DNA from: Streptomyces griseiscabiei
GTDB taxonomy: Bacteria; Actinomycetota; Actinomycetes; Streptomycetales; Streptomycetaceae
Length of the DNA: 64,000 nt
Reading direction: 5' to 3'
NCBI RefSeq assembly: GCF_020010925.1
Contig: NZ_JAGJBZ010000003.1
Coordinates: 806,001-870,000 of the forward strand
Below are positions 1 to 64,000 of the stretch, piece after piece (within the stretch, counting starts at the first letter, position 1; every line of letters begins with the position of its first letter). Position numbers and translations under genes: made by a program. The notes under the pieces are model-generated. The model saw only the letters and a program-made list of their open reading frames with translations, was not told the DNA's origin and made no database searches.

Positions 1-2
1 TC

Positions 3-335
3 GGCACCTGGAAGGGCGACGGCTACGCCCTCGACGGCAACCTTCCCGCCGGCACCTTCACGGTCACCCTCGAACAGGGCGCCGTGGGCGACCGGTTGGG
101 CACCTTCCGCTCCGTCGACCTCCTCGGCGGCGCCTGCGACGACACGTTCGTCCTCAAGCAGGTCACCGAGGACCACATCCTCGTCACCAGCATCGCCGAC
201 ACCAAGAACAACCCCAAGACCTGCACCAGCAACACCCACGAGGTCACCCTCACCCTCGTGGGCTCCGAACTCCGCTACACCGCCGACAACGCGGACGCGG
301 GCGACCCGACGGCCCGCCTGGAGAAGGTGAAGTAA
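3..335 (+). CDS. C-terminal fragment of an unidentified, probably extracytoplasmic domain protein
   Basis: The reading frame is open from base 3 to a TAA at 333-335, so the window holds only the last 110 residues of a longer gene. The fragment begins with GTWKGDGY and is rich in Thr, Asp and beta-type alternation, with two cysteines about 40 residues apart (GGACDDTF and KTCTSN) that could form a disulfide. It resembles the C-terminal beta-rich extracellular domain found on some Streptomyces Ser/Thr protein kinases, but no kinase part is visible. The family assignment is a guess; that the frame is coding is well supported by codon use and the preserved ORF. Confidence 0.6.
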   Translation, partial: GTWKGDGYALDGNLPAGTFTVTLEQGAVGDRLGTFRSVDLLGGACDDTFVLKQVTEDHILVTSIADTKNNPKTCTSNTHEVTLTLVGSELRYTADNADAGDPTARLEKVK

Positions 336-374
336 GGGGCCGGTTGTTCGGCTGCGGGTCCGGTGGGGGCTCGT

Positions 375-500
375 CGCGCAGTTTCCCGCGCCCCTCAAGG
401 GCCTACGGTCCTTCCGGGCCGAAAAAGCAGGGCGCAGCCCGCTTTTTCAGGGGCGTGGGGAACTGCGCGAGAAGCCCCCACTCACCCGCACCCGACAACG
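375..500. repeat. Dispersed palindromic intergenic repeat, copy 1
   Basis: Arms at 375-395 (CGCGCAGTTTCCCGCGCCCC) and 449-469 are inverted complements with few mismatches. Between them lies an inner hairpin, GAAAAAGC at 421-428 against GCTTTTTC at 441-448, around GGGCGCAGCCC. The part from TTCAGGGGCG onward, including AACTGCGCGAGAA and CACCCGCACCC, recurs at 62737-62800. The GC-rich arms with CGCAGTTCCCCGCGCCCCT are a pattern I know as abundant in Streptomyces intergenic DNA. Here it fills the 185-bp gap before the prepilin peptidase and could act as a terminator for the upstream gene. Confidence 0.75.
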
Positions 501-520
501 CCACCTCATACTCTGACCCC

Positions 521-1273
521 GTGGCCCTCGACCCCTGGCTGACCGCCCTCACCCTCGCCGCAGCCCTCTGGGGCGCGGCCACGGGCACCCTCCTCCCCCG
601 CCCCGCCTACCGCTTCACCGTCGACGAGGACCACCCCTGGCGGCGCGAGTGCCCCGCCGGCCACCCCCTCACCGGCACCGCGAACGGCTGGCTCGGCCCG
701 GCCCGCTGCCAGGAACCCCCCGCCTGCGCCTACGGCCCCCACACCCCGGCCGTCGCCACCACCACCGCCCTCGTCTGCGCGGCCCTCGCCCTCGCCACCG
801 GCACCCGCCCCGAACTCGCCGTCTGGCTGCTCCTCGCCCCGCTGGGCGTGCTCCTCACCCTGGTCGACCTGCGGGCACAACGCCTTCCCGACCCCCTGAC
901 CCTCCCCTTCGCCGGTCTGGCCCTCACCCTCCTGGGCGCGGTCGCGTTCGTCCCCGAGCACGCGGGCCAGTGGCGCACCGCCGTGTACGGCGCGCTCGCC
1001 CTCGGCGGCCTCTACTTCCTCTTCTTCCTGATCAGACCCGCGGCCCTCGGCTTCGGCGACGTGAAGCTGGCCCTCGGCCTCGGCGCCGTCCTCGGCTGGT
1101 ACGGCTGGGGCGCCCTATACCTCGGCACCTTCGCCGGCGCGCTCATCGGCAGCGTGTACACGCTGGTCCTGGCGGCCCGGGGCCGCGCCGTCCGCGGACA
1201 GCTGATCGCCCTGGGCCCGTTCATGATCACGGGCGCGTTCACCGGCCTGCTGCTGGAGGCGTACGCGGCCTGA
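521..1273 (+). CDS. A24-family prepilin peptidase (TadV/CpaA-like)
   Basis: A 250-residue polytopic membrane protein that would cleave the leader of type IV-like (Flp/Tad) prepilins at the cytoplasmic membrane. The two catalytic aspartates of the A24 family are visible: D116 in VDLRAQRLP and D180 in the family motif GFGDVKLALG. About six hydrophobic segments flank them. The protein lacks the N-terminal cysteine-rich methylase region of long PilD enzymes, which fits the short peptidase type. I chose the GTG at 521 because the frame upstream runs through the dispersed repeat and has no protein-like content. No pilin or Tad genes are nearby, so its substrate must be encoded elsewhere. Confidence 0.85.
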   Translation: MALDPWLTALTLAAALWGAATGTLLPRPAYRFTVDEDHPWRRECPAGHPLTGTANGWLGPARCQEPPACAYGPHTPAVATTTALVCAALALATGTRPELAVWLLLAPLGVLLTLVDLRAQRLPDPLTLPFAGLALTLLGAVAFVPEHAGQWRTAVYGALALGGLYFLFFLIRPAALGFGDVKLALGLGAVLGWYGWGALYLGTFAGALIGSVYTLVLAARGRAVRGQLIALGPFMITGAFTGLLLEAYAA

Positions 1274-1387
1274 GTCACACGCCCTCCGCCCGGGTCGACC
1301 ACCGGCGGACAGGCTGACGTCGGCCGTCGCAGGGCGCTGGCGTAGGCTGGGCTGGTCCGTTCAACCCTTACGAAAGGGACGCTCCCG

Positions 1388-2587
1388 GTGACCGAGAAGG
1401 CCGACCTCCAGTCCGTTCTCGACCGTGCCGCAGAGGGTGGGCGGATCACTCCGGAGGAGGCGCTCGACCTCTACCGCGACGCCCCGCTGCACGCGCTCGG
1501 CTCCGCCGCCGACGCCGTCCGCAGGCGGCGCTACGCGGGTACGGAGCACATCGCGACGTACATCATCGAGCGGAACATCAACTACACGAACGTGTGCGTC
1601 ACGGCGTGCAAGTTCTGCGCGTTCTACGCCCCGCCGAAGGCCAAGGACAAGGGCTGGACGCGCGACCTCGACGACATCCTGCGCCGCTGCGCGGAGACCG
1701 TCGAACTGGGCGGTACGCAGATCATGTTCCAGGGCGGCCACCACCCGGACTACGGGGTGGAGTACTACGAGACGCACTTCGCCGCCATCAAGAAGGCGTT
1801 CCCGCAGCTGGTCATCCACTCCCTCGGCGCGTCCGAGGTCGAGCACATGGCCAGGATCTCCAAGGTGACCGTCGAGGAAGCCATCCAGCGCATCAACGCC
1901 GCCGGCCTCGACTCCTTCGCGGGCGCCGGCGCGGAACTGCTCCCCGAGCGCCCCCGCAAGGCCATCGCGCCGCTGAAGGAGTCCGGCGAGCGCTGGCTGG
2001 AGATCATGGAGACCGCGCACAACCTGGGCGTGGAGTCCACCTCCACCATGCTGATGGGCACCGGCGAGACCAACGCCGAGCGCATCGAGCACCTGCGGAT
2101 GATCCGTGACGTCCAGGACCGCACCGGCGGCTTCCGGGCCTTCATCCCGTACCTGTACCAGCCGATGAACAACCACCTGAAGGGCCGCACGCAGGCCACG
2201 ATCTTCGAGTACCTGCGGATGATCGCGATCTCCCGGCTCTTCATGGACAACATCGCCCACATCCAGGGCTCCTGGCTCACCACCGGCCAGGACGCGGGCC
2301 AGCTCACGCTGCACTACGGCGCGGACGACCTGGGCTCGGTCATGCTGGAGGAGAACGTCGTCTCGGCGGCCGGTGCCAAGCACCGCTCCAACCTCCAGGA
2401 GATGATCGACATGATCCGCACGGCGGGCCGGGTCCCCGCCCAGCGGGCCACGACGTACGAACACCTGGTGGTCCACGACGACCCGGCGAACGACCCCGTC
2501 GACCAGCGAGTGATGTCCCACATCTCGTCCACGGCCATCGAGGGCGGAACCGCCCACCCCGAGCTGAAGCTCCTGAACGCCAACTAG
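1388..2587 (+). CDS. mqnC: Cyclic dehypoxanthine futalosine synthase (MqnC)
   Basis: A radical SAM enzyme of 399 residues that cyclises dehypoxanthine futalosine in the futalosine route to menaquinone. The iron-sulfur motif CX3CX2C is at C70, C74 and C77 (NVCVTACKFCAFY), followed by typical family segments such as FQGGHHPDYGVEYYE, SLGASEVEHMA and STSTMLMGTGET. Length and architecture match MqnC rather than the paralogue MqnE. The GTG start follows GAAAGGGA at a suitable distance. The downstream gene starts 7 bp after its stop, suggesting a two-gene operon. With menG and the polyprenyl synthase it links this stretch to quinone synthesis. Confidence 0.95.
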   Translation: MTEKADLQSVLDRAAEGGRITPEEALDLYRDAPLHALGSAADAVRRRRYAGTEHIATYIIERNINYTNVCVTACKFCAFYAPPKAKDKGWTRDLDDILRRCAETVELGGTQIMFQGGHHPDYGVEYYETHFAAIKKAFPQLVIHSLGASEVEHMARISKVTVEEAIQRINAAGLDSFAGAGAELLPERPRKAIAPLKESGERWLEIMETAHNLGVESTSTMLMGTGETNAERIEHLRMIRDVQDRTGGFRAFIPYLYQPMNNHLKGRTQATIFEYLRMIAISRLFMDNIAHIQGSWLTTGQDAGQLTLHYGADDLGSVMLEENVVSAAGAKHRSNLQEMIDMIRTAGRVPAQRATTYEHLVVHDDPANDPVDQRVMSHISSTAIEGGTAHPELKLLNAN

Positions 2588-2594
2588 CGCCCAC

Positions 2595-3047
2595 GTGCTG
2601 ACGATTCACGCCGCCGACGAGGTACGGCGCACCTGGGACGACGACGCGCGGCCGATCAAGGACGGCGCCGTCGTGGTCGACGGCACCCGGGTCGTGGGCC
2701 TGGGCACGCTGGCCGAGGTCCGGGAGCGGTTCCCCGGGGCCCGGGTGCGGAGCTGGCCCGGCGTCCTCGGGCCCGGCCGGGTGCACGAAGGCCCGCTCCC
2801 GGACGCCCCGTCACCCCGTGAACGCGTCCACGCGGTGCTGAAGTCGGGCGCGGTCGCGGTGCTGGCGCGGTACGCCGACACCGCCGAACTGCGTGCCGCC
2901 GCCCAGCGGAACGACGTGGTCGTGCTGCCCGAGCCCCGCCCCACGACGCTCGTCGACACGGGCCGGGCGGACCTCACCGTCTTCGACCACTCCGGGACGT
3001 GCATGGCGACCGTGTGCGCCGGGCGTCTGGTCCACCGCCGCCGCTGA
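2595..3047 (+). CDS. Imidazolonepropionase/amidohydrolase-like small protein without the catalytic core
   Basis: A 150-residue protein whose start (LTIHAADEV, then GAVVVDGTRVVGLG) and end (GRADLTVFD, then GRLVHR) match the two halves of the beta-sandwich domain that brackets the TIM barrel of amidohydrolases. The barrel itself, with the HxH metal ligands, the carboxylated lysine and the final aspartate, is missing; only a short linker with VLKSGAVAVLARYADTAEL remains. It starts 7 bp after mqnC and is probably cotranscribed. Established knowledge: some futalosine pathways use an amidohydrolase to deaminate aminodeoxyfutalosine. This could be a reduced relative with a structural role, but it cannot be an active amidohydrolase by the usual mechanism. 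Confidence 0.75.
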   Translation: MLTIHAADEVRRTWDDDARPIKDGAVVVDGTRVVGLGTLAEVRERFPGARVRSWPGVLGPGRVHEGPLPDAPSPRERVHAVLKSGAVAVLARYADTAELRAAAQRNDVVVLPEPRPTTLVDTGRADLTVFDHSGTCMATVCAGRLVHRRR

Positions 3048-3062
3048 TCACCAGGGGCGCGC

Positions 3063-4106
3063 TCATCCCGAGAACGCCTCCCCGAACGCCCCGTCCCCCT
3101 GGTCGACCCCACTGCAGTCGACCAATGCGTCACTCGCCCCGTCCCCGCACTCCTGATCCCGGAACGTGGCCCACATCGACACCCACGCCACCCCCTTCTC
3201 CTCCGCGAACGCCCGCACCTGCGCCGCGTCCCGCAGCGTGAACGTCTCGTTGTCGACGTCGTTGACGCCCAGCATCGAGGTCAGCGCCAGCGCCCCCCAC
3301 GCCGTGGACTCGCTCGTGCCGAAGACGTCCATCAGCTGCTCGTGGGTCGCCTCGGCCGCCTGTTCCGCGTAGTCGCCCATGTCACCGTCGTACGAACTGG
3401 CGTAGTTCATGGTCATGATGTTGACGGTGGTGACCTGGACGGCCTTGTCGTTGGCCGAGGCGAGGAGGGCCATGCCGTCGTCGTCGAGGCCGGACGGCAT
3501 GACGGGGAGGGTGAAGGAGACGGAGAGGTCGGGGCGGTCCTTCTGGAGGAGCGCGATCGCCTCGGAGCGCAGCGCGACGGAGCCGGAGTCCTTGAGCGCG
3601 TCGCCCTCGACGTCGAAGTCGGCCGCGGTGGAGCCGGCCGCGTCGAGCGCCGCGCCGTACGCCTCGGCCAGCTCGGACGCGCTGTCGCAGGCCTGGGCCA
3701 GCTCCGTGCCCGAGGCGCCGCCGAAGGAGACCCGCACCGACGCCCCCGATGAGGTGAGCGCCGAGATCCGGGACCTCACCGCCGAGTCGTCGATCGCCTC
3801 CGTGCCGTTCCACGCGGGCGTGCACGCGTCCCCGTCGCCCTCGGCGATCACGAACGCCAGGTTGTACGCGGCGGCCGACCCGGCGTCGTCGAGGTCGGAG
3901 GCGTCGGTGGCGTTGACGTACGGCGCGTAGACCGTGGCCGTCCTCGCCGCCTCCGTCGCCTCCGTCGGCGCACCGGCCGGACTCGACGGGCTGCTGCTGG
4001 GCGGGGACGCGGACTCTTCGGTCTTCGTGGTGCAGCCCGCGCAGGCCAGGGCCATCAGACATATCAGCCCGACGGCCGGTTTCAGGGAATTCCTCACGGT
4101 ACTCAC
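3063..4106 (-). CDS. GH18 (chitinase-like) lipoprotein
   Basis: A 347-residue exported protein. The N-terminus is hydrophobic and ends in a cysteine followed by TTKTEESAS, a lipoprotein-like site, although the residue at -3 is Cys instead of the usual Leu. A Ser/Pro linker leads into a GH18-type barrel with NLAFVIAEGD, VRVSFGGASG and the catalytic DxDxE at D163, D165 and E167 (FDVEG), then the MTMNYA strand and a late Trp (WVSMWATF). It would hydrolyse a beta-1,4-linked GlcNAc-type polymer outside the cell. The gene is divergent from the polysaccharide operon at 4391-8192, so it may trim or release the polymer made there; that link is inference. Confidence 0.85.
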   Translation of the reverse strand: MSTVRNSLKPAVGLICLMALACAGCTTKTEESASPPSSSPSSPAGAPTEATEAARTATVYAPYVNATDASDLDDAGSAAAYNLAFVIAEGDGDACTPAWNGTEAIDDSAVRSRISALTSSGASVRVSFGGASGTELAQACDSASELAEAYGAALDAAGSTAADFDVEGDALKDSGSVALRSEAIALLQKDRPDLSVSFTLPVMPSGLDDDGMALLASANDKAVQVTTVNIMTMNYASSYDGDMGDYAEQAAEATHEQLMDVFGTSESTAWGALALTSMLGVNDVDNETFTLRDAAQVRAFAEEKGVAWVSMWATFRDQECGDGASDALVDCSGVDQGDGAFGEAFSG

Positions 4107-4200
4107 GAGGGAAATGAATCACACCCGGCTGTGCTCCATGTGTGCTTCCTGAAGATTGCAGATCCGAAGGACGGTCGACGACGGTCGCGGAACGGCGACC

Positions 4201-4300
4201 GGCAAAGTGTTTGCAAGTCGGGCAAACGATCCCCTGCGGGTGGGGTGTATCCCCCCAAAGGCAAAGCCCTGCGGCTTCGCAGTCGTTCATGGATTCTCTA
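4201..4300 (+). promoter_or_regulatory. Structured leader of the polysaccharide operon, c-di-GMP-riboswitch-like in part
   Basis: The 284-bp gap between the divergent starts at 4106 and 4391 holds an unusually structured, less GC-rich segment. GGCAAA occurs at 4201, 4221 and 4260; GTTTGC (4209-4214) pairs with GCAAAC (4222-4227); CTGCG (4269-4273) pairs with CGCAG (4278-4282). The series GGGCAAAC, internal stem, GCAAAGCC, GGC resembles the conserved core of the GEMM-I c-di-GMP riboswitch (GGGCAAACC ... GCAAAGCC ... GGC). A clear P3 helix and the GAAA tetraloop are not seen. It could equally be a different leader element or an operator region. Confidence 0.35.
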
Positions 4301-4390
4301 AGGAAACGGACAGGTCAAGGAGTTTCTCATGGGAGTCTCACAAGAGGAGCTGGGAATTGGACAAATAAAGCCCGCCTAATATCCGGGGAC

Positions 4391-4780
4391 ATGCAATCCG
4401 AGTCCGCCAACGAAAACCTCACCCCCGAAGCCGCGCCCGCAGAGGGCCCCGTCTTCGTCGACAACTCCGGGCGCCGCGCCAGACTGCTGCGCCGCTGCGG
4501 CATGCTGCTGGGGGTCGTCTGTCTCGGTTACGCCGTCGTACTCGGCATGGCGTTCATGGGCTGGGGCATCTCCGCGTCCCCGACCGAACTGTTCCCCTTC
4601 GGCGGAGGCGGCGGCCAGGCCGGCGCGCCCGGCCAGGGCGGCGCCGGCAACGGCCCGCAGCCCCAGGGCGGCGTGGCCCCGGAGGGCATCCCCTCCGGGG
4701 CCACGAGCGGCGCCCCCGGCGGCACCGCGCCCTCCGGCGCCCCCACCGCCGTACCGTCCCCGTCCGCGTCCGCCCACTGA
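4391..4780 (+). CDS. Small membrane protein with Gly/Pro/Ser-rich extracellular tail, first gene of the polysaccharide operon
   Basis: A 129-residue protein with a charged cytoplasmic N-terminus (about residues 1-35), one transmembrane segment (about 36-60, GMLLGVVCLGYAVVLGMAF) and a low-complexity tail rich in Gly, Pro, Ala and Ser. No enzymatic motif is visible. It starts 18 bp before the fused deacetylase/glycosyltransferase gene and is surely cotranscribed, so it may be an accessory subunit of that synthase, as the small MatA and PgaD-type partners are in other systems. I chose the ATG at 4391 because the frame upstream runs through the structured leader. A TAATAT hexamer at 4378-4383 could be a promoter -10, which would give a very short leader. 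Confidence 0.7.
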   Translation: MQSESANENLTPEAAPAEGPVFVDNSGRRARLLRRCGMLLGVVCLGYAVVLGMAFMGWGISASPTELFPFGGGGGQAGAPGQGGAGNGPQPQGGVAPEGIPSGATSGAPGGTAPSGAPTAVPSPSASAH

Positions 4781-4797
4781 CGGGAGCGCACCACCTG

Positions 4798-7077
4798 ATG
4801 AGCACCACCACACGCGCGCGCCGCGGGCGCCGACGCGCCCCCTCCAAGCTGCAACGCGCCACCGGCAAGGCCGCCGCCCTCCAGAAACCCCGGGTCATCC
4901 TCGCCCTGCTGCTTCTGCTCGGGCTGACCAGCGTGATGCTGCTCGACGGCTATCTGCGCGCCGAGGTCGGCGGCGACCAGCGCGTGCGCACCGGAGCCAG
5001 CTCCAGCGACGTACCCGAGGACATCCTCGACGGCGGGCCCATCCTGACCTTCCGCGGCGGTGAGGCGCAGACGCAGTCCGTGCCGGACAAGACCATCGCG
5101 CTCACCTTCGACGACGGCCCGAACCCGACCTGGACCCCGGAGATCCTCGACGTCCTGAAGAAGTACGACGTCCCCGCGACCTTCTTCGTCGTCGGCTCGA
5201 TGGTGTCGCGCTACCCGTCCATCGTCCGGGACATGGTCGAGGACGGCCATGAGATCGGCATCCACACCTTCACCCACGTCGACCTGTCGTACCAGAGCGA
5301 CGCCCGGATCACCCGGGAGATGACCCAGACGCAGCTCGCCCTCGCGGGCGCCGCCGGCATCACCACCACGCTCTTCCGCGCCCCGTACTCCTCCGAGACG
5401 GACGCCATCGACAACTACAGCTGGCCCGTCTACAAGAAGCTCGGCGAGGACGGCTACACCAGCGTCTTCGTCGACACCGACAGCGACGACTGGAAGCGGC
5501 CCGGCGTCAAGAAGATCATCAAGTGGGCCACGCCGGAGGACGGCAAGGGTGCCTCGGTCCTCATGCACGACGCGGGCGGCGACCGCTCCCAGACGGTGAA
5601 GGCGCTCGGCACGTACATCGAGAACATGAAGGCCGAGGGCTACACCTTCACCACCGTCAGCGGCGCGCTGCAGAAGGACGACGCCGAGAACGGTACGGCG
5701 GCAGGCCGGCAGGCGGGCGGCCCCGGCGGTCCCGAAGCCGACGGGCAGGGCACCCCGGGCACTTCGGACGCGCAGGCCGCCCATCGCACCGCCACCGGGG
5801 CCACCCTCTACGAGGGCAAGGCGCTCGTCGCGGCCGTGTACGTCGCCGAGTACGCCGTACCGACGCTCTCGGTCGGTCTGATGGTCGTCGGCGTCGCGGT
5901 CATGGGCCGCTTCGGGATGATGCTCATCCTCGCCCGGCGCCACTTCCGTGAACGGAACAGACGCCGGTTCAGCTGGGGGCCACCGGTCACCGGCCCGGTC
6001 AGCGTGATCGTCCCGGCGTACAACGAGAAGGAGTGCATCGCCAACACCCTCGAATCGCTGGCAGCAAGCACCCATCCGATCGAGGTCATCGTCGTGGACG
6101 ACGGCTCGACGGACGGCACCTCCGAGATCGCGCGCACGGCGGCCGACCAGCTCGGCATGCGCAACGTCCGGGTCATCCGCCAGGAGAACGCCGGCAAGCC
6201 CGCCGCCCTCAACAACGGGGTGCGCAGCGCCAGTTACGACATCGTCGTGATGATGGACGGCGACACCGTCTTCGAACCCGACACGGTCGGCAAGCTCGTC
6301 CAGCCCTTCGCCGACCCGGGCGTCGGCGCGGTCGCGGGCAACGCCAAGGTCGGCAACCGCGACACCGTGATCGGTGCCTGGCAGCACATCGAGTACGTGA
6401 TGGGCTTCAACCTCGACCGGCGGATGTACGACCTGCTGCGCTGCATGCCCACCATCCCGGGCGCGATCGGCGCGTTCCGCCGGGACGCGGTGCTGGAGGT
6501 GGGCGGCATGAGCGAGGACACGCTCGCCGAGGACACCGACATCACCATCGCCATGCACCGCGCGGGCTGGCGGGTCGTCTACCAGGAGCACGCCCGCGCC
6601 TGGACCGAGGCGCCGGGCTCGCTCAAACAGCTCTGGTCACAGCGCTACCGCTGGTCGTACGGCACCATGCAGGCCCTCTGGAAGCACCGCAGGTCCCTGA
6701 CGGACAGCGGCCCCTCCGGCCGCTTCGGCCGGGTCGGCATGCCGCTGGTCGTGATCTTCCAGATCATCACCCCGGTCTTCGCCCCGCTGATCGACGTCTT
6801 CACCGTCTACGCGATGATCTTCGTCGACTTCCAGGCGTCCCTGCTGGCCTGGCTGGCCGTCCTCGGCGTCCAACTCGTCTGCGCCGCCTACGCCTTCAAG
6901 CTGGACAAGGAGAAGTACCGCTATCTGCTGATGCTCCCGCTCCAGCAGCTCGCCTACCGCCAGATGATGTATCTCGTCCTGATCCACTCCTGCGTCACCG
7001 CCCTCACCGGCGGCCGGCTGCGCTGGCAGAAGCTGAAGCGCACCGGCGAGGTCGGCACCCCGGCGGGGGCGAGCTGA
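4798..7077 (+). CDS. Bifunctional polysaccharide deacetylase / family 2 glycosyltransferase (MatB/PgaBC-like)
   Basis: A 759-residue membrane enzyme. After one transmembrane segment (about 35-55) comes an extracellular NodB-type deacetylase with TFDDGPNP (D105, D106) and the metal-binding HTFTH (H156, H160). A second membrane segment near 340-375 leads into a cytoplasmic GT2 synthase from residue 401, with DDGSTD (D434, D435), DGD (D487, D489), EDTD (catalytic D near 579) and QRYRW (615-619), then several C-terminal membrane helices. This layout suits polymerisation and export of a beta-linked GlcNAc polymer with partial deacetylation, as described for Streptomyces MatB and for Pga enzymes. 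Its downstream acyltransferase overlaps its stop codon. Polymer identity is inferred. Confidence 0.9.
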   Translation: MSTTTRARRGRRRAPSKLQRATGKAAALQKPRVILALLLLLGLTSVMLLDGYLRAEVGGDQRVRTGASSSDVPEDILDGGPILTFRGGEAQTQSVPDKTIALTFDDGPNPTWTPEILDVLKKYDVPATFFVVGSMVSRYPSIVRDMVEDGHEIGIHTFTHVDLSYQSDARITREMTQTQLALAGAAGITTTLFRAPYSSETDAIDNYSWPVYKKLGEDGYTSVFVDTDSDDWKRPGVKKIIKWATPEDGKGASVLMHDAGGDRSQTVKALGTYIENMKAEGYTFTTVSGALQKDDAENGTAAGRQAGGPGGPEADGQGTPGTSDAQAAHRTATGATLYEGKALVAAVYVAEYAVPTLSVGLMVVGVAVMGRFGMMLILARRHFRERNRRRFSWGPPVTGPVSVIVPAYNEKECIANTLESLAASTHPIEVIVVDDGSTDGTSEIARTAADQLGMRNVRVIRQENAGKPAALNNGVRSASYDIVVMMDGDTVFEPDTVGKLVQPFADPGVGAVAGNAKVGNRDTVIGAWQHIEYVMGFNLDRRMYDLLRCMPTIPGAIGAFRRDAVLEVGGMSEDTLAEDTDITIAMHRAGWRVVYQEHARAWTEAPGSLKQLWSQRYRWSYGTMQALWKHRRSLTDSGPSGRFGRVGMPLVVIFQIITPVFAPLIDVFTVYAMIFVDFQASLLAWLAVLGVQLVCAAYAFKLDKEKYRYLLMLPLQQLAYRQMMYLVLIHSCVTALTGGRLRWQKLKRTGEVGTPAGAS

Positions 7078-8192
7078 TGGGGTCGCACAGGAGAGGGGCG
7101 ACGACCGCCGAACCCGTCGGCCCCGCGCCCACGGCACCGGACGACGCCCCTCCCCGGGCCCAGGGGCGCGACCGCTACTTCGACACCCTCCGCGCCCTCG
7201 CCCTCGTCCGCGTGGTGACGTACCACACCTTCGGCTGGCCCTGGGCCGGCATGGTGTTCCCCTCCATGGGCATCATGTTCGCCCTCGCCGGCACCCTGAT
7301 GGCGAAGTCCCTGGAACGCCCCGCCTCCCAGGTGATCAGGAGCCGTGTCCGCCGGCTCCTGCCCCCCTTCTGGTTCTGGGGCCTCTTCGTGGTCGTCGCC
7401 ATGCTGGTCCACGGGTGGATGCCCGGCTGGCAGATCGTCTTCTGGGTCGTCCCGCTGGGCGACCCCCCGGGCGACGCCTGGGGCGAACAGGCCTGGGAGA
7501 TCCTCTGGTACCTGCGCACCTACCTCTGGTTCGTGCTCCTCTCCCCGGCCCTGCTGAGGCTGTTCCGGCCGGCCCCGGTCCCGGTCCTCCTCCTGTCCCT
7601 CTCGCCCGTCCTGGTGTTCCACTTCCTCTGGGAGCCCCCGGACGACCGGTTCGGCAACGCCCTGACCGACCTGGCCACCTTCCTCTTCTGCTGGATGCTG
7701 GGCTTCGCCCACCGCGAGGGCGTCCTCGCCCGGCTGAAGCCCCTCGCCGTGACCGTCCTGTCCCTGGCGGCCCTCGGCTTCGGCGCCTGGTACGCCTTCA
7801 CCCACCAGGAGGAGACCGGCTCGTACGACCTCGACGACATCCCCCTCGCCCAGGCGTTCTTCTCCGCCGGCTTCGTGACGCTGCTCCTCTACGCGAAGGC
7901 GTACTTCAAGGTCGACTTCGCCGGGCTCACCCGCTTCCGGCGGCTGGACCGGACCGTCAGGGTCTTCAACTCCCGCGCGGTGACGATCTACCTGTGGCAC
8001 GAGATCGCCCTGATCCTCGCCGTCCCGCTGATCGACCGGTTCTGGGACGTCCCCGCCTTCGAGACGTACCTGCCGCTGGAGAGCCAGTGGTTCATGTTCG
8101 GCGTCGGCTGGCTGTTGATCGGCGTCTTCGTGCTGCTCTGCGGCTGGGTGGAGGACGTGGCGGCCAGGAAGCAGCCGAGGCTGCTGCCGTAG
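7077..8192 (+). CDS. Integral membrane acyltransferase (acyltransferase 3-like)
   Basis: A 371-residue protein whose ATG overlaps the upstream stop by one base. It starts with a short cytoplasmic tail, then [22 protein letters not shown], the typical acyltransferase-3 opening with the functionally important His, followed by [12 protein letters not shown] and about ten transmembrane segments ending in a short basic tail ([10 protein letters not shown]). Members move acyl groups across the membrane onto sugars. Translational coupling to the deacetylase/glycosyltransferase gene suggests it decorates the same extracellular polysaccharide, for example by acetylation or succinylation. The acyl donor cannot be read from the sequence. 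Confidence 0.85.
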
Positions 8193-8268
8193 ACGGGCCG
8201 TGGACAGGTCGTGGACCGTGGGTGGGCCGGACGTCGGTGCGTCCGGCCCGTACTGCCACAATGGGCCC

Positions 8269-8967
8269 GTGACCCGCGCATCCCTGGACAAGCAGCCGCA
8301 CGAAGTCGCCTCGATGTTCGACCGAGTGGCGAAACGGTACGACCTGACCAACGACGTGCTGTCCCTCGGACAGGACCGCCGCTGGCGCAAGGACGTCGCG
8401 AAGGCGGTGGACGCCCGGCCCGCGCAGAAGATCCTGGACCTCGCGGCCGGTACGGGCACCTCCTCGCTGCCCTTCGCGCAGAGCGGCGCGTACGTCGTCC
8501 CCTGCGACTTCTCCCTCGGCATGCTCCGGGTCGGCAAGGACCGCCACTCCTGGCTGCCCTTCACCGCGGGCGACGCCACGAAGCTGCCGTTCAAGGACGA
8601 CACCTTCGACGCGGTGACCATCTCCTTCGGTCTGCGCAACGTGCAGGACACCGACACCGCGCTGCGTGAGCTGTACCGGGTGACCAAGCCCGGCGGGCGC
8701 GTCGTGATCTGCGAGTTCTCCCACCCGACGTGGGCGCCGTTCCGGACCGTCTACACCGAGTACCTGATGCGCGCGCTGCCGCCGGTCGCCCGCGCGGTGT
8801 CGTCCAACCCGGACGCGTACGTCTATCTCGCCGAGTCCATCCGCGCCTGGCCCGACCAGGCCGGCCTCGCCGAGCGCCTCCGGAAGGCCGGCTGGGACAA
8901 GGTCGCCTGGCGGAACCTCTCGGGCGGGATCGCCGCGCTGCACCGGGGGTTCAAGGCCCAGCCGTAG
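8269..8967 (+). CDS. menG: Demethylmenaquinone methyltransferase (MenG/UbiE family)
   Basis: A 232-residue SAM-dependent methyltransferase carrying out the last step of menaquinone synthesis. The family start [20 protein letters not shown], the SAM loop [10 protein letters not shown], the post-[27 protein letters not shown] and the end [13 protein letters not shown] are all present. I chose the GTG at 8269, which puts the family's usual N-terminus in place; the CACAAT hexamer at 8257-8262 lies 6 bp before it, where a -10 element for a leaderless mRNA would be. It is monocistronic as far as can be seen. Confidence 0.93.
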
Positions 8968-9030
8968 GCCCCGACTCGGCCCGCTCGGCGCTGATTTCAC
9001 CCGTACGGGGGACGTCCGTCGGGTCATGGT

Positions 9031-9062
9031 GTTGACGAGAACCGGTCAACAGAAACTACCGT
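9031..9062 (+). promoter_or_regulatory. Possible promoter with embedded inverted repeat upstream of the zinc-ribbon gene
   Basis: GTTGAC (9031-9036) and GTCAAC (9045-9050) form a perfect inverted repeat with an 8-bp spacer. TTGACG at 9032-9037 could serve as a -35 box and TACCGT at 9057-9062 as a -10 box, but the 19-bp spacing is longer than ideal. If real, the inverted repeat would be an operator overlapping the -35 box. Confidence 0.3.
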
Positions 9063-9110
9063 CCGTTGATACATCGGCACGCGCCGGTGATGTCGTACGA
9101 CGGGGGATTC

Positions 9111-11039
9111 ATGACGGCCTACTGCCCGCACTGCGGAACACCGGGACCCGACGAGGCACGCTTCTGCATGAAGTGCGGGCGGGAACGCCCGCCGGTTCCG
9201 TCGTCGGTTCCGTCCTCGGTTCCCTCACCTGTTCCGTCACCCGTCCCGCCGACGGCTCCGCCCCAGGTGCCCCAGGCGCCTTCGGGACCCCCGCCGACTT
9301 CGCAGGCCCCGCAGGCCTCACCGGCTCCACCGGGTGTGCCGCCCCTCGGGCCGCCACCGCCCCCTCCCGAGTACGCCCCCGTCCCGGCCCGCCCCTCGCC
9401 CTTCGGCGCCTTCCTGGGCCGGGCCTTCCGGGGTGACTGGGGCGGGTCCGCCCTGGCCGCGCTCTGGCCGGTGGGGCTGCTCTTCGCCGCCGCCGTCGCC
9501 CTGGCCGTCCCGTCCTACGGCCAGAGCAACCAGGACGACCAGTACTTCGTGGGCTTCGCCGACCGGCTGGGCCTCGCCCTCGCCGGCCTCCTCCAGGGCC
9601 TCGGCGGCGGCTTCACGGTCTCCGAGTCCGGCGACGGCGACTACACGAGCGAGTACCAGTCAGCCGAGGGCGCCGTCACCTTCACCCTGGTCCCGCTCGC
9701 GGTGACGCTGCTGTTCCTCGGGGCGCTCTGGATCGGCCTGCGGCAGCTCCGGACGCGCCGAGCGGTACGCGGGGCGTACGGCGCTGGGTACGGGGTCGCG
9801 TACGGAGCCACGTACGCCGGTGCCGGTGCCGGTGCCGGGTGGCCGGGCGCGGTGCCCGCCGGGAGCCGGACCGCCGGGCTCGAAGCGGCCGTGCGGGTCA
9901 CGCTGCTGGTGACGGCCGCCGTACTGCTGCTCGGGCTGTTCGCCCAGCCCGAGGTCGCGCTCGTCGAGGTCTCGACCTCCCCCTGGCGCGCGGCACTGGG
10001 CGCGCTGCTGCTCACCGCCGCCGTCTCGGTGGGCCTGTCGCAACGCGACGACCTGGCCGCCTGGCTGGCCGTCCGCCCCGGTCCCCGGGCCCTGTTCCGG
10101 GCGACCGGAACGGCCGTACGCGCCATGGCGATCGTCCTCGCCCTCTGCTCGCTCGTCGCCTTCGTCGTCCTCGTGGCGAACGACGACTGGCAGTCCGAAT
10201 GGGAGGAGGACCTCAACCCGCTCCTGCTCGTCCTGCTCGTCCTGCCCAACCTCGCCGTCAACCTCCTCGGCCTCTCGTGGGGCGCGTCCATCACCGGCGA
10301 GGCGGGCCGCACCCGGTACGGCGACGGCGACTCGTCGTTCGGCGGCGACTCGTCCGGCGACCACGGTCTCGCCGAGTCCGGCCCGTACGGCGGCTACGAG
10401 CGCGAGTCGTTCGGGCTCTCCGAACTGGGCGACGCCGTCAACTCCTGGGCGGTCGTGGGCGCGTTGACGCTCGGCGCGGTCTGCGCCCTGATCCTCGGCG
10501 TCCTCGCGGCCCGCCGCTCCCCGGGCCGCGGCGAGCAACTCCTCGCCGCCGGTGTGTTCTTCGGTCTCTTCCTCCTCCTCGCCGGTGTCAGCGGCTTCGG
10601 CATGGAGGCCTCCGGCTCCGCCACGACCGACTTCAGCGGCGAGTTCTCGTCCACGGGGCAGGGGAACGCCGGCCTCGACCTCCCCGAGGTGCTCCTCTTC
10701 GGCCTCCTGTGGATCTTCGGCGCGGCCCTTCTCGCGCCCTACCTGGTCCGGCTGACCGGAGGACGTAGGGCGACGACCGCCCCGCCGGTCCCACCGATGC
10801 CGGGGATGCCTGCGATGCCGGGGATGCCAGGGCTGCCTGCGATGCCGGGCAGCGGCCCGGCCTCGATGCCGGCCCCGGCTCCGTACGAGCCCCCGCTCGT
10901 GCGCCTGGACCACCACCGGGCGCCGTCCGCCGAGCCATCCGCGCCCCGCAGCCGCGCCCTCGTCTGGACGCTCACCGTCGCGGCGGCCTTCGCGATCGGC
11001 GGGGGAGGGGCGGCGGCGATCCTGCTCTGGCAGAAGTAG
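9111..11039 (+). CDS. Zinc-ribbon multispanning membrane protein (Streptomyces-type hydrophobic protein)
   Basis: A 642-residue protein of unknown function. Residues 1-25 form a zinc ribbon (YCPHCGTPGPDEARFCMKCG, four cysteines as two CxxC pairs). A Pro/Ser/Val-rich repetitive linker follows to about residue 85, then about ten hydrophobic segments with Gly/Asp/Ser-rich loops, a Pro/Met-rich stretch with repeated MPGMP units near residue 565, and a last transmembrane helix (about 620-640). It may belong to the group annotated as streptophobe proteins, but I am not sure. The ATG at 9111 follows GGGGG; an in-frame upstream start at 9066 would add 15 unlikely residues. The gene is convergent with the PASTA gene. 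Confidence 0.8.
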   Translation: MTAYCPHCGTPGPDEARFCMKCGRERPPVPSSVPSSVPSPVPSPVPPTAPPQVPQAPSGPPPTSQAPQASPAPPGVPPLGPPPPPPEYAPVPARPSPFGAFLGRAFRGDWGGSALAALWPVGLLFAAAVALAVPSYGQSNQDDQYFVGFADRLGLALAGLLQGLGGGFTVSESGDGDYTSEYQSAEGAVTFTLVPLAVTLLFLGALWIGLRQLRTRRAVRGAYGAGYGVAYGATYAGAGAGAGWPGAVPAGSRTAGLEAAVRVTLLVTAAVLLLGLFAQPEVALVEVSTSPWRAALGALLLTAAVSVGLSQRDDLAAWLAVRPGPRALFRATGTAVRAMAIVLALCSLVAFVVLVANDDWQSEWEEDLNPLLLVLLVLPNLAVNLLGLSWGASITGEAGRTRYGDGDSSFGGDSSGDHGLAESGPYGGYERESFGLSELGDAVNSWAVVGALTLGAVCALILGVLAARRSPGRGEQLLAAGVFFGLFLLLAGVSGFGMEASGSATTDFSGEFSSTGQGNAGLDLPEVLLFGLLWIFGAALLAPYLVRLTGGRRATTAPPVPPMPGMPAMPGMPGLPAMPGSGPASMPAPAPYEPPLVRLDHHRAPSAEPSAPRSRALVWTLTVAAAFAIGGGGAAAILLWQK

Positions 11040-11061
11040 GCGGGCAGGGACGGGCCTCGCG

Positions 11062-11385
11062 TCACCGGAGCACCGCGAACGGGTCCCCCGGCTCGTCCAG
11101 TGCCCTGCGCAACCCGGGCGGAGGGCCCCCGTGCCGGGGCTCCCGCACGCCCCCGCCGTCGTCCCCCGACTCGAACCACACGGTCACGGCGGCCCCGCGC
11201 GGCACCTTCACCCCCGGCGGCGGGTACTGCCGTACGACGTAGTCCACGACGGCCAGTTGGAGGTCGGGCCGGTCGGGTGCGACGAGGGTGACCCCGTCCG
11301 CCTCGGCCGTCTCGCGCGCGTCCACGGCCATCAGGCCGACGAACCGTGGCACACGCACTTCGAATGACTTGGGTGTTATGCGCAC
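11062..11385 (-). CDS. Small single-PASTA-domain protein
   Basis: A 107-residue protein consisting of one PASTA domain (about residues 9-72): VPRFVGLMAVDARETAEADG, then VVDYVVRQYPPPGVKVPRGAAVTVWF. PASTA domains bind peptidoglycan fragments or beta-lactams, but usually occur outside the membrane on PknB kinases or PBPs. This one has no signal peptide or membrane helix, so it is either cytoplasmic with another role or exported by an unseen route. A charged Gly-rich tail follows. The start is a GTG. It is convergent with the zinc-ribbon gene and 22 bp from it. Confidence 0.75.
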   Translation of the reverse strand: MRITPKSFEVRVPRFVGLMAVDARETAEADGVTLVAPDRPDLQLAVVDYVVRQYPPPGVKVPRGAAVTVWFESGDDGGGVREPRHGGPPPGLRRALDEPGDPFAVLR

Positions 11386-11551
11386 AGATGTTCACCCCCA
11401 GCGGTACCGGCAGGGTAACCGCCGAGCGGCCCCGCCCGGAAGCGCTGCGTGGCAATCCGCGCCAAATCGCTACTGTGGGTGACGGGTTGCCGAAATCCCG
11501 AACATCGAGCCCTTGCATCGAGCCCTTACGCCGAACCCTTACGCCGACCCC

Positions 11552-12058
11552 TCACAGGGCCAGCCGGTAGCAGTGCCCCAGCTGTTGGGTGACGGGGACC
11601 GTGTACGTCTCCGCCAGTTCCATGCCCAGCCTTCGGGTCACGGCGATGGACCGTTCGTTGCGGGCGTTGACCATCGCGACGACGCCGCCGACGCCCGCCT
11701 CCCGCACCCGCTCCACGGTCTGGATCGCGGCGGCGGTCACATACCCCTTCCCCCAGTGGTCCCGGGCGAGCCGCCAGCCGATCTCGATCTCCCCGGTGGG
11801 GCCCCACTCCCGGGGCCACGGCTGGGCGCCGGTGAAGCCGATGGCCCGGCCCTCCTCGTCGAGCATGGTCCACAGGCAGAAGCCGTGCTCGGCGTCGTGG
11901 CGGCGCTGGCGCGCGGTGAGCTCCTCGTAGACGGACAGCTCGGCCGACCGGCCGCCGTGGAACTCCATGACGTCGGGATCGTCGAAGATCCGGTGCCAGG
12001 CGAAGGCGTCCTCGTCGGTGGGGACACGCAGCCGTACGTCGGGCAGAGCTCTGGTCAC
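11552..12058 (-). CDS. GNAT N-acetyltransferase (RimJ/RimL-like)
   Basis: A 168-residue acetyltransferase. The fold is shown by LRVPTDEDAFAWHRIFDDPDV at the start, the strand IGFTGAQPW, EIEIGWRLARDHWGKGYVTAA (acetyl-CoA-binding motif with GKGYV) and VNARNERSIAVTRRLGME near the end, the usual RimJ/RimL pattern. The acetylated substrate is unknown. The gene is divergent from the flavoprotein at 12206, and the 147-bp gap must hold both promoters. Confidence 0.85.
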   Translation of the reverse strand: MTRALPDVRLRVPTDEDAFAWHRIFDDPDVMEFHGGRSAELSVYEELTARQRRHDAEHGFCLWTMLDEEGRAIGFTGAQPWPREWGPTGEIEIGWRLARDHWGKGYVTAAAIQTVERVREAGVGGVVAMVNARNERSIAVTRRLGMELAETYTVPVTQQLGHCYRLAL

Positions 12059-12205
12059 AGGGGCAGCCCTTCAGCCGATGATCGGTACCGCTGAATAGAC
12101 TGCCCATGTCCGACGCCTGTCGGCACATGATTTCTGGCCGTCCGGTCCTGCGGACTGCCAGCAGGCTTTGCTCCGATCCTTCTACTTTCTTGGGGAGAAC
12201 CCGTC

Positions 12206-13498
12206 GTGACCGAGCCCCAGCCCCTTACCGAACACACCGCCGATGTGATCGTCGTCGGGGCCGGACCAGCCGGTTCCACCACCGCGTACTACCTGGCGAA
12301 GGCCGGACTGGACGTGCTGCTCCTGGAGAAGACCAGCTTCCCGAGGGAGAAGGTCTGCGGTGACGGCCTCACGCCCCGCGCCACCAAACAGCTGGTGGCG
12401 ATGGGCATCGACATCTCCGAGGAGGCCGGCTGGCTCCGCAACAAGGGGCTGCGGATCATCGGCGGCGGTGTCCGCCTCCAGCTCGACTGGCCGGATCTCG
12501 CCGCCTATCCGAACTACGGACTCGTCCGCAAGCGCGACGACTTCGACGAGCAGCTCGCCCGCCAGGCCCAGAAGGCGGGCGCCCGGCTGTACGAGCGCTG
12601 CAACGTGGGCGCGCCGATCATCGACGACCGCACCGGCCGGATCACCGGCGTGCACGCCAAGCTCGGCGAGGAGAAGCGCGAAGTCACCTTCCACGCCCCG
12701 CTGGTGGTGGCGGCCGACGGCAACTCCACCCGGCTCTCCCTCGCGATGGGCCTGCACCGCCGCGAGGACCGCCCCATGGGTGTCGCGGTCCGCACCTACT
12801 TCACCTCCCCGCGCCACGACGACGACTACCTGGAGTCCTGGCTGGAACTGTGGGACAAGCGCGGCCCGGGCGACGACCGCCTGCTCCCCGGCTACGGCTG
12901 GATCTTCGGCATGGGCGACGGCACGTCCAACGTCGGTCTGGGCGTCCTCAACACCTCCTCCTCGTTCAAGGAGCTGGACTGGCGCGACGTCCTGAAGGCC
13001 TGGTGCGCGTCCATGCCGGAGGAGTGGGGCTACACCCCCGAGAACATGACCGGCCCGATCCGCGGCGCCGCCCTCCCGATGGCGTTCAACCGCCAGCCCC
13101 ACTACACCAAGGGCCTGCTGCTGGTCGGCGACGCGGGCGGCATGGTGAACCCCTTCAACGGCGAGGGCATCGCCTACGCCATGGAGTCCGGACAGATCGC
13201 CGCCGACGTCATCGTCCAGGCCCACGCCCGCGCCACCCCCGGGCAGCGCGAACTCGCCCTCCAGCGCTACCCGCAGGTCCTCAAGGACACCTTCGGCGGC
13301 TACTACACGATGGGCCGCGCCTTCGTGAAGCTCATCGGCAACCCGAAGATCATGAAGCTGGCCACCCAGCGGGGTCTGACCCACCCGATGCTGATGAAGT
13401 TCACGCTGAAGATGCTGGCCAACCTCACCGACCCGACCGGCGGCGACGCGATGGACCGCATCATCAACGGCCTGAGCAAGGTGGCCCCGAAGGCCTGA
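12206..13498 (+). CDS. Geranylgeranyl reductase-family flavoprotein, candidate menaquinone side-chain reductase
   Basis: A 430-residue FAD enzyme. The Rossmann FAD motif is near the N-terminus (VIVVGAGPAGSTTAYYLAKA, about residues 13-32), followed by FPREKVCGDGLTPRA, the family hallmark, VVAADGNSTRLS and the second FAD-binding motif VGDAGGMVNPFNGEGIAYAM. Family members reduce double bonds in isoprenoid chains; actinobacterial relatives (MenJ type) partly saturate the menaquinone tail. Placement between menG and nuo makes that role likely here but unproven. The GTG start follows GGGGAGA. A strong hairpin ends the transcript 24 bp downstream. Confidence 0.85.
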   Translation: MTEPQPLTEHTADVIVVGAGPAGSTTAYYLAKAGLDVLLLEKTSFPREKVCGDGLTPRATKQLVAMGIDISEEAGWLRNKGLRIIGGGVRLQLDWPDLAAYPNYGLVRKRDDFDEQLARQAQKAGARLYERCNVGAPIIDDRTGRITGVHAKLGEEKREVTFHAPLVVAADGNSTRLSLAMGLHRREDRPMGVAVRTYFTSPRHDDDYLESWLELWDKRGPGDDRLLPGYGWIFGMGDGTSNVGLGVLNTSSSFKELDWRDVLKAWCASMPEEWGYTPENMTGPIRGAALPMAFNRQPHYTKGLLLVGDAGGMVNPFNGEGIAYAMESGQIAADVIVQAHARATPGQRELALQRYPQVLKDTFGGYYTMGRAFVKLIGNPKIMKLATQRGLTHPMLMKFTLKMLANLTDPTGGDAMDRIINGLSKVAPKA

Positions 13499-13521
13499 CC
13501 CGCGGGCTTCCTCGACACGTC

Positions 13522-13553
13522 CGGCCGGCCACGGAGCGCTCCGTGGCCGGCCG
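13522..13553. terminator. Perfect 32-bp palindrome after the reductase gene
   Basis: The segment is fully self-complementary around GAGCGCTC, giving a 14-16 bp GC stem (outer arm CGGCCGGCCACGGAGC). There is no U-tract, which is usual for Streptomyces terminators. It lies 24 bp after the stop at 13498 and would work in both directions between the two convergent genes. Confidence 0.75.
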
Positions 13554-13664
13554 AACCTCTGTACGCCTCTGAGGGGCTCGCCGCCGCCCCGGAGCGCGGA
13601 ACACCTTCGGCGCGGGACGACGGGCGCTCTGTGGGGCGCCTGTGGCCTTTCCGCGGGCAGCCCG

Positions 13665-13698
13665 AGGGCCGCTGTCCCCCTACGGGGAGAGCGGCCCT
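13665..13698 (-). terminator. Hairpin after the NlpC/P60 gene
   Basis: AGGGCCGCT (13665-13673) pairs with AGCGGCCCT (13690-13698); an inner TCCCC/GGGGA stem closes a CTAC loop. It lies 28 bp beyond the stop of the minus-strand NlpC/P60 gene. Confidence 0.7.
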
Positions 13699-13726
13699 TC
13701 GAAAACGGCCTGTGCGGCCGGGTGGG

Positions 13727-14533
13727 TCAGAGGACGCGCACCGCGCCCGTCGCCGGGTAGCCGGAGAGGTCCTGGATCACGACGCCCTTGGAGGGGTTCG
13801 CCGCGTCGAGGTACTGGCCGTTCCCGACGTAGACACCCACGTGGTACGCCGAACCCTTGGCGCCCCAGTACAGGATGTCGCCGACCTGGAGGTTCGACAG
13901 CGAGACCTCGGTGCCGACCGTCGACTGATCCTGTGAGACCCGGGGAAGGTCCACGTTGACCTGCTTGAACGCGGCCTGCACGAGCGAGGAGCAGTCCCAC
14001 GCGTTGGGGCCCGTGGCACCCAGGACGTAGGCGTCGCCGAGCTGCGCCTTCAGGAAGGAGATGACCGTGCCGACGCTGCCGGAGGCGGGCGCCGTCGTGG
14101 TCGTCGTCGACGCGGACGAGTTGGTCGTGAGGGTGGTCCGCTCACTGTCGCGCGAGGCGCGCTCGGCGGCGGCCTTGCGCTCGGCCTCCTCGGCGGCCTT
14201 CTTCCGGGCCTCTTCCTTCTTCGCCTTGGCGAGGTCCTTGTCGGCCTGCTTGGCCGCCTCTTCGGCGGCCGCGTCACGCTCGGCCTGCAGCTGGTAGTCG
14301 GCCGCCATCGCCTGCGTGGCGTCCGCGGACTGCGCGGCCTGCGTGGCCAGATCGGCCGTGAGGGTGGGCAGTTCGAGCGTCTGCGTCACCGGCTCCGCGG
14401 CGAACGCGGCCGTCGACGCGCCGGCCACGGCCACGGTGCTGAGAACGCCACCGGCGACTCCGGCGCGCATCGCGATCGAGGACGCGTTGCGGCGGGGCTT
14501 CCGGTGGCTGCGTATGTGAGCGGTGTGGGACAT
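13727..14533 (-). CDS. Secreted NlpC/P60 peptidoglycan endopeptidase with coiled-coil
   Basis: A 268-residue exported cell-wall hydrolase. The N-terminus has basic residues and a signal-like hydrophobic stretch ending in AFAA. An Ala/Glu/Lys-rich coiled coil follows (about residues 60-125), then a Ser/Thr linker, then the NlpC/P60 domain with catalytic Cys in AWDCSSLVQAAF and catalytic His in SAYHVGVYVG. It would cut stem peptides of peptidoglycan. I chose the ATG at 14533 (MSHTAHIRSHRK); in-frame starts up to 14590 would add a poor leader, and the GGAGGAG at about 14550 is too far upstream to settle this. It is divergent from nuo across 757 bp. Confidence 0.85.
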   Translation of the reverse strand: MSHTAHIRSHRKPRRNASSIAMRAGVAGGVLSTVAVAGASTAAFAAEPVTQTLELPTLTADLATQAAQSADATQAMAADYQLQAERDAAAEEAAKQADKDLAKAKKEEARKKAAEEAERKAAAERASRDSERTTLTTNSSASTTTTTAPASGSVGTVISFLKAQLGDAYVLGATGPNAWDCSSLVQAAFKQVNVDLPRVSQDQSTVGTEVSLSNLQVGDILYWGAKGSAYHVGVYVGNGQYLDAANPSKGVVIQDLSGYPATGAVRVL

Positions 14534-14772
14534 GGGTACAAGCGGTACCAGCGACTCCTCCATACCTTCAAGAAACGTGTGCTGCGCCACAGTTGTTCAA
14601 CCCAGGCGCCAAATTTCCTGTGCGTCACTCTTTATTGACGCCGTAACGGTCATAGCGGACACGACTCAACAAGCCTTTGATCATGCACTTTCGTGATTAC
14701 GCCCGAATTGCCCTGCGCTTACCACCGATCGCAGCGAGTGGCCAAGGCTGGTTGATTTGATCTCCCTGTGAT

Positions 14773-14786
14773 GTGACGCAGGTCAC
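14773..14786. promoter_or_regulatory. Crp-like palindrome GTGAC-N4-GTCAC
   Basis: GTGACGCAGGTCAC is a perfect match to the symmetric half-sites GTGAC and GTCAC of actinobacterial Crp/Fnr-type regulators. It lies 240 bp upstream of the NlpC/P60 start and about 505 bp upstream of nuoA, so the NlpC/P60 gene is the likelier target. Binding is inferred from sequence only. Confidence 0.5.
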
Positions 14787-15164
14787 GGAACGGTCGCCCG
14801 ACTCCCCGGCGTCCCGCGCGGGTGTGGCGCGAATGTGTCCGTCCGCGACGCTCGTGAACGCGTGCACGCGTCCACATCGGTCGTCGGACCTCCCTCCGGG
14901 GTGTGAACGCCGCATCCTATCAAGCGACCCCGTCCAGCACCAATTTGCATGCAGCGGAACTCTCTTGATATGGAGACGCCATGCGTGACCAGCGGTAACG
15001 CTTAAAAATGTCACTTCTGGTGATCAGTCTGGCGCTTCGTGTATGAAGATCGTCGCTCATCCGACTTCATGATCCTTCGTCAGGTGGTGGAGATCACAAA
15101 CTCGGTGCTGCACCCGTGTCGCAGATCACAGACCGGCAGGCATAGGATGCGGGGCAGTTGGGCT

Positions 15165-15180
15165 TGTGACCTGCTTCACA
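15165..15180. promoter_or_regulatory. Rex operator (ROP-like) upstream of the nuo operon
   Basis: TGTGACCTGCTTCACA fits the Rex consensus TGTGAAC-N3-TTCACA, with both outer half-sites TGTGA and TTCACA exact and one mismatch (C for A) in the left arm. In Streptomyces coelicolor, Rex senses NADH/NAD+ and is known to control cyd, nuo and rex-hem. The site is 110 bp upstream of the nuoA GTG. A TAGGAT hexamer at 15143-15148 just upstream could be a -10, which would place the operator over the early transcript; its -35 is not clear. Confidence 0.8.
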
Positions 15181-15290
15181 TGTTCGCGATCTTCGTCGGG
15201 ACGGGCGGAGTTCGTGGGACCGGTGGGGCGGGGGAGCAGGGCCCACGCCATCCGCCAGCAGTCAGTGCCGACTGAGAGGAGCGAGGAGCG

Positions 15291-15650
15291 GTGAACGCTT
15301 ATGCGCCCATCCTCGTACTGGGAGCCCTCGGGGCAGGCTTTGCGATCTTCTCCGTGGTCATGGCCACGCTGATCGGCCCGAAGCGCTACAACCGGGCCAA
15401 GCTCGAGGCCTACGAGTGCGGGATCGAGCCCACCCCCACGCCGGCCGGCGGCGGGCGATTCCCCATCAAGTACTACCTGACGGCGATGCTCTTCATCGTC
15501 TTCGACATCGAGATCGTCTTCCTCTACCCCTGGGCCGTCACCTTCGACGCCCTGGGTGTTTTCGGGCTCGTGGAGATGCTGCTCTTCGTGCTCACCGTCT
15601 TCGTCGCCTACGCGTACGTCTGGCGGCGCGGCGGCCTGGAATGGGACTGA
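15291..15650 (+). CDS. nuoA: NADH-quinone oxidoreductase subunit A
   Basis: A 119-residue membrane subunit of complex I with three transmembrane helices. The conserved loop [11 protein letters not shown] carries the family cysteine, followed by [21 protein letters not shown] with conserved acidic residues. It opens the 14-gene operon; the GTG start follows GAGGAGCGAGGAGCG, a strong ribosome-binding site. The Rex-like operator upstream should govern the whole operon. Confidence 0.97.
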
Positions 15651-15664
15651 GGGGCCTTTAGACC

Positions 15665-16219
15665 ATGGGACTCGAAGAAAAACTGCCGAGCGGTTTCCTG
15701 CTGACCACCGTCGAGCAGGCCGCGGGCTGGGTACGCAAGGCATCCGTCTTCCCCGCCACCTTCGGCCTCGCCTGTTGTGCCATCGAGATGATGACCACGG
15801 GTGCGGGGCGCTACGACCTGGCGCGCTTCGGAATGGAGGTGTTCCGGGGCTCGCCGCGTCAGGCGGACCTGATGATCGTGGCCGGCCGGGTCAGCCAGAA
15901 GATGGCGCCGGTGCTGCGGCAGGTCTACGACCAGATGCCGAATCCCAAGTGGGTGATCTCCATGGGGGTCTGCGCGTCGTCCGGCGGCATGTTCAACAAC
16001 TACGCGATCGTCCAGGGCGTCGACCACATCGTCCCCGTCGACATCTATCTGCCGGGCTGCCCGCCGCGGCCCGAGATGCTGATGGACGCGATCCTCAAGC
16101 TCCACCAGAAGATCCAGACGTCCAAGCTCGGCGTGAACGCCGAGGAAGCGGCCCGCGAGGCGGAGGAGGCGGCCCTCAAGGCGCTCCCCCTCATCGAGAT
16201 GAAGGGGCTGCTGCGATGA
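15665..16219 (+). CDS. nuoB: NADH-quinone oxidoreductase subunit B
   Basis: A 184-residue peripheral subunit that holds cluster N2, the last iron-sulfur centre before quinone. The four ligands are seen: the tandem cysteines in [10 protein letters not shown], the Cys of [10 protein letters not shown] and that of LPGCPPRPE. The C-terminal tail is Ala/Glu-rich. Its stop overlaps the nuoC start (ATGA). Confidence 0.97.
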
Positions 16220-16950
16220 GCGACGCGAACGGGGTGAACCCCGAGAAGGACCTCGCCGCCTCCAACCTCCCCGGCCAGCGCGGCGACGGCGGTGAGGAGA
16301 TCCGCGTCCAGCGCGGCATGTTCGGCGCGAACAACGGCGGCGACACCTCCGGCTACGGCGGCCTGGTCCGCTCGATCCGCCTGCCCGGCTCAGCGAACCG
16401 CCCCTACGGCGGCTGGTTCGACGAGGTCGCCGACGAACTGGAGGGCGCCCTGGAGGAACAGGGCCTCGTCCCCGAGAACGTGATCGACAAGACGGTCGTC
16501 GACCGCGACGAGATCACCTTCCACATCGAGCGCGAGTACCTACCGCGCGTCGCCCGCACCCTCCGCGACGACCCGGCCCTCCGCTTCGAACTGTGCACGG
16601 GCGTCTCCGGCGTCCACTACCCCGGCGACAAGGGCCGCGAGCTGCACGCCGTCTACCACCTGCGGTCGATCACCCACAACCGGCTGATCCGCCTGGAGGT
16701 CTCCGCCCCCGACGCCGACCCGCACATCCCGTCGCTCGTCCCCGTCTACCCGACCAACGACTGGCACGAGCGCGAGACGTACGACTTCTTCGGCATCGTC
16801 TTCGACGGCCACCCCGCGCTGACGCGGATCATGATGCCGGACGACTGGCAGGGCTTCCCGCAGCGCAAGGACTACCCCCTCGGCGGCATCCCCGTCGAGT
16901 ACAAGGGCGCCCAGATCCCGGCTCCGGACCAGCGGAGGTCGTACTCATGA
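16216..16950 (+). CDS. nuoC: NADH-quinone oxidoreductase subunit C
   Basis: A 244-residue peripheral subunit of the 30-kDa family. After a Gly-rich, charged N-terminal extension of about 70 residues, family motifs appear: [26 protein letters not shown] and the signature [20 protein letters not shown], ending in [19 protein letters not shown]. The ATGA overlap with nuoB and the ATGA overlap with nuoD show translational coupling. Confidence 0.96.
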
Positions 16951-18302
16951 GCACGCAGCACGCATCCGCCGACGCATCCGCCGACGCGTCCGCCGCCTCG
17001 GCGCGCGAGACCACCGAGGGCACCGTCTACACGGTCACCGGCGGCGACTGGGACGAGGTCGCCGAGACCGCGGCCCGCTCCGACGACGAGCGCATCATCG
17101 TCAACATGGGCCCCCAGCACCCGTCCACCCACGGCGTGCTCCGGCTCATCCTGGAGATCGACGGCGAGACCGTCACCGAGGCCCGCTGCGGCATCGGCTA
17201 CCTCCACACCGGCATCGAGAAGAACCTCGAATACCGCACGTGGACCCAGGGCACCACGTTCGTGACGCGCATGGACTACCTGACGCCGTTCTTCAACGAG
17301 ACGGCGTACTGCCTGGCCGTGGAGAAACTCCTCGGCATCGAGGACCAGATCCCCGACCGCGCCTCGATCATCCGGGTGCTCCTGATGGAGCTGAACCGGC
17401 TCTCCTCCCACCTGGTGTGCATCGCCACCGGCGGCATGGAGCTGGGCGCCACCACGATCATGATCTACGGCTTCCGTGATCGTGAACTGATTCTCGACAT
17501 CTACGAGCTGATCACCGGCCTGCGCATGAACCACGCGTACATCCGGCCCGGCGGACTCGCCCAGGACCTGCCGCCCGGCGCGGTGGACCAGATCCGCGAG
17601 TTCGTGAAGAAGATGGAGAAGAACCTTCCCGAGTACGACAAGCTCGCCACCGGGAACCCCATCTTCAAGGCCCGTATGCAGGACGTCGGCTATCTCGATC
17701 TGTCCGGCTGCATGGCCCTCGGTGCCACCGGCCCGATCCTCCGCTCCGCCGGTCTCCCGCACGACCTGCGCAAGGCCCAGCCGTACTGCGGCTACGAGAC
17801 GTACGACTTCGACGTCCCGACCGCCGACACCTGCGACTCCTACGGCCGCTTCCTGATCCGCCTCGAAGAGATGCGCCAGTCCCTGCGGATCGTCGAACAG
17901 TGTCTGGACCGGCTGCAGCCCGGCCCGGTCATGGTCTCCGACAAGAAGATCGCCTGGCCCGCCCAGCTCGCGCTCGGACCGGACGGACTCGGCAACTCCC
18001 TGGACCACATCAAGAAGATCATGGGCACCTCCATGGAGGCCCTGATCCACCACTTCAAGCTGGTGACCGAGGGGTTCCGCGTCCCGCCGGGACAGGCGTA
18101 CACGGCGGTCGAGTCGCCCAAGGGCGAACTCGGGGTGCACGTCGTCTCCGACGGAGGCACCCGCCCCTTCCGGGTCCACTTCCGCGACCCGTCCTTCACC
18201 AATCTGCAGGCCATGGCGGCGATGTGCGAGGGCGGCCAGGTCGCCGACGTCATCGTCGCCGTCGCGTCCATCGACCCCGTGATGGGAGGCGTCGACCGGT
18301 GA
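16947..18302 (+). CDS. nuoD: NADH-quinone oxidoreductase subunit D
   Basis: A 451-residue 49-kDa subunit that shapes the quinone pocket with Nuo[46 protein letters not shown] and the C-terminal DPVMGGVDR are family hallmarks, with the quinone-site His and Tyr in the usual places. The first 20 residues contain a short ASAD repeat, encoded by tandem GCATCCGCCGAC-like units, absent from most homologues and probably disordered. Confidence 0.97.
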
Positions 18303-19189
18303 CCACCACCCCCGAGGGCGTCAGCCTGGGCATGCCCCAACTGCCCGCGCCCGACTTCCCGGCCGAGGTCCGGGCCCGGCTGGAGCGGGACGCCGCCGAC
18401 GTCATCGCCCGCTACCCGGACTCCCGGTCCGCCCTGCTGCCGCTGCTGCACCTCATGCAGTCGGAGGAGGGCCATGTCACCCGCACCGGTATGCGGTTCT
18501 GCGCCGAGGTGCTCGGCCTGACCACGGCCGAGGTCACCGCGGTCGCCACCTTCTACTCCATGTACCGCCGGAGGCCCTCCGGCGACTACCAGGTGGGCGT
18601 CTGCACCAACACCCTGTGCGCGGTCATGGGCGGCGACGCGATCTTCGAGGCGCTGCAGGACCACCTCGGTGTCGGCAACGGCGAGACCACCGGCGACGGC
18701 AAGGTCACCCTGGAGCACATCGAGTGCAACGCGGCCTGCGACTTCGCGCCGGTCGTGATGGTCAACTGGGAGTTCTTCGACAACCAGACCGTCGACAGCG
18801 CCAAGCGCCTCGTCGACGAGCTGCGCGACGGGGCCGAGGTCGCGCCCACGCGCGGGGCGCCGCTGTGCAGCTTCAAGGACACCGCGCGGATCCTCGCCGG
18901 CTTCCCCGACGAGCGGCCCGGGGCCGTCGAGGCGAGCGGCGGTGCGGGACCCGCGTCGCTGGTCGGTCTCCGCCTGGCCAGAGGAGAGACCGGACCCGCG
19001 CGCGTGGTCCATCCGCGGGACGGCGGCCCGACCGACGAGCCGCAGGACAGGAAGACGCACCAGGCCGAGGGCCGGAAGGCGCACGAGCCGTCGCCGACCG
19101 AGCACCTCAGCTCGCACGACGCGCCACAGGAGACCTCGGCCTCCGACCCCGCCCACCCGGCAGGGCCCGCCGCCGAGGAGGGGGAGTGA
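18299..19189 (+). CDS. nuoE: NADH-quinone oxidoreductase subunit E, with long C-terminal tail
   Basis: A 296-residue 24-kDa subunit carrying the N1a [2Fe-2S] cluster. The ligands are seen as [10 protein letters not shown] and [10 protein letters not shown]. The family body ends near residue 210; the following 85 residues are a charged, Pro/Glu/Gly/His-rich tail with no recognisable fold. The GTG overlaps the nuoD stop (GTGA). The tail is longer than in E. coli NuoE and probably disordered. Confidence 0.96.
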
Positions 19190-20544
19190 TGACGTTGGCA
19201 CCCGAGATCAAGGGCACCAGCCCGGAGAAACTGCTCGCACCCGTGCTGTCGGCCTTCTGGGACGAGGACAGGCCGTGGTCGCTCGACGTCTACCGAAGGC
19301 ACGAGGGGTACGAGGGGCTGCGCAAGGCGCTGGCCATGTCACCGGACGACGTCATCGCGTACGTCAAGGAGTCGGGACTGCGCGGCCGTGGCGGCGCGGG
19401 ATTCCCGACCGGAATGAAATGGCAGTTCATTCCCCAGGGTGATGGAAAACCACATTATCTAGTTGTCAACGCCGACGAGTCGGAGCCCGGAACGTGCAAG
19501 GACATTCCGCTCCTCTTCGCGAACCCGCACAGCCTCATCGAGGGCATTGTCATCGCCTGTCATGCCATCAGGTCTTCGCATGCCTTCATCTATCTGCGTG
19601 GTGAGGTCGTCCCCGTTCTGCGGCGGTTGCACGAGGCCGTACGCGAGGCGTACGAGGCCGGCTTCCTCGGCGAGAACATTCTCGGCAGCGGACTCGATCT
19701 CCAGCTCACCGTGCACGCCGGCGCCGGCGCGTACATCTGTGGTGAGGAGACCGCACTGCTCGACTCGCTCGAAGGCCGCCGTGGTCAACCGCGGCTGCGT
19801 CCCCCCTTTCCTGCTGTCGAGGGCCTCTACGCGTGCCCGACTGTCGTGAACAACGTCGAATCGATCGCGTCGGTTCCCGCCATCATGCACAAGGGCAAGG
19901 AATGGTTCAGGTCGATGGGCAGCGAGAAGTCCCCGGGCTTCACGCTCTACTCGCTCAGCGGCCATGTCGCCAGCCCCGGCCAGTACGAGGGCCCACTCGG
20001 CATCACCCTCCGTCAGCTCCTGGAGATGAGCGGTGGCATGCGGCCCGGACACCGCCTCAAGTTCTGGACGCCGGGCGGCTCCTCGACCCCGATGTTCACC
20101 GACGAGCACCTCGACGTCCCCCTGGACTACGAGGGAGTGGCCGCCGCGGGTTCCATGCTCGGCACCAAGGCACTCCAGTGCTTCGACGAGACCACCTGCG
20201 TCGTACGGGCCGTCACCCGCTGGACCGAGTTCTACGCCCACGAGTCCTGCGGCAAGTGCACCCCCTGCCGTGAAGGCACCTACTGGCTGGTGCAGTTGCT
20301 GCGCGACATCGAGGCCGGCAAGGGCGTCATGAGCGACCTCGACAAGCTGAACGACATCGCCGACAACATCAACGGCAAGTCCTTCTGCGCCCTCGGCGAC
20401 GGCGCCGCCTCGCCGATCTTCTCCTCCCTCAAGTACTTCCGCGCGGAGTACGAGGACCACATCACGGGCCGGGGCTGCCCCTTCGACCCGGCCAGGTCGA
20501 CCGCCTGGGCCGACAAGGACAAGCACGCGGAGGTGAACGCATGA
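19189..20544 (+). CDS. nuoF: NADH-quinone oxidoreductase subunit F
   Basis: The 451-residue NADH- and FMN-binding subunit. [16 protein letters not shown] is the NADH site, [14 protein letters not shown] and [14 protein letters not shown] the FMN site, and [15 protein letters not shown] with FCALGD supplies the N3 [4Fe-4S] cluster. Its ATG overlaps the nuoE stop. A stretch at 19411-19470, within the conserved NADH/FMN region, has only about 42% GC and uses codons rare here (AAA, CAT, TAT, CTA, GTT); the protein sequence is normal. Confidence 0.97.
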
Positions 20545-23045
20545 CCGTGACCACCAGCGCTCCCTCCGGGGGCGGGGAGGCGGCGGTCCCGCCGGAAGAT
20601 CTCGTCTCGCTGACGATCGACGGCGCCGAGATCAGCGTGCCCAAGGGCACCCTGGTCATCCGGGCCGCCGAGCAACTCGGCGTCGAGATCCCCCGCTTCT
20701 GCGACCACCCCCTCCTGGACCCGGTCGGCGCCTGCCGGCAGTGCATCGTCGAGGTCGAGGGCCAGCGCAAGCCCATGGCGTCCTGCACGATCACCTGTAC
20801 GGACGGGATGGTCGTCAAGACTCATCTGACCTCCCCGGTCGCGGAGAAGGCCCAGAAGGGTGTGATGGAGCTCCTGCTCATCAACCACCCGCTGGACTGC
20901 CCCGTCTGCGACAAGGGCGGCGAATGCCCCCTGCAGAACCAGGCCATGTCGCACGGCCACTCGGAGTCCCGCTTCGAGGGCCGCAAACGCACCTACGAGA
21001 AGCCGGTACCGATCTCCACCCAGGTACTGCTCGACCGCGAGCGGTGCGTGCTGTGCGCCCGCTGCACCCGCTTCTCCAACCAGGTCGCCGGCGACCCGAT
21101 GATCGAACTGGTCGAGCGGGGCGCCCTCCAGCAGGTCGGCACCGGCGAGGGCGACCCCTTCGAGTCGTACTTCTCCGGGAACACCATCCAGATCTGCCCG
21201 GTCGGCGCGCTGACCTCGGCGGCGTACCGATTCCGCTCCCGTCCCTTCGACCTCGTCTCCTCGCCGTCCGTGTGCGAGCACTGCTCCGGCGGCTGCGCGA
21301 CCCGCACCGACCACCGGCGCGGCAAGGTCATGCGGCGGCTCGCGGCGAACGACACCGACGTCAACGAGGAGTGGATCTGCGACAAGGGCCGCTTCGCGTT
21401 CCGCTACGCGCAGCGTCCGGACCGGCTCACCACCCCACTCGTCCGCAACGCCGACGGTGTCCTGGAACCCGCGTCCTGGCCGGAGGCCCTGGAGGTGGCC
21501 GCCCGCGGACTCCTCGCCGCGCGCGGCCGGGCCGGTGTCCTCACCGGCGGCCGGCTCACCGTCGAGGACGCCTACGCGTACAGCAAGTTCGCGCGCGTGG
21601 CGCTCGACACCAACGACATCGACTTCCGCGCGCGCGTGCACAGCGGCGAGGAGGCCGATTTCCTGGCCGCCCGGGTCGCCGGACGGGGCCGCGACCTCGA
21701 CGGTACGGGCGTCACGTACGCCTCGCTGGAGGAGGCGCCCGCGGTCCTGCTGGTCGGGTTCGAGGCCGAGGAGGAGGCGCCCGGCGTCTTCCTGAGGCTG
21801 CGCAAGGCCTGGCGCAAGCACAAGCAGCAGGTGTACTCGCTGGCCACGCACGCCACCCGGGGCCTCACGAAGGCCGGCGGCACGCTGCTGCCCGCCGCGC
21901 CCGGCACCGAGACCGAGTGGCTGGACGCCCTCGCCAGCGGCTTCGGTCTCGACGAGGACGGCACCAGGGCCGCCGAGGCGCTGCGCGCCGAGGGCGCCGT
22001 GATCGTCGTCGGCGAGCGGTTCGCGGCCGTCGCCGGCGGACTCACCGCCGCCGTACGGGCCGCGTCCCTGACCGGCGCGAAGCTGGTGTGGATCCCGCGC
22101 CGGGCGGGGGAGCGGGCCGCCGTCGAGGCGGGCGCCCTGCCGTCGGCGCTGCCGGGCGGACGCCCGGCCACCGACCCGCGCGCGCGGGAGGAGGTCGCCG
22201 CCGCCTGGGGCGTCGCCGAACTCCCCGCGCGCTACGGCCGGGACACCGGGCAGATCGTCGAGGCCGCCGCCACCGGAGAGCTCGGGGCCCTGGTGGTGGC
22301 GGGTGTGGAACTCGCCGATCTGTCCGATCCGCCGCGCGCGCGTGAGGCGCTGTCCGCGGTGGGCTTCCTGGTGTCGCTGGAACTGCGGCCCAGCGAGGTC
22401 ACCGACCGCGCGGACGTCGTCCTCCCGGTCGCCGCCGTCGCCGAGAAGGCGGGCACCTTCCTCAACTGGGAAGGCCGCGTGCGGATGTTCGAGGCCGCAC
22501 TGAAGCCCGACCAGATGACCCGCCGGGTGGCACCCACCGACGCACGGGCCCTGCAGATGCTGGCCGACGCCATGGACGTCCACCTCGGGCTGCCCGATCT
22601 GCGCACCACGCGCGCGGAGCTGGACCGGCTCGGGTCGTGGGACGGGGCGCGGGCCAACGAGCCGGTGGAGGTCGCCGCCGCGCTGCCCCGCCCGGCCGCC
22701 GGAGAGGCCGTGCTCGCCGGGCACCGGCTGCTGCTCGACCAGGGCCGCCTCCAGGACGGCGACGACGCGCTCGCCGGGACCCGGCACGCCGCCCACGCGC
22801 GCGTGTCCGCCGCCACGGCCGCCGAGGCAGGCGTCAAGAACGGCGACGTCCTCGCGGTCAGCGGCCCCGCCGGGGCCGTCGAACTGCCGCTGCTGATCAC
22901 CGAGATGCCCGACCGCGTGGTCTGGCTGCCGCTGAACTCCACCGGCTCGGGCGTCGCCTCCGACACCGGGGCGACACCCGGCGCACTCGTCCGTATCGGC
23001 CCCGCGACCCTCCCGGCCGAGGCCCCCGAGGAGGTGGAGGCGTGA
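20541..23045 (+). CDS. nuoG: NADH-quinone oxidoreductase subunit G
   Basis: The 834-residue 75-kDa subunit. N-terminal ferredoxin domain with [18 protein letters not shown] and the later Cys of ASC; a His/Cys cluster site in [13 protein letters not shown] and [11 protein letters not shown]; two [4Fe-4S] sites in [10 protein letters not shown] and ICPVGALTS; then a molybdopterin-oxidoreductase-like body from about residue 230, beginning with [13 protein letters not shown], the extra N7-type cluster site. Ala/Arg-rich segments in the second half are less conserved. The start overlaps the nuoF stop (ATGA). Confidence 0.96.
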
Positions 23046-24406
23046 GCCCCTTGTACCTCGCCGCGGAAGACCTCTCGATGTTCGGCCGCGACCCCTGGTG
23101 GCTGGTCGTCGTCAAGGCGGTGTTCTGCTTCGCCTTCCTGATGATCACCGTGCTGTTCTCCATCGTGTGGGAACGCAAGGTCGTCGCCTGGATGCAGCTG
23201 CGCATCGGCCCCAACCGGCACGGCCCCTGGGGCATGCTCCAGTCGCTCGCCGACGGCATCAAGCTGATGCTCAAGGAAGACGTCATCGTCAAACGCGCGG
23301 ACAAGGTCGTCTACGTCCTCGCGCCGATCGTCGCGGCCATCCCGGCCTTCATGGCGATCGCGGTGATCCCCTTCGGTCCCGCAGGCAACGAGATCTCGAT
23401 CTTCGGCCAGCGCACCACGATGCAGCTCACCGACCTGCCGATCGCGATGCTCTACATCCTCGCGGTCGCCTCCGTCGGCATCTACGGCATCGTCCTCGCG
23501 GGCTGGAGCTCCGGCTCCACCTACCCGCTCCTCGGCGGCCTGCGCTCCTGCGCGCAGATGATCTCGTACGAGATCGCCATGGGCGCCGCGTTCGCCTCCG
23601 TCTTCCTCTACTCCGGGTCGATGTCGACCTCGGCGATCGTGGAGGCGCAGGCGGACCGCTGGTACATCGTGCTGCTGCCGGTCTCGTTCGTGATCTACAT
23701 CGTGACCATGGTCGGCGAGACCAACCGCGCCCCGTTCGACATGCCGGAGTCCGAGGGCGACCTGGTCGGCGGCTTCAACACCGAGTACTCGTCGATCAAG
23801 TTCGCGATGTTCATGCTCGCCGAGTACGTCAACATGGTGACCGTCTCCGCGGTGTCGGTGACGCTCTTCCTCGGCGGCTGGCGGGCCCCCTACCCCATCA
23901 GCACCTTCTGGGAGGGCGCCAACCACGGCTGGTGGCCGATGCTCTGGTTCGTGGTGAAGGTGCAGCTGCTGCTGTTCTTCTTCATCTGGCTGCGCGGCAC
24001 CCTCCCGCGCGTCCGCTACGACCAGCTGATGAAGCTCGGCTGGAAGGTCCTCCTCCCGGTCTCCGTGGTCTGGCTGATGCTCGTCGCGACCGTACGGACC
24101 CTGCGCAACGAGAACTACGACTTCGCCGAGATCGCCCTGTACGTGGCCGGCGCCGTCATCGTCCTGTTCCTGCTCTCCGTGGTCGCCGACATGTTCCGCG
24201 ACCGGCGCGAAGCACAGGAACTGCCCGCGGAACCGGCCGGGTTCGACCCGATGGCGGGTGGATTCCCCGTACCGCCCCTGCCCGGACAGACCCTCCCGCC
24301 GGTGCCGCGCAGGCGCCCGCGCCGGGAGCGGGAGCTGATTGTCAGTGGTGGGTCCGATACTGACAGTGACGGATCTTCGAATGGGAGGGAGGCGTCCGAT
24401 GGCTGA
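23042..24406 (+). CDS. nuoH: NADH-quinone oxidoreductase subunit H
   Basis: A 454-residue membrane subunit that closes the quinone chamber. [23 protein letters not shown] and [25 protein letters not shown] are family hallmarks; about eight transmembrane helices are seen. The last 75 residues form a Pro/Arg-rich hydrophilic tail ([11 protein letters not shown] and a Ser/Asp end), absent in E. coli NuoH. The 3' end overlaps the nuoI start by 8 bp and contains the nuoI ribosome-binding site. Confidence 0.97.
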
Positions 24407-25001
24407 GGAGCCGAAAGAGAACAAGCAGGGGTTCCAGAACCCCGTCGCCGGCTTCGGCGTGACCTTCAAGGCCATGTTCAAGAAGCGGCTGACCGAGCAG
24501 TATCCGGAGCAGCAGAAGACCACGGCCCCGCGGTTCCACGGCAGGCACCAGCTCAACCGCCATCCGGACGGCCTGGAGAAGTGCGTCGGCTGCGAGCTGT
24601 GCGCCTGGGCGTGTCCCGCCGACGCCATCTACGTGGAGGGCGCCGACAACACGGACGAGGAGCGCTACTCCCCGGGCGAGCGGTACGGCCGCGTCTACCA
24701 GATCAACTACGCCCGCTGCATCCTGTGCGGCCTGTGCATCGAGGCGTGCCCCACGCGCGCGCTGACGATGACCAACGAGTTCGAGCTGGCCGACTCCAGC
24801 CGCGCCAACCTCATCTACACCAAGGAGCAGCTGCTCGCCGGTCTGGAGGAGGGCATGGTCGACTCGCCGCACTCCATCTTCCCGGGCACGGACGAACAGG
24901 ACTACTACCGGGGGCTGGTCACCGAGGCCGCGCCCGGGACGGTACGTCAGGTCGCCGGCTCCAAGGGCGAGAAGCCGGAGGAGAAGGGGGTGGACGTATG
25001 A
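24399..25001 (+). CDS. nuoI: NADH-quinone oxidoreductase subunit I
   Basis: A 200-residue ferredoxin-like subunit with two [4Fe-4S] clusters, N6a and N6b: [16 protein letters not shown] and [16 protein letters not shown]. The N-terminal amphipathic part ([19 protein letters not shown]) rests on the membrane. The ATG at 24399 is preceded by GGGAGGGAGG, a very strong ribosome-binding site inside nuoH. Confidence 0.96.
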
Positions 25002-25867
25002 GCGCGCAGTTCTCCCAGCTCGCCGCCTACACCACCTCCACCGGTGAGGCCTTCCAGTTCTGGGTGCTCGGCACGATCGCGGTGATCGGCGCCCTGTGCA
25101 CCGTCTTCATGAAGAGGGCCGTGCACAGCGCCCTCTGTCTCGCCGGCACGATGGTGATCCTGGCGGTGTTCTACCTCGCCAACGGCGCCTACTTCCTGGG
25201 CGTCGTGCAGATCGTCGTCTACACCGGCGCGATCATGATGCTGTTCCTGTTCGTGGTGATGCTCGTCGGTGTCACCGCCGCGGACTCCCTGAAGGAGACC
25301 ATCAAGGGCCAGCGCTGGCTGGCCCTCCTGTGCGGCGCCGGCTTCGGCATCCTGCTGATCGCGGGCATCGGCAACGCCTCGCTGACGGAGTTCGACGGCC
25401 TCGGCACCGCCAACGCGGGCGGCAACGTGGAGGGCCTCGCGGCCCTGATCTTCACCGACTACGTGTTCGCGTTCGAACTCACCGGCGCCCTCCTCATCAC
25501 GGCCGCCGTCGGCGCCATGGTCCTCACCCACCGTGAGCGCACCGAGCGCGCCAAGACCCAGCGCGAGCTGGCCGAGCAGCGCGTACGCGAGGGCAAGCAC
25601 CTCCCGCCGCTGCCGGCCCCCGGGGTGTACGCCCGGCACAACGCGGTCGACGTCCCGGGCCTGCTGCCCGACGGCACCACGTCCGAGCTGACCGTCAGCA
25701 AGACCCTGCGGGACCGGGGCCAGGTCCGCGATGTGTCGACCGAGGCGCTGAGCGACCTCAAGGCCCTGGAACAGCGCGCCGAGGACCGGCTGGAGCGCAC
25801 CAACAGCGGCGCCGGAAACGGCGGGAACGGCCGGAACGGCGGCAAGAGCGGGGAGGCAGCGAAGTGA
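24998..25867 (+). CDS. nuoJ: NADH-quinone oxidoreductase subunit J, with long C-terminal tail
   Basis: A 289-residue membrane subunit with five transmembrane helices; [15 protein letters not shown] carries the pi-bulge helix typical of NuoJ. After about residue 185 a 100-residue cytoplasmic tail, charged then Gly/Asn-rich, follows ([16 protein letters not shown] is well formed, the end is low-complexity). The tail is longer than in E. coli. Overlaps with nuoI (ATGA) and nuoK (GTGA) show coupling. Confidence 0.95.
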
Positions 25868-26163
25868 ATCCCGTCAACTACCTGTATCTCGCCGCCCTGC
25901 TGTTCACGATCGGCGCCACCGGCGTCCTGATCAGGCGGAACGCGATCGTGGTGTTCATGTGCGTGGAGCTGATGCTCAACGCCTGCAACCTCGCCCTGGT
26001 CGCCTTCTCCCGGATGCACGGCAATCTCGACGGCCAGATCATCGCCTTCTTCACGATGGTCGTCGCCGCCGCGGAGGTCGTGGTCGGACTCGCGATCATC
26101 GTGTCGCTGTTCCGGTCCCGCCACTCGGCCTCGGTCGACGACGCCAGCCTGATGAAGCTGTAA
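25864..26163 (+). CDS. nuoK: NADH-quinone oxidoreductase subunit K
   Basis: A 99-residue subunit with three transmembrane helices. The conserved glutamates that take part in proton transfer are in [13 protein letters not shown] and [13 protein letters not shown]. The GTG overlaps the nuoJ stop. Confidence 0.97.
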
Positions 26164-26178
26164 GGGGTCGGAAGAAAC

Positions 26179-28074
26179 GTGGAGAACCTGATTGCGCTGC
26201 TGATCGCGGCGCCCCTGCTCGGAGCCGCGGTCCTGCTGTGCGGCGGCCGGCGGCTCGACGCCGTCGGCCACTGGATCGGCACGGCGCTGGCCGCCGCCTC
26301 CTTCGTCATCGGCGTGGTCCTCTTCGCCGACATGCTCGGCAAGGAAGCCGAACACCGTGAGATGGGCCAGTTCCTGTTCAGCTGGATCCCCGTCGAGGGC
26401 TTCCAGGCCGACGTCGCCTTCCAGCTCGACCAGCTGTCGATGACGTTCGTCCTGCTGATCACCGGAGTCGGCTCGCTCATCCATGTGTACTCGATCGGGT
26501 ACATGGAGCACGACGAGCGCCGGCGCCGCTTCTTCGGCTATCTGAACCTGTTCCTCGCGGCGATGCTGCTGCTCGTCCTCGCCGACAACTACCTGCTGCT
26601 GTACGTCGGCTGGGAGGGCGTCGGCCTCGCCTCGTACCTGCTGATCGGCTTCTGGCAGCACAAGCCCAGCGCCGCCACCGCCGCGAAGAAGGCCTTCCTG
26701 GTCAACCGCGTCGGCGACGTCGGCCTGTCCATCGCCATCATGCTGATGTTCACCACCTTCGGGACCTTCGCCTTCGGGCCGGTCCTCGGAGCGGTCGGCG
26801 AGACCAGCGAGGGCACGCTCACCGCCATCGCGCTGATGCTGCTGCTGGCCGCCTGCGGCAAGTCCGCCCAGGTGCCGCTGCAGTCCTGGCTCGGGGACGC
26901 GATGGAGGGCCCGACCCCGGTCTCGGCCCTCATCCACGCCGCGACCATGGTGACCGCGGGCGTCTACCTGATCGTCCGCTCCGCGAACATCTTCAACGCC
27001 TCGCCCGACGCGCAGCTGGTCACGACCGTCGTGGGCGCGGTCACGCTGCTCTTCGGTGCGATCGTCGGTTGCGCGAAGGACGACATCAAGAAGGCCCTCG
27101 CCGGGTCGACGATGTCGCAGATCGGGTACATGGTGCTGGCCGCGGGCCTCGGCCCCATCGGCTACGTCTTCGCGATCATGCACCTGGTCACGCACGGCTT
27201 CTTCAAGGCCGGCCTGTTCCTCGGCGCCGGCTCGGTCATGCACGGCATGAACGACGAGGTCGACATGCGCAAGTACGGCGGCCTGCGCACGTACATGCCG
27301 ATCACCTTCGTCACCTTCGGCCTCGGCTACCTCGCCATCATCGGCTTCCCCGGTCTGTCCGGCTTCTTCTCCAAGGACAAGATCATCGAAGCGGCCTTCG
27401 CCAAGGGCGGCACCGAGGGCTGGATCCTCGGCGGCGTGGCCCTGCTGGGCGCGGCCCTCACCGCGTTCTACATGACCCGCGTGATGCTGATGACGTTCTT
27501 CGGCGAGAAGCGCTGGCAGCCCGACGAGCACGGCCACGAACCGCACCCGCACGAGTCGCCCAAGGTCATGACCATCCCCATGATCGTCCTGGCGGTCGGA
27601 TCGGTCTTCGGCGGCGCGTACTTCAGCATCGGCGACCGGTTCGTGCACTGGCTGGAGCCCGTCACCCAGCACGCGCACGGCAACCCGCCGATCAGCGCCG
27701 CGGCGGTCACCTCGGCCACGGTCGCCGTGATGGTCGTCGGCGTCGGCCTCGCCTGGCTCCAGTACGGGCGCAAGCCCGTCCCCGTCGTCGCCCCGCGCGG
27801 ATCGCTGCTCACCCGGGCCGCCCGGCGCGACCTGCTCCAGGACGACTTCAACCACGTCGTCCTCGTCCGCGGCGGAGAGCACCTCACACGCTCCCTCGTC
27901 TACGTCGACCACACCCTGGTCGACGGCGTCGTCAACGGCACGGCGGCCTCGATGGGCGGCCTCTCCGGACGTCTGCGCCGGATCCAGAACGGCTACGCCC
28001 GCTCGTACGCGGTCTCGATGTTCGGCGGCGCTGCGATCCTCATCGCCGCGACCCTGCTGATGAGGGCGGTCTGA
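26179..28074 (+). CDS. nuoL: NADH-quinone oxidoreductase subunit L
   Basis: The 631-residue distal antiporter-like proton pump. [51 protein letters not shown] and [17 protein letters not shown] are hallmark segments holding the Glu/Lys/His proton path. The C-terminal part contains the long amphipathic lateral helix typical of NuoL and a final membrane helix. The start follows AAGGGGTCGGAAG. Confidence 0.97.
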
Positions 28075-28079
28075 TACCG

Positions 28080-29651
28080 ATGTCCTTTCCTCTGCTGACA
28101 GCGACGGCGGCGCTCCCGGCCCTCGGGGCGATCGCCACGGCCGCCGTACCGGCCCAGCGGCGCAACGCCGCGAAACTGCTGGCGCTGATCGTCTCGCTGG
28201 CCACGCTCGTGCTCGCCGCGATCATCGTGGTCCGCTTCGAGCCCGGCGGCGACCGCTACCAGCTCACCGAGTCCCACGCCTGGATCGCGGACTTCGGGGT
28301 GCGGTACGAACTGGGCGTGGACGGCATCGCGGTGGCGCTGATCGCGCTCACCGCCCTGCTGATCCCGTTCATCATCCTCGCGGGCTGGCACGACGCCGAC
28401 CCGCTGGAGACCGGCAACAAGAGGTGGCGGCCGACGCAGGGCTTCTTCGCCCTGATCCTGGCCGTCGAGGCGATGGTGATCATCTCCTTCGAGGCCACCG
28501 ACGTCTTCCTCTTCTACATCTTCTTCGAAGCCATGCTCATCCCGATGTACTTCCTCATCGGCGGCTTCGGGGACAAGGCCCATGAGCACGGCGACGAGGT
28601 GGCGGCGACGCAACGCTCGTACGCCGCCGTGAAGTTCCTCCTCTACAACCTGGTCGGCGGTCTGATCATGCTGGCCGCGGTGATCGGCCTGTACGTGGTC
28701 GCCGGGAACTTCTCGCTCCCGGAGATCGCCGAGGCCCGCGCCAACGGCACGCTGGAGATGGCGACCAGCACCGAGCGGTGGCTGTTCCTGGGCTTCTTCT
28801 TCGCCTTCGCGGTGAAGGCGCCGCTGTGGCCGCTGCACACCTGGCTGCCCAACGCCATGCAGGAGTCCACCGCCCCGGTCGCCGTGCTCATCACGGCGGT
28901 CGTCGACAAGGTCGGCACCTTCGCGATGCTCCGCTTCTGCCTCGGTCTGTTCCCCGAGGCCAGCAAGTGGGCGACGCCCGCGATCCTGGTCCTGGCGCTG
29001 ATCAGCATCATCTACGGGGCGCTGCTCGCCGTCGGTCAGCGCGACATCAAGCGGCTGGTGGCGTACGCGTCGATCTCGCACTTCGGCTTCATCATCCTGG
29101 GCATCTTCGCGATGACCAGCCAGGGCCAGTCCGGCGCGACGCTGTACATGGTCAACCACGGCATCTCCACCGCCGCCCTGATGCTGGTGGCGGGCTTCCT
29201 GATCTCCCGGCGCGGGTCCCGGCTCATCGCCGACTACGGCGGGGTGCAGAAGGTCGCACCGGTGCTCGCCGGCACCTTCCTGATCGGCGGCCTCGCGACC
29301 CTGTCGCTGCCCGGCCTCGCCCCGTTCGTCAGTGAGTTCCTGGTCCTGGTCGGCACGTTCTCGCGCTACCCGGCGGTCGGGATCGTCGCCACCGTCGGCA
29401 TCGTCCTCGCCGCGCTGTACGTCCTCGTCCTCTACCAGCGGACGATGACGGGCCCGGTGAAGGCCGGGGTCGAGGGGATGCCCGACCTGAAGGTGCGGGA
29501 GCTGGTGGTGGTCGCCCCGCTGATCGTGCTGCTGGTCTTCCTGGGCGTCTACCCGAAGCCGCTCACCGACATCGTCAACCCGGCGGTCGAGCACACCATG
29601 TCCGATGTCCAGAAGAAGGACCCCCAGCCCGAGGTGGAGGCGGCCAAGTGA
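28080..29651 (+). CDS. nuoM: NADH-quinone oxidoreductase subunit M
   Basis: A 523-residue antiporter-like proton pump. FYIFFEAMLIPMYFLIG holds the key Glu, FAFAVKAPLWPLHTWLPNAM the key Lys, and QRDIKRLVAYASISHFGFI the third conserved patch. About 14 transmembrane helices. Starts 5 bp after the nuoL stop and couples to nuoN through a GTGA overlap. Confidence 0.97.
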   Translation: MSFPLLTATAALPALGAIATAAVPAQRRNAAKLLALIVSLATLVLAAIIVVRFEPGGDRYQLTESHAWIADFGVRYELGVDGIAVALIALTALLIPFIILAGWHDADPLETGNKRWRPTQGFFALILAVEAMVIISFEATDVFLFYIFFEAMLIPMYFLIGGFGDKAHEHGDEVAATQRSYAAVKFLLYNLVGGLIMLAAVIGLYVVAGNFSLPEIAEARANGTLEMATSTERWLFLGFFFAFAVKAPLWPLHTWLPNAMQESTAPVAVLITAVVDKVGTFAMLRFCLGLFPEASKWATPAILVLALISIIYGALLAVGQRDIKRLVAYASISHFGFIILGIFAMTSQGQSGATLYMVNHGISTAALMLVAGFLISRRGSRLIADYGGVQKVAPVLAGTFLIGGLATLSLPGLAPFVSEFLVLVGTFSRYPAVGIVATVGIVLAALYVLVLYQRTMTGPVKAGVEGMPDLKVRELVVVAPLIVLLVFLGVYPKPLTDIVNPAVEHTMSDVQKKDPQPEVEAAK

Positions 29652-31297
29652 GCGCATCAGCCGTCCACAGCCTGTGGACAACCGCGGCCGACCCGATCAC
29701 GAAGATCGACGCGCCGAAGATCGAATACGGGCAGCTGTCGCCCACCCTGATCGTCATCGGCGCGGCGATCATCGGGGTCCTGATCGAGGCCTTCGTGCCC
29801 CGCAAGTCCCGTTACTACGTTCAAGTGTTCGTCTCCGTGGTCGCCCTCGCCGCCTCCTTCGCGGCGGTCGTCGCCCTCGCGGCCGGCGGATACGGCACCA
29901 CGAAGGCCGGCATCGCCGCCATGGGCGCCATCGCCGTGGACGGACCGGCCCTGTTCCTCCAGGGCACGATCCTCCTGGCCGGCATCCTCGGCGTCTTCAC
30001 CTTCGCCGAACGCCGCCTCGACCCCGAGACCCACGGCAACAAGGTCGACTCCTTCGCCGCACAGGCGGCCTCCGTGCCCGGCAGCGACAGCGAGAAGGCC
30101 GCCGTCAAGGCCGGGTTCACCACCACCGAGGTCTTCCCGCTGCTGCTCTTCGCCATCGGCGGCATGCTGATCTTCCCGGCGGCCAACGACCTGCTGACCC
30201 TGTTCATCGCCCTGGAGGTCTTCTCCCTCCCGCTGTACCTGCTCTGCGCCGTGGCCCGCCGCAAGCGGCTCATGTCGCAGGAGGCCGCCGTCAAGTACTT
30301 CCTGCTCGGCGCCTTCGCCTCCGCCTTCACCCTCTTCGGCATCGCCCTGCTGTACGGCTACGCAGGCTCGGTGAACTACGCGACGATCGCCCAGGTCGTC
30401 GACGGCACGGTCGGCGACATCAGCCCCGCCCTCGCCGGCACCATGGGCAACGACGCGCTGCTGCTCATCGGCTCCGCCATGCTCGTCATGGGCCTGCTGT
30501 TCAAGGTCGGCGCGGTGCCGTTCCACATGTGGACCCCGGACGTCTACCAGGGCGCGCCCACACCGGTCACCGGCTTCATGGCGGCGGCCACGAAGGTCGC
30601 GGCCTTCGGCGCGCTGCTCCGGCTCCTGTACGTCGTCCTGCCCGGACTGCGCTGGGACTGGCGGCCGGTCATGTGGGCCGTCGCCATCGTCACCATGCTG
30701 GCCGGCGCGATCGTCGCCATCACCCAGACCGACATCAAGCGGCTGCTCGCCTACTCGTCGATCGCGCACGCCGGCTTCATCCTCGCCGGTGTCATCGCGG
30801 CCTCGCCCGACGGCGTCTCGTCCGTGCTGTTCTATCTGGGCGCCTACTCGTTCGTGACGATCGGTGCCTTCGCCGTGGTCACGCTCGTACGGGACGCGGG
30901 CGGCGAGGCGACCCATCTGTCCAAGTGGGCCGGGCTCGGCCGCAGGTCACCGCTGGTGGCCGCGGTGTTCGCGGTCTTCCTGCTGGCCTTCGCGGGCATT
31001 CCGCTGACCTCCGGGTTCGCGGGCAAGTTCGCCGTGTTCAAGGCGGCGGCGGAGGGCGGCGCGGGCGCGATCGTCGTGGTCGGTGTGATCTCCTCGGCCA
31101 TCGCCGCGTTCTTCTACATCCGTGTGATCGTGCTCATGTTCTTCAGCGAGCCGCGCCCCGAGGGGCCGACGGTCGCCGTGCCGTCGCCGCTGACCATGAC
31201 CGCGATCGCGGTGGGTGTGGCGGTCACCCTGGTGCTCGGTGTCGCGCCGCAGTACTTCCTGGACCTGGCGGGACAGGCGGGAGTGTTCGTTCGGTAG
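29648..31297 (+). CDS. nuoN: NADH-quinone oxidoreductase subunit N
   Basis: The 549-residue third antiporter-like proton pump and last gene of the operon. FIALEVFSLPLYLLCAVAR, FKVGAVPFHMWTPDVYQGAP and QTDIKRLLAYSSIAHAGFIL match the family. About 14 transmembrane helices. No strong terminator directly follows, so some transcription may run on into recQ. Confidence 0.97.
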   Translation: MSASAVHSLWTTAADPITKIDAPKIEYGQLSPTLIVIGAAIIGVLIEAFVPRKSRYYVQVFVSVVALAASFAAVVALAAGGYGTTKAGIAAMGAIAVDGPALFLQGTILLAGILGVFTFAERRLDPETHGNKVDSFAAQAASVPGSDSEKAAVKAGFTTTEVFPLLLFAIGGMLIFPAANDLLTLFIALEVFSLPLYLLCAVARRKRLMSQEAAVKYFLLGAFASAFTLFGIALLYGYAGSVNYATIAQVVDGTVGDISPALAGTMGNDALLLIGSAMLVMGLLFKVGAVPFHMWTPDVYQGAPTPVTGFMAAATKVAAFGALLRLLYVVLPGLRWDWRPVMWAVAIVTMLAGAIVAITQTDIKRLLAYSSIAHAGFILAGVIAASPDGVSSVLFYLGAYSFVTIGAFAVVTLVRDAGGEATHLSKWAGLGRRSPLVAAVFAVFLLAFAGIPLTSGFAGKFAVFKAAAEGGAGAIVVVGVISSAIAAFFYIRVIVLMFFSEPRPEGPTVAVPSPLTMTAIAVGVAVTLVLGVAPQYFLDLAGQAGVFVR

Positions 31298-31460
31298 CGC
31301 TTCGCTCAATTGTTCGGACTTGGCGGGGCTCGGCTTCGGGAGAGGCCGGGTCCCGCCGTCCGTTTTCGTGTGGGAGGCGCCCCACGCGGGTGGAGCCTGT
31401 GGATAACTCTGAGGCTGTCGGTGCGGGCGCCTATCGTGGCAAGGGCTGGAGGAACCACGG

Positions 31461-31540
31461 ACGGCACAGGACGTCCGGCACGGGACTGTCCGGCACGGGT
31501 GTGCCGCACGGGCGTGCGGCACAGGACGCAAGGGCGCGGG
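31461..31540 (+). repeat. Degenerate tandem repeat and hairpin in the recQ leader
   Basis: About five imperfect 13-15 bp copies of a CGGCACGGGACGTC-like unit lie directly before recQ. Within them GTGCCGCACG (31501-31510) and CGTGCGGCAC (31513-31522) form a perfect 10-bp stem, 27 bp before the recQ ATG. This could attenuate read-through from nuo or mask recQ translation. Confidence 0.55.
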
Positions 31541-31549
31541 GGACGGACG

Positions 31550-33646
<2,097 letters not shown>

Positions 33647-33683
33647 AGGACACGCCGCACAGAGGCGAGGGGAGGGGCCGATC

Positions 33684-34874
33684 ATGGAGGCGCAGGACAC
33701 GGCACAGAGGCTGCGGGCGATCAGCGGGGAACTGGCGGACCGCTTCTACGAGCGGGCCGACGTGGTGCGCACGCTCGTGGTGACCCTGCTGGCCGGGCAG
33801 CACTCGCTGCTGCTCGGCCCACCCGGCACGGCGAAGTCCGAGATGGCCAGGGAACTCACCGGCAGGTTCGACGGGGCGGCGTACTGGGAGATCCTCCTGT
33901 CGAAGTTCACCGCGCCGACCAGGATGTTCGGTCCCATCGACGTCGCCGCGCTGACCCGGGGCGAGTACCGGCAGGTGTACGAGGGCCGCGCCACGACCGC
34001 GCATGTCGCGTTCATCGACGAGATCTTCAAATGCTCCACGGCCGCGCTCAACGAGACCCTGGGCTACCTCAACGAGCGGATCTACCACCCCGAGAACGGC
34101 GGCGAGCCGATCCGCTGCCCGCTGATCGGTGCCATCACGGCCAGCAACGAACTGCCCACGGGAGAGGACTCCGCCGCGATCTACGACCGGCTGCTGGTGC
34201 GGATCGAGGTCGGCTATCTGGAAGACCCCTCGAACTTCGCCGCGTTGGTCCGCTCCGCCGTCACCCGCCCGGCGCCACCGGCTCGGACCACCGTCGAGCT
34301 GACCGCGCTCCGGGGCGCCGTCACCGAGGGCGTCCCGGCCGTGGAGGTGCCCGACGGCATCGTGGACGCGGTGTGCACCCTGCGGGCCGCCCTGCGCCGC
34401 AGGGAACTCGTCGCCTCCGACCGCCGCTGGCGGCAGGCGGTGGGCCTGCTCCAGGCCTCCGCGTACCTCGACGGCCGCCCCGCGGTCACCGAGACCGACC
34501 TGTCGATCCTGACCCATGTGCTGTGGGACTCCCCGGCCGAACGCCCCACCGTCGAGCGCGAGGTGCTGCACCTGGTCAACCCCGACGCCAAGGAGGCGCT
34601 CGACCTGGCCGACACCATGGACGAACTGGAGGCCCAGCTCGACGCCATGGCCGGGCAGTCCCGCGAGGCACTGAGCGAATGGGTCATCAAGAAGGCCCAC
34701 AACAAGCTGGCCACGGCGGGGAAACGGCTGGAGCAGCTGCGCGAGGAGGCGGTGGGCGCCGGCCGCTCCACCGCCGCCATCGACCGTGTCACCGGCCGCC
34801 AGCGCGCCGTCCGCGCCCGCGTCCTCACCGAGGCCCTCGGCGTGGACGCGAGCACGGTGCGGGCCGAACTCTGA
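33684..34874 (+). CDS. MoxR-family AAA+ ATPase, RavA-like
   Basis: A 396-residue AAA+ protein. Walker A is LLLGPPGTAKSEMA (K51), Walker B is AFIDEIFK (D112, E113), and ASNELPTGEDSAAIYDRLLVR holds sensor 1 and the arginine finger in the RavA pattern, with FGPIDVAALTRGEY between them. A C-terminal helical region with DEL/EAQL heptads could be a coiled coil. RavA-type ATPases work with a VWA partner as a chaperone-like pair; the next gene encodes such a partner. In E. coli, RavA-ViaA interacts with complex I, and here nuo lies 2.4 kb upstream on the same strand. Confidence 0.87.
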   Translation: MEAQDTAQRLRAISGELADRFYERADVVRTLVVTLLAGQHSLLLGPPGTAKSEMARELTGRFDGAAYWEILLSKFTAPTRMFGPIDVAALTRGEYRQVYEGRATTAHVAFIDEIFKCSTAALNETLGYLNERIYHPENGGEPIRCPLIGAITASNELPTGEDSAAIYDRLLVRIEVGYLEDPSNFAALVRSAVTRPAPPARTTVELTALRGAVTEGVPAVEVPDGIVDAVCTLRAALRRRELVASDRRWRQAVGLLQASAYLDGRPAVTETDLSILTHVLWDSPAERPTVEREVLHLVNPDAKEALDLADTMDELEAQLDAMAGQSREALSEWVIKKAHNKLATAGKRLEQLREEAVGAGRSTAAIDRVTGRQRAVRARVLTEALGVDASTVRAEL

Positions 34875-34897
34875 GAACCCGGGAGGAGGGGACGACC

Positions 34898-36565
34898 ATG
34901 GATGTGGCATCGAGCAGGCTCGACGCGTTGGCGGGCCGCGCCGGACAGTGGGTGGGACTCCCGGCCACCGGGGCCGAGCGGCACACCAGGGCCGTGGTCG
35001 GGGACCGGTTCGACCGGATCACCTGGCACGACACCTACGAGCAGTCGGCCGGGCTGCGCGAACTGACCGAGGAGCTGGCCCGGCACGCCGCCGACGACCA
35101 CGCTCGCACGACCGCCCACGACCACGGTGGCGACCACACCCGCGCCGCCGACCTGCTGAGCGACGTGTTCCTGGCCGCGTACAAGATCCGGCCGAAGCTG
35201 CGTGAGCGCGTGGAGATGGCGCCCACCCGACTGGTCAACCACCAGGTGATCACCACGCTGGTGGAGTCACCGGAATTCACCGAACTGCACCGGGAGACGG
35301 CCGGCGACCCCTATGCCGCCGCCATGGCCGTGCTCGCCCAGGCCGCCGCGCTGCGCCGGATGCTGGAACGCACCCGGGACGCCCGGGAGCGGACCGAGCA
35401 GGCAAGGAGGGCCCAGGAGCAGGCCGAGGACGCGGCGCACGCCGTGGGCGAGGCGCTTCGGAGCGCGGCGGGCGAGGCCGACGAGGACGGCACCGTGGCG
35501 GCACCGGCCGCCGACGCCGTGCGGCGGGCGATCGAGACCGCCGAGAGCGCCGAGGCCGCGGCACGGCAGGCCGCCCTGGACGCCGCCCGGGCTGTCGCGG
35601 CGGCGGCGCCCGGTATCCGCACCGCCGCGCGGAGCGCGGTGGCACGGGCCGCCGACACCGTGCGGCAGGAGACCGCGCTGATGCGGGCGTGGGGCGTGGG
35701 CCCCGGCGAACTGGAGCGGATGCGGTTCGACGAGCGGGCCCGGCTCGCCGAACGGCTGCGCACCGGCCGTCTCGCGGAGTGGGCCGAACTGATCGGCCGC
35801 TTCCGGCAGATGGCCGACGGAGAGCGCGCCCGCAAGGTGGAGAACACCGTCGGTGAACTGGTCGGCGTCACCCTCGGCGACGACCTCTCCCGGGTCATCC
35901 CCTCCGAACTGGCCAACCTCGGACTGCCCGAGCTGCGCGCGGTGTTCGCCGCACGGTACGCCGCCGGGGAACTGATGCTCTACGACAGCCAGGGGGAGCG
36001 GCCGACCGGCAAGGGCGCCGTCATCGCGTGCGTCGACACCTCGCACTCCATGTACGAGGCGGGACCCGGCGGAGTGACCCGGGAGGCGTGGGCCAAGGCG
36101 TGCGCCCTGGCACTGCTGGACCAGGCCCGTCACGCGGGGCGGGACTTCGTCGGCATCCTGTTCTCGGCCGCCGACAGGATCCAGGTCTTCCGCTTCCCCG
36201 GCGACCGGCCCGCCGACACGGCCCGGGTCATCGACTTCGCGGAGACCTTCCTCGGCGGCGGCACCAGCTACCAGACGCCCCTGACGGCGGCCGGTGAACT
36301 GCTGAGGGAGGAGTACGACGACACGGCCCGCGCCCGCGGTGACATCGTGATGCTCACCGACGACGACTGCGGCGTCACCGCCGACTGGCTGCGCGGCTGG
36401 CACGACGCCAAACACCGGCTGGGCTTCCGTGTCTTCGGCGTCGCCGTCGGCGCCCCGCGCGTCGCCGAGACCGACTCCGTCCTCGACATCCTGTGCGACA
36501 ACCTCCGTTCCATATCCGACCTCACGGACGTCCACGCCGCCGCCGACCTGTTCCGCGTGATCTGA
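34898..36565 (+). CDS. VWA-domain protein, ViaA-like partner of the MoxR ATPase
   Basis: A 555-residue soluble protein. Residues 1-150 are alpha-helical; 160-270 are Ala/Glu/Arg-rich and likely coiled coil; the VWA domain starts near 370 with the MIDAS motif VDTSHSM (D380, S382, S384), then FLGGGTSYQTPL (MIDAS Thr) and MLTDDDCG (MIDAS Asp). The order helical body then C-terminal VWA, and the sequence RVIPSELANLG before it, fit ViaA. It starts 23 bp after the RavA-like gene with GGGAGGAGG as ribosome-binding site. Confidence 0.85.
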   Translation: MDVASSRLDALAGRAGQWVGLPATGAERHTRAVVGDRFDRITWHDTYEQSAGLRELTEELARHAADDHARTTAHDHGGDHTRAADLLSDVFLAAYKIRPKLRERVEMAPTRLVNHQVITTLVESPEFTELHRETAGDPYAAAMAVLAQAAALRRMLERTRDARERTEQARRAQEQAEDAAHAVGEALRSAAGEADEDGTVAAPAADAVRRAIETAESAEAAARQAALDAARAVAAAAPGIRTAARSAVARAADTVRQETALMRAWGVGPGELERMRFDERARLAERLRTGRLAEWAELIGRFRQMADGERARKVENTVGELVGVTLGDDLSRVIPSELANLGLPELRAVFAARYAAGELMLYDSQGERPTGKGAVIACVDTSHSMYEAGPGGVTREAWAKACALALLDQARHAGRDFVGILFSAADRIQVFRFPGDRPADTARVIDFAETFLGGGTSYQTPLTAAGELLREEYDDTARARGDIVMLTDDDCGVTADWLRGWHDAKHRLGFRVFGVAVGAPRVAETDSVLDILCDNLRSISDLTDVHAAADLFRVI

Positions 36566-36638
36566 CCGGCAGCGTCCGTCGTCGGTCTCCGCCGGGGCCG
36601 GACCCCGCGGACCGTGAACGGCGGGCGGTGTCCGGGCA

Positions 36639-37187
36639 CTATGCGCCGGGGTCGCGGAGGCCGACCGCGTCGTGCCGCCAGAACGGCTCCGAGTAGACCA
36701 GGGTTCCGGTCATCCAGGGCTCGTACTGCGGGAGTTCGAGGGCCTGGAAGGCACCGTCCGGGATACGCAGGGACGGTTTTCGGAAGCCCCGGTCGGCACC
36801 GGGGGTGAAGCCGAAGCGGGAGTAGTAGCCCGGGTCACCCTCCAGGAAGACCACCGGGACGGCCCGTTCGGCGAGGGTCCTCAGCCCGTGCCGGACCAGG
36901 GCCGAGCCGACACCGCGCTTGTGATGCCCGGGCATGACGGCCAACGGGCTGAGCACCTGCACCTCGACGAGTCGCCGAGGGGCATCGAGCAGACCGGGAG
37001 TGAACATGATGTGCCCGACGACCCGCCCGTCGAGTTCGGCGACCAGGGAGAGACCCCGCGCGGACGTGATCGTGTCCCGCAGGGTGTCGACCAGGTCGGC
37101 CACGACAAGGCCGTGGTCACCGAACGCCCGCAGGTGGACGTCCCGCACGGACTCCCTGTCGCCCGGAAGTTCTTCACGAAGATCCAT
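36639..37187 (-). CDS. GNAT N-acetyltransferase
   Basis: A 182-residue acetyltransferase. LVAELDGRVVGHIMFTP, VLSPLAVMPGHHKRGVGSALVRHG (acetyl-CoA loop) and PVVFLEGDPGYYSRFGFTP identify the GNAT fold; the last motif is typical of the YhbS-like group. The substrate is unknown. I chose the ATG at 37187 (MDLREELPGDRES); an upstream in-frame GTG at 37238 would add 17 residues, and neither has a clear ribosome-binding site. Confidence 0.85.
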   Translation of the reverse strand: MDLREELPGDRESVRDVHLRAFGDHGLVVADLVDTLRDTITSARGLSLVAELDGRVVGHIMFTPGLLDAPRRLVEVQVLSPLAVMPGHHKRGVGSALVRHGLRTLAERAVPVVFLEGDPGYYSRFGFTPGADRGFRKPSLRIPDGAFQALELPQYEPWMTGTLVYSEPFWRHDAVGLRDPGA

Positions 37188-37276
37188 GACCGGAGGGTAG
37201 GCAGCCGTTCCCGTCGCTCGCACATGGTTTTGCGGCACTCCTCACGACGGGGGTGGGTGGCGCGCGGGGTTGTGGG

Positions 37277-40126
37277 TCAGGAGGAGAGTGCGCGGCCGGC
37301 GTACGCCCGGACGTCGGCGTCGGAGTCCTTGGTGGCCGTGGTGAGGGCGGTGCGGGCTTCCTCGGTGGTGGTGTGGTGGGTGAGGGAGAGGACGGTGGCC
37401 TTGCGGACGTCGGCGTTGGGGTCGGTGAGGGTGGTGGTGAGGGCCGGGACGGCGAGGGGAGCGGGCGCGGTGGACAGGGCGGTGGCGGCGCCGGCGCGGA
37501 CCTGCCAGGCGGGGTCGGTGAGGGCGGTCACGGCCCGAGGGGCGAGACGGGGAGGGCAGCCGACGGTGCCCAGGGCGCCGTAGGCGGCGGCGCGCACCAA
37601 GGGGTCCGGATCGTCGGTCAGCGTGGTCAGGGTGGTGAGGACGGCGGGGAGAGGAGGGTGGGGTTCCGGGGCGTTCGTCGAGATCGTCGCCAAGGCCTTG
37701 GCGATGGTGACGCGGACCTCGCGGGACGGGTCGGTGGGTGCCGCGTGGGCGAGTTCGACGGCCGCGTCGACCGAGACGAGGGCGCGTACGGCCTCGATAC
37801 GGACGCCGATGTCGGAGTCCGCCAGCGAGCCCGCGAACAGGGCCGTGTCACCGAGGCTCAGCGCGCGCAGGACGTCCAGGGCGGCGGAGCGGACGACCGG
37901 GTCGGGCTCGGCCAGGGCGGCGGCGAGGCCGTCGCGCAGGGCGGGCTCGGGCGGGAGGGTCTCGACCAGTTCGCGCAGCGAGGCCGCCGCGGCGGCGCGT
38001 ACCTCGGCGGCGCTGTCGCGGAGCGCCTCGGCGAGGGCCGGGCCGGTGCCCGCCGGGAGGGTCTCCGTGAGGACGGCCACCGCCTCGCGCCGCACGGCCG
38101 GCGCCGGGTCGGCCAGGTAGGGCCGGAGGGCGTCGAGTTCGGGCTGCTCCTCGGCGAGGGCGACCAGTTCGAGGAGGCGGGTGGGGGAGGTGTGGGGGGT
38201 GGGGTGGGAGGGGAGGGGGAGGGCCCCCCTCCCCGACCCCGGCGAACCTGCTGCCTCCGCTGCCTCTGCTGCCCCCGCTGCCCCCGCGGCTCCCAATGCC
38301 CCCTCCGCCCCCGAGCCCCCCGCCGCCCCCGCCGCCACCGGTGCCACGTCCCGGGACCCCGCTGTCGCCACGTGCTCCGCGTGGACCTCGCCCAGGGGGC
38401 GGGACGGGCCGCCGACCGGGGTGAACTCGTCGATCGGGACCAGGTAGGGGGCGACGGGGCGGGCGGTGAACTCCATGGCGCCGGACGGGGACTTGTACAG
38501 GTCGAGGTGGTGGAACCAGGAGGTGTCGTCGCGGTGGGGGTGGTCGAGGCGGTCGTGGTAGAGGCCCCAGCGGGACTCGGTGCGGGCCAGGGAGGCGCGG
38601 GCGGCCATCTCGGCGCAGTCGCGGATGAAGGAGACCTCGGCGCAGCGCATGAGTTCGTGCGGGGTGCGGGCGCCCATCTCGGCGATGTCGTCCCGCATCC
38701 GCTCGAACGCCTCCAGTGCCAGCGAGAGCCGGGAGCCGGACTTCGGGGGCGCGACGTAGTCGTTGACGAAGCGGCGGAGTTTGTACTCGACCTGGGGCTG
38801 CGGGGGCCCGTCGGGGTTGCGCAGCGGGCGGTAGATCAGCTCGTGGGCGTCCCGGAGCTGGTCGGCGGGCAGTTCGCCCTCGTAGGGGGAGTGCCGGGAG
38901 GCGTCCGCGCCCGCGAGGTCGCCGAAGACGAAGGCGCCGATCATGTAGTTGTGCGGGACGCAGGCGAGGTCGCCGGCGGCGTAGAGGCGGGGGACGGTCG
39001 TACGGGCCTGGTCGTCGACGCGTACGCCCGAGGCCGAGTGGCCGCCGCACAGGCCGATCTCCGAGATGTGCATCTCGATGTCGTGGGTGCGGTAGTCGTG
39101 GCCGCGGCCGGAGTGGAAGGTGCCCCGGGTCGGGCGCTCGGTGGTGTGCAGGATCGATTCGAGGGCCGCGACGGACTCCTCCGGGAGGTGGCTCAGCTTC
39201 AGATAGACGGGGGCGCGGTCGGAGGCGATCTCGGCGGCGAACTCGGCCATCATCTGGCCGGACCAGTAGTCGGAGTCGACGAAGCGTTCGCCGTGCCGGT
39301 TGACCTGGTAGCCGCCGAAGGGGTTGGCGACATAGGCGCAGGCGGGGCCGTTGTAGTCCTTGATCAGCGGGTTGATCTGGAAGCACTCGATGCCGGTGAG
39401 TTCGGCGCCCGCGTGGTAGGCCATGGCGTAGCCGTCGCCCGCGTTGGTGGGGTTCTCGTAGGTGCCGTAGAGATAGCCGGAGGCGGGGAGCCCGAGCCGG
39501 CCGCACGCGCCGGTCGCGAGGATCACCGCGCCGGCGCGCACGGTGACGAACGCGCCGCTACGGGTGTTGAACCCGACGGCCCCCACCGCCCTGCGCTCCG
39601 CGCCCTCGCCGGCCGTCAGCACGCGCACCGGCATGACCCGGTTCTCGATGCGGATGCGCTCGCGCATCTCGCGCCGCCGCAGCTGCCGGTAGAGGACCTT
39701 CTTGACGTCCTTGCCCTCGGGCATGGGCAGCACGTACGAGCCGGAGCGGTGGACCTGGCGGACGGCGTACTCGCCCAGCTCGTCCTTCTCGAACTTCACC
39801 CCGTACGACTCCAGCCGCCGGACCATGTCGAAGCCACGGGTGGCGGTCTGGCGGACCGTGGACTGGTCGACGATGCCGTCGTTGGCGCGGGTGATCTCGG
39901 CGACGTAGTCGTCGGGCTCGGCGCGGCCGGGGATGACGGCGTTGTTGACGCCGTCCATGCCCATGGCGAGGGCGCCCGAGTGACGGACGTGCGCCTTCTC
40001 CAGGAGCAGGACGTTCGCGCCGTGCTCGGCTGCGGTGAGGGCCGCCATGGTGCCGGCGGTGCCGCCGCCGATGACGAGGACGTCGCAGGTGAGTTCTTCG
40101 GCGGCGGTGAGGGCGGGGATCTCCAC
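37277..40126 (-). CDS. AprA-like FAD oxidoreductase fused to a C-terminal HEAT-repeat domain
   Basis: A 949-residue protein in two parts. Residues 1-565 are a fumarate-reductase/APS-reductase-type flavoprotein: VLVIGGGTAGTMAALTAAEH binds FAD, and GLCGGHSASGVRVDDQA (H363) and YAAGDLACVPHNYMIGAF match catalytic and FAD segments. The following helical domain (HELMRCAEV, ARTESRWGLYHDRLD) resembles AprA, the alpha subunit of APS reductase, more than SdhA. An Ala/Gly/Pro linker (about 580-648) leads to eight to ten HEAT repeats (AVRREAVAVL-like units) to the end. It is the last gene of a six-gene operon with an AprB-like ferredoxin and an ABC transporter. The substrate is unknown. Confidence 0.85.
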   Translation of the reverse strand: MEIPALTAAEELTCDVLVIGGGTAGTMAALTAAEHGANVLLLEKAHVRHSGALAMGMDGVNNAVIPGRAEPDDYVAEITRANDGIVDQSTVRQTATRGFDMVRRLESYGVKFEKDELGEYAVRQVHRSGSYVLPMPEGKDVKKVLYRQLRRREMRERIRIENRVMPVRVLTAGEGAERRAVGAVGFNTRSGAFVTVRAGAVILATGACGRLGLPASGYLYGTYENPTNAGDGYAMAYHAGAELTGIECFQINPLIKDYNGPACAYVANPFGGYQVNRHGERFVDSDYWSGQMMAEFAAEIASDRAPVYLKLSHLPEESVAALESILHTTERPTRGTFHSGRGHDYRTHDIEMHISEIGLCGGHSASGVRVDDQARTTVPRLYAAGDLACVPHNYMIGAFVFGDLAGADASRHSPYEGELPADQLRDAHELIYRPLRNPDGPPQPQVEYKLRRFVNDYVAPPKSGSRLSLALEAFERMRDDIAEMGARTPHELMRCAEVSFIRDCAEMAARASLARTESRWGLYHDRLDHPHRDDTSWFHHLDLYKSPSGAMEFTARPVAPYLVPIDEFTPVGGPSRPLGEVHAEHVATAGSRDVAPVAAGAAGGSGAEGALGAAGAAGAAEAAEAAGSPGSGRGALPLPSHPTPHTSPTRLLELVALAEEQPELDALRPYLADPAPAVRREAVAVLTETLPAGTGPALAEALRDSAAEVRAAAAASLRELVETLPPEPALRDGLAAALAEPDPVVRSAALDVLRALSLGDTALFAGSLADSDIGVRIEAVRALVSVDAAVELAHAAPTDPSREVRVTIAKALATISTNAPEPHPPLPAVLTTLTTLTDDPDPLVRAAAYGALGTVGCPPRLAPRAVTALTDPAWQVRAGAATALSTAPAPLAVPALTTTLTDPNADVRKATVLSLTHHTTTEEARTALTTATKDSDADVRAYAGRALSS

Positions 40127-40137
40127 CAGAGGGCCTT

Positions 40138-40947
40138 TCAGGAACCGAGTGAGGTCAACACGGAGCGGCGCAGGGTCACGCGGGCCGGGTCGTCGTGGGC
40201 GGTGCGGTCGCGGGGGCGCGGGATGTCGCGTACGGCGGTGAGGCGGCCGGAGCCGAGGAGGGCCACGCGGTCGCCGAGGAACAGGGCCTCGTCCACGTCG
40301 TGGGTGACGAAGACGACCGTGGCGCCGGTGCCCCGCAACACCTCCACCAGCAGGTCCTGCATCCCGGCGCGGGTCTGGGCGTCGAGCGCCCCGAACGGCT
40401 CGTCCATCAGGACGGCGCGGGGGCGCCCGGCGAGCGCGCGGGCGAGTTGCGCGCGCTGGCGCTGTCCGCCGGAGACGCGGTGCGGCAGCTGCCGGGTGTA
40501 CTCGGCGAGCCCGACCCGGGACAGCCACTCCTCGGCCTGCGTGCGGCGTTCGGCGCGGGGCAGGCCGCGGATGGCGAGCGGGAGTTCGACGTTGGCGCGC
40601 AGGGTGCGCCAGGGCAGCAGGGCGTCCTCCTGGAAGACCAGGGCGCGTTCGGCGGACGGGCCGGTCAGGGGGGTGCCGTCCTGGGTGATCCCGCCGTCGA
40701 GCGGCGGCAGCAGGCCCGCCAGGGTGCGCAGCAGGGTCGACTTGCCGCAGCCGGAGGGGCCGACGACGGTGAGGATCTCGCCGGGGGCGATGTCCAGGTC
40801 GACGCCGGTCAGGGCGACCGCGTCGGGGCGGCCCAGGTCGGCGCCCCGGAGCGCGAGGCGGATGCCGCGCACGCCGGCGGGCGCCCGGTCCTCGCGTGCC
40901 GGTGCCTCTTCGCGGGCGCGGGCCCGCGTCTCAGACGAGGTGCTCAT
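40138..40947 (-). CDS. ABC transporter ATPase (SsuB/TauB-like)
   Basis: A 269-residue ATPase of the nitrate/sulfonate/taurine group. Walker A is VGPSGCGKSTLLR, the Q-loop EDALLPWRT, the signature VSGGQRQRAQLARAL and Walker B AVLMDEPFGALD, then the H-loop VTHDVDEA. It overlaps the permease gene end, and the ATG at 40947 follows GAGGAGG. It energises import of the ligand bound by the 41914-43263 protein. Confidence 0.92.
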   Translation of the reverse strand: MSTSSETRARAREEAPAREDRAPAGVRGIRLALRGADLGRPDAVALTGVDLDIAPGEILTVVGPSGCGKSTLLRTLAGLLPPLDGGITQDGTPLTGPSAERALVFQEDALLPWRTLRANVELPLAIRGLPRAERRTQAEEWLSRVGLAEYTRQLPHRVSGGQRQRAQLARALAGRPRAVLMDEPFGALDAQTRAGMQDLLVEVLRGTGATVVFVTHDVDEALFLGDRVALLGSGRLTAVRDIPRPRDRTAHDDPARVTLRRSVLTSLGS

Positions 40948-41917
40948 CACGTGCCTCCTCGGCCGTGGCTGCGGTTCCGGGGGCGGTGGCTGTGGCGGCC
41001 GACGCGGCAGGGGCGGCGGCCGGTGCCGTCGCGGCTCGGGGCGCCCGGGGGCGCGCGACGGCGGCGTAGGACGTACGCGGGAGCCAGTGGGTGAGCCGGC
41101 GGCCGAGCAGTTCCACGGCCGTCGACGTCAGCCAGCCCAGCACACCGATCGTGGCCATGCCGACGAAGACGCCGGGGTAGTCGACGACCGTGTAGTCCTG
41201 CCAGGTGCGGTAGCCGACGCCGTACTGGCCGGAGATCATCTCGGCGGAGATCACACAGATCCAGGACACCCCGATGCCGACCGACAGGCCGCCGAAGATG
41301 CCCGGCAGCGCGCCCGGCAGGACGACGGAGGCGAGGACCCGCCACCGGCCGCCGCCCATGGTGCGGACGGCCTCCTCCCACACGGGGGTCAGGGCCCGTA
41401 CGGCGTGCCGGGTGGAGACCAGGACCGGGAAGAACGCGGCGGTGAAGGTGATGAAGACGATGCCCTGCTCGTTGGAGGGGAACAGCAGGATCGCGACCGG
41501 GACGAGGGCGATCGCCGGGATGGGGCGGATCACCTCGAGGACCGGTCCGAGCAGGTCCTCGGCGAGCCGGGACCGGGCGATCAGGATGCCGGTCGCCACA
41601 CCCGCCACCGCCGCCAGCAGGAAGCCGGTGAGGATGCGGGTGAGGCTGTCGGTCAGGTCCGTCCAGTAGTCGGGGCCGGAGACCCGGTCCGCGAAGGTGT
41701 GCGCCACGTCCGTGACCGTGGGGAACTGCGAGAACCGCAGCCATAGGTCGATGTCCTGGCTGGTCAGCAGCTGCCAGAGGGCGAGGGCCGCGACCAGGGA
41801 CAGGGCGCGCAGCGCGTAGCGGGCGGCGACGGGCCGCCGGGAGCGGCGGCCCGGCCCGCGCACCTTGCCGGGCCCGCCCGCCGTGCCCGGCCCGCGCTCT
41901 TTGCCGGGGCGGCTCAC
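40931..41917 (-). CDS. ABC transporter permease (SsuC/TauC-like)
   Basis: A 328-residue membrane protein with about six transmembrane helices and the permease motif EEAVRTMGGGRWRVLASVVLPGAL facing the ATPase (EAA loop). GPVLEVIRPIPAIALVPVAIL is typical of the sulfonate/nitrate/taurine group. The GTG overlaps the binding-protein stop (GTGA). The N-terminus is Arg/Gly/Pro-rich and the C-terminus has an Ala/Thr-rich tail. Confidence 0.92.
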   Translation of the reverse strand: MSRPGKERGPGTAGGPGKVRGPGRRSRRPVAARYALRALSLVAALALWQLLTSQDIDLWLRFSQFPTVTDVAHTFADRVSGPDYWTDLTDSLTRILTGFLLAAVAGVATGILIARSRLAEDLLGPVLEVIRPIPAIALVPVAILLFPSNEQGIVFITFTAAFFPVLVSTRHAVRALTPVWEEAVRTMGGGRWRVLASVVLPGALPGIFGGLSVGIGVSWICVISAEMISGQYGVGYRTWQDYTVVDYPGVFVGMATIGVLGWLTSTAVELLGRRLTHWLPRTSYAAVARPRAPRAATAPAAAPAASAATATAPGTAATAEEARDEHLV

Positions 41918-43263
41918 GACGCCCGCTCCAGGGCGGTCGCGTAGGTGACGATCCCGGCGCCGTCGTGCCCGGCGACGTACGCCTTCGCCGTGGCCGGGGC
42001 GACGAAGGGGAGGAGCCGGTCCCCGTCGGCGACCCACACCGCCTTGTCGGCGAACCACTGCGTCCCGGTCGTGGCGTCGGGGACGTACGCGGCACGGACG
42101 GCGTCCTGGTGCGCGGCGACGTAGGCGAGCAGCTCGGCCGGTGTGGCGAAGGACTCGGTCTCGTCGGCGCCCTTGGGCCAGACCTCGCTCTCCGCCGGGG
42201 CGGGGGCCGCGGCGAGCTGCTTCGTGTACGCCGAGGCGCCGAGCGCCTTGCGGACGTACCGGTCGTCGACGAAGGCGTCCACGTCCACGTCGCCCGTCAG
42301 TTTCGCGGCCTCGAGGATCGGGACGTCCTTCTTCAGGGCGGCGATCAGCGCGGGCTTCAGGGCCGGGTCGAAGGTGGCGATGCCGTGGGCGCCGTTGTAG
42401 AGGTAGACGACCTCGGCGGGCAGTCCCGTCGCGTCGGCGACCTTCTCGGCGGCCTTGACGGGGTGCTCGTTCAGGTAGTCCGTGGCCTTGGCCTGGGCCT
42501 TGAGGAAGGCCTCCAGGACGGCCGGCCGCCGCTTCGCGAAGTCCTCGCGGGCGGTCACGCCGTGGAACGTGGGCAGGTCGAGCTGCGCGCCGTCGTACAG
42601 GGCCTTCGCCTTGCCCTGGTACGTCAGCAGGCCCGGCCACGCCACGAACTGCGACAGGGCGTCCGCGCTGCCCCCGGAGAGGGCGGAGGCGCCGACGGCC
42701 GGCTGCTGGTTGAGCTTCTCGATGTCCTTGTCGGCGTCGAGACCGGCGTCCCGCAGCGCTCGTACGAGAGTGCCGTCGGCCGCCGAACCGACGCTCGTCG
42801 AGACCTTCTTGCCCTTCAGGTCCGTCAGCGTGCTCAGCTTCGAGTCCGGTGCCGTGACGATGGTGTTGAGCCCGCCGCGGAGGTTGTAGCCGGTGGCCGC
42901 GACCAGCCGGGTGGGCTTGCCGAGCTGTTTGCCGCGGGCCGCGTTGAGCAGCAGCGGGAAGTCGCCCATCGAGCCGATGTCGATCTTCCCGGCGGTCATC
43001 TGGGCGGTGATGGGGGCGCCGGTCGCGTAGTCCTGCCAGTCGACCTTGTACGTCTTCCCGTCACCGAGCGCGTTCAGCTCGTCCTCGAAGTAGCCGAGGG
43101 AGCGCAGCAGGGTGCCGGCGGTGACGGTGTTGATGGTCTTGGACTGGTAGCCGACGGTGACGGTGACCGTGGAGCCGTCGTCCCCGGCCGCCGCGCTGCC
43201 GCCGCAGGCCGTCAGGGGCGCGAGCAGCAGCAGGGAGGCGGCGATGACTGCCTTGTGTTTCAT
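41914..43263 (-). CDS. Sulfonate/nitrate-type substrate-binding lipoprotein with a NosL-like C-terminal extension
   Basis: A 449-residue lipoprotein. The signal ends in LLAPLTAC with the lipobox Cys. Residues 30-345 form an NMT1/SsuA-type binding domain (VTVGYQSKTINTVTAGTLLR, GKIDIGSMGDFPLLLNA, VAATGYNLRGGLNTIV, DLKGKKVSTSVGSAADG). The last 100 residues are extra: SFATPAELLAYV, AYVPDATTGTQWFADKAVWV and LLPFVAPATAKAYVAGHDG follow the strand order of NosL, the N2O-reductase copper accessory protein, but its N-terminal Cys/Met copper site is not seen. The ligand is unknown. Confidence 0.88.
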   Translation of the reverse strand: MKHKAVIAASLLLLAPLTACGGSAAAGDDGSTVTVTVGYQSKTINTVTAGTLLRSLGYFEDELNALGDGKTYKVDWQDYATGAPITAQMTAGKIDIGSMGDFPLLLNAARGKQLGKPTRLVAATGYNLRGGLNTIVTAPDSKLSTLTDLKGKKVSTSVGSAADGTLVRALRDAGLDADKDIEKLNQQPAVGASALSGGSADALSQFVAWPGLLTYQGKAKALYDGAQLDLPTFHGVTAREDFAKRRPAVLEAFLKAQAKATDYLNEHPVKAAEKVADATGLPAEVVYLYNGAHGIATFDPALKPALIAALKKDVPILEAAKLTGDVDVDAFVDDRYVRKALGASAYTKQLAAAPAPAESEVWPKGADETESFATPAELLAYVAAHQDAVRAAYVPDATTGTQWFADKAVWVADGDRLLPFVAPATAKAYVAGHDGAGIVTYATALERAS

Positions 43264-43279
43264 GGGAGTTCGGGACCTT

Positions 43280-43507
43280 TCACCGGAGCAGGTAGGGCAT
43301 GTTGACCGTGACGGCTCCGGTGGGACAGCGGGCCGCGCACGGGCCGCAGTACCAGCACTCGTCGACGTGCATATAGGCCTTGCCGTTGCTCTCGTCGATG
43401 GCGAGGGAGTCCAGCGGGCACATGTCCACGCACAGGGTGCAGCCGTCGATGCACTTCGACTCGTCGATGGTCACGGGCACGTCGGCCCGCTGGGGCGCCA
43501 AGGGCAT
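43280..43507 (-). CDS. AprB-like ferredoxin with two [4Fe-4S] clusters
   Basis: A 75-residue iron-sulfur protein. Cluster ligands appear as CIDGCTLCVDMCP (CX3CX2CX3CP, one residue longer in the first gap than usual) and CWYCGPCAARCP (CX2CX2CX3CP). The short extra insertion in the first motif and the acidic linker recall AprB, the electron-carrying subunit of APS reductase. It likely passes electrons to or from the HEAT-fused flavoprotein encoded in the same operon. It starts 60 bp after the regulator gene. Confidence 0.9.
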   Translation of the reverse strand: MPLAPQRADVPVTIDESKCIDGCTLCVDMCPLDSLAIDESNGKAYMHVDECWYCGPCAARCPTGAVTVNMPYLLR

Positions 43508-43567
43508 GGCTGTCTCCAGGAAGGTCCTACAGGGGGGCGGAACTGAGGGCAGGGGTACGGCGGCCCG

Positions 43568-44380
43568 CTACGACCGGTGCAGCAGGCCGCTCATGGTGAT
43601 GCGGTCGCCGCGGAAGCGGATGAACTCCAGGTCGACGGGGCGGCCGTCGGCGAGGTGGGTGAGGCGTTCCAGCATCAGGACGGCCGAGCCGCGGGGGGCT
43701 TCGAGTACGGCGGCGGAGTGGGTGTCCGCGTTCACCGCCTCCAGGGTGATCTCGGCGTGGCCCAGGCGCCGGCCGGTGATCGTCTCCAGCAGGCGGAAGA
43801 CGTCGGTGTTCTCCAGGTCGGCGCCGAGCAGGGCCGTGCCGAGGTCGAGGGTGCCGAGGGCCAGGGGGATGTAGGTGAGGTCGAGGGAGAGGGGGAGGCC
43901 GTTCAGGCGGCGCAGACGTTCGATGTAGAGGACGTCGGTGCCGGGTGGGAGGTGGAGGCGGTCCGCCACGGGGGTGGGGGCGGGGGCCGGGCCCATGGTG
44001 CGGACCTCGTTGGTGACCGTGCCGTGTTCGCGGAGGGTTTCCGCGAGGCCCATCAGACGGTCGAGGCCGTGGGGGTACTTCTGGCCGACGACGACGGTGC
44101 CGACGCCGGGGGAGCGTTCCACGAGGCCTTCGGCCCGCAGGAGGTCCAGGGCCTCGCGGACCGTGTTGCGGGTGGCGCGGTAGTCGGTGGCGAGGGCGGA
44201 CTCGTGGGGGAGGGTGCCGTTCTCGAAGCCGTCGGTGAGGAGTTGGCGGCGGAGGAGATCGGCGAGCTGCCGGGCCTGGTCCGCGCGCAGCCGGCGCCGC
44301 GCGCGGTGGGCGGCGACGGTGGTCGCGCCCTGGCCGGCGTGGTCCCGGATGCGGTCGGTGGGTGGCATGTTTTGAACCAT
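43568..44380 (-). CDS. GntR-family regulator with UTRA domain (HutC type)
   Basis: A 270-residue repressor. The winged helix-turn-helix is near residues 35-95 (RQLLTDGFENGTLPHESALA, TRNTVREALDLLRAEGLVER). The UTRA effector domain follows, with VLYIERLRRLNGLPLSLDLTYIP and VNADTHSAAVLEAPRGSAVLM. It heads the operon with the ferredoxin, transporter and flavoprotein and probably controls it in response to the imported compound. ATG 44380 or ATG 44368 are both possible starts; neither has a clear ribosome-binding site. Confidence 0.88.
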   Translation of the reverse strand: MVQNMPPTDRIRDHAGQGATTVAAHRARRRLRADQARQLADLLRRQLLTDGFENGTLPHESALATDYRATRNTVREALDLLRAEGLVERSPGVGTVVVGQKYPHGLDRLMGLAETLREHGTVTNEVRTMGPAPAPTPVADRLHLPPGTDVLYIERLRRLNGLPLSLDLTYIPLALGTLDLGTALLGADLENTDVFRLLETITGRRLGHAEITLEAVNADTHSAAVLEAPRGSAVLMLERLTHLADGRPVDLEFIRFRGDRITMSGLLHRS

Positions 44381-44399
44381 ACCGAGATGGTGGGGAAAG

Positions 44400-44420
44400 G
44401 AATGTTGCGGGAATGTTGCG
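44400..44420. promoter_or_regulatory. Direct repeat upstream of the GntR operon
   Basis: GAATGTTGCG occurs at 44400-44409 and again at 44411-44420, an 11-bp period, so the two copies lie on the same helical face. The pair is 20 bp upstream of the regulator's first possible start and is the best operator candidate here. No palindrome of the usual GntR type is seen. Confidence 0.4.
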
Positions 44421-44623
44421 CCATGTGAGGGGGTGGCGATCAGAGGGTTGAGCTGGGGTTTTGCGGGGGGTGTGAGGAAGATCTGCCACCCGGGTGTCCA
44501 AGGAGTGGGAACGGCGTGCCGGTGGCTGGGACGCGTCGCCGTTGCCGTCGCGCGGGGGCCGGGCGGGGCCGGGCGGGGGTGGGGTCCGCGGCTCGGCGGT
44601 TGCGAGGCGCCGCCTGCGCCCAC

Positions 44624-44689
44624 CCGTGCCGCTCCCGCTCCCGTGCCGCTCCCGCTCCCGTGCCGCTCCCGCTCCCGTGCCGCTCCCGT
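44624..44689. repeat. 17-bp tandem repeat, about 3.8 copies
   Basis: CCGTGCCGCTCCCGCTC is repeated head to tail at 44624, 44641 and 44658, with a partial fourth copy from 44675. It ends 8 bp before the stop codon of the fumarylacetoacetase gene. No spacer variation exists, so it is a simple tandem repeat. The rest of the 316-bp gap 44381-44696 shows no gene. Confidence 0.85.
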
Positions 44690-44696
44690 GCCCCTC

Positions 44697-45941
44697 CTAC
44701 TCCCGCCCCCTGATCCGCCCCGTCACCTCGCCCAGCCCCACCCTCGTGCCGCCCGGTCCCGGGGCCCAGGCCGTGAGGGTCACCTCGTCGCCGTCCTCCA
44801 GGAACGCGCGCTTGCCGGTGGGGAGGTCGAGCGGGTCCCGGCCGTTCCAGGTCAGCTCCAGCAGGGAGCCGCGCTGGCCGGGGGCGGGTCCGCTGACCGT
44901 GCCGGAGCCGTAGAGGTCGCCGGTGCGCAGGGAGGCGCCGTTGACGGTCATATGGGCCAGTTGCTGGGAGGCGGTCCAGTACATCGTGGAGAACGGCGGC
45001 TCGGAGACGACGTGACCGTTGACGGCGACGGTGATGCGCAGGTCGTAGCCGCCGGGGTCGATGTCCGGCGCGGAGTCGTCCAGGTAGGGCAGCAGCGTGT
45101 GCGTGCGCTCCGGCGGAGCCACCCGCGCCTCGTCCAGGGCGTCCAGCGGGGTGATCCAGGCCGACACCGACGTGGCGAAGGACTTCCCGAGGAACGGTCC
45201 GAGGGGCACGTACTCCCAGGCCTGGAGGTCCCGCGCCGACCAGTCGTTGAGGAGGCAGACCCCGAAGACGTGGTCGCGGAAGTCCCCGAGCCCCACCGGC
45301 CGCCCCTGTTCCGTGGGCGTGCCCACCACGAACCCGACCTCCGCCTCGATGTCGAGCCGCACGGACGGGCCGAACACGGGCGCCGGGTCGGTGGGCGCCT
45401 TGCGCTGCCCGGACGGCCGTACCACCTCGGTGCCGGAGACGACAACGGTGCCGGACCGGCCGTGGTAACCGATGGGCAGATGCTTCCAGTTGGGGGTCAG
45501 CGGGTCCGGTGAGTCGGGCCGGAAGATCTTTCCCACGTTCCGCGCGTGGTTCTCGGAGGCGTAGAAGTCGACGTAGTCGGCCACCTCGAAGGGCAGATGG
45601 AGGGTCACCTCGGACAGGGGGTGGAAGTGCGGTGCGATCGTCTCCCGGTGGGAGGGCACCGTCAGCCAGGCCGTCAGCGCCCGGCGCAGGTCCGACCAGG
45701 CCGTGCGCCCGGCCGCCAGCAGCGGGTTGAGCGTGGGGTGGGCCAGCAGCGCGGCGTACGGGGAACCGAGGGCGCGAGCCGCCGCCGCGGCGTCCAGGAC
45801 ATGGTCGCCGAGGCGGACACCGACCGTACGGGCGGCGGAACCGCCGTCGGAGGAGGCGTCGGAACCGGCGGTGGAGAACACCCCGTAGGGGAGGTTGTGC
45901 GGACCGAAGGGGTGGCCCTCGGGGACATCGAAGGGGGGCAT
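44697..45941 (-). CDS. Fumarylacetoacetase
   Basis: A 414-residue hydrolase for the last step of tyrosine and phenylalanine breakdown, giving fumarate and acetoacetate. The typical start (FGPHNLPYGVFS), DFYASENHARNVGKIFRP, GYHGRSGTVVVSGTEVVRP, the metal-binding DIEAEVGFVVG, NDWSARDLQAWEYVPLGPFL and GSGTVSGP all match the family. The frame runs on upstream through the ATP-grasp region, but the ATG at 45941 is the family start. It is divergent from the ATP-grasp gene. Confidence 0.95.
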   Translation of the reverse strand: MPPFDVPEGHPFGPHNLPYGVFSTAGSDASSDGGSAARTVGVRLGDHVLDAAAAARALGSPYAALLAHPTLNPLLAAGRTAWSDLRRALTAWLTVPSHRETIAPHFHPLSEVTLHLPFEVADYVDFYASENHARNVGKIFRPDSPDPLTPNWKHLPIGYHGRSGTVVVSGTEVVRPSGQRKAPTDPAPVFGPSVRLDIEAEVGFVVGTPTEQGRPVGLGDFRDHVFGVCLLNDWSARDLQAWEYVPLGPFLGKSFATSVSAWITPLDALDEARVAPPERTHTLLPYLDDSAPDIDPGGYDLRITVAVNGHVVSEPPFSTMYWTASQQLAHMTVNGASLRTGDLYGSGTVSGPAPGQRGSLLELTWNGRDPLDLPTGKRAFLEDGDEVTLTAWAPGPGGTRVGLGEVTGRIRGRE

Positions 45942-46133
45942 CGGGTGGTGCCTCGCTCTCGTGCTTCCGTCGTTTCCTCTGGTCGCGCCACACGTTACGG
46001 GCAGGCGCGAAGATCGGGGAGTGTCTAAAGAGTTCGTAATGTCCTGATAGGGGAGGGTCGGAAGGGAAGGTTCCGGCTTAGCGTCCTCTGGGGGACGCGG
46101 ACGGGGTGGGTCCGGGTCCGGTAGGGGGGACAC

Positions 46134-47411
46134 GTGGGGGGACCCGTGGCCAGGGGTACTTGGGGTGCGCCGGTACAGGCGGACCGAAGCGTTCCGGGGC
46201 TGGTGGTGAAGCTCGGCGACTATCCGCTGCACCATGGCGGAGTCGGGGCCATCCGCAGCCTGGGCCGGCTCGGCGTGCCGATGTACGCGATCACGGAGGA
46301 CCGGTACACACCGGCGGCCGTCTCGCGCTATCTGCGGCGCGCGTTCGTCTGGCCGACCACCGGGACGGAGGAGCCCGGGTGGCTGGTGGACGGCCTGCTG
46401 CGCATCGGCCGGCGGATCGGCCGGCCGACCGTGCTCATACCCACCGACGAGGAGGCCGCGGTGCTCATCGCCGAGCACCAGGAGGAACTGGCGACCCGGT
46501 TCCTCTTCCCCCGCGTCGACGGGAAGCTCCCGCGCAGGCTCGCCAGCAAACAGGGGCTGCACGAACTCTGCGTGGAACACGGCATCGCCAGCCCGGTCAG
46601 CTCCTTCCCGCAGTCGTACGACGACGTCGAACGGTTCGCGCGGCGGGCCCGCTTCCCGGTGGTGGCCAAGAACCGGGAGGCGTTCGAACGGCGCAGGCAG
46701 CCCGCGGTGAACGGCACGACCCGCATCGCCGACCCGGAGGGCCTGCTGCGGCTGGCCCGCGGCTGGGGCGACCGCCCCGGGGTGATCCTCCAGGAGTACC
46801 TGCCCCGGGAGGAGGCCGAGGACTGGATCGTGCACGCCTACTTCGACGCGGACTCGACCCCGCTCGCGATGTTCACCGGGGTCAAGGTGCGGTCGTGGCC
46901 GCCGCACGCGGGGATGACGGCGAACGCGTACGTCGTCGACAACCCCGAACTCGCGGACATCGCGGCCCGGTTCATCAAACAGATCGGGTTCACCGGGGTC
47001 ATCGACCTCGATCTGCGGTTCGACCGCCGGGACGGGCGGTACAAGCTGCTCGACTTCAACCCCCGGATGGGCGCGCAGTTCCGGCTGTTCGAGAACGAGG
47101 CCGGGATCGACGTCGTCCGCGCCATGCACCTCGATCTGACCGGCCGGCCGGTGCCGGAGGGGGAGCAGCTCGCCGGGCGCCGGTACATCGTGGAGAACAT
47201 CGACCTCCCGGCGCTGCTCGCCTACCGGCGCAGTGGATACACCACCCCGCACGCGCCGGCGCGCGCGAGCGGTACGGAGCTGGCGTGGCTCGCGGGTGAC
47301 GACCCGCTGCCGTTCCTCACGATGCTCGCGCGCTTCGTGCGCCCGGGTGCGAAACACCTCTACCAACTGTGGCGCACCAACCGCCTCGGCAACGCCCATG
47401 TGCGCCCCTAG
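46134..47411 (+). CDS. ATP-grasp protein (carboxylate-amine ligase-like)
   Basis: A 425-residue ATP-grasp enzyme. After an unusual opening (VPGLVVKLGDYPLHHGGVGAIRSLG) come the ATP-grasp core elements: KLPRRLASKQGLHELCVEHG, FPVVAKNREAF (ATP Lys), VILQEYLPREEAEDWIVHAY, TGVIDLDLRFD and LLDFNPRMGAQFRLFEN (metal Asn). The acid and amine substrates are unknown. Starts at GTG 46134 or GTG 46146 both follow G-rich stretches. The FAD oxidoreductase starts 105 bp downstream on the same strand, suggesting a joint pathway. Confidence 0.85.
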   Translation: MGGPVARGTWGAPVQADRSVPGLVVKLGDYPLHHGGVGAIRSLGRLGVPMYAITEDRYTPAAVSRYLRRAFVWPTTGTEEPGWLVDGLLRIGRRIGRPTVLIPTDEEAAVLIAEHQEELATRFLFPRVDGKLPRRLASKQGLHELCVEHGIASPVSSFPQSYDDVERFARRARFPVVAKNREAFERRRQPAVNGTTRIADPEGLLRLARGWGDRPGVILQEYLPREEAEDWIVHAYFDADSTPLAMFTGVKVRSWPPHAGMTANAYVVDNPELADIAARFIKQIGFTGVIDLDLRFDRRDGRYKLLDFNPRMGAQFRLFENEAGIDVVRAMHLDLTGRPVPEGEQLAGRRYIVENIDLPALLAYRRSGYTTPHAPARASGTELAWLAGDDPLPFLTMLARFVRPGAKHLYQLWRTNRLGNAHVRP

Positions 47412-47516
47412 CCACCGCCCCTCTGCCACCCGCAGAACCCGCAGACCCGCAGAACCCGCAAGCAGTCACATGTGAACCGCGCGAAGTAGGAACAGAACGT
47501 CCTGGGGAGGGACTTC

Positions 47517-48719
47517 GTGATTCAACCGGTAGCAGTCATCGGCGCCGGGCCGTTCGGTCTGTCCACCGCCGCGCACCTGCGCGCGCACGGCATTCCCGTC
47601 CGTGTCTTCGGTGAACCCATGGTGAGCTGGCGGGACAACATGCCCGCCGGAATGCTTCTGAAGTCGACCCCGGCGGCGTCGAGCATCGACGCCCCGCAAG
47701 CCGGGCACACGCTGGCCGACTACTGCGACGCGGCGGGGATCCGGCGGCTGGTGACGGACGAGGACATCATCCCCGTCGAGACGTTCATCGCCTACGGGGA
47801 GTGGTTCCAGCAGCGGCTCGTGTCCGAGCTGGAACGGGTGCGGGTGGTGTCGGTGGACCGCGGCAAGGGCGGCGGCTTCGAACTGAAGCTGGACTCGGGG
47901 GAGTTGTTCGCGGCACGGGCCGTCGTCGTGGCGAGCGGGCTGTTCGGGCTGGCGCATCTGCCGCCCGAACTGGTGGGCGCCGCCGCGGACGGCCCCACCC
48001 CCGCGGGGCCCGTCTCGCACAGCTCCCAGCACGCCGACCTCGGCCGGTTCAAGGACAAGGACCTGATCGTGGTCGGCGCGGGACAGTCCGCCCTGGAGAC
48101 GGCGGCCCTGGCGGCCGAGGCCGGCGCGCGGGTGCGGGTGGTGGCGCGGGGGAGCGGGGCCGTGGCCTTCGGCGCGCCCCCGTGGAAGCAGCCGCGGCTG
48201 CGCCCCGAGTCGCCGTTCGGCCGGGCCTGGTCGCTGTGGGCGCTCAGCTACTACCCGCACCCCTACCGGTATCTGCCCGCCGACACCCGGCACTACCTGG
48301 TCCGCCGGGTGCTCGGGCCGCTCGGCGCCTGGTGGTTGCGCGAGCGGTTCGAGGGGCGGGTCGAGGTGCGGGAGGTGGCGCGCGTGGTGCGCGCCGGGGT
48401 CGTCGACGGGCGCCCGCACGTGGTGGTGCGCGAGCACGACGGGCGTACGGCGGAACTGGGCGCCGATCATGTCATCGCGGCGACCGGGTACCGGGTGGAC
48501 CTCGGGGCGATGGGGTTCCTCGGGCACGAGCTGCGTACGGAGTTGGGGGTGAGCCGGGGGGCGCCGGTGCTGGGGGCCGGGTTCCGGTCGTCGATACCGG
48601 GGCTGTACTTCACGGGGTTGCCCGCGGCGGCCTCGTACGGGCCGGTGATGCGCTTCGTGTGCGGGACGGAGTTCGCCTCGCCCCGGCTGGCCCGGCATCT
48701 GGCCGCGGCGCACGGGTGA
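47517..48719 (+). CDS. FAD/NAD(P)-binding oxidoreductase (flavin monooxygenase-like)
   Basis: A 400-residue flavoprotein. The first Rossmann motif (AVIGAGPFGLSTAAHLRAHG) binds FAD, and a second (LIVVGAGQSALETAALAAEAG) binds NAD(P)H; VIAATGYRVDLGAMGF matches the ATGY motif of the monooxygenase group. The end GLYFTGLPAAASYGPVMRF fits that class. The substrate is unknown. It follows the ATP-grasp gene and may act on its product. Confidence 0.85.
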   Translation: MIQPVAVIGAGPFGLSTAAHLRAHGIPVRVFGEPMVSWRDNMPAGMLLKSTPAASSIDAPQAGHTLADYCDAAGIRRLVTDEDIIPVETFIAYGEWFQQRLVSELERVRVVSVDRGKGGGFELKLDSGELFAARAVVVASGLFGLAHLPPELVGAAADGPTPAGPVSHSSQHADLGRFKDKDLIVVGAGQSALETAALAAEAGARVRVVARGSGAVAFGAPPWKQPRLRPESPFGRAWSLWALSYYPHPYRYLPADTRHYLVRRVLGPLGAWWLRERFEGRVEVREVARVVRAGVVDGRPHVVVREHDGRTAELGADHVIAATGYRVDLGAMGFLGHELRTELGVSRGAPVLGAGFRSSIPGLYFTGLPAAASYGPVMRFVCGTEFASPRLARHLAAAHG

Positions 48720-48744
48720 GGGTTCCGGGGTGAGCTCGGGTGGG

Positions 48745-48850
48745 GCGGTGCGTCGCGGGGTGCGGGTCGTTCGCGGCTGATCGCGCCCACGCGGCGGAGC
48801 CGCATGTCGATACAGCCCCGCGTCCCTTTCACGGCCTGCGGCCGAATCAA
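48745..48850. repeat. Dispersed Streptomyces intergenic repeat, second type
   Basis: The segment GTCGTTCGCGGCTGATCGCG, then CCCACGCGGCGGAGCCGCAT and ATACAGCCCCGCG looks like a second common Streptomyces intergenic repeat. It contains the hairpin GCGGCGGAGCCGC. It fills much of the 270-bp gap before the HAD gene; the rest holds AAAGGAGG and no ORF. Confidence 0.55.
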
Positions 48851-48989
48851 GGGCGGCGGAGCCTCCGCTTCGCTGAACTCGCGTTCGGGCAAAGGAGGTT
48901 GACGTACGGGGGCGGTGGGGTGGTCGAGGGGCCGGACGTCGTCCGGTTCGCGTCGAACCGATGGGGCGTGGCATCCGTATTCTCTGATC

Positions 48990-49796
48990 ATGGCCGCTCC
49001 CACCGCATATTCACTCATCGCCACTGACCTGGACGGAACGCTCCTGCGCAGTGACGACACGCTCTCCGACCGGTCCCTCGCCGCGCTGGCGCGGGCCACG
49101 GAGGCCGGTGCTCAGCACCTCGTGGTGACGGGACGGCCGGCGCCGAGAGTGCGCCCCCTCTTCGACGACCTCGGCAGCAGGGGGCTCGCGGTGTGCGGAC
49201 AGGGCGCGCAGTTGTACGACCCCGGCGCGGACCGGCTGCTCTGGTCCGTCACCCTGGACAGGGAACTCGCGGAGACCGCGCTCGGCAAGATCGAGGCGGA
49301 GGTCGGACAGGTGTACGCGGCTGTGGACCAGGACGGGGTCGACGGCCTCACCCTGATCGAGCCCGGCTATCTGATGCCGCACCCCACGCTGCCCGCCGTC
49401 CGCGTGCCGCGCCGGGACGACCTGTGGTGCGAGCCGATCAGCAAGGTGCTGCTGCGCCATCCCTGCCTGTCGGACGACGAGTTGGCCTCGGCGGCGCGGA
49501 TGGCGGTGGGTTCGCTGGCGACGGTGACCATGTCGGGGCCGGGCACCGTCGAACTCCAGCCATGCGGTATCACCAAGGCGACGGGCCTGGCCCTGGCCGC
49601 CGACCATCTCGGGCTGACCCCGGAGCGGACCATCGCCTTCGGGGACATGCCCAACGACATCCCGATGTTCGACTGGGCGGCCCACGGCGTCGCCATGGCC
49701 AACGCCCACCCCGAACTCAAGGCCGTCGCCGACGAGGTGACCCTCTCCAACGAGGACGACGGGATCGCGGTGGTGCTGGACCGGCTCTTCCCCTGA
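48990..49796 (+). CDS. Cof-type HAD-IIB phosphatase
   Basis: A 268-residue HAD hydrolase of the Cof group. IATDLDGTLLRSDD is motif I with nucleophile Asp, VTGRP motif II, SKVLLRHP motif III Lys region, and FGDMPNDIPMFDWAAHGVAMANA motif IV with the metal acids. Such enzymes dephosphorylate sugar phosphates or flavins. The ATG at 48990 lies at the usual distance before motif I. It is convergent with the transglycosylase gene across a strong hairpin. Confidence 0.9.
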   Translation: MAAPTAYSLIATDLDGTLLRSDDTLSDRSLAALARATEAGAQHLVVTGRPAPRVRPLFDDLGSRGLAVCGQGAQLYDPGADRLLWSVTLDRELAETALGKIEAEVGQVYAAVDQDGVDGLTLIEPGYLMPHPTLPAVRVPRRDDLWCEPISKVLLRHPCLSDDELASAARMAVGSLATVTMSGPGTVELQPCGITKATGLALAADHLGLTPERTIAFGDMPNDIPMFDWAAHGVAMANAHPELKAVADEVTLSNEDDGIAVVLDRLFP

Positions 49797-49826
49797 ACGG
49801 GGCGTCGAACAGGGCGTTGAACGGGG

Positions 49827-49858
49827 CGTTCCCCTGGGCCCGCCGGCCCAGGGGAACG
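49827..49858. terminator. Perfect 14-bp hairpin between convergent genes
   Basis: CGTTCCCCTGGGCC (49827-49840) and its exact complement (49845-49858) are separated by a CGCC loop. It lies between the HAD gene stop and the transglycosylase gene stop and can end transcription from both sides. It is preceded by three short repeats of a GGGCGTYGAAC-like unit. Confidence 0.8.
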
Positions 49859-49885
49859 AAGGTGGAGCGTGGGGAGCCGTGGGGC

Positions 49886-50644
49886 TCAGTACGCGCCGAA
49901 CACGTTGTCGATCGAGCCGTACCGGTCGGCCGCGTAGTTGCACGCCGCCGTGATGTTGGCGACCGGGTCGTACGGGTCGTACGGGGTGCCGGAGACGTGG
50001 TACGCGGCGAACGTCGGGTCGATGACCTGGAGCAGGCCCTTCGACGGGGTGCCCGCGGCGGCGTTGGAGTCCCAGTTGTTGATGGCGTTCGGGTTGCCCG
50101 AGGACTCACGGATGATGTTGCGGTAGATCCCGTTGTATGTCCCGGGAATTCCCTTTTGCGCCATGATGTCCAGCGACTCGCGGATCCAGCCGTCGAGGTT
50201 GTTCGCGTAGGTCTTGACCGAGGCCTGGGTGGCCGTCGCGGTCCCGGCGGACTTCGTGGTCGACGCCTTCGAGGCCGTGGCCGCCTTCGCGCCGTTCAGC
50301 TTGAGCTTCAGGCCCGGGCGGATCAGGGCCGGGTTGTCGCCGATGGCCGCGCGGTTGTCCTTGTAGAGCCGCTGCCAGCCGCCCTTGGTGTCGTGCTTGC
50401 GGGCGATGGAGGACAGGGTGTCCCCGGAGACCACGGTGTACGTCGTGGGCTTGGCCTTCGCCGCGGCGGGCGCCGACTGCGGGGCCGCCTGGACGGAGGC
50501 CGGGGCCTGGGCCGGGGTGGCGGCGCTCGCGGTCGTGGCGAGGGTGAGCGGGAGGGCCAGCACGGCCCCGCCCGTACCGGCGGCGAGGATGCCGCGGGTC
50601 AGCGCGTTGTTTCTGATACGACGGTGTTTGCCTCGTGCGGGCAT
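49886..50644 (-). CDS. Secreted LysM / transglycosylase (SLT) cell-wall hydrolase
   Basis: A 252-residue exported protein. A signal peptide (about 1-42, ending ATTASAA) is followed by an Ala/Pro linker, a LysM domain (about 67-116, TYTVVSGDTLSSIARKHD) that binds peptidoglycan, a Thr/Ser/Lys linker, and an SLT-type transglycosylase domain from 145 with catalytic E180 in YRNIIRESSGNP and the GLLQVIDPTFAAYH motif. The leader holds a c-di-AMP riboswitch, as known for several Streptomyces cell-wall hydrolase genes. Its ribosome-binding site is GAGAGGA, 7 bp before the ATG. Confidence 0.93.
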   Translation of the reverse strand: MPARGKHRRIRNNALTRGILAAGTGGAVLALPLTLATTASAATPAQAPASVQAAPQSAPAAAKAKPTTYTVVSGDTLSSIARKHDTKGGWQRLYKDNRAAIGDNPALIRPGLKLKLNGAKAATASKASTTKSAGTATATQASVKTYANNLDGWIRESLDIMAQKGIPGTYNGIYRNIIRESSGNPNAINNWDSNAAAGTPSKGLLQVIDPTFAAYHVSGTPYDPYDPVANITAACNYAADRYGSIDNVFGAY

Positions 50645-50651
50645 GGCGGAT

Positions 50652-50890
50652 TCCTCTCCGTCGCCTGCGAGGTGAGCTGTCGGGTTCGGGCTGGAGATGC
50701 CCGGCCGTGCGCGTCGTCCCGGTGGCCGCTGTGCGTGCCGCGTCCATCGGGCGTACTGCGCGTGGCTTCACCCCGAGCCGGTCCGGTGGGGAAATCTCGG
50801 ACCGGCGCTTACCTGGGTCCCCCGCTCCTGCCGTGCGTGGATGAGTGGTGATGGGTGGGGAGTCCGGGGCGGCGGCAGGATTCGGCGGTC
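50652..50890 (-). promoter_or_regulatory. c-di-AMP (ydaO/yuaA) riboswitch upstream of the transglycosylase gene
   Basis: Read on the minus strand, the conserved ydaO pieces appear in order: CGCCGAATCCTGCC near 50888, GGAGCGGGGGACCCA (50828-50814), GGGGTGAA (50774-50767), CCCGAACCCGACAGCTCACC (50690-50671) and CTCGCAGGCG, closing P1, then GAGAGGA (50658-50652). Sequence and spacing match the consensus well. In Streptomyces such riboswitches are known upstream of rpfA and other cell-wall hydrolase genes, where c-di-AMP lowers expression. Confidence 0.92.
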
Positions 50891-50907
50891 CGTCCGGACG
50901 GGGTGTG

Positions 50908-50937
50908 AACGTATGCGAGAGCACACGATCGGAACAA
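50908..50937 (-). promoter_or_regulatory. Candidate promoter of the riboswitch-controlled gene
   Basis: On the minus strand TTGTTC (50937-50932) and TACGTT (50913-50908) are separated by 18 bp. Transcription would start about 10 bp before the 5' strand of riboswitch helix P1, the right place for this leader. Confidence 0.45.
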
Positions 50938-51400
50938 GTCCCGGTATGGCGGTTTGGTCTATTTGACCTTGAGTTTGATGTGATTCGGTGGCAATTGGCG
51001 ATACGGGATTCCGGGTCAACTTGCCTACAGCAAAGGGAAAGTCGGCGCATCGGCGAAAGGTTGCGTCGAGGGCGGTGGGTGACTCAACTCACGGGAGGAG
51101 TCGGATGAAGGGCGCACTATGCGGCAAAACGGTCAACTCGGGCCGGGTGTTCGCGGGCGTCCCCGGGGGCCGAGCGGGTACCCGGGACGGGCCGTGCGCC
51201 GGTCCCGCGCCGGGTCGCGCACGGGTGCCGTACGCGCGTCGACGCGTGGGCCCTCGTGGTGATCGAAAGGTGACCGGATACGCTGACTCGGGTGATGACA
51301 GCGACAGATCGACAATCTTTGTCATCGATCGTGAGAGCGACCCAGACCGACCGTGTGACCGTGTGACCGTCAGTGGACGTCAGCAGACAGGAGAACCCTC
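50938..51400. other. Intergenic region upstream of the polyprenyl synthase
   Basis: No gene is seen in this 463-bp stretch. It contains an AT-rich patch (about 50955-51010) and the inverted repeat GACAA-TCT-TTGTC (51311-51323) inside a longer ATCGA...TCGAT symmetry, about 80 bp upstream of the polyprenyl synthase start, a possible operator. CGGATACGCTGACTC near 51273 could include promoter elements. Confidence 0.4.
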
Positions 51401-52411
51401 GTGACCGTCGTCGAGCCGTTTGGGCTGAGCGCGCGGGACCAGGCCCTCGAAGCCGATGTCCAGGCCGGAATGGCGGCCGTCGAAGAGGGTCTGCTGGAGG
51501 CCACCAAGAGCGAGGTCCCCTTCATCCAGGAGGCCGCCCAGCATCTGCTGCGGGCCGGCGGGAAGCGGTTCCGGCCGCTGCTGGTGATGCTCGCGGCACA
51601 GTTCGGCGACCCGTACGCGCCGGGTGTCGTGCCCTCGGCGGTGGTGGTCGAGCTGACCCACCTCGCCACGCTGTACCACGACGACGTGATGGACGAGGCC
51701 GAGGTGCGCCGGGGCGTGCCGAGCGCCAACGCCCGCTGGGACAACTCCCTGGCCGTGCTCACCGGTGACTTCCTGTTCGCCCGCGCCTCGCACGTCCTCG
51801 CCGACCTCGGCCCCGACGCCGTCCGCATCCAGGCCGAGGCCTTCGAACGGCTGGTCACCGGACAGATCCTGGAGACCGCGGGCCCGCGCGACGGACGTGA
51901 CCCGATCGAGCACTACCTCGATGTGCTGGGCGGCAAGACCGGCTCGCTGGTCGCGGTCGCCGGGCGGCTCGGCGCGCTGATGGCGGGCGCCGACGAGACC
52001 GTCGTCGATGTGCTGACCCAGTACGGGGAGCGGCTCGGCATCGCCTTCCAGCTCGCGGACGACTACCTCGACATCGCCTCCGACTCGCACGAGTCCGGCA
52101 AGACCCCGGGCACGGATCTGCGCGAGGGCGTGCCGACCATGCCGGTGCTGCGGCTGCGCGAGCAGGCGGGGCGGCTGGCGCTGCCGGACGACCTCGCCCT
52201 GTGCGAGCTGCTCGACTCCGACCTCACCGACGACGCCCGGCACGCCGAGGCGCTGGCCCGGCTGCGCGTCCACCCCGCGCTGGAGCGGGCCCGCCGCGAC
52301 ACCATCCGCTACGCGGAGGAGGCCCGGGCCACGCTGGCGCCGCTGCCGGAGTGCGACGCGAAGGCGGCACTGGTGGAGCTGTGCGACGCGGTGGTCCACC
52401 GCGCCGGTTAG
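51401..52411 (+). CDS. Long-chain all-trans polyprenyl diphosphate synthase
   Basis: A 336-residue prenyltransferase that extends allylic diphosphates with IPP. The first Asp-rich motif is at D94, D95, D98 (YHDDVMDEAEVRRG), preceded by GGKRFRPLL, and the second at D220, D221, D224 (FQLADDYLD). The small residues before the first motif and similarity to heptaprenyl/octaprenyl synthases indicate a long chain, fitting the menaquinone side chain. The GTG start follows AGGAG. Chain length cannot be fixed from sequence. Confidence 0.92.
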   Translation: MTVVEPFGLSARDQALEADVQAGMAAVEEGLLEATKSEVPFIQEAAQHLLRAGGKRFRPLLVMLAAQFGDPYAPGVVPSAVVVELTHLATLYHDDVMDEAEVRRGVPSANARWDNSLAVLTGDFLFARASHVLADLGPDAVRIQAEAFERLVTGQILETAGPRDGRDPIEHYLDVLGGKTGSLVAVAGRLGALMAGADETVVDVLTQYGERLGIAFQLADDYLDIASDSHESGKTPGTDLREGVPTMPVLRLREQAGRLALPDDLALCELLDSDLTDDARHAEALARLRVHPALERARRDTIRYAEEARATLAPLPECDAKAALVELCDAVVHRAG

Positions 52412-52737
52412 ACACCCCCGCCCGCGCCCGGCTGGGCATCCCCTGCCCGGTCGGGCATGCCCGTCCCCGTTCCTGCGGCACCTCCGTCCCCGTCCCTCGG
52501 GCCCGTACGCGGCCCCGGACACGGACTCCGCCGGCGGCGTCCGCCCCGACGACCCCTACGGGTCGGGGGTGGGCGCCGCCGCTCCATGTCATCCCGTAGC
52601 AGTACACGGAGTTGAGCCCCGAGTCTGACGATTCCCTCCGGCCGATTTGGTCAGATGGGTATCACCACTCCTCACCGATTCGGGTGAGAATGGCGGCACC
52701 GACAGACGCCGCCGCCGACGACGGAGGTAAGGCACAC
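52412..52737. other. Intergenic region before the LolA-like gene
   Basis: No ORF of merit in these 326 bp. A bulged hairpin CCCCGAC-GACCC / GGGTC-GGGG with loop CTAC (about 52544-52568) can terminate the polyprenyl synthase transcript. The promoter of the next gene should lie in 52610-52700, but no convincing boxes were found. Confidence 0.4.
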
Positions 52738-54081
52738 ATGGCACCGTACGAAACCGACGACAGCGCCCGGACCGGTGACGCCGCCGCGCTCGCGGCCGAG
52801 GCCGAGGAGACGCGCTCGGCACGGCGACGCAAGGCCGCGCGGTACGTCGTCCCGGTCACCGTGCTGGGCGTGGCCGCGGCGACCATCGGGCTCGTCCCGG
52901 CCTTCGCCGGCTCCGGTGACCCCGATCTGCCGAAGATCAGCGCACAGGAACTCATCGAGAAGATCGCCGCCTCGGACGTCCAGCAGGTGTCCGGCACGGT
53001 GAAGATCACCACGGATCTGGGCCTGCCCGACCTGGGCGGTCTCGTGGACGGCCTCGCCTCGCAGGCGCCCTCCGGGGGCGACGGCTCGGCCGCCGACCCC
53101 TCCGCCAAGCTCCTCGAACTGGCCACCGGCACCCACACGTTGCGGGTCGCCACCGACGGCCCCGACAAGCAGAAGCTCTCGCTGCTGGACGACGCCGCCG
53201 AGTACAGCGTCATCCACAACGGCGACGACGTATGGGCGTACGACAGCGCCTCGAACGAGGTGTACCACGCGACCGAGGCCGGCCCGGCGGGCGAGAGCGC
53301 CAAGGGCGGCAAGGGCGGCGACGGCAAGGACCGGCCGGCGCCGGAGGACGTGCCCGCCACGCCTGGGCAGCTCGCCGAGGAGGCCCTGAAGGCCGTCGAC
53401 GAGACCACGTCCGTGACCGTCGACGGGACCGCGCAGGTCGCCGGGCGGGACGCGTACAAGCTGGTGATCAAGCCCAAGCAGTCCGGTTCCACGGTCGGGG
53501 CGATCTCGATCGCCGTCGACGAGAAGACGGGCCTGCCGCTGAAGTTCACGCTCACCCCGGCGAGCGGTGGCGCGGCCGTCGTGGACGCGGGCTTCACCGA
53601 GGTCGACTTCGGCAAGCCGAGCGCCTCGACGTTCGACTTCACCCCGCCGAAGGGCGCGAAGGTCACCGAGGCCGACGAGGTCGAGAAGTCGGGCCGCCAC
53701 GAGTCCGGGTCCGGCGAGTCGACGTTCGAGGGACCCGGCAAGGGCGGCAAGGGCCACAAGGGTTCCGGGGCGTCCGAGGAGGAGTTCGCGAGCGGACTCG
53801 ACGGGCTGAAGACCATCGGCAAGGGCTGGAGCACGATCGCCGTGATCGACGGCGGCGGAGAGGGCGGCCTGCCCACCGGCGGCGACTCCTCCGGTTCCTC
53901 CGGCGACGCCCGGGTCGACGGGTTCCTGAACTCCCTCGGCGACCAGGTCAAGGGCGACTTCGGCTCGGGTACGGTCTTCAAGACCCGGCTGATCAACGTC
54001 CTCTTCACCGACGACGGCACGGTGTACGCGGGCGCCGTCACCAAGGACGCCCTGGTGAAGGCGGCCGACGAGGCGAAGTAG
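52738..54081 (+). CDS. Exported LolA-like protein
   Basis: A 447-residue protein with one N-terminal transmembrane/signal-anchor helix (about 36-58, VVPVTVLGVAAATIGLVPAF), then a LolA/LppX-like beta-rich fold: ISAQELIEKIAASDVQQVSG, LRVATDGPDKQKLSLLDDA, DVWAYDSASNEVYHAT and VTVDGTAQVAGRDAYKLVIKP. Two Gly/Lys/Ser-rich inserts (KGGKGGDGK and GPGKGGKGHKGSG) look disordered. The C-terminal part repeats a related beta pattern (LINVLFTDDGTVYAGAV). It probably binds a lipid or hydrophobic molecule near the membrane. The ATG follows GGAGGTAAGG. An ABC-2 exporter gene pair lies downstream and may be a partner. Confidence 0.8.
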   Translation: MAPYETDDSARTGDAAALAAEAEETRSARRRKAARYVVPVTVLGVAAATIGLVPAFAGSGDPDLPKISAQELIEKIAASDVQQVSGTVKITTDLGLPDLGGLVDGLASQAPSGGDGSAADPSAKLLELATGTHTLRVATDGPDKQKLSLLDDAAEYSVIHNGDDVWAYDSASNEVYHATEAGPAGESAKGGKGGDGKDRPAPEDVPATPGQLAEEALKAVDETTSVTVDGTAQVAGRDAYKLVIKPKQSGSTVGAISIAVDEKTGLPLKFTLTPASGGAAVVDAGFTEVDFGKPSASTFDFTPPKGAKVTEADEVEKSGRHESGSGESTFEGPGKGGKGHKGSGASEEEFASGLDGLKTIGKGWSTIAVIDGGGEGGLPTGGDSSGSSGDARVDGFLNSLGDQVKGDFGSGTVFKTRLINVLFTDDGTVYAGAVTKDALVKAADEAK

Positions 54082-54128
54082 CGGCAGCGGGCCGGCAGAC
54101 CGGCGGCAGGAAGCGGCAGGAGACCGGC

Positions 54129-54167
54129 CGGTGGGCCGGGGCGGCGAGGTGCCGCTCCGGCCCACCG
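54129..54167 (+). terminator. Long GC hairpin between the LolA-like and ABC genes
   Basis: CGGTGGGCCGGGGCGGC (54129-54145) and GCCGCTCCGGCCCACCG (54151-54167) pair over 17 positions with one G-T wobble and a GAGGT loop. It lies 48 bp after the stop and 19 bp before the ABC ATPase start, so it may be a partial terminator or an attenuator. Confidence 0.65.
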
Positions 54168-54186
54168 GGCGTACCCGAGGGGAGCC

Positions 54187-55149
54187 ATGAGCGACGCAGC
54201 CATCCACACCCAGGGGCTGACCAAGACCTTCCGCGGCGGTCAGGTGGCCGTGGACCATCTGGAACTCACGGTTCCCAGCGGCAGCGTCTTCGGCTTCCTC
54301 GGCCCGAACGGCTCGGGCAAGACCACCACCATCCGCATGCTGATGGGCCTGATCGAGCCGACCTCGGGCACGGCCCGGGTCCTCGGCCGGCCCATGCCGC
54401 GCTCCGCCCGGGCCGTCCTCCCGCACGTGGGCGCGCTCATCGAGGGCCCCGCGCTGTACGGCTTCCTCTCCGGCCGCGACAACCTGCTGCGCTACGACTC
54501 CGCCGACCCGACCGCCGACCCGCGCACCCGGCGTACGCGGGTCGCCGCCGCGCTCGACCGGGTCGGGCTCGCCGCCGCCGCGGGCAAGAAGGCCAAGGCG
54601 TACTCGCTGGGCATGAAGCAGCGGCTCGGCCTCGCGGCCGCCCTGCTCCAGCCCCGCCACCTCCTCGTCCTCGACGAGCCGACGAACGGGCTCGACCCGC
54701 AGGGCATGCGGGAGATCCGGGCGCTGGTACGGGAGTTGGCGTCCGACGGCACCACCGTGTTCCTCTCCTCGCACCTCCTCGACGAGATCGAGCAGGTGTG
54801 CACCGATGTCGCCGTCATGGCGAAGGGCAGGCTCCTCACCCAGGGCCCGGTGGCCGAACTCGCCGCCGGTGCGCGGGGGCGCCTCGTCGTCACCACCCCC
54901 GACACGGCGGACGCGGCCCGGGTGCTCAAGGAACAGGGCGTGGCGGACGTGGCCGTGACGGACGGGGACGGGGACGGGGACGGGGACCGGGTGACGGCCG
55001 AACCGCCGCCCCCCGACCGCGACCTCGCCGAACTCACCGCCGCACTGGTCACCGCGGGAGTCCGGGTCCGCGGCTTCGCCCTGGAACGTGCCTCCCTGGA
55101 GGACGCGTTCGTGGCGCTCACGGGGGAGGGCTTCGATGTCGCGGGCTGA
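54187..55149 (+). CDS. ABC-2-type exporter ATPase
   Basis: A 320-residue ATPase. Walker A is GFLGPNGSGKTTTIR, the signature YSLGMKQRLGLAAALL, Walker B LLVLDEPTNGLDPQGMREI, and the H-loop FLSSHLLDEIEQ. The C-terminal domain contains a GACGGG tandem repeat (about 54960-54985) coding for alternating Asp-Gly residues. It would energise the permease in the next gene, which overlaps by 14 bp. The exported substrate is unknown. Confidence 0.93.
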   Translation: MSDAAIHTQGLTKTFRGGQVAVDHLELTVPSGSVFGFLGPNGSGKTTTIRMLMGLIEPTSGTARVLGRPMPRSARAVLPHVGALIEGPALYGFLSGRDNLLRYDSADPTADPRTRRTRVAAALDRVGLAAAAGKKAKAYSLGMKQRLGLAAALLQPRHLLVLDEPTNGLDPQGMREIRALVRELASDGTTVFLSSHLLDEIEQVCTDVAVMAKGRLLTQGPVAELAAGARGRLVVTTPDTADAARVLKEQGVADVAVTDGDGDGDGDRVTAEPPPPDRDLAELTAALVTAGVRVRGFALERASLEDAFVALTGEGFDVAG

Positions 55150-56062
55150 GACGGACGGAACGGCCGTGTCGACCGGGACGACCGGCGTGGCGGCGGCGGC
55201 CCGGGAACCGAGCCCGCTGTGGACCTTCGGCCTGTTCCGCAACGAACTGCTCACGACCTTCCGGCGATGGCGGACGCTCGCGCTGCTCGGTGTGCTGGCG
55301 GCGGTGCCGATCCTCGTCGGGATCGCGGTGCGGATCGAGACGGGTGACGGGTCCTCGATGGGCGGCGGACCGGACGGCGGGGGAGGGGGCGGCCCCGCGT
55401 TCATCGCGCAGATCACCAACAACGGCCTGTTCCTCGTCTTCACGGCCCTGGCCGCGACGCTCCCCTTCTTCCTCCCGATGGCCGTCGGTGTGATCGCCGG
55501 GGACGCGATCGCGGGCGAGGCGAACGCGGGCACCCTGCGCTATCTGCTGGTCTCGCCCGCCGGCCGGACCCGGCTGCTGCTCACCAAGTACGCGACGACC
55601 ATGACGTTCTGCCTGGTGGCGACCCTCGTCGTGGCGGCCTCCGCACTGGCGGTGGGAGCGCTGTTGTTCCCGCTCGGCGATCTGACGACGATCTCCGGCA
55701 CCCGGATCAGCTTCGCCGAGGGCCTGTGGCGGGCGCTGCTGATCGCGCTGGCGGTCGCCGTGTCACTGACCGGGATCGCGGCCCTCGGGCTGTTCGTCTC
55801 GACCCTCACCAACAGCGGTATCGCCGCGATGGCCACCACGGTCGGGCTCCTCATCACCGTCCAGATCCTCGACCAGATCCCCCAGCTCGACGCCCTCCAC
55901 CCCTACTTCTTCTCCCACTACTGGCTCTCCTTCGCCGACCTCATGCGCGAGCCGGTCTACTGGGAGGACCTGCAACGCAACTTCGGTCTCCAGGCCCTGT
56001 ACGCGGCGGTGTTCGGGTCGGCGGCCTGGGCGAGGTTCACGGCGAAGGACATCACGGCGTAG
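55136..56062 (+). CDS. ABC-2-type exporter permease
   Basis: A 308-residue membrane protein with about six helices; GDAIAGEANAGTLRYLLVSPAGRTRLLLTK is split by a short loop and is the typical ABC-2 coupling region. The ATG at 55136 follows GGGGGAGG and overlaps the ATPase gene. The N-terminal 25 residues are hydrophilic. Confidence 0.9.
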   Translation: MSRAETDGTAVSTGTTGVAAAAREPSPLWTFGLFRNELLTTFRRWRTLALLGVLAAVPILVGIAVRIETGDGSSMGGGPDGGGGGGPAFIAQITNNGLFLVFTALAATLPFFLPMAVGVIAGDAIAGEANAGTLRYLLVSPAGRTRLLLTKYATTMTFCLVATLVVAASALAVGALLFPLGDLTTISGTRISFAEGLWRALLIALAVAVSLTGIAALGLFVSTLTNSGIAAMATTVGLLITVQILDQIPQLDALHPYFFSHYWLSFADLMREPVYWEDLQRNFGLQALYAAVFGSAAWARFTAKDITA

Positions 56063-56066
56063 CGGT

Positions 56067-56690
56067 TCAGCCGGAGTTGCCGGGCGCGGTGTCGGTGTCG
56101 GTGTCGGTGTCGTAAGGGAAGCGGGCGTACGGCGGTAGCGCGGGCTCGGTGAAGAACGTCTTCGCACGGGTCAGGGCGGCCGTGTCGCGGAGTACGTCAC
56201 CGGGCTTGCTGCCGTTGCCCAGCAGGACCCCGCCGAAGCGCATGCCCAGGTAGGCGGCGGAGTTGTTGAGCGTCCCGACGAGGGGCTCGGCGACCTCTTC
56301 CTCCTCGTGGGCGAGCGCGGTGACCCCCCAGAGGGTGCGCCCGGCCATGGTCTGCTTGAAGTCGAGACCCGGGGTGCGCAGCCAGCCCGACCAGTGGTCG
56401 AGGTAGCGCTTGACGTGCGCGGACACCGAGTACCAGTACAGCGGCGACACGATCACCAGATCCGTCGCGGCGAGCGTGGCGTCCAACAGCACCGCCCTGC
56501 TGTCACCCTCCGGCCGCACATGGTCGCTGTCGTGCCGCAGATCCTCGAAGTCCGGCAGCCGGTGCTCCGCGAGATCCAGCCAGCGCCGCTCGACATCACC
56601 GGGCAACTGCTCGGCCGCCGCACGGGCCAGCATCTCGGAGTTGCCGTCCGGCCGGCTGCTGCCGAGCACGAAGAGGAAGCGGCGGGTCAT
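56067..56690 (-). CDS. NAD(P)H-dependent FMN reductase / flavodoxin-fold protein
   Basis: A 207-residue protein of the NADPH-dependent FMN reductase group. FLFVLGSSRPDGNSEMLARA is the phosphate-binding loop, VIVSPLYWYSVSAHVKRYLD the flavin-binding loop and GRTLWGVTALAHEEEE the third conserved part. The end carries an Asp-Thr repeat encoded by GTGTCG units (56088-56113). It is convergent with the ABC permease gene, with 4 bp between the two stops. Confidence 0.85.
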   Translation of the reverse strand: MTRRFLFVLGSSRPDGNSEMLARAAAEQLPGDVERRWLDLAEHRLPDFEDLRHDSDHVRPEGDSRAVLLDATLAATDLVIVSPLYWYSVSAHVKRYLDHWSGWLRTPGLDFKQTMAGRTLWGVTALAHEEEEVAEPLVGTLNNSAAYLGMRFGGVLLGNGSKPGDVLRDTAALTRAKTFFTEPALPPYARFPYDTDTDTDTAPGNSG

Positions 56691-56765
56691 GGGGTCCCCC
56701 TGAGTGAGTGGCGTACGCGCACGGCCGTGGCGGGCGTGCGACGATTACATGCGTACACAATAAAT

Positions 56766-56777
56766 GCATGCGCATGC
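56766..56777. promoter_or_regulatory. Perfect 12-bp palindrome GCATGCGCATGC
   Basis: It lies in an AT-richer patch (about 56745-56790) 76 bp upstream of the flavodoxin-like gene start, with a further CATGCG nearby at about 56749. This is a reasonable operator for a dimeric regulator such as MarR or TetR type. No such regulator gene is adjacent. Confidence 0.4.
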
Positions 56778-56817
56778 GAATGTCAGGGGGAGGGGAGGGA
56801 GGGGGCGGGCGGCGCGG

Positions 56818-57126
56818 TCACGCGGTGGCGGGCGGCGGTGGCTCAAGCAGCAGGGCCATGACCCTGACGAGCGTCGCGCCGCTGACGATCTCCCGACGGG
56901 TGATCATGCCGGGGACCGCGGTGAGCGGAATCCACTCCACCCGGTCGGACTCGTTGAGTTCCGTGGGCGCGCCGATCCGCCGGGCGTCGTCCGTACGGAA
57001 GACGAAGTGCTGGGTGTCGGTGATGTGGTCGCCGCGCGTCCCGTCGGGCCGCTCGACGGCCAGCGACCGCAGCCGCACCCATGGGGTGTCATGGATCGTG
57101 CGTTCACCCTGGACGGTCCATCTCAT
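56818..57126 (-). pseudogene. NUDIX hydrolase with internal deletion of the catalytic box
   Basis: The 102-residue product begins and ends like a full-length Streptomyces NUDIX hydrolase: WTVQGERTIHDTPWVRLRSL at the start, and TDTQHFVFRTDDA, IGAPTELNESDRVEWIPL and MITRREIVSGATLV at the end. The middle, about 75-80 residues with the Nudix box GX5EX7REXXEEXG, is absent; the join is around GDHI-TDTQHF (near 57020-57030), in frame. It cannot be a working NUDIX enzyme. The start overlaps the amidase stop (ATGA), so the pair is still coupled. Confidence 0.75.
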
Positions 57127-58433
57127 GCCGGGGTCTCCCTCTGCCGTACGGGGTGGTCCTGGGCGGTCTCGGCGGCGCACGCCACCCGCAGCAGCGCCTC
57201 CTCCTCGCCGTGCCGGGCCACGAGTTGGAGGCCGACAGGGAGGCCGTCGGAGTCGAGGCCGGCCGGGATGCTCATGGCCGGGTGGCCGCTGAGGTTGAAC
57301 GCCCAGGTGAGTGCCGTGGAGTAGCGGTCGCCCGGCCCGTCGTGGCCGTGCGGGGCGTTGGGGGTGGTGGGGGTGAGGATCAGGTCGGCCCCGCCGAAGA
57401 GGACGGCCAGCCGCCGGTCGTTCTCGGCGCGGAGCCCCCCGGCCGCCCGCAGCGCCGCCGGGTCGGCGTCCGCCGCGCCGCGGAGGGTGAGCCAGGCCGG
57501 GGCCGGGTCCTCCAGCCGTACGGATGCGTCCCCGGACCGGTGTCCCGCGAGCCGTACGAGCCCGCTCTCCTCCAGGCGCAGCGCGGCGGCGTGGGCGATC
57601 GCGGCGGGCTCGGCGTCGGTGTCGGCGAAACCGAGGTCGGGTGACCACAGGGCGGTGGGCGGGAGCGGCGGTGGCGACACCGGTTCGGCCGGCGTCGGCG
57701 GTGCCCCGCTCACACAACGCCAGTACGCCGCCGCGTCCGAGGCGTGCCGGGCGAGGACGCCGGGGGCCGCGAGGCCGGTGCGGTCGGGGGAGGGCAGACG
57801 GCCGTTCGTGGTCTTCAGTCCGACGACACCGCACCACGCGGCCGGGATACGGACCGATCCGGCGCCGTCCGAGCCGGTCGCGAGCGGCACCAGACCCGCC
57901 GCCACCGCCGCCGCGGACCCGGCGGAGGAACCGCCCGGAGTCCGGTCGGCCCGCCAGGGATTGACGGTCCGGCCCCCGGCGCCGAGCCCCCAGGTCTGCC
58001 AGGGCGTACCGGGGCCCGGCACGGAGGTCGCCCCCACCGGGACACACCCGGCCGCGACCAGCGCCCGCGCCGCCGCCGTACGCGCCCCGCCCCGCCCCTT
58101 CACCCCGATCGGCACCCCGGCCAACGGCAGCCACTCACCGGCGGCGACCCGGGCGTCCACCTCCCCCGCCCACCGCGCCGCCTCCTCGGCCCACACCTCC
58201 GCGAACGCGCACAGCGTCGGCTCGGCCCGCTCGATCCGGGCGAGGGCCGCCGCGACGACATCGACGGCGCGGAATTCGCCCCCGCGCACACCGGCGGCGA
58301 TCCGCTCGGCGGAGAGGGACGGGAGGGCGCCGGGCCAAGGCGGGTCGAGGGACAGACAGGCGGGTGGGAAAACGGCGTCAGGGACGGTGTCCGACAGCGG
58401 TGAGCCGGAGGGGGGTGAGGTGTTCGGCTGCAT
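57123..58433 (-). CDS. Amidase-signature-family hydrolase
   Basis: A 436-residue amidase. The Ser-Ser-Lys triad can be placed: Lys in LAGVPIGVKG, the Gly/Ser motif TPGGSSAGSAAAVAAG, and the nucleophile Ser in TGSDGAGSVRIPA. Here GAGS replaces the commoner GGS(I/V)R pattern. Ala/Pro-rich inserts make the C-terminal half variable. The substrate is unknown. The gene is translationally coupled to the deleted NUDIX gene downstream. Confidence 0.85.
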   Translation of the reverse strand: MQPNTSPPSGSPLSDTVPDAVFPPACLSLDPPWPGALPSLSAERIAAGVRGGEFRAVDVVAAALARIERAEPTLCAFAEVWAEEAARWAGEVDARVAAGEWLPLAGVPIGVKGRGGARTAAARALVAAGCVPVGATSVPGPGTPWQTWGLGAGGRTVNPWRADRTPGGSSAGSAAAVAAGLVPLATGSDGAGSVRIPAAWCGVVGLKTTNGRLPSPDRTGLAAPGVLARHASDAAAYWRCVSGAPPTPAEPVSPPPLPPTALWSPDLGFADTDAEPAAIAHAAALRLEESGLVRLAGHRSGDASVRLEDPAPAWLTLRGAADADPAALRAAGGLRAENDRRLAVLFGGADLILTPTTPNAPHGHDGPGDRYSTALTWAFNLSGHPAMSIPAGLDSDGLPVGLQLVARHGEEEALLRVACAAETAQDHPVRQRETPA

Positions 58434-58533
58434 GGCCTTCTCAGGTCGGTGGGGTCGGCTGCGCCGGTCGGGATCGTGGGGACACGTCGAACCTGTCAGG
58501 TGTCCTTGCCTCGCTGAGGCACCTCGGACCCCT

Positions 58534-58714
58534 CCTAGGGCCTGTCTTCAAATTCCCGCCTGCCCCGCGACGCCATGCACGCACTCTCACCGCACCGGGC
58601 CCTGACCCGAGTACGTCCAGTACGCGGATCAGGGCCCGGCACGCCGAGAGCACGCACCTGACGCCGCGGGGCCGCCCTCCGGGCGACGGCGGGAATTTGA
58701 AGACAGGCCCTAGG
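58534..58714. mobile_element. MITE-like palindromic element with 27-bp terminal inverted repeats
   Basis: 58534-58560 and 58688-58714 are perfect 27-bp inverted repeats, with inner part GGCCTGTCTTCAAATTCCCG and CTAG at each end. The interior is also nearly symmetric: GGGCCCTGA at about 58598 pairs with TCAGGGCCC at about 58629, with GCACTCTC/GAGAGCAC further out, so the 181-bp element folds into one long hairpin. It has no ORF. Size, repeats and the CTAG ends fit a non-autonomous transposable element whose target could be CTAG or TA. It sits 100 bp upstream of the amidase start. Confidence 0.8.
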
Positions 58715-58814
58715 TGGCTCAGCGGCCCGGCGGCGGGTCCGACCCCTGCGTCAGCTTGACGGTGGCGGCAACCGACGGGAGGTCAGCGTCGTCGCGGGGG
58801 CGTGCGAGTGCTGC

Positions 58815-59339
58815 TCATGGGGTCCTTCCGGTCAGTCGGGCCAGTGCCGCGCTCTCCCGGGGCGGCGGGCCGGTGAGATCGCCGGTGCGCCAGGCGGGCA
58901 CCCAGGGCACGCGGTAGACGTCTATGACCGAACCGATCACCTTCGCGCGCTGCACCAGCTGCCGGGGCAGCCGGCCGGGCGCGTCCGCGACCAGCACGAT
59001 CGCGTCGAGGTCGAGCCCCGGCGGCGCGTCGCCCCGCCGGAAGATGTCCAGGGTGTGCGAGACCGCGTCGAGCCCGGCGGCGTGCGTCCGCCCGACCAGG
59101 AGCACCGACGCGGGGTCGCCCTGGTCCGGGCGCGGCCAGTTGCGGCCCGCGTCATGACCGCCGAAGACCTCGGCGAGGGTGGTCGCCCCGGCGCCGCCGT
59201 GCGTGGCGACCCAGGAGAACCGCCGCGCGCTCGCGGTCGCCCGGGGCGGCGGATCCTGCGGCCGTGCCTCCGGCTCCGTCACCGACCCCCGCACCCAGAT
59301 CTCCGGCCCGGCCGCCGTCTGTTCCGTCTCCGGCCGCAT
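58815..59339 (-). CDS. ParA-like-fold protein with lysine-less P-loop (DUF6668-like)
   Basis: A 174-residue protein. After a Pro/Glu/Arg-rich first 45 residues comes FSWVATHGGAGATTLAEVFG, shaped like the ParA/MinD deviant P-loop GGxGKTT but with Ala where the Lys should be. SVLLVGRTHAAGLDAV and LDAIVLVADAPGRLPRQL look like later strands of the same fold, then RVPWVPAWR. I believe it belongs to the Streptomyces group annotated DUF6668. Its role is unknown. ATG 59339 is chosen because the frame upstream is unlike protein. Confidence 0.7.
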   Translation of the reverse strand: MRPETEQTAAGPEIWVRGSVTEPEARPQDPPPRATASARRFSWVATHGGAGATTLAEVFGGHDAGRNWPRPDQGDPASVLLVGRTHAAGLDAVSHTLDIFRRGDAPPGLDLDAIVLVADAPGRLPRQLVQRAKVIGSVIDVYRVPWVPAWRTGDLTGPPPRESAALARLTGRTP

Positions 59340-60158
59340 CACCGCATCACCGCTCTCCGCATTCCCAGTTTCCGCCGTTGACCACAGCAGTCTTCCTGAG
59401 TCCGGTGCACCTGTCGTACGCGCCCACCCTTCGATCCTCACGGCCTGCGGCCGGCTGGGGAATCGGGACGTGAGCTCCTGCGACGAGCCTGTGACGCGCC
59501 GGTTACGCGCGGAACGCAGGGGAGCGGAGAGACTTGTACGACTGGACCCAAGTGGCAGGAACACGACCGAAGTTCGTCGCCGGATGTCGTCACCGAGCTT
59601 TGGGGCCTCGCCACTTCGACGCTGAGGGGAGCAGATGTCCAACGGGGGAGGGTCTGTCACGACCAGGGCTGTCGGCCCTGCGGGGCAGCCGTGATGACGC
59701 CGGTGGTGATGATGCTCGCGGTGAGCGGCGGCGGGGAGGCCGAGGAACCGGGCGCCGACGGCGCCGGGTCGGGCCGGAACCCGACCGTCGACACGGTCGA
59801 GGTCGGTCGGCGCGTTGCCCCGGCCGGCTCCACCGGCTGCTCGACAGGCTCCCACCCCCCACCTCGATGTGATGCGGGACGGCATCTACGTCAACCCGGC
59901 GCCATGGCTGGGGCCGCAGGGACGGCACGGGTGCCACGAACGACGTGGACGCCGAGACCGGCGAGGCGGGACACTCAGGTGAGGAGGGGAACGAGGGTGG
60001 ACACGAGGCGCGATGCGCACGGCGGACGCGGGATGTGTGACGGGCGTCATGCGCGTAACGAGCACGGCGGCCTGTACGGGTCCGGAACCGGAGTGGGTGT
60101 CCGAGCCGGTGGGTTCGGCAACGAGGCCCGGCGGGGGGCTCGGCGAACGGTCGTTGTG

Positions 60159-60368
60159 ATGTCGTCGACCGGCACCGGCCCGCAGGCCACGGTGTGCGTG
60201 CAGCTGGTGCGTTCGGGCAAGGGCGAGCCATGGCGGGTGGACGAGGTGCGTACGGTGGGGACAGTGGTGTCCTTGCCGGAGGGTTCCGGCAAGGACACCA
60301 CGGCATCACCCCGGACTGCTCCTGCTTCTCCCGCTTCTTCACCTTCTCCTTCTGCCCGACCCGAGTGA
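60159..60368 (+). CDS. Possible small protein of 69 residues
   Basis: The frame from ATG 60159 encodes GPQATVCVQLVRSGKGEPWR then VDEVRTVGTVVSL, which is protein-like, before a Ser/Pro/Ala-rich tail encoded across the 60265-60300 hairpin. It ends 7 bp before the TPR-like gene, which would suit a small upstream partner. No family was recognised and no ribosome-binding site is clear. Confidence 0.3.
   Translation: MSSTGTGPQATVCVQLVRSGKGEPWRVDEVRTVGTVVSLPEGSGKDTTASPRTAPASPASSPSPSARPE
60265..60300. terminator. Perfect 15-bp hairpin 75 bp before the TPR-like gene
   Basis: TGGTGTCCTTGCCGG (60265-60279) and its exact complement (60286-60300) flank the loop AGGGTT. This is a terminator-grade structure on the + transcript, placed where an attenuator for the 60376 gene would be. 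Confidence 0.65.
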
Positions 60369-60375
60369 GGGAACG

Positions 60376-62706
60376 ATGACTCGACTCAGCCGCGAACAGA
60401 AGCGGGAACTCAAGGAACTCAAGCGCGCGGGGCGTGCGTCGGCGGGGCTCACCCCGATCGACGTACGGGTCTCCGCCGAGGCCGGCGCGACGGTCGGCGG
60501 CGTGCCGGTGCCCCCGGCCGCCGGGGTGTCCTTCCAGGACGCCGCGCTCGACTACCTCCACCGCCTGGCCCTCGCCACCGGCCACCCTGTCCTCGCCACG
60601 ATCCATGACGAACGCATCGGCTACGTCGTCCCCCTCCGGATCCACGTCGACGGCTCCAGCCACTACGCCGGGGAGCCCGTACGGGTGGGCGAGCCGAGAG
60701 GCTTCGCGGGAGCGCCCGGGAGCGGCGCCGCGCCGGTGGGCAGGCACCCGGCCGTCGAGACGGGCGGCTATTCGGCCGCCGAGCCGCCGGCTTCCGCGCC
60801 GGGCCCGCGCCGTGACAGGTCCACCCATGTGCTGCGCTCGGTACCGGAGTCGGCCGCCGCGGGGCTGGAACTCCCGGACGAGCTCCCCGAGTCGAACCGA
60901 CCGACCACCTCGACGCCGCCCCAGCCGCAGGTTCAGCCGGAGCAGAGGTGGCAGGCCCAGGCCGAGCGGCAGCCGAAGCCGGAGCCCAGCACGATGAGGT
61001 TGGCGGCGGGGAAGCAGGCGCCCTCGGCGGAGCCGGTCGCTTCGACGCCGGAGCCGCCGCGGCCGAAGCGGGAGCCGAGCACGCTTCCGTTGACGGCGGC
61101 GAAGCAGGCGCCCGAAGCCGCGCACTCCTCCGAAGCCCCGCGCGCCTCCGAAGCCCCGCGCGCCTCCGAGCCCACCCACGCACCCGCGTCCACCCACGCA
61201 CCTGCATACGCGCCCGCACCCGCATCCGAGGCGACGCCGGACCACTTCTCGGCGGAGCCCGTACCCGCGCCCGTACCTGCTCCGGCAGCGAAGCGGGAAC
61301 CCCGGACGATGCCGCTCACTGCGGCGAAGGAGAAGAGGGACCAGTCGGCGGGATCGGCGCCGTCCCCGGGCGGGGTCGCGCCGTCCACGTTCGTGCTGCG
61401 CGCGGTGCCGGAGCCGACGGACGGGCCCTTGGCCCGGCCGCCCCGCACCCCGGGCCTCCCGCTGACCCTGCCGGGGGTACAGCTCGACCCGGACGCCGCC
61501 CCCTCGTCACCCGAGCCCGCTCACGACGACGCCCCGGCAGTTCCGGCCGGTACGGTCTCACCCCCGACAGGCGTGTTCGGCCCGGCCATGGGCCCCGAAC
61601 TGCCCCAGGCCCACACGGACTTCGAGCCCTGGCACCAGGACCGGGCCACCGGAGTTTCCGAGCCCTCGCCCGCGGCCCCGGCCTCCGTGGAGCCCCGGCC
61701 CTCTTCCTCGAGCCAGTCCCAGCCCCCGGCGCCCGCGCGGAACTCCGCCCACGCGCCCGGTTCCGAAGAGCCGGCCCCGGAGCAGGCGGCCACCGGCCAG
61801 GAACGGCACCCCTGGTTCCGGGGCCAGACCCCGGCCCACCCCGCTGCCCACACCCCGAACACCACGCCGTCCCCGGAGCGGCAGCACATCGCGGATCCGC
61901 AGCACGTCACTCCGGAGCCGGAATACGTCGCCCCGGAGCCGCAGGCCTGGCCCCCGCCCCCGGCGCCGGAGTCGGGCCCCGCCTCGCTGGAGCCCCAGCC
62001 CTGGCCGCCGACCCCGGCTCCGGCCCCGATGCCCGCCCAGGCGCCGCCCGCCGCTTCCGTCCCCGAGCCCGCGCCCCCCGTCCTGGCCCCTCCGGAGGAG
62101 TCCGCCACCGACGCCTACTCCGCTCCCGAGTGGAAGGTCCTGGAGGAGGACGACGCGCCGAAGCCCGCGCCGGTGCGGGAGTTCGACGCGGTCGCGGAGG
62201 CCGTGCTGGACACGGGCGCGGAGGACGACGGCACGGAGTCGCCGTTCGCGGAGTCCATGTCCCGTATCAACGAGGCGGTGAAGCTGGGCCGTATCCAGGA
62301 GGCCGCGGAGATGGCCGAGCAGACCGTCGCGCAGGCGACCGCGGCCCTCGGCCCGCAGCACCCCGAGGTCCTGAAGCTCCGCGAACTCACCGCCTACATC
62401 GCCTACTTGGCCGGTGACGCCCTGCGCTCCTTCCATCTCTCCCTCGACCTGGCCGGCCTCCGCCACCGGCTGCGCGACCAGCGGGCCGCGTACGGCAACA
62501 TCCAGAGCGCGGCGGCGGCCTGGCGCGCGGTCCGCGACCCGCTCCAGGGCCTGCACCTGGGCCGCGACCTGATCGCCGTCTGGACCGACCTGGCCGCCGA
62601 CGAGGGCCCCGCCGCCGACGACCTGGGGCAGCTGGAGAAGGCCCGTACCCGCATGACCCGCCTCACCGAACGGGCCCGGGCCCTCGACTCCAGCCCCTAC
62701 GCCTGA
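60376..62706 (+). CDS. Pro/Ala-rich protein with conserved N-terminal domain and TPR-like C-terminus
   Basis: A 776-residue protein. Residues 1-110 form a conserved domain (LSREQKRELKELKRAG, PIDVRVSAEAG, DYLHRLALATGHPVLATIHDE, IGYVVPLRIHVDGSSHYAG). Residues 110-590 are Pro/Ala/Glu-rich and carry at least five spaced copies of a short motif: STHVLRSVPE, STMRLAAGK, STLPLTAAK, RTMPLTAAK and STFVLRAVPE. The last 175 residues are helical repeats of TPR type (AAEMAEQTVAQATAALGPQHP, LRELTAYIAYLAGDALRSF). Function unknown. Divergent partner of the DUF6668-like gene; the two are probably linked in one system. Confidence 0.8.
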   Translation: MTRLSREQKRELKELKRAGRASAGLTPIDVRVSAEAGATVGGVPVPPAAGVSFQDAALDYLHRLALATGHPVLATIHDERIGYVVPLRIHVDGSSHYAGEPVRVGEPRGFAGAPGSGAAPVGRHPAVETGGYSAAEPPASAPGPRRDRSTHVLRSVPESAAAGLELPDELPESNRPTTSTPPQPQVQPEQRWQAQAERQPKPEPSTMRLAAGKQAPSAEPVASTPEPPRPKREPSTLPLTAAKQAPEAAHSSEAPRASEAPRASEPTHAPASTHAPAYAPAPASEATPDHFSAEPVPAPVPAPAAKREPRTMPLTAAKEKRDQSAGSAPSPGGVAPSTFVLRAVPEPTDGPLARPPRTPGLPLTLPGVQLDPDAAPSSPEPAHDDAPAVPAGTVSPPTGVFGPAMGPELPQAHTDFEPWHQDRATGVSEPSPAAPASVEPRPSSSSQSQPPAPARNSAHAPGSEEPAPEQAATGQERHPWFRGQTPAHPAAHTPNTTPSPERQHIADPQHVTPEPEYVAPEPQAWPPPPAPESGPASLEPQPWPPTPAPAPMPAQAPPAASVPEPAPPVLAPPEESATDAYSAPEWKVLEEDDAPKPAPVREFDAVAEAVLDTGAEDDGTESPFAESMSRINEAVKLGRIQEAAEMAEQTVAQATAALGPQHPEVLKLRELTAYIAYLAGDALRSFHLSLDLAGLRHRLRDQRAAYGNIQSAAAAWRAVRDPLQGLHLGRDLIAVWTDLAADEGPAADDLGQLEKARTRMTRLTERARALDSSPYA

Positions 62707-62716
62707 TGCGGCGGGC

Positions 62717-62812
62717 CTGAAGAGCAGGGGGCGCAGCCCCTGCTCTTCAGGGGCGCGGGGAACTGCGCGAGAACCCCCACGCACCCGCACCCGCACCCGC
62801 ACCCGCACCCGC
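62717..62812. repeat. Dispersed palindromic intergenic repeat, copy 2, with hexamer tail
   Basis: CTGAAGAGCAGGGG (62717-62730) and its exact complement (62737-62750) form a 14-bp stem with loop GCGCAG, followed by GGGGCGCGGGGAACTGCGCG and a CACCCGCACCC tail that continues as a CCGCAC hexamer run to 62812. The stem loop and tail match copy 1 at 421-500. Here it also serves as terminator between convergent genes. Confidence 0.8.
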
Positions 62813-62848
62813 CCACGTACAGAGCCTCCGACCCCTTACGCGCCCGCC

Positions 62849-63970
<1,122 letters not shown>

Positions 63971-64000
63971 TCAAGGGTGCTATTTGGCCAGCGGGGTTCG

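Follow-up and report, generated by a model that had tools for sequence, protein, structure and literature searches.

Enzymes that pair a FAD-binding alpha chain with a 2x[4Fe-4S] beta chain are known as dissimilatory AprBA (TIGR02061/TIGR02060) and as MtPAPSR, the PAPSR of Methanothermococcus thermolithotrophicus (8a8o), which also carries a Trp with a proposed role in electron transfer. To our knowledge, every route by which aerobes obtain sulfur from sulfonates depends on an oxygenase, SsuD and TauD being examples. AsfAB, as proposed, is oxygenase-based as well, according to a review (PMC4267179, within which Vermeij 1999 and Schmalenberger 2007/2009 are cited), where the asf cluster is described as a reductase/ferredoxin, an SBP, an ABC transporter and a regulator for aromatic desulfonation.

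The window, the whole stretch of 64,000 nucleotides analyzed, contains on its minus strand an operon (37277-44380) of six intact genes spaced by no more than 60 bp by ORF calling, with gaps of 60, 16, -4, -17 and 11 bp from gntR to the flavoprotein gene. These encode a GntR/UTRA regulator (gntR, 43568-44380, 270 aa; Pfam PF00392 2.8e-14, PF07702 2e-31), a 2x[4Fe-4S] ferredoxin resembling AprB and PAPSR beta (43280-43507, 75 aa; Pfam Fer4_7 4.3e-10), an SBP lipoprotein of the SsuA/NMT1 type (41914-43263, 449 aa; NMT1 6.4e-15), an ABC permease (40931-41917, 328 aa; BPD_transp_1 4.6e-21, Pfam query 40934-41863), whose start was assigned from the 4-bp overlap with the SBP stop codon, an ABC ATPase of the taurine/nitrate type (40138-40947, 269 aa; ABC_tran 1.3e-30) and an FAD flavoprotein-HEAT fusion with a GTG start (37277-40126, 949 aa; FAD_binding_2, Succ_DH_flav_C and HEAT). 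A sequence-only reading had proposed this row of overlapping or closely spaced genes, and the Pfam/NCBIfam profiles agree with the identities it gave them (UTRA regulator, two-cluster ferredoxin, importer, flavoprotein with HEAT repeats). The operon is predicted to take up a small molecule that probably contains sulfur and is probably reduced by the flavin/iron-sulfur enzyme. Many unrelated bacteria share the set, which is therefore no peculiarity of this genome. No description of the function of this gene set was found in open-access literature, among the matches listed.

The flavoprotein consists of an Apr/Frd fold (aa 1-566), a low-complexity linker and HEAT repeats (aa ∼647-948), with a GGHSASG motif at aa 361-367. 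The whole fused protein (aa 1-948) scores 1653.2 bits against NCBIfam NF010374 (PRK13800; cut-off 1196) and also exceeds the cut-off of NF006131 (PRK08275), both catalogued families that are named by general similarity only. A search of open-access literature found no tested function for NF010374, and the one mention of PRK13800 among the matches listed (PMC8401276) is a domain match on a fungal HEAT protein. The best PDB sequence match is 8a8o_A (MtPAPSR, E 3.2e-52), and in the fold comparison PAPSR is first but tied with FrdA (26.7 vs 25.9). In the trees, the flavoprotein family forms its own clade (support 100/99) beside the Apr/PAPSR clade (100/99) and outside it, and the two are joined with support of 96/93. 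The sequence-only reading had called the flavoprotein AprA-like and had named a position inside SdhA/FrdA or NadB as the outcome that would speak against this; the family is sister to AprA/PAPSR, and its grouping with SdhA/NadB is disfavored (p-AU 0.032). Because of long branches, flagged by tree warnings, it is less certain in which order Apr, Sdh and the AsfA-like group branch off than that the family is a clade, and the placement of locus L018 differed between two trees. Canonical A. fulgidus AprA was compared only via alignment pieces, and the later tree is without its half-length row; the coordinates of L038, L053, L066 and L069 were trimmed to the natural stop.

Asn61, Lys256, Pro261, His363, Arg519 and Trp520 are common to 29/29 Apr-like rows, and Asp257 to 28/29, the rows being relatives of L016, which passes NF005331 and fails TIGR02061. 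Asn61 and His363 (of GGH), which correspond to Apr Asn74 and the GGH His, are kept in 117/117 family rows, and the motifs KDYNGP, GTYENP and VPHNYM may mark an active site that is new and fully conserved in the family. For the ferredoxin, the AprB-like first assignment is borne out by PDB matches that include 3gyx_B, 1jnr_B and the MtPAPSR beta chain 8a8o_C (E 2.1e-6), ranked under polyferredoxins and others, and its eight Cys residues and Trp52 (motif CWxCxPC) are invariant in 117/117 family rows. Its score against the AprB model TIGR02060 is 36.3 bits (cut-off 135.65). Trp42 of PAPSR has been proposed for electron transfer (PMC10322725), and from a reading of positions Trp52 would occupy the same motif place.

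All seven functions occur together in 20/20 actinobacterial loci fetched, out of 46 positive genomes, which argues for an association beyond chance. The proteobacterial figures refer to the best 80 of 574 loci for a Cupriavidus-headed alignment, a sample biased to Proteobacteria and near relatives: the ferredoxin is linked in 80/80, GntR probe matches lie within 9 kb of the set in 78/80, HEAT repeats are linked in 77-78/80, DUF971 is near the set in 67/80, and an SBP was undetected nearby in 20-21/80. HEAT went undetected only in L042 and L054, whose contigs end 2.3 and 0.3 kb past the flavoprotein match. The neighborhood survey that had been suggested as a test of co-occurrence thus shows the six genes recurring in both actinobacterial and proteobacterial loci.

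The direction of the reaction is suggested by FdxA, which adjoins the set in 5/119 loci (L023, L135, L136, L137 and L169), in some together with a ferredoxin reductase. The set is accompanied by a ferredoxin-NADP reductase in L169, by Pyr_redox_2 proteins of 458 aa in L135 and 1153 aa in L023, and by POR_N in L137. These neighbors point to reduction. Tentatively, and at somewhat less than even confidence, we favor a reductase that depends on ferredoxin and has the architecture of APS reductase, with organosulfonate-type import, sulfite release and a dedicated Fe-S helper. NAD(P)H or pyruvate would supply electrons that FdxA hands on to the AprB-like ferredoxin, from which they would travel past Trp52 to FAD. 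The imported substrate, an organosulfonate or a different sulfo compound, would then be attacked at its sulfo group by the reduced FAD in Apr-like N5-sulfite chemistry. The sulfite released would enter assimilation, with any surplus exported where TauE/SafE is present; the UTRA regulator may sense substrate or product; and the HEAT protein, with DUF971 or Mrp/NBP35 where present, may mature or dock the Fe-S partner. A plain carbon sulfonate has a poor leaving group for N5-sulfite chemistry of the Apr type, which would make compounds with an S-, N- or O-linked sulfo group, or activated ones, the likelier substrates. The earlier proposal, in which an oxidoreductase works on a compound that is imported and may be an organosulfur one, is in keeping with these predictions.

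The case for sulfur comes from the kinship of the SBP and from the sulfite exporters of cyanobacteria. Three of the four PDB matches of the SBP are labeled sulfonate or taurine SBPs, and YeiH-type and TauE/SafE exporters adjoin the set in 3/4 cyanobacterial loci (not L021). TauE/SafE also adjoins it in Aquabacterium, and a 3-mercaptopropionate dioxygenase and a rhodanese lie beside it in P. largidicola. For 20 loci, a codon-based gene caller was used to pick the neighbors for Pfam. As a general partner, TauE was rejected: it adjoins the set in 4/19 annotated plasmid loci (L154, L155, L161 and L168), and four tblastn probes for TSUP, a divergent family, matched 0/100 non-plasmid loci at 1e-8. 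On another plasmid (L024), the TSUP gene is ∼7 kb off with unrelated genes between, and TauE genes are frequent in general (4-11 per genome in 20 genomes). Neighbors with no tie to sulfur were seen too, namely thiamine genes (L170), an ammonium transporter (L161) and amidases (L021, L157). Such neighbors speak against the favored reading, as do the misses of the TSUP probes, the general frequency of TauE genes, the rarity of FdxA beside the set and the proteobacterial loci in which an SBP went undetected.

It is possible, if rather unlikely, that the imported substrate contains no sulfur and that the enzyme reduces another anion. Nitrate, bicarbonate, pyrimidines and other compounds are also transported by importers of the NMT1 family; the fourth PDB match of the SBP (3e4r) is labeled "nitrate transport protein", and the SBP misses the SsuA_fam cut-off (143.3 vs 163.5 bits). 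The ATPase has the taurine model PRK11248 as its best NCBIfam match at 220.5 bits, missing the cut-off of 357, and the permease is likewise under the taurine-model cut-off (118.8 vs 342 bits). The regulator is closest to the phosphonate PhnF model, under its threshold (94.5 vs 156.8 bits), and the thiamine, ammonium and amidase neighbors would fit a non-sulfur substrate as well. Against this stand the sulfonate and taurine labels, the cyanobacterial exporters and the kinship of the flavoprotein to sulfur enzymes. The importer had been described as SsuA/TauA-like, and both the profile kinship and the SBP matches are consistent with predicted sulfonate binding. Upstream of the annotated gntR start by 22 bp lies a candidate operator/promoter element, TGGCGCAACATTCCCGCAACA (44403-44423, minus strand). 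The pattern TGGCGCAAYNNTNNNGYAACA, with up to one mismatch, has one window match vs 0 across 100 shuffles; it occurs exactly upstream of gntR in L146-L150, giving 6/6 Streptomyces loci with the window counted, and is absent from the 15 other actinobacterial loci searched. GntR probe matches are present in 20/20 actinobacterial loci fetched, and the orientation is divergent in L136.

We also consider it unlikely, and slightly more so, that the flavoprotein and ferredoxin only feed electrons to a separate sulfonate-cleaving oxygenase, as proposed for AsfAB of Pseudomonas putida S-313. The asf cluster has the same kinds of genes as the set, as the review describes it (PMC4267179), and luciferase-type monooxygenases occur in the flanks of 7/80, 1/20 and 3/16 loci; no oxygenase, however, was found conserved with the set. 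The megaplasmid of Cupriavidus metallidurans CH34 carries asfRAB according to the genome paper (PMC2864759) and has no match over the NF006131 cut-off. Among its three weak matches is a flavoprotein-ferredoxin pair (L027), which by its arrangement only we tentatively equate with AsfAB (Rmet_4334/5) and which forms a separate clade in the trees. The window flavoprotein lies outside that distant clade and is 31% identical to the AsfA-like protein over 243 aa; the clade of the latter is without the GGH His and Trp520, and its partner ferredoxin is without the Trp. In a protein search with the L027 flavoprotein, the name AsfA was absent among the 120 matches listed of 5039, and no asfA primer sequence was found in open-access literature, among the matches listed.

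That the pair is a genuine AprBA or PAPS reductase, for sulfate assimilation or sulfite oxidation, is highly improbable, in spite of MtPAPSR being the best match in sequence and first, though tied, by fold. Arg265, Trp234 and Glu141, in A. fulgidus numbering, are positions that we take to be APS/sulfate ligands of AprA, and the residue types agree in the alignment. Gln145 is a further APS ligand place according to PMC10322725. In the family, Arg265 becomes L254, Trp234 becomes Y223 and Gln145 becomes V132, each in 117/117 rows, and the Glu141 place (family position 128) holds M83/S22/L9/V3 among the 117. The two arginines that hold the sulfo group in Apr, together with the Trp, give way here to F/Y, L and Y, the sulfate-binding arginine being the one with Leu in 117/117, so the chemistry of Apr is not simply transferable to the reductase favored here. 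The scores are also far off the Apr cut-offs (126.1 vs 641.75 bits for TIGR02061; 250.1 vs 557 for NF005331), the importer would serve no purpose for APS, and PF01507 (PAPS_reduct) is matched 5 times at other places in the genome. Residues, cut-offs and trees thus reject a true AprBA/PAPSR, and judged from its sequence the flavoprotein is Apr-like and not an APS/PAPS reductase. AprBA had been called unexpected in an aerobic Streptomyces; the replaced ligands agree that this is not AprBA, whereas the family itself occurs widely among bacteria that are usually cultured in air and so is not out of place in this genome. That the flavoprotein is simply a fumarate reductase/succinate dehydrogenase or an L-aspartate oxidase, as NCBIfam and most named matches would have it and as the tied FrdA fold score might suggest, is scarcely credible and is rejected by residues, by cut-offs (133.4 vs 567.3 bits for TIGR01812; 110.4 vs 452.75 for nadB) and by the trees, while the partner ferredoxin is Apr-type and the genome has a separate SdhA and NadB above their cut-offs.

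The predicted structure has 19 helices within aa 647-948, or 9-10 HEAT repeats where eight to ten had been counted. The fusion is seen in one actinobacterial group and is secondary, since in all other groups the HEAT repeats are encoded by a conserved gene of their own close by. The suggestion that the repeats serve as a docking platform therefore becomes one option beside a role in Fe-S maturation, near Mrp/NBP35 or DUF971; Mrp/NBP35 is near the set in 4/4 cyanobacterial loci and in L135 and L136, a weak match in L047 (29%) being disregarded. The targeting machinery of the eukaryotic CIA pathway includes the HEAT protein MMS19 and the NBP35 ATPase, and in it a HEAT solenoid serves Fe-S clients (PMC6211773).

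In its broadest form, the proposal is an O2-independent organosulfonate-to-sulfite route in several phyla and many aerobes, in which an Apr-related reductase bearing the three conserved motifs is fed by NADPH/FNR/FdxA and an MMS19-like HEAT adaptor serves a Mrp/NBP35 or DUF971 carrier; we regard this as speculative and, as a whole, unlikely. If this widespread gene set is reductive, as it looks, it would alter the picture of how sulfur is turned over in soils, in rhizospheres and by cyanobacteria. The Apr fold would gain a further functional branch besides APS and PAPS, perhaps with a bacterial client-specific HEAT-type Fe-S helper, and the present annotation of these flavoproteins as fumarate reductase/succinate dehydrogenase is misleading.

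Compared with known systems, the window family shares with its sister clade, MtPAPSR, the Asn, KD, GGH and RxE(T/S)RW motifs, but it has other residues in place of the two Apr arginines and Trp206 and a replaced nucleotide loop, and the importer, HEAT partner and GntR regulator belong to the window set. Dissimilatory AprBA has the same architecture and the same Asn and His; the family, however, falls far below its cut-offs, is without the APS ligands and has a ferredoxin of 75 aa in the window vs AprB chains of 150-166 aa. AsfAB (asfRABC) also joins a flavoprotein and ferredoxin to an SBP/ABC importer for predicted sulfonate use, whereas the presumed AsfAB of C. metallidurans lacks the GGH and CW motifs, has LysR instead of GntR and has no HEAT named. 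The SBP, permease and ATPase are kin to the SsuABC/TauABC importers yet fall short of the sulfonate and taurine cut-offs, the SBP having 449 aa vs 298-348 aa in its PDB matches. Finally, the eukaryotic CIA machinery likewise has a HEAT protein, whose counterpart here has genes for Mrp/NBP35 and for a 2x[4Fe-4S] protein close by, a likeness that we offer as an analogy only, HEAT solenoids being common.

The six minus-strand genes at 37277-44380, which the sequence-only reading had put forward as an operon of a GntR/UTRA regulator, a ferredoxin, a three-gene sulfonate-type importer and an AprA-like flavoprotein fused to HEAT repeats, are all intact, and Pfam and NCBIfam matches bear out the domains assigned to each of them. 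The intergenic gaps are 60, 16, -4, -17 and 11 bp, GC3 is 0.94-0.97 across the six genes, and the substrate-binding protein (SBP) begins with a lipobox-like LTACGG. In the 949-aa flavoprotein, FAD_binding_2 (aa 15-390) and Succ_DH_flav_C (aa 449-563) are followed by a low-complexity linker (aa ~566-645) and by HEAT repeats, which a structure model of good confidence resolves into 19 helices at aa 647-948. The protein matches NCBIfam NF010374 along its full length, and the closest named matches to its flavin part are 97% identical and come from Streptomyces. Outside the operon lie a fumarylacetoacetase gene at 44697-45908 (-) and, adjoining it at 46134-47411 (+), a gene for an ATP-grasp-like protein with a PF15632 match below the cut-off (5.5e-5).

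The operon is real and is conserved more widely than had been claimed, recurring in 20 of 20 actinobacterial loci and, in varying completeness, in 80 proteobacterial loci and on plasmids. As tblastn shows, the flavin part matches 126 plasmid records; among the 60 plasmid matches listed, 48 have a coverage of at least 93% and an identity of 54-80%, and these span Actinobacteria, Proteobacteria and cyanobacteria. A match above the NF006131 cut-off is present in 46 of 394 genomes of the window's class and 8 of 296 of its phylum, the window's own genome included, which holds exactly one. The actinobacterial loci sample 20 of the 46 positive genomes, and all seven functions (regulator, ferredoxin, SBP, permease, ATPase, flavoprotein and HEAT) are found in each. 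The proteobacterial sample is the best 80 of 574 relatives from a scan of named genomes, every one from Proteobacteria; within 9 kb of the flavoprotein in these best 80 of 574 loci we observe ferredoxin in 80, GntR in 78, HEAT in 77, DUF971 in 67, ATPase in 62, SBP in 59 and permease in 57. Counting by tblastn over the same 80 loci gives 78 for HEAT and 60 for SBP, and both HEAT misses are loci truncated by contig ends. The most frequent order, seen in 24 of the 80, is GntR-flavoprotein-ferredoxin-SBP-permease-ATPase-HEAT-DUF971.

The main tree comprised 32 rows: 12 from the family, 14 APS/PAPS reductases (Apr/PAPSR), SdhA/NadB and AsfA-like proteins. The 12 family rows fall on one side of a branch (support 100/99) and adjoin the 14 Apr/PAPSR rows with a joint support of 96/93, leaving the SdhA/NadB and AsfA-like rows outside. 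The best tree grouping the family with SdhA/NadB is rejected at a modest p-AU of 0.032, and two other trees, one with four wrong-strand rows, concur. The top PDB match of the flavoprotein is the PAPS reductase of Methanothermococcus thermolithotrophicus (MtPAPSR, 8a8o; E 3.2e-52). Separately, a flavoprotein from the window's phylum (L018; NF006131 216 bits, NF005331 172 bits) sits on a very long branch, clearly in neither group. Two small genomes (1.8 Mb) of that phylum encode Apr-like alpha subunits above the NF005331 cut-off (L016, L017), the L016 protein being identical to one named for an Actinobacteria MAG.

Residues were mapped onto Archaeoglobus fulgidus AprA and MtPAPSR and counted over 117 flavoproteins (the window's and those of 116 loci). 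Asn74 (N61) and the His of GGH (H363) are kept in all 117, while Arg265 (L254), Trp234 (Y223) and Gln145 (V132) are replaced in all 117; the place of Glu141 is taken by Met in 83, Ser in 22, Leu in 9 and Val in 3. In one alignment of 29 Apr-like and 17 family rows, columns 249 and 254 are both arginine in 29/29 Apr-like rows, whereas in the family 249 is Phe in 16 and Tyr in one, and 254 is Leu in 17. The two sets share K256, P261, R519 and W520, and very nearly D257 (family D17, Apr-like D28/E1). C248, Q250, N252, Y258, N259, W288, H392, N393 and Y394 are invariant in 117/117. By these alignments the pocket is unlike that of Apr yet strictly constrained itself, which suggests a single chemistry across the whole family. 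Judged from sequence, the family stands next to the Apr/PAPSR enzymes as a new branch whose active site has changed; the function of the operon we infer.

The eight Cys and Trp52 (CWYC) of the ferredoxin are invariant in 117/117. Its counterpart in A. fulgidus would be Trp-B48. By score alone, other ferredoxins rank above AprB. In MtPAPSR, Trp42 has been proposed for electron transfer (PMC10322725), and on our reading of the motif Trp52 would stand at the same place. Of 116 loci, 4 have FdxA adjoining the set (L023, L135, L136, L137), as does one of three further annotated loci (L169). Beside FdxA, L135 has a 458-aa Pyr_redox_2 protein, L137 has POR_N, L023 a 1153-aa Pyr_redox_2 protein and L169 a ferredoxin-NADP reductase. 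These look like electron donors. They occur in Actinobacteria, Acidithiobacillus and Methylobacterium, three lineages that are separate, and this recurrence, though in few loci, favors reduction as the direction.

Four PDB entries match the SBP: two of SsuA type, one taurine SBP, and 3e4r, which is labelled a nitrate transport protein and which we take to be a sulfonate binder. YeiH-type and TauE/SafE exporters adjoin the set in the cyanobacterial loci L154, L155 and L168, L021 being without them; TauE/SafE adjoins gntR in Aquabacterium. In P. largidicola the set is followed by a luciferase-type oxidoreductase, 3-mercaptopropionate dioxygenase and rhodanese, and in Ralstonia (L030) it is preceded by a protein with four rhodanese stretches. 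TauE probes matched 0 of 100 non-plasmid loci by tblastn, TauE genes are abundant in genomes generally, and some neighbors point to nitrogen or thiamine rather than sulfur. Our best guess is that the substrate would be a sulfur compound. The window's genome has five PF01507 matches elsewhere, and so the operon is probably dispensable for ordinary sulfate assimilation; PF01507 also takes in CysD-type proteins. In the fused locus L144, a sulfite-oxidase-type molybdenum enzyme (Oxidored_molyb and Mo-co_dimer; L144:2800-3837, -) is encoded ~3 kb downstream of the flavoprotein gene, with an opposite-strand ORF intervening.

A candidate regulatory element, TGGCGCAACATTCCCGCAACA, lies at 44403-44423 (-), upstream of gntR and 22 bp from its annotated start. 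Its pattern had 0 matches in 100 shuffles, and it also occurs upstream of gntR in five other loci (L146-L150). Crp/Fnr or LysR genes take the place of GntR in several alphaproteobacterial and cyanobacterial loci. One such cyanobacterial LysR protein (L154:5646-7661, -) has a weak C-terminal NMT1-like match (3.6e-4), so that its ligand may belong to the class sensed by the SBP of the importer.

HEAT is present in 16/16 plasmid loci, as its own gene in 15 and fused in Tsukamurella, and the proteobacterial loci encode it as an ORF of its own, which starts 0.2-3.9 kb past the flavoprotein match. The 16 fused actinobacterial loci of the 20 have the order GntR-ferredoxin-SBP-permease-ATPase-flavoprotein::HEAT; the four unfused (L134-L137) have flavoprotein-HEAT-ferredoxin-SBP-permease-ATPase, and GntR lies upstream of these genes, being divergent in L136. 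Six fused rows were sampled in one tree (L120, the window, Tsukamurella, L010, L114, L117); they form one group within Actinobacteria (support 96/99), and the four unfused rows are placed outside it, so that the simplest reading would be one fusion event that joined a once separate HEAT gene to the flavoprotein. That the two are fused suggests an action of HEAT on or with the flavoprotein.

Among the open-access papers listed, no description of the family or set was found, and the sole mention of PRK13800 is unrelated. The nearest described system is AsfAB, a proposed sulfonate system. Cupriavidus metallidurans (L027; L029, NC_007974.2 922000-936000) encodes a pair, perhaps AsfAB, of a 549-aa flavoprotein and a 111-aa 2x[4Fe-4S] ferredoxin; it is convergent to apparent SBP-ATPase-permease-amidohydrolase genes (by ORF reading), and its relatives among the matches listed are from Bradyrhizobium, Azospirillum, Achromobacter and cyanobacteria.

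A second comparison concerns Fe-S maturation. Mrp/NBP35 follows HEAT in 4/4 cyanobacterial loci, and L135 and L136 also have it close to the set. In Proteobacteria, DUF971 (Pfam GBBH-like_N), a domain also found in plant HCF101, comes after HEAT or before the flavoprotein. With the probes used, the two occur together in 0 of 116 loci. In eukaryotes, the HEAT protein MMS19 is a docking part of the Fe-S targeting complex (PMC6211773). The HEAT protein of this set is encoded near Mrp/NBP35 or DUF971 in the loci just named; by analogy, we hypothesize that it may resemble MMS19 in Fe-S maturation.
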